Assembly: GCA_023249375.1 (NCBI GenBank)
Contig: JAHFCT010000031.1
Location: forward strand, 1 to 35,523
Source: Gemmatimonadota bacterium
GTDB lineage: Bacteria; Gemmatimonadota; Gemmatimonadetes; Gemmatimonadales; Gemmatimonadaceae
Direction of reading: 5' to 3'
DNA: 35,523 nucleotides
In this document: positions 1 through 35,523 of the stretch, piece after piece
How positions within the stretch are numbered: the stretch's first letter is position 1
Layout of the letters: every line of letters begins with the position of its first letter
Made by a program: the position numbers and the translations under genes
The notes under the pieces: generated by a model
What the model was told of the DNA's origin: nothing
The model's input: the letters and a program-made list of their open reading frames with translations, nothing else
Database searches by the model: none

Positions 1-345
<345 letters not shown>

Positions 346-353
346 TACTCCTC

Positions 354-375
354 TTTTCCTTCGCAAGAAGGAGAA
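354..375 (+). other. Hairpin with GCAA tetraloop in the 23S-5S spacer
   Basis: A 9-bp stem (TTTTCCTTC at 354-362 with GAAGGAGAA at 367-375, one G-T pair) closes a GNRA-type GCAA loop. It begins about ten bases after the 23S 3' end. Its position suggests a role in processing of the rRNA precursor, but that is inference. The 346-458 spacer contains no tRNA and no gene that I can see. Confidence 0.6.
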
Positions 376-458
376 ACTTCGCAGAGCATTCGCGACACAA
401 CGCAAATGCAGTGAGACCACAAACCACGAACACTACCCAACTCCATTGTTATCAATTC

Positions 459-574
459 GCTGGCGATTAGAGCGTCAGGGCCACACCCGTTCCCATTCCG
501 AACACGGTCGTTAAGCCTGACAGCGCCGATGGTACTCCGCCCGAGAGGGCGCGGGAGAGTAGGCCGTCGCCGGC
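459..574 (+). rRNA. rrf: 5S ribosomal RNA
   Basis: The conserved core CACCCGTTCCCATTCCGAAC lies at about 484-503, followed by ACGG, GTTAAGCC, CAGCGCCGATGGTACT and GGGAGAGTAGG. The boundaries were set from the terminal helix: GCTGGCGA at 459-466 pairs with TCGCCGGC at 567-574 (8 bp, one G-T), giving 116 nt, a normal 5S length. It follows 23S by about 113 nt and is followed directly by a terminator, so this is the end of an rrn operon. Confidence 0.97.
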
Positions 575-582
575 ACCCCTGT

Positions 583-624
583 AAACCCCCCAACCGATCA
601 CTCGGTTGGGGGGTTTGCTTTTTC
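583..624 (+). terminator. Intrinsic terminator of the rrn operon
   Basis: A perfect 15-bp stem (AAACCCCCCAACCGA at 583-597, TCGGTTGGGGGGTTT at 602-616) with a 4-nt loop is followed by GCTTTTT. It is the only hairpin in the window with both a long perfect stem and a clear T tract, as expected at the end of a highly transcribed rRNA operon. Confidence 0.95.
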
Positions 625-768
625 TCCAACCTCGACCTCAGTCGCGGCCTCGCGGCCCGCAGCTTCTTGACGTCACCCACATCGGAACTTCTGGCTCGGA
701 TACGCAACTGTACGCCATCGTGACACTTGGTCTGAGCCGCAGCGTAAGGACTGTCAGTTTATTGCGTA

Positions 769-796
769 TTGATTCATCTCGTGACGTCGATATCTT
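769..796 (+). promoter_or_regulatory. Putative sigma70-type promoter of the secreted repeat protein
   Basis: TTGATT at 769-774 (4 of 6 match to TTGACA), a 16-bp spacer and TATCTT at 791-796 (4 of 6 match to TATAAT). A transcript would start near 803, about 26 nt before the ATG at 829. This argues against a TTG start at 769, which would fall inside the -35 box. The rest of 625-768 holds nothing I recognise. Confidence 0.5.
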
Positions 797-828
797 TCGG
801 CCCTACACTCGACGACGAGCCCTCCTTG

Positions 829-3561
829 ATGTCATCGCTTTCGCGCGAGCTGCGCCTCGCGACCGTTACGCTTGCGGGCATCGCTACTGCCTTGACGATG
901 GGATGCACCGAGTCCTCTCGCGTGCTCCCGACCGATGCGACGCCCCACGAGACCGCGGTGGCGCTCAAGCGAATGCAGTCGCTGTCCGGCAGCATCACCA
1001 TCACGGGCATCTCGATGGAGACGCGCTACTGGAACAGCGCCGGCGCGCTGCCGCCGACGACCAGCGCGCAGGCCGCGTTCAATGCGCTGCCGACAAACGT
1101 CGCGGGCTACAGCAATGCGCCGGTTGCCATTCCCGATCTCGCGCGCAAGGTCCTATCCGTCGTCGTTGATCCGCTCACCGGCTACCCTGATAGCACGATT
1201 GCCGTCATTCGCAATCCGGGCGGCGCCTTTGTGAATATTGGCACGCGCATACGCGTGTCGCTCACGTCGGCGGGCGCGAGCTCCATCGGCGTTCGGTTTG
1301 GCGTGGACTGTCTCGGGTGCACGCTGCTGCTCGATAACGTGGTGATCGCGTCGAATTACAACGATCCGTGCTGGTACGGTTTCTACATGATGGACACGAG
1401 CAGCACGCTGACTCCGTTGTGGGCGACCAGTGATCAGATCATCCAGATTGTGCCGGTGAACCTGACATCCGGTGCACACACGTTTGAACTCATCGGCTTC
1501 GAGAACGGCGACGACTTCGGATACGGCGCACAGATTGACGTCGGCACGGGTTGGAAGGACGTGACGGGCCCGGTCCCGAACGTGACGCTCACCACGTCGC
1601 GCACCGGCGGCGGCGCGGGAGCGATTGTGTCGTCGCCCGCGGGTATCAATTGTGGCACGACGTGTTCGTTCGGCTTCCCGTATGGGCAACAGGTCTCGCT
1701 GAGTGCCAACGCTACGTCACCGTCGATCTTCGCCGGGTGGAGTGGCGCGTGCACGGGTCTCACGGGAGCGTGCGTCGTCACGATGGATGCCGCGAGATCG
1801 GTGACGGCGAAGTTCACGGGCACGGCGTCGGTGACGTCGATGACTGAGGAGACGCGCTACTGGGCCTCGGGGGGAACGCCGCCGAGCGCGGCGAACGCGG
1901 TGACGCTGTTCAATGCATTGCCGACGAACGTCGCGGGCTACACGAACGAACCAGTCCCCGTGACGCACATGGTCAGCAATGCGCTGCTGTTCACCGCGCC
2001 AAATGTTGGGTCGAATACGAACGTCGCGACGCGCACCGTCGTGACGATGACCTCCTCGGGCACGTCGGAGGTGTCATTGGGAGGGGACGTGGATTTCTCG
2101 GCGGGCGGCGAGATCCTCGTCGATGGCGCCGTCGCGTTCGCGAACTTCACGCCGATTGCGCCGGGAGGCATCTCGCTCGTCGCGACGGTGACGTTGCCGC
2201 CGGGTGCGCACACAATTACGATGCTCGGCTTCGAGGACTGCTGCGATGGGGGCGCTCGCTTCCAGTTCAACTATGCCCTCGGCTGGAGTGACATGGCCGC
2301 GCCGCTGCCGGCGCCGATGGCTCTGACGCTGACGATGACGGCGGGCGGGGGGGTAATCACGTCGACGCCCGCTGGCATCAACTGCGGCACGCAGTGTGCC
2401 AGCAGCTTTGCTGCCGGGACGCAGGTGACGCTCACGCAGGCGGCAAATCCGGGGTTCGTGTTCACTGGCTGGGGCGGCGCGTGCGCGGGCACGACGACGA
2501 CGTGCGTGGTCCGCATGACCGCCACAAAGACGGTGACGGCGACCTATGCGAAGAATCAGCTGACGGTAGCGAAGGCAGGCACTGGCGGCGGGACGATTAC
2601 CTCGTCGCCCGCCGGCATCAGCTGCGGGACGGTCTGCACCGCCACATTCGACGTGGGTACGGTGGTCACGCTGACGGCGGTGGCCGATGCGACGTCCAAT
2701 TTGGGAACGTGGAGCATTGCGGGCTGCACCGGCAACACCTGCGTGGTGACGATGTCGCACGCGCAGTCCGTGACACTGAACTTCGTGCGCCGCACGTACA
2801 ATCTTGGCGTCACGACGTCGGGTACGGGCACGGGGACGATCGCGTCCTCATCCGCCGGCATCAACTGCGGAACCACGTGCACCGCGACGCTGATCGAAAG
2901 CACGGTCGTGACGCTCACCGCAACACCGACGGCCGGATCGAGCTTTGCTGGCTGGTCCGGCGCCTGCACGGGAACGGGGAGTTGCACCGTGACCATGGCG
3001 GGCGCACGGACGGTCAACGCGGAGTTTACGAAGCTCGCGGACAGCACGCCGCCGACGCTCTCGTGCGTGGCGACGCCGGACGAACTCTGGCCGCCGAATC
3101 ACAAAATGGCGGACATCAAGGTGACCGTGGTGTTGACGGACGCCGGGCTGGGACCGAACGGCTTTACGCTGCTCTCCGTCACGAGCGACGAGCCGGATGA
3201 CGCGCCCGAGAAATCGACGCAGAAGAACGGCTGGAATGGCGATCGACGCGCCTGGAACAACAGCGCCGACAATAACCGGAACCGCCACAAGCGTCACGTG
3301 GGTTCCGGGCGTCACTCGGATGACGACGACTGCGGCTATGACGACGACGATGATGACGATAACGACGGCGACGGCAGCACCACCAATGACATTCAAGGGT
3401 GGGCGATCGGCACCGCTGACGTGACGGGACAGCTGCGCGCCGAGCGGGCGGGCGGCGGCAATGGCCGCGTGTATACGCTGACCTACAAGGGAACGGACAA
3501 GGCTGGCAACGCGACGACGGCGACGTGTACGGTCGTGGTGCCGCACGACCGGCGAAAGTAG
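829..3561 (+). CDS. Secreted, probable lipoprotein with duplicated N-module and four divergent InlB-type repeats
   Basis: A 910-aa exported protein of unknown function. The ATG at 829 was chosen because it starts a clean signal sequence (charged residues, then a hydrophobic run to about residue 22) ending in LTMGC, an imperfect lipobox, and because a promoter lies just upstream. A module containing ETRYW and FNALPTNVAGY occurs twice (nt about 985-1575 and 1822-2310). Four repeats of the divergent InlB B-repeat type (SSPAGINCGTTC ... FAGWSGACTG ... VTM..A.SVTA.F) occupy about 1579-1821, 2320-2556, 2557-2790 and 2791-3033; each carries two cysteine pairs. The C-terminus has an Ig/HYR-like segment with the WPPNHKM motif (about 3045-3200), interrupted by an Asp-rich run (about 3316-3378) that may bind calcium, before a final beta-rich segment. 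These repeats are usually found in surface or secreted proteins; adhesion or matrix binding is a guess. No ribosome binding site is visible. Confidence 0.85.
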   Translation: MSSLSRELRLATVTLAGIATALTMGCTESSRVLPTDATPHETAVALKRMQSLSGSITITGISMETRYWNSAGALPPTTSAQAAFNALPTNVAGYSNAPVAIPDLARKVLSVVVDPLTGYPDSTIAVIRNPGGAFVNIGTRIRVSLTSAGASSIGVRFGVDCLGCTLLLDNVVIASNYNDPCWYGFYMMDTSSTLTPLWATSDQIIQIVPVNLTSGAHTFELIGFENGDDFGYGAQIDVGTGWKDVTGPVPNVTLTTSRTGGGAGAIVSSPAGINCGTTCSFGFPYGQQVSLSANATSPSIFAGWSGACTGLTGACVVTMDAARSVTAKFTGTASVTSMTEETRYWASGGTPPSAANAVTLFNALPTNVAGYTNEPVPVTHMVSNALLFTAPNVGSNTNVATRTVVTMTSSGTSEVSLGGDVDFSAGGEILVDGAVAFANFTPIAPGGISLVATVTLPPGAHTITMLGFEDCCDGGARFQFNYALGWSDMAAPLPAPMALTLTMTAGGGVITSTPAGINCGTQCASSFAAGTQVTLTQAANPGFVFTGWGGACAGTTTTCVVRMTATKTVTATYAKNQLTVAKAGTGGGTITSSPAGISCGTVCTATFDVGTVVTLTAVADATSNLGTWSIAGCTGNTCVVTMSHAQSVTLNFVRRTYNLGVTTSGTGTGTIASSSAGINCGTTCTATLIESTVVTLTATPTAGSSFAGWSGACTGTGSCTVTMAGARTVNAEFTKLADSTPPTLSCVATPDELWPPNHKMADIKVTVVLTDAGLGPNGFTLLSVTSDEPDDAPEKSTQKNGWNGDRRAWNNSADNNRNRHKRHVGSGRHSDDDDCGYDDDDDDDNDGDGSTTNDIQGWAIGTADVTGQLRAERAGGGNGRVYTLTYKGTDKAGNATTATCTVVVPHDRRK

Positions 3562-3586
3562 GAGTCGAGGCGACGTGCTATCTTGC

Positions 3587-3615
3587 GGGCGGTGCGACGT
3601 GACGTCGCACCGCCC
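3587..3615 (+). terminator. Terminator-like hairpin before era
   Basis: GGGCGGTGCGA (3587-3597) pairs perfectly with TCGCACCGCCC (3605-3615) around a 7-nt loop. There is no T tract, so it may be a weak or factor-assisted terminator for the upstream repeat protein. A TATCTT sequence (3579-3584) precedes the hairpin, but no -35 box is evident. Confidence 0.5.
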
Positions 3616-3676
3616 GTTGGCGCTTTCGGGCGCGCGGCCAGCGCAACCCGGGCGCTCCTCCAATCGTCCTTAAGAG

Positions 3677-4558
3677 ATGCCTAAAGCTGGGATTGTTACC
3701 GTCGCCGGCGCGCCGAACGCTGGAAAGAGCACGCTGCTCAACCGACTTGTCGGCGAGCACCTCGCGATCACCAGCCCGAAGCCGCAGTCGACGCGCGACC
3801 GCATTGTCGGTATTCGCACGGCCGGCGAGGTGCAAATGGTGCTGCTCGATACGCCGGGGCTGCTTGAGCCGAAGCACGCACTGCACAAGAGCATGCGTGG
3901 CACGTCGCTGAGCGCGTTGCGCGAAGCGGACGTGGTAGTGCACGTGATTGATGCGAACGCCGAGGCGGTGCGGCCGCTGAGTGAGATCGCGGGGCTGACC
4001 GAGCCGCTGCGCGCCCCCGTGATCATTGCGCTGAACAAGTCGGACCTCCTCGACAAGAAAGCGCTGCGGGCGCTCGCCGAGGGACAGGCCGATGCCGTGT
4101 TTTTCTCGGCGCGAACGGGCGACGGAATGGAACGGCTGATTGCGGCGATCGCGGCCAAGCTGCCGGAAAGCCCGTTTCTGTACCCCGAGGACGATCTCTC
4201 GACGCAGCACCTGCGGTTCTTTGCGCGCGAGGCGGTGCGCGAGGCGGCGCTGGAGCAGCTGGATGAGGAAGTGCCGCACGCGCTGGCGTGCGAGATCGAG
4301 GAGTTCCGTGAGGGGAGTGCGCCGGTGTACATTCGTGCCACGCTTCATGTGGAGCGCGACAGCCAGAAGCGCATCCTGATTGGCAGTGGCGGCCAACGCA
4401 TCAAGGCCATTGGCATGCAGGCGCGCAAGCGGATTGAAGTGCTGGTTGGCAGCGCGGTCTACCTGGAACTGCGGGTAAAGGTGCTTCCCAACTGGCGACG
4501 GAATCCCGTGGCGCTCGCACGCCTCGGGTACTCGTTGCCTCCGGACGACAAGAAATGA
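3677..4558 (+). CDS. era: GTPase Era
   Basis: Era is a membrane-associated GTPase that binds the 3' end of 16S rRNA and is needed for 30S ribosome maturation. The protein is 293 aa, normal for the family. GTPase motifs are visible: G1 GAPNAGKS (residues 11-18), G3 DTPG (58-61), G4 NKSD (120-123) and G5 SAR (144-146). The C-terminal part holds the KH RNA-binding domain with [11 protein letters not shown] and the typical WRRN ending of the domain. Its stop codon overlaps the ATG of the next small gene (ATGA), so the two are probably translated together. No obvious ribosome binding site precedes the ATG. Identification is secure. Confidence 0.98.
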
Positions 4559-4722
4559 CGATCTCTCCGCAGCTGCTGGCCATTTTAGTCTGCCCCAAGT
4601 GCAAGGGCGAACTCACGTATCGCGACGCGGGGCCGGCGCTCGACTGTCCTGCGTGCAAGCTGCGATACCCCGTGCGCGACGACATTCCCGTGATGCTCGT
4701 CGATGAGGCATCGCCTCTCTAG
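4555..4722 (+). CDS. Trm112-like / YcaR-family small zinc protein
   Basis: A 55-aa protein. It starts at an ATG overlapping the era stop (ATGA) and contains two cysteine pairs, CPKC (residues 13-16) and CPAC (31-34), followed by [11 protein letters not shown]. This is the pattern of the Trm112/YcaR (UPF0434) family, typically about 60 aa with a DxIPxML ending. In eukaryotes and archaea Trm112 activates methyltransferases. In bacteria the small homologues are often encoded beside lipid A or RNA genes and their role is poorly defined. Its last 20 nt overlap the next gene in another frame. Confidence 0.88.
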
Positions 4723-5728
4723 GGTGCACGGTTTCGTGGTGCGCCGCTCTTCTGTTAGCCGCGCGATTGGCGCGCTGCTGCGGACGACGCTGGCGGTGAC
4801 TGCCGCCGCTGCGCCGTTGCGTGCGCAGGGTGGTTTGTCCACCGAGGGCGCGCTATTTCTGCTGGTGCCCGTTGGCGCGCGGACCGTGGGCAGCGGCCAG
4901 ACGGTAGCCACCGGTGAAGCAGGCTCGGAGTCGCTGTGGGGCAACCCGGCAGGGATCGCGCGGGTCACGCGTCCTGAGGCGGCGCTTCTCTATTCGAAGA
5001 CGGTGGTGGCCGACGGCACCGTGCTGGGCCTCGTGTATCCCGCGGGTAAGGCCGGCGTGCTGGGATTTGGCGCTCAGCTCTATGATTACGGCGCGCAGGA
5101 CTTCACCGATCAGGTCGGCACCATTGGACAGTTGCTGCCGCGCTCGATCGTGGTGGCCGCGACGTACGCGGCGACGATCGGGACGTCGATGCGGGCGGGC
5201 GTGACGTACAAGGTGGTGCAGTCGCGGCTCGACTGCACGGGACCGTGCGGCACCGTGAGCACGTTCAATGCGTCGACCAACGGCCTTGATGCCGGCGTCC
5301 AGTACGAGACGAAGCGCGCCGACAGCCTGACGTTCGGCTTTGTCCTGCGACATCTGGGACTCAAGCTGCAGGTGAACGACAATGCGCAGTCTGATCCGCT
5401 GCCGGCGCGCGTGCATCTTGGCGTGAGCGCGCTTGTGCCGGCGATGGCGAAGGCGCTGCCCGGTGCGGAGCTGCGATGGGCGGTGGAGATCGTGAATCGC
5501 ACGTCGCTGAATGATCCGGCGTTTCGGCTGGGCGCTGAGCTCGGGCTGCAGAAACAACTGTACTTGCGAGCCGGGTACGCCTCGGGCACGGGCGACGCCA
5601 CGGGCCCCGCCATCGGGCTCGGTTTTGTCCGAGGGAAACTCGGGCTCGACTTTGCCCGTGTGTTCGGCGGATTTTCATCGGATGCGGGACAGCCGCCGAC
5701 CTATCTCACGCTTCGGGTGAGCTGGTGA
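4703..5728 (+). CDS. PorV/UPF0164-like outer-membrane beta-barrel protein
   Basis: A 341-aa exported protein. An N-terminal signal sequence with a basic start and an Ala-rich core ends near RAQ-GG (about residue 42). The mature part begins with the [18 protein letters not shown] and [10 protein letters not shown] pattern typical of PorV/PorQ and UPF0164 barrels, in which the G.NPAG segment lies in the first strands. Alternating hydrophobic strands and an ending in LTLRVSW (terminal aromatic residue) fit an outer-membrane beta-barrel assembled by BamA. PorV is a type IX secretion component in Bacteroidota, but the wider family has no single function, so secretion is not claimed. The ATG at 4703 lies inside the upstream gene; a GTG at 4736 would also keep the signal peptide. 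Its stop overlaps the next start (GTGA). Confidence 0.8.
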
Positions 5729-6552
5729 GACGCGAAGCGATCAGCGTCATGGCCGCCGTGAGCCTCGTGCTGGTGAGCACGGTGGGCCGACCCGCGCTGG
5801 GTCAGCGCGTTGCGTCGTCGACCATGTCGCGACCGGCAGCACCCATGGGGACGATGCGCGGCGGTTCGCCTTTGGGAGAGGCCGAGCGGCGTCGCTGGGC
5901 GCCGGTGGCGTCGATGCTGCTGCCCGGCATGGGTCAGGCGTTGCTGCACCAAGATCGCTTCATCGCGTATCTGGCGCTGGAGGCGTGGTCGGTGCTTGAG
6001 TTCTCGAATCAGCGCACGGAGGCGCGGCGGCAGCAGAGCCGATATCGCGGCCTGGCGCGCGACGTGGCGCGTTCGCTCTATGGCCAGGTGCGGCCCGTGG
6101 GATCGTGGGCCTACTACGAATCGATGGAGCACTACCTGGAAAGCGGAGTCTTCGACCGCGAGCCAGGCGGCAACGTGGATCCGGATCTCGACGAGAGCAC
6201 GTACAACGGTGCGATGTGGCTGCTGGCCCGTACGACGTACTGGACGGATCCAGCACTAGCGCCGTCAACGGAGAGCGCCGAGTACCGGCACGCCATCAAT
6301 TTCTATCTGGACCGGGCGGTTCGTTCCGAGTATCGGTGGACCTGGCGGAATGCACAGTTGGAGCAGGACCTGTACATACGCACGATTCGCCGGAGCAATA
6401 TCTCGTTCCGCGCCGCCCGCGCGGCGCTCGGGGCGGTGCTCGCCAACCACGTGCTGTCGGCGGTCGATGCATTCGTGACGCTGCGTGTTGAGGGACTGGA
6501 GGGTGGCAGTCCCGGAAGCTTCGCGTTGCGGGGCAGTGTTCCGTTCCGATAG
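5725..6552 (+). CDS. DUF5683-like exported protein of unknown function
   Basis: A 275-aa protein starting at a GTG that overlaps the previous stop codon (GTGA). Residues 1 to about 27 look like a signal peptide (basic start, then a hydrophobic stretch ending near GQR). A short segment with SMLLPGMGQ and a following hydrophobic helix resembles the P-G-x-G-Q helix of DUF5683-type proteins. The central part is rich in Arg, Trp and Tyr (for example the SWAYYESMEHYLESG region). A second hydrophobic region lies near residues 235-255. Tight coupling to the PorV-like gene suggests a shared envelope role. I cannot assign a biochemical function; the DUF5683 link rests on this short motif only. Confidence 0.7.
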   Translation: MRREAISVMAAVSLVLVSTVGRPALGQRVASSTMSRPAAPMGTMRGGSPLGEAERRRWAPVASMLLPGMGQALLHQDRFIAYLALEAWSVLEFSNQRTEARRQQSRYRGLARDVARSLYGQVRPVGSWAYYESMEHYLESGVFDREPGGNVDPDLDESTYNGAMWLLARTTYWTDPALAPSTESAEYRHAINFYLDRAVRSEYRWTWRNAQLEQDLYIRTIRRSNISFRAARAALGAVLANHVLSAVDAFVTLRVEGLEGGSPGSFALRGSVPFR

Positions 6553-6609
6553 TGACAGAAGCGTCGCGTAAGGTGACAATGGCGCCGCAAGTCGTGATTT
6601 CGCTTATGT

Positions 6610-6638
6610 TTGACACGCCCATGTTACGCGGATACGTT
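6610..6638 (+). promoter_or_regulatory. Putative sigma70-type promoter before the GGDDF gene
   Basis: A perfect TTGACA (6610-6615), a 17-bp spacer and TACGTT (6633-6638, keeping the T, A and final T of TATAAT). A direct repeat GTTACG at 6623-6628 and 6636-6641 straddles the -10 region and could be an operator half-site pair, although this is speculative. An AGGAG ribosome binding site (6651-6655) sits upstream of the GTG start at 6669. This is the best -35 match I found in the window. Confidence 0.65.
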
Positions 6639-6668
6639 ACGAATCCTGAGAGGAGCTGACCGGAGAGC

Positions 6669-7667
6669 GTGACGCACACGACCGCCGTAGTCTTCGCCCC
6701 GGACGGCCAAACCGTTCCGGATTCGATTCGTGCGTGGCTGGAGAAACACCGGCTACCCACCGCGACAGTGACGACGGCCGACGAACTCATGTCGGCGGCG
6801 CTTCGTTCGCGTCCGCGGTTGGCGATCATCGACGCGCGCACGCATCCGGTGGCGGGACTGAAGGGCTGTCAGCGGCTGAAGGCGGACTCGTTCACCGGCA
6901 TCGTACCCGCGCTGGTGCTCGTGCGGGATGATGCGACATCGTTCGCGGCGGCATTTGATGTCTCTGCCGATGAAGTGATTCGCGAGGGGACGTCGGTCGT
7001 TGAGGTATCGCTGCGGGTCGAGGCGCTGCTGCGGCGTTCAGACCGCGACACGTACGTGCATCCTTCGACGCGGCTCCCCGGCGGATTGGAGATCGAAACC
7101 GAGATCATGCGCCGGCTCGAGGCGGATCAGCTGTTCGCCGCGTGCTACGCCGATCTCGATCACTTCAAGGAATACAACGACCGCTACAGTTACTACGACG
7201 GCGACCGGGTGATTCGCATCCTGTCGAAGATCCTGCATGACGTCGTGAAAGGGACGGTGGCGGAGCGAGGCTTCGTTGGCCATATCGGCGGTGACGACTT
7301 CCTGTTCGTGATTCCGGTCGAGGCCGTGCAGGACGTGTGCAGCGAGATCGTGCAGGTGTTTGACGCGATCGTGCCGTTCCAGTATTCGGAGCAGGACCGG
7401 CGCGCCGGGTACTATTTCGGGAAAGACCGCCGCGGCCAGTTGCACAAGGTGCCGCTGATGACGGTGTCGATTGGTGTGGTCACGAACGAGCGCCGGCGGT
7501 TCACGCATCCGTCGCAGGTGAGTGAACTGGCGACTGAAATGAAGAGCTACGCGAAGAGCCTAACGGGCTCGGTGTTCACGATTGACCGTCGCGGTGATCT
7601 GGCGGCGGACGACGGGGAGTCGCCGTCGGAGATGCCCGACGCGGCGAGCGCGGTGGAGGAGCAGTGA
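6669..7667 (+). CDS. Degenerate receiver plus GGDDF-type GGDEF domain protein
   Basis: A 332-aa two-domain signalling protein. Residues 1-125 have a receiver-like fold pattern. The beta-3 aspartate is kept (IID at 53-55), but the N-terminal acidic pair is replaced by APDG (10-13), and the usual Thr/Ser and Lys switch positions read VLV (83-85) and VIR (103-105), so phosphorylation is doubtful. Residues 140-310 are a GGDEF domain with DLDHFKEYNDRYSYYDGD (162-179) and the signature GGDDF (207-211) in place of GG(D/E)EF. No RxxD inhibitory site is visible ahead of the signature. It may be a low-activity diguanylate cyclase, a c-di-GMP or GTP sensor, or inactive. A good promoter precedes it and its stop overlaps the next gene's GTG start. 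The GTG start is supported by AGGAG upstream. Confidence 0.88.
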   Translation: MTHTTAVVFAPDGQTVPDSIRAWLEKHRLPTATVTTADELMSAALRSRPRLAIIDARTHPVAGLKGCQRLKADSFTGIVPALVLVRDDATSFAAAFDVSADEVIREGTSVVEVSLRVEALLRRSDRDTYVHPSTRLPGGLEIETEIMRRLEADQLFAACYADLDHFKEYNDRYSYYDGDRVIRILSKILHDVVKGTVAERGFVGHIGGDDFLFVIPVEAVQDVCSEIVQVFDAIVPFQYSEQDRRAGYYFGKDRRGQLHKVPLMTVSIGVVTNERRRFTHPSQVSELATEMKSYAKSLTGSVFTIDRRGDLAADDGESPSEMPDAASAVEEQ

Positions 7668-8872
7668 ACGTTTCATGTCCTGAATGCCGATCGGTCTTTC
7701 GCGTTGATCCGTCGAAGGTGCCGACGGGTGGCGTGCGTGCGCGCTGTTCCGTCTGCGGTGCGGTGATCGCGATTGCGGCGTCGGCGTCGGCTGGTGCGCC
7801 GATGGCTCGCGCATCAGCGCCAACGCCGGTGCGGCCCATGGCGCCGGTGCCCGAACCGATGACGATGCCGCGCATGCCGGGGCGCGCGTCGCGCGCGGCG
7901 CTTGCGCCGGAAGTCGAGGTGCCGGCTGCGGAGCCCGAGGCAATCGCGCTGTCGCCGGCCGTCGAGCCTGCCGCACCGACGGCACCCGCACCACGCGTCT
8001 CGGCCCCAGCATTCCAGCCGCCGGCGCCTCCGCCGATCACGGCGATTCCGCGGCCGATGATGCCACCGTTGCCACCGCCGATGCCGGCAGGCGCGACTCC
8101 TCCTCCGCCGCGTCCAGGTGCGCCGGGGCCGTTCACGCCTCCGCGTTCGGTCACGCCACCGGCGCCGCCTCCGCAGGCGATGCCTGCTCCGATTACTCCG
8201 TTCGCGCCGACGCCGATCATTCCAATGCCGGTGACGCCACCCGCGAGGGCGCCCATGGCGCCCATGGCTCCCATGCCCGCGATGCGGCCGTCCTCGGCGA
8301 CGCCGGTCACGCCGTCAGCGCGGCCAGGCTTCATGGCGCCGATGCCACCGGGGGCGGTGCCACGTCCCGCGGCGCCGACGCCGGCCGCACCTGCTGGGAT
8401 CGCATCGCGCCCTGCGGGACCTGCGGGTATTCCCGCCGCACCGCGCACGACGCAGCCGCGCATGATGCCACCGGTTACTCCGGCGGCACCGACGGCGCCA
8501 ACGATCGACCCGATGAAGACGCAGCCGATCACGGCGGTGCCGCGGCCGTCGGCGGCAGCGTCCGCCGCTCCGACGCCGGCGTCGGGCGCTCCCGCGGCGC
8601 CGCGCCGCGTCATCAACCCATTCCTCAACAACGATCCGAATCAGAAGGCGAAGCGGCTGGCGCGCGCTCTCGTGTCGGATATGGTGGCGTACCTGCCGCA
8701 GAAGCGTGAGGAGGGGCTGAAGAACGGGACGCTCAAGGAGCTGTTCCGCGAAGAGATCAAGAAGAGCTACGAGGAGTTCTGCGATCAGATCGGCAAGGAG
8801 TTCGCGGAATCGACGACGCACTTCCAGGAAGCGCTGAACGACGTGCTCGCCGGCGGGAAGAAGATCTTCTAG
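7664..8872 (+). CDS. MJ0042-type zinc-ribbon protein with long Pro/Ala/Met linker
   Basis: A 402-aa protein. The first about 36 residues form an MJ0042 zinc ribbon (C5, C8, C28, C31). About residues 40-315 are low-complexity, rich in Pro, Ala and Met with many PAPP/PMAP-like runs, and are probably disordered. The last about 85 residues (after INPFLNN) are ordinary, charged and helical, with KRLARALVSDMVAYLP followed by an EE/KK-rich segment, and look like a separate conserved domain. Similar architectures occur in myxobacteria and other motile or predatory groups, sometimes with gliding or polarity proteins (recollection only). It starts at a GTG overlapping the stop of the GGDDF gene (GTGA), so the two products are probably made together. 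Function unknown. Confidence 0.85.
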   Translation: MNVSCPECRSVFRVDPSKVPTGGVRARCSVCGAVIAIAASASAGAPMARASAPTPVRPMAPVPEPMTMPRMPGRASRAALAPEVEVPAAEPEAIALSPAVEPAAPTAPAPRVSAPAFQPPAPPPITAIPRPMMPPLPPPMPAGATPPPPRPGAPGPFTPPRSVTPPAPPPQAMPAPITPFAPTPIIPMPVTPPARAPMAPMAPMPAMRPSSATPVTPSARPGFMAPMPPGAVPRPAAPTPAAPAGIASRPAGPAGIPAAPRTTQPRMMPPVTPAAPTAPTIDPMKTQPITAVPRPSAAASAAPTPASGAPAAPRRVINPFLNNDPNQKAKRLARALVSDMVAYLPQKREEGLKNGTLKELFREEIKKSYEEFCDQIGKEFAESTTHFQEALNDVLAGGKKIF

Positions 8873-8902
8873 CGCGGCAAGGGCGAGTGCGTGAACCCCG
8901 GG

Positions 8903-8927
8903 GGGCGCCGCGGATCTTGCGGCGCCC
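8903..8927 (+). terminator. Terminator-like hairpin after the zinc-ribbon gene
   Basis: GGGCGCCGC (8903-8911) pairs with GCGGCGCCC (8919-8927) around a 7-nt loop, 30 nt after the stop codon. Only two T residues follow. It is probably the transcript end of the two-gene signalling unit, but strength is uncertain. Confidence 0.5.
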
Positions 8928-8984
8928 TTGTCGCGGGCGGGATTGCACTCTGAGGAACCCGTCCCATTCTGATGCTGCGTCCGT

Positions 8985-8990
8985 TAGATT
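8985..8990 (+). promoter_or_regulatory. Possible -10 element for the prfB operon
   Basis: TAGATT matches the TAnnnT pattern (4 of 6 to TATAAT) about 57 nt upstream of the prfB ATG, after the terminator-like hairpin. The same hexamer occurs just before uvrC (33169). No convincing -35 box is present at the right distance, so confidence is low. Confidence 0.3.
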
Positions 8991-9046
8991 TCCGTCACGC
9001 CGGTTCCCGCCTGGGCCCCGGCGTTTCTCGCACCGTGACCCTACTG

Positions 9047-10163
9047 ATGGCAGACAGCGAACGCGCAAAATCCCTGCGGCAGGATGAGGAACGGCTCACC
9101 GAGCTGCGGAGGTTCCTTTGACCTCGAAGGCCGGCGTTCGCGCCTGACGCAACTCGAGACTGAAATGGCGGCGCCCGGATTCTGGGATGCCGCGGAGCGC
9201 GCCCAGGGTTCGGTGCAGGAAATGAAACTGCTGAAAGGGTGGACCGATCCCTTCGACAAGCTGTGGGGACGTGTGCAATCGGCGCTCGAGCTGGACGAAA
9301 TGCTCGAGAGCGAGCCCGATGTCGAGATGATCGCCGAAGTGGAGCGCGAGACGGCGGCGCTGCGCGAGGACGTGGAGGCCTTCAAGCTCAGGTCGCTGCT
9401 CCAGGGGCGCGACGACTTCCGAGACGCGCAAGTGGAAATCAGCGCCGGCGCCGGCGGCACCGAGGCGCAGGACTGGGCGCAGATGCTCATGCGCATGTAC
9501 ACGCGCTGGGCGGAGCGAAAGGGCTATGGCGTGGAGATCATTGACCTCTCCGACGGTGAAGAGGCCGGCATCAAGGGCGCCGTGCTTGAGATCAAGGGAA
9601 TGTACGCGTACGGCTTCCTGCGGCCGGAAGCCGGCGTGCATCGCCTGGTGCGCATCTCGCCCTTCGATTCGCAGGCGCGGCGGCATACGAGCTTCGCGTC
9701 GATCTTCATCTACCCGGTCGTGGACACCGAGATCAACATTGAGATCCGCGAAGAGGACATCAAGATGGATGTCTTCCGCGCGAGCGGCGCCGGCGGGCAG
9801 CACGTGAACAAGACGTCGTCCGCAGTGCGGCTGACGCATATTCCGTCGGGGTTCGTGGTGGCGTGCCAGCAGGAGCGCAGTCAGGGGAAGAACCGCGCGC
9901 AGGCGATGAAGCAGCTGAAGAACAAGCTGTACCAGATGGAGCTGGACAAGCAGGCGGCGGTGAAGGCGAAGCTCGACGCGAACAAGCAGGACGTGACGTT
10001 CGGCAGCCAGATCCGCAGCTACGTGTTTCAGCCATACACCATGGTCAACGATCACCGCACGGAGCTGAAGATCACCGACGTGCAGAAGGTGATGGACGGC
10101 GCGATCGATCCGTTCATCGAAGCGTACCTGAAGCTGGCCGGCAACGCCGGGGCGTCCCGATGA
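9047..10163 (+). CDS. prfB: Peptide chain release factor 2 (programmed +1 frameshift)
   Basis: RF2 ends translation at UGA and UAA codons by triggering peptidyl-tRNA hydrolysis. The start is the ATG at 9047: 24 codons are read to an in-frame TGA at 9119-9121, and a +1 shift at CTT-TGA-C joins this to the frame that continues from GAC at 9120. The combined product is 371 aa, normal for RF2, and the join LRRFL-DLEGRR matches the family N-terminus. The stop-codon recognition tripeptide SPF is at residues 204-206 (RISPFDSQARRHTSF) and the catalytic GGQ at 249-251. A start at 9084 would miss the true N-terminus. Expression is autoregulated: low RF2 favours frameshifting at its own cognate stop. 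The stop overlaps the lysS ATG (ATGA). Confidence 0.96.
9108..9122 (+). other. prfB programmed +1 frameshift site
   Basis: GGAGG (9108-9112), a 3-nt spacer TTC, the slippery CTT (9116-9118), TGA (9119-9121) and a following C (9122). The order and spacing match the E. coli site, where a Shine-Dalgarno-like sequence three bases before CUU-UGA-C promotes the shift. The amino-acid sequence is continuous with RF2 only if the shift occurs. Confidence 0.95.
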
Positions 10164-11674
10164 GCGACGAACTCAACTACGTGCTGCAGGCGCGCCGCGA
10201 CAAAGTGGCGGCGCTCGAGGCGAAGGGCATCGCGCCGTTTGCCTACGGTTTCGACCGGCAGCATCTCGCGTCGGCCTGCGCGCCGCTGCTTGGCGACTCC
10301 ACCGAGGGGCCGGACGTGCAGCTCGCGGGGCGCATCGTGGCGTGGCGTGCGCACGGCAAGACCACGTTTGCGCACCTCGGCGATCCTTCGGGGCGCGTGC
10401 AGCTGTACTTCAAGAAGGACGTGCTGGGTGAGGACGGATACGCGCTGTGCGACCTGCTCGACCTGGGTGACGTGATTGGCGTGCGCGGCCCGCTGTTTCG
10501 CACGCGGACGGGCGAAGTGACCGTGAAGGTGGAACACGTCGAGCTGCTGGCGAAGTCACTGCGGCCGCTGCCGTTCGGCAAGGAAGAAGTGGTGGACGGC
10601 CAGACGGTGCGTCATTCGGCGTTCGCCGATGGCGAACAGCGTTCGCGGCAGCGCTATGCGGACCTCGCGGTGCATCCGGAAGTGCGCGCGCTATTTGCCG
10701 CGCGCTCGAAAATGAATGGCGCGGTGCGCGCATTCCTCGACGGACTTGGGTACCTCGAAGTGGAGACGCCGGTGCTGCAGCCGCTGTATGGCGGCGCGGC
10801 GGCGAAGCCGTTCGTGACGCAGCACAACGCGCTCGACATGCCGCTGTTCCTGCGCATTGCGGACGAGCTGTATCTCAAGCGGCTGGTGGTGGGCGGATTT
10901 GACCGCGTGTACGAGATTGGACACGACTTCCGCAACGAAGGCATTGACCGGACGCACAATCCGGAGTTCACGATGCTCGAGTTCTACGAAGCATACGCCG
11001 ACTACACGGTGATGATGGACCGTGTGGAAGCGCTGCTGGTTGCCGCGGCGAACGCGGTGCGTGACGCGCTGTCGGCCGCGGGACTCGTGACCGAGGCGCC
11101 CGCATTTGACGCGGCGGTGCTGCAGGGACCGTTCGCGCGGATGGAGTGGCTGCCGTCGCTGTCGCAGGCGCTGCAGGTGAGCGACGTGACGCAGATGACG
11201 GACGCCGAGCTGAGGGCGGCGGCCGAGCGCGCGGGCGTGCACGGCGTGGCCACGCTATCGCGGCCGAAGTTGATGGATGAGCTCTTCCAGTACCACGTAG
11301 AGAGCAAGATCGAGCGCCCGACCTTCGTGGTCGACTATCCCAAGGAACTGTCGCCGCTGGCGAAGCCCAAGCGCGGCAACCCGGCGCTGACGGAGCGCTT
11401 TGAACTGTTTGCGCGCGGCAAGGAGATGGCCAACGCGTTCTCCGAACTGAACGACCCCATCGATCAGCGCCAGCGCTTCGAGGCGCAGGCGCGGTTGAAG
11501 GCGGCGGGTGACGAGGAAGCGACGAGCGTGGATGAGGATTATTTGCGTGCGATGGAGTACGGGATGCCGCCGATGGGCGGCGTGGGAATCGGGATGGACC
11601 GGTTGTTCATGTATCTCACTGGCACGGCGCATATCCGCGATGTGATTCTGTTTCCGACGATGCGGCCTGAATAG
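10160..11674 (+). CDS. lysS: Lysyl-tRNA synthetase, class II
   Basis: LysRS charges tRNA-Lys with lysine. The ATG at 10160 overlaps the prfB stop (ATGA); the reading frame is open further upstream, but that part is only a shadow of prfB. The product is 504 aa, normal for bacterial class II LysRS. An OB-fold anticodon-binding domain (about residues 50-150, with VQLAGRIVAWRAHGKTTFAHL) is followed by the catalytic core: motif 1 near FLDGLGYLEVETPVL, the GGAAAKPF segment, motif 2 FRNEGIDRTHNPEFTMLE, and motif 3 GIGMDRLFM near the C-terminus. The prfB-lysS order is a common conserved pair. Confidence 0.98.
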   Translation: MSDELNYVLQARRDKVAALEAKGIAPFAYGFDRQHLASACAPLLGDSTEGPDVQLAGRIVAWRAHGKTTFAHLGDPSGRVQLYFKKDVLGEDGYALCDLLDLGDVIGVRGPLFRTRTGEVTVKVEHVELLAKSLRPLPFGKEEVVDGQTVRHSAFADGEQRSRQRYADLAVHPEVRALFAARSKMNGAVRAFLDGLGYLEVETPVLQPLYGGAAAKPFVTQHNALDMPLFLRIADELYLKRLVVGGFDRVYEIGHDFRNEGIDRTHNPEFTMLEFYEAYADYTVMMDRVEALLVAAANAVRDALSAAGLVTEAPAFDAAVLQGPFARMEWLPSLSQALQVSDVTQMTDAELRAAAERAGVHGVATLSRPKLMDELFQYHVESKIERPTFVVDYPKELSPLAKPKRGNPALTERFELFARGKEMANAFSELNDPIDQRQRFEAQARLKAAGDEEATSVDEDYLRAMEYGMPPMGGVGIGMDRLFMYLTGTAHIRDVILFPTMRPE

Positions 11675-11678
11675 CGCT

Positions 11679-11718
11679 GGTGCAGGGGAAGGGGCAGGGT
11701 CGGGTGCAGGGGAAGGGG
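11679..11718 (+). repeat. Direct repeat between lysS and lolC
   Basis: GGTGCAGGGGAAGGGG occurs at 11679-11694 and again at 11703-11718, 24 nt apart, in a G-rich purine stretch that continues to about 11730. Function unknown. On the RNA it is G-rich enough to form alternative structures ahead of the lolC start. Confidence 0.75.
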
Positions 11719-11758
11719 ATGAGGGGGTACGGACGGTAGGCCCGGGCACGGGGACTCA

Positions 11759-13014
11759 TTGAACCGACTGGAACTGGAAATCGCCTGGCGCTATCTCCGC
11801 TCGCGTGGCCGCACGCGGTGGCTGTCGTTCATCTCGGTCATCGCCATCGGCGGGATTGTGGTGGGCGTGAGCGCGCTGATTCTCATCATTGGCGTGATGA
11901 ACGGGCTGCAGACGGATCTGCGCGAGAAGATTCTCGTGGGCAGTCCCGATTTCCGCGTGCTGGTGTATGGCGACGATCTGAAGATCACGGGCTGGCGCGC
12001 CGTGCAGGCGAAGGTCGCGAAGGTCGATGGCGTGGTGGCCGTCGCGCCGTTCGTGCTTACGCAGGCGTTGGCGAATGCGGGACACGAGTACACCGAAGGC
12101 GTGTCTGTCTCGGGCATTGACCCCTCAGGCGCATCGCCGCGGCCCGTGACGAGCATCCGCGAGCACGCGATCATGGGCGACTTCTCGTTCGCATCCGCCG
12201 ACGGGAAGCGTCGCGGCGCGGTGGTGGGCAAGCTGCTCGCCGACCGCCTCTCGGCGTATCCCGGGCGACCCGGCGCGCGGCTGACGATGGTTTCCGCCGC
12301 GGGGCTCAAGCCCGATGCGGTGCTCGGGACCTTCATTCCGCGCGTCGCCGAATTCGAAGTGACGGGCGTGTTTGAGACGGGGATGTACGAGTACGACAAC
12401 TCGTACGTGTTCGTGGATCTGAAGGCCGCGCAGGAGTTCGCTGGGCTCGACAGCGCGGTCACTGGCCTCGAAGTGGCGACGCAAGACCGCTGGTCGGCGC
12501 CCGCCGTTGCCGAACGCGTCATGTCGGCGCTCGACTTCCCGTATCACACGGTGGACTGGCAACAGCAGAACAGTTCGCTGTTCCGCGCGCTCAAACTCGA
12601 GAAGATGGGGATGGGCGTGATCCTGCTGCTCATCATCGTCGTCGCGGCGTTCAATATCGTGAGCACGCTGACGATGGTGGTGCGCGACAAGACGCGAGAG
12701 ATCGGCATCTTGAAGGCGATGGGAATGACGGAAGCATCGATCCGGCGGATCTTCCTGATTCAGGGCACGGTGATTGGCTGCGTCGGCACGCTGACCGGCA
12801 CCGTGCTGGGCTCGGTGCTGGGGCTGCTCGTGGACCGCTACCGCCTGATTTCGCTCGACCCAACGGTGTACTTCATCGATCACCTGCCGGTTCGGCTCGA
12901 GCTCGGCGACACGGTGCTGATGGCGCTGCTCGGATTTGCAATTGCGGCGCTGGCCACGCTGTATCCGGCGCGACAGGCGTCGCGTCTCTACCCGATCGAG
13001 GCGATCCGCGACGA

Positions 13015-13018
<4 letters not shown>
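11759..13018 (+). CDS. Lipoprotein-releasing ABC transporter permease LolC/LolE
   Basis: An inner-membrane subunit of the Lol complex, which extracts mature lipoproteins from the inner membrane for transfer to the outer membrane. It is 419 aa. The N-terminus (IAWRYLRSRGRTRWLSFISVIAIGGI and VMNGLQ) is typical of LolC/E. One transmembrane segment is followed by a large periplasmic MacB-like domain and three C-terminal membrane segments, with the KTREIGILKAMGM coupling region before the last two. The start is taken as TTG at 11759 because the next Met (residue 47) would cut away the first membrane segment. The stop overlaps the lolD ATG. A single LolC/E gene suggests a homodimer, as in many non-gammaproteobacteria. 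Confidence 0.93.
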
Positions 13019-13712
<694 letters not shown>

Positions 13713-13713
<1 letters not shown>

Positions 13714-14201
13714 TGCTCTGCGATCAGTGCAAGGAGCGGGACGCGATGGTGCACCTCACGCAGATCGTGGACGCGGAGGTGACGCAGCTCCATCTGTGCG
13801 AGAAATGCGCGGCGGCCAAGGGCATCGAGACGACCGTGGCGATGCCCAAGCATCCGCTGGGGGATTTCCTGCACGCGGTGCAGCAGCAGGCGCCGGCGGC
13901 GGCCGGCGATCAAGCACGGTGTGCGTACTGCCAAACCTCGCTACGGGACTTTCGCGCTTCGGGACGGCTGGGCTGCGCACAGTGCTACACGGCCTTCGAG
14001 GGGGCGCTGCGCGAACTACTGCGGCGCGTGCACGGCGCGACAAAGCACCGCGGTCGCGAGTACGAAGCGTCGGTGTCTGCGGCCGTGATTGAGGGTGGCA
14101 CGGAACTCGACTCCCTGCGCGACCGGCTGGAGCAAGCCGTTGCCGCCGAGGAGTTTGAAATGGCGGCGAAGCTCCGCGACCAGATCAGGGCGCTCGAATG
14201 A
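13713..14201 (+). CDS. mcsA: McsA-like zinc protein, activator of McsB arginine kinase
   Basis: In Bacillus, McsA binds and activates the arginine kinase McsB. This 162-aa protein has the four cysteine pairs of the family: C3/C6, C29/C32, C70/C73 and C88/C91. The first zinc module follows the CxxC....A.VHLTQI.....HLCEKCA pattern. A UVR motif (about residues 128-162, LRDRLEQAVAAEEFEMAAKLRDQI) ends the protein, as in canonical McsA. It overlaps lolD upstream (TGATG) and mcsB downstream (ATGA), so the pair is translationally coupled. In Bacillota the gene before mcsA is normally ctsR; here it is lolD. Confidence 0.93.
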
Positions 14202-15277
14202 CACTTGATCTCTCGCTGCTTCCGGACGGCGGCATTCCGTGGATCACGGCATCCGGTCCGCACGCCGACATCGTGCTGTCGTCGCGCGTTCGTCTGGCGC
14301 GTAACGTCGCCGGGTTTGCCTTCAGCCCGCGAGCGAACGACGGCGAGCGTCTGCGCGTGCTGCAGCAGGTGCGGGAGGCGGCATCGCACTCCGCGCTGCT
14401 GTCAAATGCGGTGCTGCTTCGCGTGGACGAAATGACGGCGAACGAACGCCGGCTGTTGCACGAACGCCACCTGGTAAGCAAGGAGCTGGCCGAGCTGGAG
14501 GCGACGACGGCGCGCAGCGGCTCGGCGGTGCTGGTGGGCGACGAGGCGGCGCTCATGGTCAACGAGGAAGATCACTTGCGTCTGCAGGTCTTCCGGTCGG
14601 GATTCGACATCGGCGGGGCGTGGGAGCGCGCGTCGCGGCTGGAGCGGGAGCTTGGTGAGCGGCTGCCGCTGGCGTACCACCGTGATTTTGGTTTTCTGAC
14701 GTCGTGCCCGACGAACGTGGGGACAGGGCTTCGCGCGTCGGTGCTCGTCCACCTGCCGGGGCTCGTGCTGACCCAGGAAGTCGGCAAGGTGCTCACGGGC
14801 CTGCAGCAGATGGGGCTGACGTACCGTGGGCTGTACGGCGAGGGGAGCGAGGTGGTGGGCAACTTCTTCCAGATCTCGAACCAGACCACGCTCGGTCGCA
14901 CGGAGGACGAGCTGTGCGACCATCTGGCGCGGGTGGTGGCCCACGTAATCTCGCGGGAATCAGAGGCACGGCGTGTCCTGAGCCGCGATGCCGGTTATAT
15001 TATCGAGGACAAGCTGTGGCGGGCCTACGGCACGCTGCGATATGCACGAAGCCTGGGCGCTGACGAAGCCATGAACCTGCTGAGTGGCGTCCGGTTGGCC
15101 GTGGGGATGTACCTGATCGGCGGTATCAGTGTCTACACGCTGAACAAGCTGCTGGTGTTCAGCCAGCTGGCCCACCTCTCGCTCACCGAGGGGCGGCCGC
15201 TGACGGAGATCGAGGCCAACCTCGCCCGCGCACGCTACGTGCGGGGCGTGCTGGCCGTGGAAGCGGGCGAGGCGTAG
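14198..15277 (+). CDS. mcsB: Protein-arginine kinase McsB
   Basis: McsB phosphorylates arginine residues on proteins, marking them for ClpC-ClpP degradation in Gram-positive bacteria. This 359-aa protein has the phosphagen-kinase catalytic fold: SSRVRLARN (28-36), NEEDHLR (122-128) and CPTNVGTGLRASV (170-182), the last carrying the conserved reactive Cys and phosphate-binding Arg. The C-terminal helix has ANLARA (340-345) where the family's RDxxRA phospho-arginine allosteric motif is expected, so that regulatory site may be altered. The start overlaps mcsA (ATGA). clpC follows 29 nt after the stop. No arginine phosphatase (YwlE) is in the window. Confidence 0.95.
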   Translation: MTLDLSLLPDGGIPWITASGPHADIVLSSRVRLARNVAGFAFSPRANDGERLRVLQQVREAASHSALLSNAVLLRVDEMTANERRLLHERHLVSKELAELEATTARSGSAVLVGDEAALMVNEEDHLRLQVFRSGFDIGGAWERASRLERELGERLPLAYHRDFGFLTSCPTNVGTGLRASVLVHLPGLVLTQEVGKVLTGLQQMGLTYRGLYGEGSEVVGNFFQISNQTTLGRTEDELCDHLARVVAHVISRESEARRVLSRDAGYIIEDKLWRAYGTLRYARSLGADEAMNLLSGVRLAVGMYLIGGISVYTLNKLLVFSQLAHLSLTEGRPLTEIEANLARARYVRGVLAVEAGEA

Positions 15278-15306
15278 ACGCCCCGCCCGCAGCGACCGGG
15301 GAGACG

Positions 15307-17811
<2,505 letters not shown>

Positions 17812-17826
17812 CACGGAACCTCGTGG

Positions 17827-17860
17827 GGCCGGGAGGGTTGCAACTGCAATCCTCCCGGCC
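17827..17860 (+). terminator. Strong hairpin after clpC
   Basis: GGCCGGGAGGGTTGC (17827-17841) pairs with GCAATCCTCCCGGCC (17846-17860) over 15 bp with one G-T pair and an AACT loop, 16 nt after the clpC stop. No pure T tract follows (TCTAATGTATATTT). It is the likely end of the prfB-clpC transcript and overlaps the presumed bamA promoter. Confidence 0.7.
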
Positions 17861-17873
17861 TCTAATGTATATT
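17844..17873 (+). promoter_or_regulatory. Possible bamA promoter, leaderless type
   Basis: TATATT at 17868-17873 is a good -10 box. CTGCAA at 17844-17849 is a weak -35 at an 18-bp spacing, lying inside the 3' half of the clpC terminator hairpin. Transcription would start near 17880, three bases before the bamA ATG at 17883. No Shine-Dalgarno sequence precedes that ATG, consistent with a leaderless mRNA. Confidence 0.45.
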
Positions 17874-17882
17874 TCCGGACTT

Positions 17883-20312
17883 ATGCTTCGACCGATGTTT
17901 TCCGCCCTAGCGCTGCTGGCGCTGGCGGGTGCTCTGCCGCTGGCCGCGCAGCAACCCGATGACGGACGATGCCAGGCGCCCGACAGTATTGCCGTCAGCG
18001 GCAATAAACGTGTCGCGGCGTCCTCCGTCCTGTCCGACGCCGGGTTGCAGCCCAAGACGGCACTGAACTATCCGACCCTGCAACGAGCCATCCGCAACGT
18101 CTTTGAGGGCGGACAGTTCGACGACGTGCAGCTGTCGTGCGTCCTTGCCCCCGACGGCCAGCGAGCGACGCTGCTCATCAAGGTGACGGAGCGTCCGATC
18201 CTGGCCGACGTGGACGTGGCCGGCCCCTCGGTAGTCTCGCTTCGTTCGGTGCGCGACAAAGTGGACCTGCTCATCGGCCGGCCGGTAGACCCGGCGCAGG
18301 TTGCGTTGGCGATCACGCGCATCGATTCGCTGTATCAGGCCAACGGTTTTTATCTTGCGGACGTGAAGCCCGAGACGACGACGGTTGACGACAAGGTGAA
18401 GCTGCTGTTCCGCGTGGACGAGGGCCGGCGGCTCGCCATTTCGGGCGTCCGCGTGCTCGGCAACCACGAAGTCGCGTCGAAGGACGTGGTGGGGGCGATG
18501 AAGACCCGCCCCGAGGCCTTCTGGTTCTGGCGCAAGGGCGCCTTTGACGAAGACAAGTTTGCCGGCGACCTCGGCGAACGCATTCCGACGCTCTTCGCCA
18601 AGCAGGGCTTTGCCGATTTCCAGTTCCTCAAGGACACGCTGCTGATTGATCGCGCCCGCGGCAAGGGGCTGATCGAGCTGACGGTGAACGAGGGCCGCCG
18701 CTACACCGTGGGGAATTTCTCGGTGGACGGCAACAAGCACTTCTCGACCGAGGACGTGAAGCGGGCGTTTCCGTTCACGGCCACCGAGGCGACGCTGCCG
18801 CAGCGCTTGATGGCGCTGGTGCGCCGCAAATCGGCGTCGTCGAATCTGTTCGACCGGACGCAGTGGGACGATGCCACGCAAAAGGTGCGGACGATGTACC
18901 AGAACGAAGGGTACATCTACGCGCAGGTTCGGCCGGTGAGCGATCCCGCGCCGATGGGCGCCGACTCGGTGCCGCGCGTGAACCTGCGCTGGGAGATCAC
19001 GGAGAACCAGCCGGCGATCATCAATCGCGTGGACATTCTCGGCAACGACTACACCAACGAAGCGTGCATTCGCGAGCAGCTTTTTGTCATTCCCGGCGAC
19101 GTCTTCAACCAGGACCGGCTGATCCGCTCGTATCAGAGCATCGGCAATATGGGGTTCTTTGAAGCGCCGATTCCGCCGCCAGACACCAAGCAGGCAAACG
19201 AGGCGGGCGACGTTGACGTGATCTTCCGCGTGAAAGAAAAGCGGACGGGCAACATCAACTTCGGCGCGTCGATGGGTCAGGGCACTGGCGTAGGCGGCTT
19301 CATCGGCCTCGAGCAGCCCAACCTTTGGGGCAACTGCAAGCGCGGTTCGATGCAGTGGCAGTTTGGCCGCTACATCAACGACTTCAACCTCAGCTACACC
19401 GACCCCGCGATCAAGAAGTCGCGCGTGTCGGGGACCGTGACGGCGTACAACTCGCAGGCGCGTTATCGCATTGCCGACCTTGGACGCACGATCCGCACCG
19501 GTGCAAGCCTACAGGCGGGCTTCCCGTTCGCGAACTCGCGATTCACGCGCGTCTTTGTCGCGTACGGCGCGGAGGGCGTGAAGTTCGGCAGCGACGGACT
19601 GCTCGGCACGGTTGCCACCACGACGTCGTGCTCGCGCTGCTTCCGATCGAATCTCGGACTCACCGTTTCTCGCGACACGCGCGTGGACATGCCGTTTGCC
19701 ACGCAAGGCAGCTTGCAGAGCTTCAAGGCGGACTTCAACGGGGGCATCCTCGGCGGCACGTCCACGTTCCAGCGCTACTACACCGAGATGCGCTCCTACG
19801 CGCTGCTCGGCACGATTGGCGGCAAGAAGATGGGCGCGAATCCGCTGAAGTTCACGGTGGGCCTGACGACGAAGGCGGGCGCGGTGTTCGGCGATCCGGG
19901 CGCGTTCTTCTACTCCCAGTCGTTCTCGCTGGGCGGCGTGCAGTTTGGTGAAATGCTGCGCGGATATCCCGAGTTCTCGATCACGCCCGCCGGCTTCTCG
20001 GGCACCACGGGGACGTACAACGCGCAACGCAACTCGTTTGGCAACGCCTTCTTCACGACGACGGCCGAGGTTGGCCTGCGTGTGAGCCAGCAGTTCTACA
20101 TGAACATGTTTTACGACGCGGGGAATATCTGGGCCCACCCCCGTGAAATCGACCCGTCGCGGCTGTTCCGCGGCGCGGGTATTGGCGCGTCCGTCGTGAC
20201 GCCGCTTGGGCCACTCGGTCTCGACTGGGCGTACGGATTCGACCGCACCGATATCAACGGCAAGCCGGATCCGAAGTTCCAGTTGCACTTCCGCCTCGGT
20301 CAGTTCTTCTAA
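17883..20312 (+). CDS. bamA: Outer-membrane protein assembly factor BamA
   Basis: BamA is the central Omp85 barrel that folds and inserts outer-membrane proteins. The product from ATG 17883 is 809 aa. A signal peptide with a Leu/Ala-rich core ends near AAQQP (about residue 23). POTRA domains cover about residues 28-430 (repeats such as ISGVRVLGNHEVASKDVVGAMK and YTVGNFSVDGNKHFSTEDVKRAF). The Omp85 barrel follows, with GTGVGGFIGLEQPNLWGNCK near its start and the ending FQLHFRLGQFF with a terminal Phe, as BamA substrates and BamA itself require. The ATG at 17865 is in frame but would place the -10 box inside the gene. ompH/skp and lpxD follow directly, the classical arrangement. Confidence 0.97.
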   Translation: MLRPMFSALALLALAGALPLAAQQPDDGRCQAPDSIAVSGNKRVAASSVLSDAGLQPKTALNYPTLQRAIRNVFEGGQFDDVQLSCVLAPDGQRATLLIKVTERPILADVDVAGPSVVSLRSVRDKVDLLIGRPVDPAQVALAITRIDSLYQANGFYLADVKPETTTVDDKVKLLFRVDEGRRLAISGVRVLGNHEVASKDVVGAMKTRPEAFWFWRKGAFDEDKFAGDLGERIPTLFAKQGFADFQFLKDTLLIDRARGKGLIELTVNEGRRYTVGNFSVDGNKHFSTEDVKRAFPFTATEATLPQRLMALVRRKSASSNLFDRTQWDDATQKVRTMYQNEGYIYAQVRPVSDPAPMGADSVPRVNLRWEITENQPAIINRVDILGNDYTNEACIREQLFVIPGDVFNQDRLIRSYQSIGNMGFFEAPIPPPDTKQANEAGDVDVIFRVKEKRTGNINFGASMGQGTGVGGFIGLEQPNLWGNCKRGSMQWQFGRYINDFNLSYTDPAIKKSRVSGTVTAYNSQARYRIADLGRTIRTGASLQAGFPFANSRFTRVFVAYGAEGVKFGSDGLLGTVATTTSCSRCFRSNLGLTVSRDTRVDMPFATQGSLQSFKADFNGGILGGTSTFQRYYTEMRSYALLGTIGGKKMGANPLKFTVGLTTKAGAVFGDPGAFFYSQSFSLGGVQFGEMLRGYPEFSITPAGFSGTTGTYNAQRNSFGNAFFTTTAEVGLRVSQQFYMNMFYDAGNIWAHPREIDPSRLFRGAGIGASVVTPLGPLGLDWAYGFDRTDINGKPDPKFQLHFRLGQFF

Positions 20313-20327
20313 CATCTGGAGTCTGCA

Positions 20328-20987
20328 ATGCCCGTTCGTGCTCGCGCGCTGCTCGTCGCCCTTCTCACTCTCCTGATCCTGCCGGCCGTTGCGGTCGCGC
20401 AAGGCACCAGCGTGAAGTTCGCGTATGTTGACACCCGCGAACTGCTGGACAAGGCCCCGGGCCGCACTGACGCGGATGCGCAGTGGAAGAAGGAGGCGCA
20501 GGGCCTGCAGGATCAGGTCACTCGCATGCAGGATTCGCTGCAGGCGATGATCGCCGCGTACCAGAAGGCCGAGGCCGGGCTGAGCCCCGCGGCGCGCGAG
20601 ACGCGCCAGAAGGGGATCAGCGACAAGGAGCAGGAATATCAGACGCGCACCCAGGCGCTGGACCTGCAGGCGCAGCAGCGGCAGGCGCAGCTCCTGCAGC
20701 CGATCATCGACCAGATCAAAGTGGCGCTCGAGGACATCCGCAAGGATGAGGGGCTTACCGCGATCCTCGACGTCGGCAGCCAGGGCAACCCGATTGTCGC
20801 GATCGACAAGAACCTCAACATCACCGACAAGGTGCTGGTGAAGCTGCGCACGATGCCCGTGCCGCAGGTGACCGCGCCGAAGGGCGCGGCTCCGGCGGCG
20901 GCACCTGCAGCTAAGCCTCCGACGCCGGCCGGTCCGGTTGCGGCGCCGGCTGGTGCAGCCAAGCCCAAGGTTCCGCCGACGCGCTAA
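20328..20987 (+). CDS. Periplasmic chaperone OmpH/Skp family
   Basis: Skp/OmpH chaperones hold unfolded outer-membrane proteins in the periplasm before delivery to BamA. This 219-aa protein has a signal peptide ending near VAVAQG (about residue 25) and the family start KFAYVDTRELLDKAPG. A long Gln/Lys-rich coiled-coil segment (about 50-140) forms the prongs, followed by the VALEDIRKDEGLTAILDVG segment that closes the body. The last about 35 residues are a Pro/Ala-rich tail not seen in short Skp proteins. The gene starts 15 nt after bamA with a GGAG ribosome binding site. Partnership with BamA is inferred from position. Confidence 0.93.
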   Translation: MPVRARALLVALLTLLILPAVAVAQGTSVKFAYVDTRELLDKAPGRTDADAQWKKEAQGLQDQVTRMQDSLQAMIAAYQKAEAGLSPAARETRQKGISDKEQEYQTRTQALDLQAQQRQAQLLQPIIDQIKVALEDIRKDEGLTAILDVGSQGNPIVAIDKNLNITDKVLVKLRTMPVPQVTAPKGAAPAAAPAAKPPTPAGPVAAPAGAAKPKVPPTR

Positions 20988-21019
20988 GCGCCGGCACTCC
21001 CACCCCTGAAGGGCACAAC

Positions 21020-22069
21020 ATGTCGCAGCAGCCGTCGCTCTCCATGACCGCCGCCGAACTCGCCGAGGCGACGGGGGGCAAGCTCGTTGGCGATGCGACG
21101 GTGGCGGTGCATGCCATCGCGCCGTTGGACCGTGCCGGTCCCGAGGATCTCAGTTTCCTCGCGTCGGCGCGGTATGCATCGTTGATGGAGGATACGGGGG
21201 CGGGCATTGTCCTCGTGTCACCGGAGTTGAAGGAGACGGGCGGCCGCTGCAAGGCGCGCATCGTGGTGAGCAATCCCCACGATGCGCTGCTGGCGCTGAT
21301 TCCGCGGTTCTATCGTCCGGTGGTGCACCCCACGGGCATTCATCCCGCGGCGCGCATCGGCCGCAACGTGCTGGTGGGCGACAATGTCTGCATCGAAGCC
21401 GGCGCGGTGGTGGAAGACGACGTGGTGATTGGCGAACGGACATGGATTGCGACGCAGACGGTGATTGGCGCGGGCACGAAGCTCGGCGACGACTGCCAGA
21501 TCTTTCCGCAAGTCGTTGTCTATCCGCACACGCGCATCGGCAGCCGCTGCATCGTGCACAGCGGGGCGCGGCTGGGGTCGGACGGCTTCGGCTACGTGCA
21601 GAAGGACGTCGGCGGCCAGATGGCGCACGTGAAGATTCCGCACGTGGGACGGCTGATCGTCGGCAATGACGTGGAGATCGGCGCCAATTGCGCGATCGAC
21701 CGTGGCAGCGTGGATGACACGGTCATTGGCGCGGGGACGAAGATCGACAACCTCGTGCACATCGCGCACAACGTGCGCATCGGCCGGCTGTGCCTGATCA
21801 CGGCGCAGGTCGGTTTTGCCGGGAGCGTGCGGGTGGAAGACGGCGTGACGTTTGGCGGCCAGGCCGCGGTGGCCGGGCACGTGACGATCGGGGCGGGCGC
21901 GCGGATTGCGGGCCAATCCGGCGTGATCGGCGATGTTCCGGCGGGCGAAACGTGGTCGGGCTATCCGGCGCGTCCGCACAAGGAGGCGCTGCGGGCGTCC
22001 GCGGCGCTGTTCAAGCTCCCCGACTTGCTGAAGCGCATCGAGCAGCTGCTGGAGCGGGTCAAGCTGTGA
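21020..22069 (+). CDS. lpxD: UDP-3-O-acylglucosamine N-acyltransferase LpxD
   Basis: The third step of lipid A synthesis: transfer of a hydroxyacyl chain from acyl-ACP to the 2-amino group of UDP-3-O-acyl-glucosamine. It is 349 aa. The N-terminal uridine-binding domain (about 8-100) has SMTAAELAEATGGKLVGD and PLDRAGPEDLSFLA. The left-handed beta-helix made of hexapeptide repeats covers about 105-320. The catalytic His is expected in HIAHN (247-251), probably His250, equivalent to E. coli His239 (from memory). A C-terminal helix (KLPDLLKRIEQLLERV) follows. The stop overlaps the lpxC start (GTGA). Confidence 0.97.
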   Translation: MSQQPSLSMTAAELAEATGGKLVGDATVAVHAIAPLDRAGPEDLSFLASARYASLMEDTGAGIVLVSPELKETGGRCKARIVVSNPHDALLALIPRFYRPVVHPTGIHPAARIGRNVLVGDNVCIEAGAVVEDDVVIGERTWIATQTVIGAGTKLGDDCQIFPQVVVYPHTRIGSRCIVHSGARLGSDGFGYVQKDVGGQMAHVKIPHVGRLIVGNDVEIGANCAIDRGSVDDTVIGAGTKIDNLVHIAHNVRIGRLCLITAQVGFAGSVRVEDGVTFGGQAAVAGHVTIGAGARIAGQSGVIGDVPAGETWSGYPARPHKEALRASAALFKLPDLLKRIEQLLERVKL

Positions 22070-23337
22070 CCGCGCGGCGAACAATTGCGAGTGCCACGAC
22101 GGTCTCCGGCGTGGGACTCCACCTTGGTCGGCCGTGCCGGCTTTCGTTTGAGCCGGCGCCGCCAGGTCGCGGGATCGTCTTTCGCCGCATCGACCTTGAC
22201 GGCGCGCCCGAAACCGCGGCGCACGTGAAGACGGCGGTGCTCGCCGAGCGGCGCACGCAGCTCGGCACGGGCGAGGCGGCGCTGCATACGGTGGAGCACG
22301 TACTTGCCGCGGTGGCCGGCAGCGGCATCGACGACGTGACGATTGTCATGGACGGTCCGGAGCCGCCGATTCTCGACGGCAGTTCGCATCCGTTTGTGCA
22401 CGCGCTGATGAGTGCGGGCGTGGTGGAGCACGGTGGCACGGTGGAGTACCTTCGCCTGCGGGCTCCGGTGCGCGTGGTGGATGGCGAATCGGTCTACGAG
22501 GCAGAGCCGGCAGACGCGCTCGCCCTCGACGTGCGCATCGACTTCCCGCACCCGCTGGTCGGCACGCAGTCCGGGACGTGGACGATCACGCCCGACACGT
22601 TCTCGCGCGAGCTGTCCGCGGCCCGCACCTTTGGTTTCATGCGTGAGGTGGAAGGACTGCGGGCAAAGGGGTTGATTCAAGGGGCGTCGACCGACAATAC
22701 CGTCGCGCTCGATGAGCAAGGCGTCGTGGGTACGACGCTGCGGTGGCCGGACGAGTTTGTCCGGCACAAGGCGATGGACTTTGTGGGTGACCTGGCGCTC
22801 GCCGGCAAGCGGGTGCTGGCGCGAATCACGGCCCACCGGCCGAGTCATCGCGGAACGGTCTTGCTGGTGCGCGAGATGCTGGCACAAACCCGGCGGGAGG
22901 AACACGTGCTCGGAATCGAAGACATCATGAAGGTGCTGCCGCATCGCTACCCATTTCTCCTCGTGGACCGGGTCCTCGAGATGGAGGCGGGCAAGTACAT
23001 CGTCGGCATCAAGAACGTGACGATCAACGAACCGTTCTTTCAGGGACACTTCCCCGGTCATCCCATCATGCCTGGTGTGCTCATCGTCGAGGCGATGGCG
23101 CAGGTGGGCGGCATGCTGCTGATGGGCGCGGTGGAGGATCCGGACACGAAGGTGGTGTACTTCATGTCGCTCGACAACGTGAAGTTCCGCCGGCCGGTGA
23201 AGCCCGGGGATCAGCTCCGTTTTGAACTGGAAATGACGCAGGTGCGTTCCAAGATCTGCCGCATGAAGGGCCTGGCGAAGGTCGACGGCGACATCGTCTG
23301 CGAGGCGGAAATGGCCGCCATGGTGAGGGATAGATGA
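22066..23337 (+). CDS. lpxC-fabZ: Bifunctional LpxC-FabZ: UDP-3-O-acyl-GlcNAc deacetylase fused to 3-hydroxyacyl-ACP dehydratase
   Basis: A single 423-aa frame joins two enzymes. The LpxC part (about 1-275) catalyses the committed zinc-dependent deacetylation in lipid A synthesis: HTVEH (74-78, with Glu77 and zinc ligand His78), HKAMD (234-238, zinc ligands His234 and Asp238) and His261 in the HRPSHRG segment. The FabZ part (about 283-423) dehydrates hydroxyacyl-ACP in fatty-acid synthesis: [12 protein letters not shown], catalytic His328 in [12 protein letters not shown], and Glu342 in VEAMAQVGG. The start is the GTG at 22066 overlapping the lpxD stop; upstream frame is shadow sequence. The two enzymes compete for the hydroxyacyl-ACP pool, so fusion fixes their ratio. 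The same fusion is known in Bacteroidota and Chlorobi. The stop overlaps lpxA (ATGA). Confidence 0.97.
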
Positions 23338-24110
23338 GCAACCGCATTCACCCGTCCGCGATGATCGATGCGGACGCGGTCATTGGGAACGACGTGACCA
23401 TCGGCGCCGGCGTGATTGTCGGCCCGCGCTGCACGGTGGGCGACGGATGCGTGCTCGACACGCGCTCGATCCTCGTGGAGAACGTGCGCCTCGGCAGCGA
23501 GGTCAAGGTGGGCGTGGGCACGGTCCTGGGCGGATTGCCGCAGGACCTCAAGTTTCAGGGCGAAGTGACGTGGGTCGAGATTGGCGACCGCACCACGATT
23601 CGCGAGTACTCGACGGTCAACCGCGGCACCTCACAGTCCTTCAAGACGACGGTTGGCACCGACTGCTTCCTGATGACCTACGTGCACCTGGCGCACGACT
23701 GCCATATCGGGAACGGCGTCATCATTTCCAACGGCACGCAGCTCGCCGGCCATGTGACGATTGAAGACAAGGCGATTCTCTCGGGACTGCTTGCCGTGCA
23801 CCAGTTCGGCAAGATCGGCCGATACTCGTTCATCGGCGGGATGTCGCGCGTGAACAAGGATGTGCCGCCGTACGTGAAGGCGGTGGGGAATCCGATCAAG
23901 CTCTATGGGCTCAACAGCATCGGGCTGCTCCGCAACGGCTTCACGCCCGCCGTCATCCACGAGCTGAAGAAGGCGTACCGGCTTTTCTTCCGCAGCGAGC
24001 AGAACATCGCGCAGGCGCTTGAGATCGCGCGCAAGGAACTGGACATGAGTCCCGAAGTGAGGGCCTTCGTCGATTTCGTGGACGAGAGCCAGCGGGGAAT
24101 CGTCGTATGA
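23334..24110 (+). CDS. lpxA: Acyl-ACP:UDP-GlcNAc O-acyltransferase LpxA
   Basis: First step of lipid A synthesis: transfer of a hydroxyacyl chain to the 3-position of UDP-GlcNAc (or to the 3-amino group of UDP-GlcNAc3N in some bacteria). It is 258 aa, normal length. Hexapeptide repeats forming a left-handed beta-helix run from residue 5 to about 185. The catalytic His is His121 in VHLAHDCHIGNG (equivalent to E. coli His125). The C-terminal helical domain starts near VGNPIKLYGLNSIGLLRNGF. The gene overlaps lpxC-fabZ upstream and the oxidoreductase downstream (ATGA). Which sugar it prefers matters because of the GnnA-like neighbour and cannot be read from sequence alone here. Confidence 0.97.
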   Translation: MSNRIHPSAMIDADAVIGNDVTIGAGVIVGPRCTVGDGCVLDTRSILVENVRLGSEVKVGVGTVLGGLPQDLKFQGEVTWVEIGDRTTIREYSTVNRGTSQSFKTTVGTDCFLMTYVHLAHDCHIGNGVIISNGTQLAGHVTIEDKAILSGLLAVHQFGKIGRYSFIGGMSRVNKDVPPYVKAVGNPIKLYGLNSIGLLRNGFTPAVIHELKKAYRLFFRSEQNIAQALEIARKELDMSPEVRAFVDFVDESQRGIVV

Positions 24111-25114
24111 GCGCGACGCTGCGGGTGGGGGTGATCGGCACGGGAGCCCTGGGGTTCCACCACCTGCGGCATCTGCGCACGCTCGACGGCGCCACCGTGC
24201 GCGGCTTCTGGGAAACGGATGCGGCGCGTTCGGCGAAAGTGGCGCAGGAACTCGGTGTTGCGGCGGCGGCGTCACTTGATGCGCTGCTCGATGACGTCGA
24301 TGCGGTGTCCATTGTGGTGCCGACGCCGGCGCACTACGCCGTGGCCAAGGCGGCGCTCGAGCGCGGCAAGCACGTGCTGATCGAGAAGCCGATCACGACG
24401 ACACTGGCGGAGGCGGACGAACTGTTGGCGCTGGCCAAGGCCAAGGGCGTGCTCGTGCAGATCGGTCACATCGAGCGCTTCAACCGCGCCATTCGCGCGG
24501 CCCTTCCTTATGTGGACCATCCGCTGTTCATCGAGAGCGAGCGGCTGGCGCCGTTCAACCCGCGCGGGTCGGATGTGGCGGTGGTGCTGGACCTGATGAT
24601 CCACGACATCGACCTCGTGCTGACGCTGATCCGCGCCAAGGTGACGGAAGTGCGCGCCGCCGGCGTGGGGATTCTCACCCCGAGCGTGGACATCGCCGAT
24701 GCGCGCGTGGCGTTTGGCAATGGGGCGATTGCCAACATCACGGCGAGCCGCATCTCGCGGGACCGCACGCGCAAGCTGCGGCTCTTCCAGCGCAACGGCT
24801 ACCTGACGCTCGATCTCGGCGCCGGCAATGGCGAGCTGTTCCGCCTGCGCGGCGACGTGGACCTGGCGGCACTCGCGCAGCAGGCGCAGCCAGACATTAC
24901 GACGTTCGTCGAGCGCATTCCACTCGAGGCGCCCGAAGGCGACGCCCTCAAGCTTGAACTCGAGTCGTTCATTGCCGCAGTGCGCGGCGAAGCGCCCGTG
25001 CCCGTGACCGGCGACGAGGGGCGCGACGCGTTGGCCGTTGCCATGCAGATCGTCGCCGACATCGAACGGTCGCGCTCAGCGATGGCCGCGGCGGCGCGCA
25101 GCGCCGGTGCGTGA
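24107..25114 (+). CDS. Gfo/Idh/MocA-family NAD(P)-dependent oxidoreductase (GnnA-like position)
   Basis: A 335-aa sugar-nucleotide-type dehydrogenase. The Rossmann dinucleotide-binding start is VGVIGTGALGFHH (GxGxxG at 11-16). EKP (93-95) follows, with the catalytic-region Lys, and IHDIDL (165-170) carries the conserved His/Asp of the family. It sits between lpxA and lpxB. In Acidithiobacillus ferrooxidans, GnnA (oxidoreductase) and GnnB (aminotransferase) lie between these same genes and make UDP-GlcNAc3N, giving amide-linked lipid A. Here no aminotransferase is next to it. It could be a true GnnA with an unlinked GnnB, or an enzyme acting on another UDP-sugar. ATGA overlap upstream; the stop lies inside the lpxB start. 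Confidence 0.9.
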   Translation: MSATLRVGVIGTGALGFHHLRHLRTLDGATVRGFWETDAARSAKVAQELGVAAAASLDALLDDVDAVSIVVPTPAHYAVAKAALERGKHVLIEKPITTTLAEADELLALAKAKGVLVQIGHIERFNRAIRAALPYVDHPLFIESERLAPFNPRGSDVAVVLDLMIHDIDLVLTLIRAKVTEVRAAGVGILTPSVDIADARVAFGNGAIANITASRISRDRTRKLRLFQRNGYLTLDLGAGNGELFRLRGDVDLAALAQQAQPDITTFVERIPLEAPEGDALKLELESFIAAVRGEAPVPVTGDEGRDALAVAMQIVADIERSRSAMAAAARSAGA

Positions 25115-26228
25115 AGTCCTCATCATCGCCGGCGAGGCGTCAGGCGACCTGCACGGCGCCGGCGTAGCCGAGCGATTGCGGGCGCTGCGCCCGGAGGTGC
25201 CGCTCGTCGGCATGGGGGGCGACCGAATGGCGGCCGCCGGTGTGCAGCTCTTCGAACGCGCTGAGGGCGTGGTGGGCTTCGTCGAGGTGCTCAAGCATCT
25301 CCCGTCGCATTTGCGGCTGCTGCGACAGGTGAAGGCGCGGCTGCGCAGCGGGCGCGTGGGGTTGATCATCCTGATTGACTATCCCGGCTTCAATTTGCGC
25401 GTCGCACGGGCGGCGCACGACGCTGGCGTGCCGGTGCTCTACTACATCACGCCGCAGGTGTGGGCGTGGAAGCCGGGGCGCCTGACGATGATGGCGGACG
25501 TGATCACCAAGGCGGCGGTGATCCTGCCGTTCGAGGAGCGGCTACTACGCGAGGCGGGAATCGACGCCACGTTCGTGGGGCATCCGCTGCTCGATCGCGC
25601 GCAGTCGCTTCCGGATCAGACGGAAGCGCGACGGCGGCTCGGCCTGCCGCTCGACCGTGAAGTGCTGGCATTGTTTCCAGGGAGCCGCGCGCAGGAGATT
25701 GAGCGGCACGTGCACGGTTTCGAGCTGGTGGCGCGCGAGCTGCAGCGGCGGCGGCCCGGGCTCGAAGTGGTGGTGAGCGTCGCACCGACGATTCAGCTCG
25801 ACGCGTCGCACTTGCCGTATCCGATGGTGCGCGCCCAGTCGTTTGATGTGCTGCGCGCCGCCGACGTGGCGTTGTGCAAGAGCGGCACGACGACGCTCGA
25901 AGCAGCGGTCGCTGGCTGCCCGTGCGCCGTGGTGTACAAGACGAGCCGCATTACCTACGAGATTGCGCGGCGGCTCGTGAGCATACCGCACATCGGACTG
26001 CTGAACGTCGTCGCCGGGCGCGAAGTGGCGCCGGAGTTCGTGCAGGAAGCGTTCACGACCCAGGCCGTGGCCGACGCGCTGGCACCGCTGTTTGGCGCGG
26101 AGAGTCCGGCGCGAGCGCGGATGCAGCAAGGGATGGACGAAGTGCGTCGGCTGCTTGGCTCGCCCGGGGCGGCTGTGCGCGTCGCCGAGATGGCGAGCGC
26201 GATGATGCCGCGGGAACGAGCGTCATGA
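25107..26228 (+). CDS. lpxB: Lipid-A-disaccharide synthase LpxB
   Basis: Condenses UDP-2,3-diacylglucosamine with 2,3-diacylglucosamine-1-phosphate (lipid X) to form the lipid A disaccharide. It is 373 aa from a GTG at 25107 that overlaps the previous gene by 8 nt (GTGCGTGA). The N-terminus VLIIAGEASGDLHG (GEASGD at 9-14), MGGDRM and ITPQVWAWKPGR are hallmark LpxB motifs; ALFPGSRAQEIERH and SGTTTLEAA follow in the C-terminal domain. The upstream extension of the frame has no LpxB homology. The substrate lipid X requires an LpxH/I-type hydrolase that is not in this window. Confidence 0.97.
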   Translation: MREVLIIAGEASGDLHGAGVAERLRALRPEVPLVGMGGDRMAAAGVQLFERAEGVVGFVEVLKHLPSHLRLLRQVKARLRSGRVGLIILIDYPGFNLRVARAAHDAGVPVLYYITPQVWAWKPGRLTMMADVITKAAVILPFEERLLREAGIDATFVGHPLLDRAQSLPDQTEARRRLGLPLDREVLALFPGSRAQEIERHVHGFELVARELQRRRPGLEVVVSVAPTIQLDASHLPYPMVRAQSFDVLRAADVALCKSGTTTLEAAVAGCPCAVVYKTSRITYEIARRLVSIPHIGLLNVVAGREVAPEFVQEAFTTQAVADALAPLFGAESPARARMQQGMDEVRRLLGSPGAAVRVAEMASAMMPRERAS

Positions 26229-26908
26229 GCGGCCCGGCGGTCGCATCGGATTCGGCGCGCGACGCGAAGGCGGCGAAGCGAGCGCGGAAGGTGCGCTGGA
26301 CATCGTGGATTGCGTTCTGGGTGATGCAACTGCTGGCGCGCACGTGGCGTCTGCGGGTGCGTCATGACGCCGATGGGCTGGCGGCCGCGCAGCGGAGTGG
26401 CGTGGTGTACGCGGTGTGGCACGGCTTGATGCTTGCGCCCATTTGGTCGTACCGCAACCGCGGCATCCAAGCGCTGGCGAGCGAACACGGCGACGGCGAG
26501 ATCATTGCGCGCATTCTCGAACGGCTGGGCTATGCGCCGCCGGCGCGCGGGTCGAGTTCGCGCGGCGGACTGCGCGGCCTGATGACGCTCATCGCGACGC
26601 TGCGGGGCGGCACCGCGATTGTGTTCACGCCCGACGGTCCGCGCGGGCCGGCGCGCGTGGCCCAGCCGGGCGTGTTTGTGGCGGCGCATCGCGCCGATTC
26701 GGTGATTATTCCGGTGTCGATGCACGCGGCACGCGCGTGGCGGTTGCGCAGTTGGGATCGCTACGCCATTCCGAAGCCGTTCACTCGGGTGTGCGTGGCG
26801 TTCGGAGGTCCGTTCACGCCTCGCTTTGAAGGCGACCGGCTGGCCGAGGGCGAGATCGAGCGGTTTGCGGCGGCGATGGACGCCACGGAGGCGCAGGCCC
26901 GTGCGTGA
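26225..26908 (+). CDS. DUF374 lysophospholipid acyltransferase-like protein, candidate LpxJ
   Basis: A 227-aa membrane-associated acyltransferase-type protein. The start is the ATG overlapping the lpxB stop (ATGA). A hydrophobic helix near residues 25-42 (SWIAFWVMQLLA) is followed by the DUF374 pattern: VWHGLML (64-70), SEHGDGE (86-92), RGSSSRGG (108-115) and FTPDGPRGP (134-142). The canonical NHxxxxD box of LpxL/LpxM is absent. DUF374 proteins include LpxJ of Epsilonproteobacteria, a late lipid A acyltransferase (from memory). Its position between lpxB and lpxK supports addition of a secondary acyl chain to lipid A; substrate and timing are unknown. The stop overlaps the lpxK start by 8 nt. 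Confidence 0.88.
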   Translation: MSGPAVASDSARDAKAAKRARKVRWTSWIAFWVMQLLARTWRLRVRHDADGLAAAQRSGVVYAVWHGLMLAPIWSYRNRGIQALASEHGDGEIIARILERLGYAPPARGSSSRGGLRGLMTLIATLRGGTAIVFTPDGPRGPARVAQPGVFVAAHRADSVIIPVSMHAARAWRLRSWDRYAIPKPFTRVCVAFGGPFTPRFEGDRLAEGEIERFAAAMDATEAQARA

Positions 26909-27917
26909 GGCCATCGTTCGCGCGGTGTGGTACGGCGAGGGCTTCGTCGCCATCGCGGCGCGTGCGCTGCTCACGCCATTGGAGTGGGCGTACGGCGCCG
27001 CGAGTTTTGCGGTTGCCTCGCAGCGCGCGCGCCGCGCCACGCGCGCGGCGGTGCCGACCATCTCGGTGGGCAATCTCACCGTCGGTGGAACAGGCAAGAC
27101 GCCGCTGGCGGCGTGGTTTGTGGCCCAGCTGCAGTCACGCGGTCTCGCGCCGGCGGTGTTGATGCGCGGATACGGCGACGACGAGCCGCTCGTGCACGAA
27201 CGGTTGAATCCGGGCGTTCCCGTCCTCGCCGATCCCGATCGCCGGCGTGCCGCCGAGCGTGCCACCGCGAGCGGGGCGACGGCATTGGTGCTCGACGACG
27301 CGTTTCAGCACCGGCAGATGCCGCGCGATGAAGACGTGGTGCTGGTGAGCGCCGATCTGTGGATGAACGCGCCGGTGCGCTTGCTGCCGGCTGGTCCGTT
27401 CCGCGAGCCGCTCGCTGCGCTGCGCCGCGCCAGCTTGATCGTGGTCACGCGCAAGGCAGCGTCGGCGGCACGCGCGGACGAGGTCGCCGGCATACTGGCA
27501 CGCGCCGCGAGCGGCGTTCCGATTGCGGTCGCGAGCTTGGCGCTGGGTCAGTTGAACAACTGGCGGACCGGCGCGGTTGAGTCGACCGCGGCGCTGGCTG
27601 GCCAGCGGATTCTCGCCGTGTCGGGCATTGGCGCACCGGACGCGTTTCTCGCCCAGCTCGCCGCCGCGGGCGCCTCTGTAGAAGCGGCCACGTTCGAGGA
27701 CCATCACGCGTATACCGCGGCTGACGTCAGCGAGATTGTGGGGCGCGCCGGCCGCAGCGGACGCGTCGTCTGCACCCTGAAGGACGCGGTGAAGCTCGGG
27801 GCGTTATGGCCTGCCAACGCCCCAGAGCTGTGGTATCTTTCCCAAGTTGTGCACATTGAACGCGGGGAGGCGGCCGTGAACGAGCTGCTGGACCGCCTCG
27901 CCTCCCGATCGCACTAA
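26901..27917 (+). CDS. lpxK: Tetraacyldisaccharide 4'-kinase LpxK
   Basis: Phosphorylates the 4' position of the tetraacyldisaccharide-1-phosphate to give lipid IVA. The GTG at 26901 is chosen ([14 protein letters not shown]): it overlaps the DUF374 stop by 8 nt in the same GTGCGTGA context as lpxB, and earlier codons of the frame are Arg-rich shadow. The product is 338 aa. An N-terminal amphipathic/hydrophobic region (about 5-40) precedes the unusual extended P-loop [13 protein letters not shown] (56-68). [18 protein letters not shown] and [10 protein letters not shown] are further family motifs. It closes the lipid A cluster; glutamate dehydrogenase starts 38 nt later. Confidence 0.95.
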
Positions 27918-27954
27918 TTCACGCCGGTGCCTCCCGGCCTCACGACCGACGACC

Positions 27955-29259
27955 ATGGCTGACATTCTCCTGCCAACGAACGAAATCGTTCATCCCGACA
28001 AGGACCGCTTCCTCCACGAGGAGAATCCATTCGAGGCGATGATGGTGCGCTTCGACCGGGCGGCGGTGCTGCTGGACCTCGAGCCGGGCATCTACAAGGT
28101 GCTGCGCGCCCCGGAAAAACAGATCATCGTCTCGATCCCGGTGATGATGGACAGCGGGGAGGTCGAGGTCTTCACGGGCATTCGCGTACTGCACAACACG
28201 TCGCGAGGGCCGGCCAAGGGCGGCATCCGCTTTGACCTCAACGTGTCGCTCGACGAAGTGAAGGCGCTCGCCGCGTGGATGACGTGGAAGTGCGCCGTCG
28301 TGAACATCCCGTTCGGCGGTGCCAAGGGCGGCGTGATCTGCGATCCGCTCAACATGAGCGTGCACGAACTCGAGCGGGTGACGCGCCGCTACACGACGGG
28401 CATCTTCGCGACGCTCGGCCCGGACTCGGATGTGCCGGCGCCGGACGTCAATACGAACGAGCGCGTGATGGCCTGGCTGATGGACACGTATTCGATGCGC
28501 GTGGGCCACACGGTCAACGCCGTGACGACGGGCAAGCCGGTCGCGATGGGCGGCTCGCTGGGCCGCCGTGAAGCGACGGGACGGGGCTGCATGATGGTCA
28601 CGAAGGAAGCGCTGGCGCACCTCGGCATGCAGGTCAAGGGAACGACCGTCGCGGTGCAGGGCTTCGGCAACGTGGGGTCGATCGCCGCCGAGTTGCTGCA
28701 GGCCGAGGGCTGCAAGATTGTCGCGATCAGCGATCGCACGGGCGGCTGGGCAAACCGCAACGGGATCGACGTGCTCGACGCGATGGCGTACGTGCAGAAG
28801 AACACCACGCTGGAAGGTTACGGCAAGGGCGATCCGATCTCGAACGAGGACATCCTGACCCTCGACGTCGACGTGCTGCTGCCAGCGGCGCTCGAAAACG
28901 TCATCACGACGAAGAACGCGGCAAAGGTCAAGGCGAAGATTGTCTGCGAGGGAGCCAACGGCCCAACGACGCCCGGTGCCGACGCGGTGCTCGACAAGAA
29001 TGGCGCGTTCGTGATTCCGGACATTTTGGCCAACGCCGGCGGCGTGACCGTGTCGTACTTCGAGTGGGTGCAGAACCGCGGCGGCTATTACTGGTCGGAG
29101 AAGGTCGTGAATGAGCGGCTGAACGACATCATGGTGAATTCGTTCGCCGAGGTGCTCAAGCTGTCGACGCAGCACAAGGTGAATATGCGGACGGCGTCGT
29201 ACATGCTGGCGATTAGCCGCGTGTCGACGGTGCACAAGCTGCGCGGCATCTACGCGTAG
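27955..29259 (+). CDS. Glutamate dehydrogenase (Glu/Leu/Phe/Val dehydrogenase family)
   Basis: Interconverts glutamate and 2-oxoglutarate plus ammonia with NAD(P). It is 434 aa, the usual length of the hexameric small type. The substrate site has GPAKGGIRF (85-93), and catalytic Lys124 lies in [13 protein letters not shown] (119-131). The cofactor domain starts near [17 protein letters not shown]. The ending [17 protein letters not shown] is typical of this branch. Cofactor preference is not clear from sequence alone. The start ATG lies 38 nt after lpxK in a C-rich stretch with no evident ribosome binding site. Confidence 0.96.
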
Positions 29260-29274
29260 CGCGCGGCGGGCGAC

Positions 29275-29739
29275 GTGAAGGTCCTGCTCGTCGCGGTGGG
29301 CAAGCCGCGAAACGCGGGCGTTGCGGCGGCGACGCAGGACTATGAGGAGCGTGCGGCGCGGTACTGGCCGCTCGAACGAATCGAGGTCCGTGAGGAGCCG
29401 GCAAAGTCGGCGACCGCGGACCTCGTGCGTGAGCGGGAAGGCGAGCGGCTCGCGGCCCGCATTCCGGCCGGGGCTGTGCTCGTCTGCTGCGACCCGGGCG
29501 GCAAGCGCATGGACTCGGCGGCCTTCTCGGGGTGGCTGCAGGGGCAGCGCGAGAGCGGACGGGACGTGGCGTTCGTCATCGGCGGCGCCTACGGGCTCTC
29601 CGCCGCGCTCCTGAAGCGGGCCGCCGTTCGCCTGGAGCTGGCGCCGTGGACGTTGCCGCACGAACTCGCCCGGCTGGTGCTCGCCGAGCAGCTGTACCGG
29701 GCGGGGACCATCGTCCGCCGGGAGCCGTACCACAAGTGA
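29275..29739 (+). CDS. rlmH: 23S rRNA pseudouridine1915 N3-methyltransferase RlmH
   Basis: A SPOUT methyltransferase that methylates the pseudouridine at 23S position 1915 (E. coli numbering) in helix 69. It is 154 aa from a GTG start 15 nt after the glutamate dehydrogenase stop. The knotted SAM-binding C-terminus is clear: FVIGGAYGLS, PHELARLVLAEQLYRA and the near-invariant final block ending in YHK. The N-terminus MKVLLVAVGKPRN is typical. Confidence 0.97.
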   Translation: MKVLLVAVGKPRNAGVAAATQDYEERAARYWPLERIEVREEPAKSATADLVREREGERLAARIPAGAVLVCCDPGGKRMDSAAFSGWLQGQRESGRDVAFVIGGAYGLSAALLKRAAVRLELAPWTLPHELARLVLAEQLYRAGTIVRREPYHK

Positions 29740-29774
29740 CCCTTGGCGCATTCCGCCGTCCCCTGTTCAGCGGT

Positions 29775-29840
29775 TAGCTTAAGCCCATGCGGTCGTCGAA
29801 GGCCGCGTACCCCCAGAGGCAGAGAGCGCATGGCGTGTAG
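29775..29840 (+). promoter_or_regulatory. Possible -10 element and 17-codon leader ORF before bshC
   Basis: TAGCTT (29775-29780) is followed six bases later by an ATG (29787) opening a 17-codon frame (MRSSKAAYPQRQRAHGV) that ends at TAG 29838-29840. The spacing would place the transcription start on or next to this ATG, giving a leaderless small ORF 48 nt before bshC. No convincing -35 box is visible. The frame is short enough to be chance. Confidence 0.25.
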
Positions 29841-29888
29841 CTGTTGCTGGTTCAACCGAATGCAGGGGCAGGGACAGGAGGAGCGCGC

Positions 29889-31436
29889 ATGACGCCTCCG
29901 CGTGTCGTTGCGGAACCAGTGGGCGGGGGGCCGCTGGCCCGCGCCGCGGTCGAAGGGCGTACGCCATCCGGATGGTACGCGCCGCGACCGAAGGGCGCCG
30001 CGGCGTGGCGTGCGCACGCCGAGCAGGTGCGCGCACAGACTGATCCTGAATGGCTCGCAGCACTCGCGCCGGCGTTCAACGCCAGCGGCGCGGCGGCGCG
30101 CCGTCTTGAGTCGGTGGCGCAAGGGCGCGGCGTTGTCATCACGACGGGGCAGCAGCCGGGACTCTTCGGTGGACCGGGCTACACGTGGCTCAAGGCGCTC
30201 AGCGCCCGCGCGCTCGCGGACAAGATCGAACAGGCCACCGGCATTCCGGCGGCTCCGGTGTTCTGGGCCGCCACGGATGATGCCGATTTTGCGGAGGCAA
30301 GCTGGACGGCGGTGGCGTTCGACGAGGAGGTGCGCCGCCTGCGCATTGAACGGCAGGGCTTCGACGGCCAGGTGATGGCGGCACAGCCGCTTGGCGATGT
30401 CGAGCGCCACTTTCAGGAGCTGTGCGCCGCGGCTGGGTCGGCGCCGCATCTCGAACTGCTGGAACATGCGCGCCGCGCGTATCGCGCCGACGCGACCGTT
30501 GGCAGCGCGTACGTCGAACTGATGCGCGCGCTCTTTGAACCGATGGGCATTGCCGTGCTCGACGCCTATCATCCCGCCGTGCGCGATGCGGCGCGTCCCA
30601 CGCTCGTCGAGGCGTTGCGTCGCGCGCCGGTGATCGATGAAGCGGTCTCGCTGCGGAGCGTGGCGATCGAGCGCGCCGGTTTCCGTGCGCAGGTGGCGCG
30701 CGTGCCCAAGCTGTCGCTCGTCTTCCGCGTCTCGAGCAACGGCGTGAAGGAGCGCATCCCGATCTCGCAGACGGGCGACGTCGCTGTGCAGCCGCAGCTG
30801 GTGCTCTCGGCCAACGTGCTGCTGCGACCGGTGGTGGAGCGTGCGATTCTTCCCACGATCGGCTATTTCGGCGGTCCCGGCGAGGTCGCGTATTTCGCAC
30901 AGGTCGGCGCGGTGGCCGAGGCGTTGGGGCGTCCGCTGCCCGTCGTGCTGCCGCGCTGGTCGGCGACGATCATCGAGCCGGTGATCGACCGGATGCTTGG
31001 CCGGTTGGGCATGGTCTTTAATGACATCAAGCCGCCGCATCAAGCGGAGCGCCGCATGGGAGACCGCGCGATGCCGCCGCTGGTGCGCGACACGCTGGAG
31101 GCGCTGCGCCGCGATGTTGACGCCAAGCTCAACGTCTTGCGCGACTCGCCGGAGGGAACGGCGATGGTGCACGCGCAGACCATTGAAGGCGCGCGGCATC
31201 AGCTGAAGTTCCGTATCGACCGGCTCGAGCGGCGCTTCCGTGCCGCGGCGCTCAAGGCGGAGACGACGGCGCTCAAGGATCTCGGCAGCGTGCGCGCGGC
31301 GCTGATGCCGGAGGGGCAGCGGCAGGAGCGCGTGCTCAATCCGCTGCCGCTCGTCGCGCGGCACGGCGAGGCCCTCATGGACCTGCTGCGCGCGGGCGCG
31401 GCCACGCACGCCACGCATATGCTCGGCGGCGCGTGA
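29889..31436 (+). CDS. bshC: Bacillithiol biosynthesis cysteine-adding enzyme BshC
   Basis: BshC performs the last step of bacillithiol synthesis, adding cysteine to glucosaminyl-malate. It is 515 aa from ATG 29889, which follows a strong AGGAGGAG ribosome binding site (29876-29883); an in-frame TTG at 29844 is rejected. Family motifs are TGQQPGLFGGP (86-96) and PVFWAATDDADFAE (123-136) in the N-terminal Rossmann-like domain. Further matches are YFGGPGEVAYFAQV and VLPRWSATIIEP in the centre, followed by a coiled-coil segment. bshA and bshB are not in the window. Low-molecular-weight thiol use is inferred from this gene alone. Confidence 0.93.
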   Translation: MTPPRVVAEPVGGGPLARAAVEGRTPSGWYAPRPKGAAAWRAHAEQVRAQTDPEWLAALAPAFNASGAAARRLESVAQGRGVVITTGQQPGLFGGPGYTWLKALSARALADKIEQATGIPAAPVFWAATDDADFAEASWTAVAFDEEVRRLRIERQGFDGQVMAAQPLGDVERHFQELCAAAGSAPHLELLEHARRAYRADATVGSAYVELMRALFEPMGIAVLDAYHPAVRDAARPTLVEALRRAPVIDEAVSLRSVAIERAGFRAQVARVPKLSLVFRVSSNGVKERIPISQTGDVAVQPQLVLSANVLLRPVVERAILPTIGYFGGPGEVAYFAQVGAVAEALGRPLPVVLPRWSATIIEPVIDRMLGRLGMVFNDIKPPHQAERRMGDRAMPPLVRDTLEALRRDVDAKLNVLRDSPEGTAMVHAQTIEGARHQLKFRIDRLERRFRAAALKAETTALKDLGSVRAALMPEGQRQERVLNPLPLVARHGEALMDLLRAGAATHATHMLGGA

Positions 31437-31476
31437 GCGCGGGACGCGCGCCGATCGCGCGGCGGACGAGCGGCGC

Positions 31477-33090
31477 GTGAGCATCGCCCCGCCCAAGCCG
31501 GTGTCGCCGCGGAGCGGCGGCGGGGCCGCGCTGGTCGCCGCGGGGATTCTACTGAGCCGGCTCTTTGGGCTCGTGCGCAACCGGCTGCTCGGGCACTACC
31601 TGGGCACGAGCGATGCCGGCGATGCGTTCAACGCCGCCATTCGCATTCCCAACATCCTGCAGAATCTCTTTGGCGAAGGCGTGCTGTCGGCGTCGTTCAT
31701 TCCGACGTACAGCCGTTTGCTTGCCGAAGGCAATGAAGAGGAGGCGGGTCGGGTCGCCGGTGCGATTGGCACGCTGCTCGCGCTCACGAGCGCGGTGCTG
31801 GTGCTTGTCGGCATTGTGCTCACGCCGTACGCGGTGGCGATCATCGCGCCCGGGTTCGCCGGTGAGAAGCGCGCGCTGACCATTCACCTCGTGCAGCTGA
31901 TCTTCCCGGGTGTTGGCCTGCTCGTGCTTTCCGCCTGGTCACTTGGCGTGCTCAACTCGCACCGTCGGTTCTTCCTGCCGTACGCCTCGCCGGTGGCGAT
32001 GAATGTCGTGATGATCGGCGCGCTGCTCGGCTTTGGTCCGTCGCTCGCTGGCGACGTCGACGGACAGTCGCGCCTCGCCGCCGTGCTCGCGTGGGCGTCG
32101 GTGCTCGGCAGCGTCGCCCAATTGGGCGTTCAGCTGCCGACAGTGCTCCGTGTTGACCGCCGATTGCGCCTGCACCTCGGCACGGCGAACAAGAATGTGC
32201 GCGTGGTCCTCGCGCAGTTCGCGCCCGTCTTCGTTGGGCGCGGCGTCGTGCAGATCAGCGCGTACGTGGACAATGTGCTGGCGTCGCTCGTGAGCGGCGG
32301 GGCGGTGGCCGTGCTGTCGTACGCGCAGGTGATCACAATGCTCCCCGTGTCGCTCTTTGGAATGTCGGTGTCGGCGGCCGAACTGCCCGCGATGTCCGGA
32401 ACCATTGGCAGCGATGACGACGTGGCGCGCGTGCTGCGCCAGCGGCTCTCCGACGGGCTGCATCGCATTGCGTTCTATGTCGTGCCGTCGTCGATGGCGT
32501 TCGTGGCGATCGGCGACATCGTGGGCGCGACGTTGTATCAGTCGGGCAAGTTCGGGCGCGCCGACGTGATCTGGATGTGGGGGGTGCTGGCAGGCTCCGC
32601 GATCGGATTGCTCGCCGGAACGCTGGGACGGTTGTACGCCTCCACGTGGTACGCGCTGCGCAATACGCGCACCCCGCTGAAGTTCGCGCTGCTCCGCGTG
32701 GCGCTCACGCTGGGCCTCGGATGGGCGGCCGCGTTGTGGCTCCCCGGCGCCGTGGGGATCGACGCGCGGTGGGGCGTCGCCGGTCTGACCGCGTCGGCGG
32801 GCGTGGCTGCGTGGGTGGAATGTGTGCTGCTCCGTCGCTCATTGGTGCCGCGCATCGGTGACGTTCGTGTGGACCGCCCGTATCAGGCGAAGCTATGGGG
32901 GGCGGCGCTTGTGGCGTCGTTGGTCGCGTGGGGTGCCAAGCTCGTGCTCGGTGTGGAGCATCCGCTGGTGCTCGGCGTCGCCGCGCTGCCGGCCTACGGA
33001 CTTGCCTACCTCGGTGCCACGGCTTCGATGGCCATCCCGGAGGCGTCGGCGATGGCGGGACGCGTTCGGCGGCTGATTGGCGGGCGCTGA
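31477..33090 (+). CDS. murJ: Lipid II flippase MurJ
   Basis: MurJ moves the peptidoglycan precursor lipid II across the inner membrane. It is 537 aa, highly hydrophobic, with about 14 predicted membrane segments (MATE/MOP exporter superfamily). Family features include GILLSRLFGLVRNRLLG with the conserved RxxGxxR pattern at the first helix, DAFNAAIRIPNILQNLFGEG with the FNxxxRxPNxxxxLFxEG pattern, and SASFIPTYSRL. The GTG start is 40 nt after bshC in a G+C-rich stretch without a clear ribosome binding site. The last codons run into a 14-bp tandem repeat. Confidence 0.96.
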   Translation: MSIAPPKPVSPRSGGGAALVAAGILLSRLFGLVRNRLLGHYLGTSDAGDAFNAAIRIPNILQNLFGEGVLSASFIPTYSRLLAEGNEEEAGRVAGAIGTLLALTSAVLVLVGIVLTPYAVAIIAPGFAGEKRALTIHLVQLIFPGVGLLVLSAWSLGVLNSHRRFFLPYASPVAMNVVMIGALLGFGPSLAGDVDGQSRLAAVLAWASVLGSVAQLGVQLPTVLRVDRRLRLHLGTANKNVRVVLAQFAPVFVGRGVVQISAYVDNVLASLVSGGAVAVLSYAQVITMLPVSLFGMSVSAAELPAMSGTIGSDDDVARVLRQRLSDGLHRIAFYVVPSSMAFVAIGDIVGATLYQSGKFGRADVIWMWGVLAGSAIGLLAGTLGRLYASTWYALRNTRTPLKFALLRVALTLGLGWAAALWLPGAVGIDARWGVAGLTASAGVAAWVECVLLRRSLVPRIGDVRVDRPYQAKLWGAALVASLVAWGAKLVLGVEHPLVLGVAALPAYGLAYLGATASMAIPEASAMAGRVRRLIGGR

Positions 33091-33165
33091 CCAACGGGCG
33101 CTGACCAACAGGCGCTGACCAACGGGCCCTGAGCAACGGGCCCTGAGCAACGGGCGCTGACCTTC
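33082..33165 (+). repeat. 14-bp tandem repeat, six units, spanning the murJ stop
   Basis: Units of consensus GGGCGCTGACCAAC at 33082, 33096, 33110, 33124, 33138 and 33152. Units 1 and 2 are identical; unit 3 differs by one base; units 4 and 5 are identical to each other (GGGCCCTGAGCAAC); unit 6 ends in TTC. The murJ stop codon is the TGA in unit 1. The array ends three bases before the TAGATT ahead of uvrC. The pairwise homogenised units suggest recent slippage or recombination. Confidence 0.95.
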
Positions 33166-33168
33166 GGC

Positions 33169-33174
33169 TAGATT
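33169..33174 (+). promoter_or_regulatory. Possible -10 element of uvrC
   Basis: TAGATT, the same hexamer as before prfB, lies 15 nt before the uvrC ATG at 33189, so the leader would be about 8 nt. No Shine-Dalgarno sequence is present. The -35 region would fall inside the tandem repeat (units 5-6), where no TTGACA-like sequence is seen. Confidence 0.4.
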
Positions 33175-33188
33175 CCGCGCGAGGCCCC

Positions 33189-35090
33189 ATGCGCACCGTT
33201 CCTGAGTCCATCAGCCAGAAGCTGCCGCACCTACCCGACACGCCCGGCGTGTATCTGTGGAAGGGTGCGGACGGCACGGTGCTGTACGTCGGCAAGGCGA
33301 AACGGCTGCGGCAGCGCGTGCGCAGCTACGTCGCGACCGATCACGCCGAGACGTCGAAGACGCGCGTGCTGATGGATTACGTCGCCGATCTGGAGACGAT
33401 TGTCGTTGCCAGCGAAGCGCACGCGCTGATTCTCGAGCACAACCTCATCAAGGAGCATCACCCGCGATTCAATGTGATGCTGCGCGATGACAAGACGTAT
33501 CCGTACGTGAAGGTGACCGTGCAGGAGCCGTACCCGCGCGTGCTCGTCACGCGGCGCGTGCTTGACGATGGCGCGAGATACTACGGCCCCTTCACCGATG
33601 TGGGCGCGATGCGCCACGCGCTCAACGTCGTCAAGCGCGTCTTCACTGTGCGCTCGTGCCGCTGGAACATGCCGGCCGAAATGCCCGAGCGCGCCTGCCT
33701 CGATTTCCACATCAAACGCTGCAAGGGGCCGTGCATCGGCGCGCAGTCGCTCGCCGACTACCGTCGAATGATCGATGAAGTCGTCGCCTTCCTCGACGGC
33801 AAGCCCGACGAGGTCATGCAACGCGTGCGTGGCCGGATGGACGAGGCGGCCGAACACCTCGATTTTGAGCGCGCCGCCGAACTGCGAGACGCGCTGCGCC
33901 ATCTCGAGCGCTACGAGGAGCCGGCGATCATTGTCGACGTCGAGGGTCACGACCGCGACGTGGTCGGTTTTGCCCGCGACGGCGATGATGCCTGCGTGAC
34001 CTTGCTCAAGGTGCGGAACGGCAAGCTGCTCGCGCGCGACCAGCGCTTCCTCGAGCAGGCCGAGGGCGAGAGCGACGCCGCCGTGCTGTCGGCGTATCTC
34101 GCCGGCAGCTATCTCGCGGGACACTACCTCCCGGAACGAACGGGATCGGCGGGCGAGCATCCCGCCGAACTGTTGCTGCCGTTCGCGCCCGAGGATCTCG
34201 ATGTCCTCGAACCGGCGCTGCGGCCAACGCGCGTGCTCCTCCCACAGCGCGGCCTCAAGCGGGAACTTCTCGATCTCGCCGAGAAGAACGCGCGGCATTT
34301 GCTGGAGGAGTTCAAGCTCGCCGAGGACGAGGCGAACGAGCGGGCGGGGGATCCGGTGTATGAACTGGGGCGCGCGCTCGGCTTGGCCAAGATTCCGCGC
34401 GCGCTCGTCTGCTTCGACAACTCGACCGCGCAGGGAAAAGACAACGTCGGCTCAATCGTCTGGTTCGAGAACGGGCGGCCGCGGCGATCCGAATACCGCA
34501 CCATGCGCGTGAAGTCCGTGGACGAGGCGCACGGCCCTGATGACTTCGCCTCGATGCGGGAGGTCGTCGGCCGCTATTTCCGCCGGCGTCTCGACGAACA
34601 GAAGCCGTTGCCGGACCTGGTGGTGATCGATGGCGGCAAGGGGCAACTTACCGCCGCGCACGAGGCGCTCGCACCGCTGGGTCTCGACGTGCTGCCGCTG
34701 GTGTCGCTCGCCAAGCGCGAGGAGGAAGTGTTCATGTTCGGGCGCGCCGAGGCGCTGCACTTGTCGCGCCGGTCACCGGCGCTGCGATTGTTGCAGCAGG
34801 CGCGTGACGAGGCGCATCGCACGGCGGTGGGCTACAACCGCAAGCGGCGCTCCATTCGAACGATCACGTCGGCGCTGCTGGACGTGCCTGGCGTTGGTCC
34901 AGCCAAGCGCCGCGAGCTGCTGCGGACATTTGGGAGCGTGGACGGCGTGCGGGCGGCGTCCGTCGAGCAGATCGCCGCGCTCAAGGGATTCTCGGCGAAG
35001 TCAGCGGCGGCGCTGCTTGAGGCATTGAAGGCGTCCGCCCCCGACCGGCCCAACGAGGGCGCGTCAGCGGTAGAGAGCGACGCTTCGTAG
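33189..35090 (+). CDS. uvrC: Excinuclease ABC subunit C
   Basis: UvrC makes both incisions flanking a DNA lesion after UvrA-UvrB loading. It is 633 aa and complete. The GIY-YIG nuclease (3' incision) is at the N-terminus: PGVYLW (19-24) and LYVGKAKRLRQRV (from 32). A short CxxxCxGxC-like cysteine cluster follows (CLDFHIKRCKGPCIG). A UVR motif for UvrB contact lies near residues 215-240 (HLDFERAAELRDAL). The RNase H-like nuclease (5' incision) has CFDNSTAQGKDNVGS and DLVVIDGGKGQL, with the expected aspartates. Two helix-hairpin-helix motifs (LLDVPGVGPAKRRELL, IAALKGFSAKSAAALL) close the protein. Confidence 0.98.
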   Translation: MRTVPESISQKLPHLPDTPGVYLWKGADGTVLYVGKAKRLRQRVRSYVATDHAETSKTRVLMDYVADLETIVVASEAHALILEHNLIKEHHPRFNVMLRDDKTYPYVKVTVQEPYPRVLVTRRVLDDGARYYGPFTDVGAMRHALNVVKRVFTVRSCRWNMPAEMPERACLDFHIKRCKGPCIGAQSLADYRRMIDEVVAFLDGKPDEVMQRVRGRMDEAAEHLDFERAAELRDALRHLERYEEPAIIVDVEGHDRDVVGFARDGDDACVTLLKVRNGKLLARDQRFLEQAEGESDAAVLSAYLAGSYLAGHYLPERTGSAGEHPAELLLPFAPEDLDVLEPALRPTRVLLPQRGLKRELLDLAEKNARHLLEEFKLAEDEANERAGDPVYELGRALGLAKIPRALVCFDNSTAQGKDNVGSIVWFENGRPRRSEYRTMRVKSVDEAHGPDDFASMREVVGRYFRRRLDEQKPLPDLVVIDGGKGQLTAAHEALAPLGLDVLPLVSLAKREEEVFMFGRAEALHLSRRSPALRLLQQARDEAHRTAVGYNRKRRSIRTITSALLDVPGVGPAKRRELLRTFGSVDGVRAASVEQIAALKGFSAKSAAALLEALKASAPDRPNEGASAVESDAS

Positions 35091-35098
35091 ATTTGTCA

Positions 35099-35141
35099 GG
35101 CGACGGAGCGGTCGTTCGTCGGTTGTCCGTCCGCCGTCGCC
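35099..35141 (+). terminator. Weak terminator-like hairpin after uvrC
   Basis: GGCGACGG (35099-35106) can pair with CCGTCGCC (35134-35141), with possible further pairs of GCGG and CCGC inside. The loop is long and no T tract follows, so it is only a candidate. Confidence 0.25.
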
Positions 35142-35184
35142 GGTCGCCTCTCGTCTCCCATCTACCGTCCACCATCTGCCTCAT

Positions 35185-35523
35185 ATGTCCTGGACTCTCC
35201 ATTGTACGACGGGCTGCGGCTATACCGCCCCGGGTGACAAGCTCGCCTCGCTCTGCCCGCAGTGCGCGCAGCCGCTGTCTGTGCGGTACGATGCGCCGGT
35301 CGCGCGCTCAACCATTAGTGGCGATTGGTCGCTCTGGCGCTATGCCGCCGCGTTGCCGCTGGCCGCGGGCGAGACGCGCGTGAGCCTGGGTGAAGGGATG
35401 ACGCCGCTGATGTCGCTGCCGCATCTCGCCAAGGAAATCGGCGTGCGCAAGCTCTGGGTGAAGGACGAAGGGCAGAACCCCACGGGGAGCTTCAAGGCGC
35501 GCGGCCTCATGATGGCCGTGACG
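35185..35523 (+). CDS. thrC: Threonine synthase, N-terminal part (runs off the window)
   Basis: Threonine synthase converts O-phosphohomoserine to threonine using pyridoxal phosphate. The 113 residues visible start at ATG 35185 and continue past the end of the window without a stop. An N-terminal zinc-ribbon-like segment has C7, C11, C24 and C27. It is followed by SLGEGMTPLM, and by the cofactor-binding motif NPTGSFKARG with the Schiff-base Lys. This arrangement fits the long threonine synthase class with an N-terminal ribbon. No ribosome binding site is visible. Cysteate synthase or another fold-type II enzyme is a less likely alternative. Confidence 0.9.
   Translation, partial: MSWTLHCTTGCGYTAPGDKLASLCPQCAQPLSVRYDAPVARSTISGDWSLWRYAAALPLAAGETRVSLGEGMTPLMSLPHLAKEIGVRKLWVKDEGQNPTGSFKARGLMMAVT

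Follow-up and report, generated by a model that had tools for sequence, protein, structure and literature searches.

A probable surface protein of a Gemmatimonadota bacterium with two predicted PA14-like modules that divide a tryptophan loop and a cysteine pair

The locus and its distribution

The window, by which we mean the whole 35,523-nucleotide stretch of DNA that was analysed, is one contig of a 3.8-Mb draft genome in 120 contigs from a Gemmatimonadota bacterium. It begins with the 3' end of a 23S rRNA gene (1-348) and a 5S rRNA gene (459-575), which are followed by the open reading frame (ORF) studied here and, directly after it, by era (3677-4558). The ORF is a single open frame that runs from an ATG to a stop codon at 3559-3561, with a TTG at position 769 upstream of this ATG in the same frame. 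Its features are collected in Table 1. Elsewhere in the window, prfB (release factor 2) lies at 9047-10163. Its frame, opened by the ATG at 9047, runs into CTTTGA at 9116-9121 immediately behind an AGG, which we take to be the usual +1 frameshift site, an ordinary arrangement for this gene. There is also a tandem array at 33081-33162, with 5.9 copies of a 14-base unit at 91% matches.

Table 1. Features of the ORF, in window coordinates
Feature	Position	Strand	Basis
ORF, 910 aa plus stop; probable lipoprotein with the order A, repeat, B, three repeats, C-terminal region	829..3561	+	910-aa frame; relatives in genus
N-terminal hydrophobic segment with Cys26 at its end	829..906	+	sequence reading
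Module A, 191 aa; Trp-bearing loop NDPCWYG, without Cys-Cys	1000..1572	+	NF038118 match, PA14-like predicted fold
InlB-type repeat 1 (PF18998), four Cys	1582..1821	+	Pfam
Module B, 158 aa; GFEDCCDGG motif, without Trp loop	1831..2304	+	NF038118 match, PA14-like predicted fold
InlB-type repeat 2, four Cys	2323..2553	+	Pfam
InlB-type repeat 3, four Cys	2560..2790	+	Pfam
InlB-type repeat 4, four Cys	2803..3033	+	Pfam
C-terminal region, perhaps Ig-like; Asp/Asn-rich low-complexity insert at ~3220-3380	3040..3558	+	PF16403, sequence reading

The first-pass annotation of this DNA had placed one InlB-type repeat after the first copy of a duplicated module and three after the second, which is how the four stretches matched by the Pfam profile PF18998 are arranged (75.1 bits for the ORF against a cut-off of 23.6). 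The repeats also score above the cut-off of TIGR02543 from NCBIfam. The C-terminal region matches PF16403 below the Pfam cut-off (E 0.018) and has no NCBIfam match. Note that L024 and L025, two relatives in the genus, carry an acidic stretch at the C-terminus, as opposed to the internal Asp/Asn-rich insert of the window protein. Reading of the N-termini shows a hydrophobic stretch followed by a Cys, itself preceded by G, A or S, in all five complete proteins, while the strict lipobox pattern, as judged by eye in the complete proteins, fits only L026 (LSSC). This sequence pattern suggests that the protein is likely exported and is probably a lipid-anchored lipoprotein. Apart from the features of its modules it is an ordinary large surface protein.

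At a threshold of E 1e-5 the protein is matched in seven of the 11 genomes of the genus, G009 having a protein 100% identical to it and five further genomes having matches, one of which is partial. The G009 protein was not counted as independent of the window protein, because its contig (L052, isolate nzgw229) equals window positions 1-6205 at 6196 of 6205 bases. Eight of the nine differences fall at 5952-6084, and L052 and the window are possibly one contig placed in two bins. The gene lies beside era in seven of the eight genomes with era, or in six of seven if G000 and G009 count once. It has a 5S rRNA gene upstream in the window and at L024, L026 and L027, and none was found upstream on the G010 contig (L025, L055). 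In G001 (L090) the 5S rRNA gene ends at 1396 (1280-1396) and the era match starts at 1501; as the ~100 bases between them leave no room for the gene, this is an empty site, either by loss or by lack of gain. G003, G004 and G006, in which the protein has no match, give none for era at E 1e-20 either, and these drafts may simply lack the locus.

Beyond this locus, the only further match found in the window's own genome is weak (E 0.0014, two stops) and is to repeat sequence. An 1818-aa open frame at 106-4308 of contig C43 in G007 (L034, L039, L040) matches the window protein several times over its InlB-type repeats. Module B occurs in five of 298 genomes, and in one of 119 genera, in a sample of the phylum at E 1e-4. 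Plasmid sequences gave no match, viral contigs gave 32 pattern matches of which none was confirmed, and 68 pattern matches in genome contigs came down to seven loci, six of this genus and one of a gammaproteobacterium. Named records that carry the protein include Gemmatimonas sp. and Gemmatimonadetes metagenome-assembled genomes.

Reality and age of the duplication

The internal duplication described in the first-pass annotation is real. Positions 1078-1110 and 1909-1941 are equal at 30 of 33 bases with an offset of 831 nt, or 277 codons, exactly as given there, and two matches of that kind appeared in none of 100 dinucleotide-preserving shuffles. The similarity is wider than this 33-base stretch, since BLASTP aligns copy A (1000-1593) with copy B (1834-2322) over 193 positions, 63 of them identical (E 1e-25).

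The same annotation had taken the high local match to mean that the duplication was either fairly recent or under strong constraint, and had proposed a survey of copy number in relatives. Such a survey finds both A and B in all five complete proteins of the genus (the window protein, L024, L025, L026 and L027); a further one, L028, is cut at its contig start and begins inside its last copy, and the genus set therefore contains 11 modules, five A and six B. One InlB-type repeat follows A in each of the five complete proteins, and B is followed by three in the window, L025 and L026 and by four in L024 and L027, as counted in the relatives with a profile built from the window's own repeats after dropping domains with an i-E of at least 0.3. 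In a tree of 20 modules, 11 from the genus and nine from outside it, the A copies form one group (99/99), and a branch supported at 97/95 separates the nine outside modules, including L060 which is flagged as a long branch, from A plus B. The pairs window-L024 and L025-L026 recur among both the A and the B modules. The B copies form one group in 30% of bootstrap trees, and two changes are needed to make them a group of their own.

The recent half of the earlier reading is not supported, given the presence of both copies in diverged proteins of the genus and the grouping of the A copies. With A and B present together in four other proteins of the genus that have diverged, an old duplication with local constraint fits these sequences better. 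We also considered gene conversion between the copies, which is not seen when pairings within and across species are compared: the identity of A to B is no higher within a protein than between species, and pairings as high as the true A-B ones number 21 of 120 (amino acids) and 95 of 120 (nucleotides) for the N-terminal segment, and 41 of 120 and 89 of 120, respectively, for the rest of the module.

Family assignment and predicted fold of the modules

The module, which the first-pass annotation did not recognise, can be placed with a catalogued family and, by prediction, with a well-known fold class. Profile searches with each module alone, a check that had been suggested there, matched NF038118, the NCBIfam 'CCXG family PEP-CTERM protein', below its cut-off of 90 bits in both cases (A, E 3.1e-7; B, E 6.3e-13, 49.4 bits), as does the whole protein (E 4.2e-20, 72.3 bits). 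All 11 genus modules match this profile (best E 2.7e-18), and every one of these matches stays below the cut-off, as do those in all 60 genomes scanned. The genus matches fall within positions 2-188 of the 199 in the profile, and that of the window protein stops at position 187-188; its C-terminus reads VVVPHDRRK and the PEP-CTERM tail is absent. The matches listed outside the genus fall within profile positions 124-199 and mostly represent the sorting tail. A module with a PEP-CTERM tail does occur in L060, from the class of gammaproteobacterium HTCC5015. In the same class the module is also found in open frames 1154-1194 aa long, and all three that were read to their end lack the tail. These three (L095, L096 and L097) have the module near the N-terminus and share the C-terminus NWALLADP.LP.Q.

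Sequence searches of solved structures gave three matches, the best being a fermitin at E 0.013, with no PA14 domain among them, and a further search gave a single match at E 0.62; folds therefore had to be compared. AlphaFold2 models were built from alignments of 12 sequences, comprising the window and loci from the pattern search, and reached a pLDDT of 82.5 and pTM of 0.82 for module B and a pLDDT of 76.0 and pTM of 0.78 for module A. Note that residues 129-135 of the module A model have a pLDDT under 50, and that the Trp loop lies in or adjoins this low-confidence stretch. Both models best match PA14 sugar-binding domains by Foldseek, which answers the structure prediction that had been proposed. 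The top match of B is 6m8m, the PA14 sugar-binding domain of an RTX adhesin (E 1.6e-5, TMq 0.63), and those of A are structures of sugar-bound MpPA14 (E 3.7e-5, TMq 0.52). Comparison with 6m8m by VIA gave Z 11.6 over 145 residues at rmsd 3.1 for B and Z 11.0 over 149 residues at rmsd 3.3 for A, scores that are tied with those of adhesin Cea1A and of an anti-sigma factor protein domain. Enzymes and the RetS sensor follow the lectins in the VIA lists for both modules. The anti-sigma factor domain (6qe7) equals the lectins in score, with Z 11.8 for B and 10.8 for A, so function cannot be read from the shared fold.

A single hhalign comparison of the 20 modules with 15 Pfam-PA14 domains, taken from 21 matches found, gave 90.9% (E 1.1e-6) over 74 columns that include the stretches DG..i..dW and L.aG.H.i....FE. 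The Pfam PA14 profile (PF07691) itself finds, up to an E of 1, none of the 11 modules from the genus, and it matches one of five outside members (E 0.00067). Modules A and B are thus predicted from the models to be PA14-like beta-sandwiches, for which we do not claim membership in Pfam PA14. None of the 20 modules has the Asp-cis-Asp calcium motif known from PA14 lectins; each has a single Asp in the aligned column, the column being the one picked by the alignment. A match to a well-described family of known function, which the first-pass annotation had considered, was found in part: the fold class is well described, and no paper on NF038118 or on CCXG PEP-CTERM proteins was found in a limited literature search. 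The same limited search found none that joins PA14 plus PEP-CTERM, or the InlB B-repeat, with a Gemmatimonad.

Division of two motifs between the copies

In all nine outside modules the same domain holds both a [DN]LWW loop and a Cys-Cys pair; note that these modules were collected with the CCXG profile, which favours modules that have both motifs. Matches over the NF038118 cut-off came from three of 369 genomes and from seven of 61 genomes, with G451 in both sets. A CC pattern found the pair in eight of the nine, and the ninth, in L060 (EGCCNG), was seen in the alignment. In the genus the two motifs are divided between the copies. The A modules have the Trp loop in five of five cases (NDPCWYG, DDPTWYG, NNPWWKG, NDLWWNG and NDPFWFG) and neither the Cys-Cys pair nor the CC.G motif in any; the Trp pattern also matched two places outside the loop, in the A modules of L025 and L026. 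The six B modules all have the Cys-Cys pair, as CCDG in five and as CCDA in L028, and none has the Trp loop, in place of which the L028 module carries TDLCCG. This division is the one feature of the protein that a specialist might not expect, and what we say of its function below is inferred. Five of the six B modules have no cysteines other than the adjacent pair, which leaves a vicinal bond as the only disulfide possible inside the domain.

The two motifs have plausible counterparts in a known lectin. For MpPA14, PMC8092209 describes a sugar held by Asp110-Asp111, loop 9 (Ser130) and loop 11 (Gln156, Gly157 and Asp159), the loop contacts lying at +20 and +46 from Asp110. Counted from the invariant Asp88 of the window's module B, the place that a Trp loop would take is at about +19 and Cys137-138 are at +49/50. 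By this spacing and by the profile alignment, the Trp loop and the Cys-Cys pair appear to resemble loops 9 and 11 of MpPA14. A vicinal disulfide in contact with a bound arabinofuranose is described in PMC12102755.

The explanation that we favour, by a modest balance of probability, is a cell-surface protein, probably a lipoprotein, in which two PA14-like domains set among Cys-bearing InlB-type repeats bind glycans, which would belong to the cell's own matrix, to some surface or to a neighbour. On this view the ligand would be contacted by the Trp loop in A and by the Cys-Cys loop in B, where the adjacent cysteines would be joined in a vicinal disulfide able to support a sugar ring. Each copy would have retained one of the two loops after the duplication, so that A and B probably bind different ligands or touch them in different ways. 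A more specific version, in which an ancestral PA14-like site was divided such that A binds through an aromatic loop and B through a vicinal-disulfide platform, giving two complementary glycan sites, seems to us unlikely as it stands. If true, it would mean a divided site within one chain, and PA14-like glycan binding without the Asp-cis-Asp calcium site.

A rather less probable reading than glycan binding, yet the strongest of its competitors, is that A and B are structural sandwiches that lack a specific ligand and whose conserved loops stabilise the fold or link the copies. The absent Asp-cis-Asp motif, the position of the modules among plain InlB-type repeats and the varying loop lengths are all consistent with this. 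However, the Cys-Cys pair is kept in six of six B modules though identity to the window's B drops to 35%, and a Trp-type loop is kept in five of five A modules. That the adjacent cysteines are instead a redox or metal switch, by which the protein senses envelope conditions and not glycans, is improbable: the pair is isolated in its domain, PMC12102755 states that vicinal disulfides can act as switches, and the fold matches include the periplasmic sensor domain of RetS (Z 9.3), but Pfam and NCBIfam detect no signalling domain in the protein and copy A has no Cys pair. Very improbable indeed is a relic of a PEP-CTERM/exosortase system, a once exosortase-sorted module in a gene now losing function, for although PEP-CTERM proteins give the profile family its name, the exosortase PF09721 is found in none of the 11 genus genomes at E 1e-5 and NF038118 is matched many times over its C-terminal part in several other genera, all four complete relatives are open frames free of internal stops at 47-52% identity over their best pieces, which suggests selection, and the three large outside proteins all carry the module without a PEP-CTERM tail.

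The preferred reading of glycan-binding, PA14-like domains would provide the NF038118 domain with a fold class and a testable site, and the A/B pair, as it occurs naturally, lets the two loops be compared readily. The domain is also seen here in proteins lacking the PEP-CTERM tail both in the genus and in the three outside proteins.

Among known systems, the window protein is close to the NF038118 family, with which it has in common an ETR-type N-terminal motif, also seen in L060, a D..GG.L..DG core and, to some extent, the Trp loop and CC.G motif. It differs in scoring below the 90-bit cut-off, in having two module copies and no PEP-CTERM tail, in dividing the signature loops between these copies and in the Cys that ends its signal-like segment. 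The PA14 domain (PF07691), as found in MpPA14, RTX adhesin lectins, yeast Flo and the Candida Epa adhesins, is similar in predicted fold and profile alignment, whereas its Pfam profile does not reach the genus modules, and these lack Asp-cis-Asp and have a Cys-Cys pair or a Trp loop near the usual contact loops. Finally, in regards to surface proteins with InlB-type repeats (PF18998, TIGR02543), the window protein scores above the cut-offs of both profiles and has four repeats by PF18998, but its repeats differ in having four Cys apiece and in being placed between the PA14-like modules and behind them.
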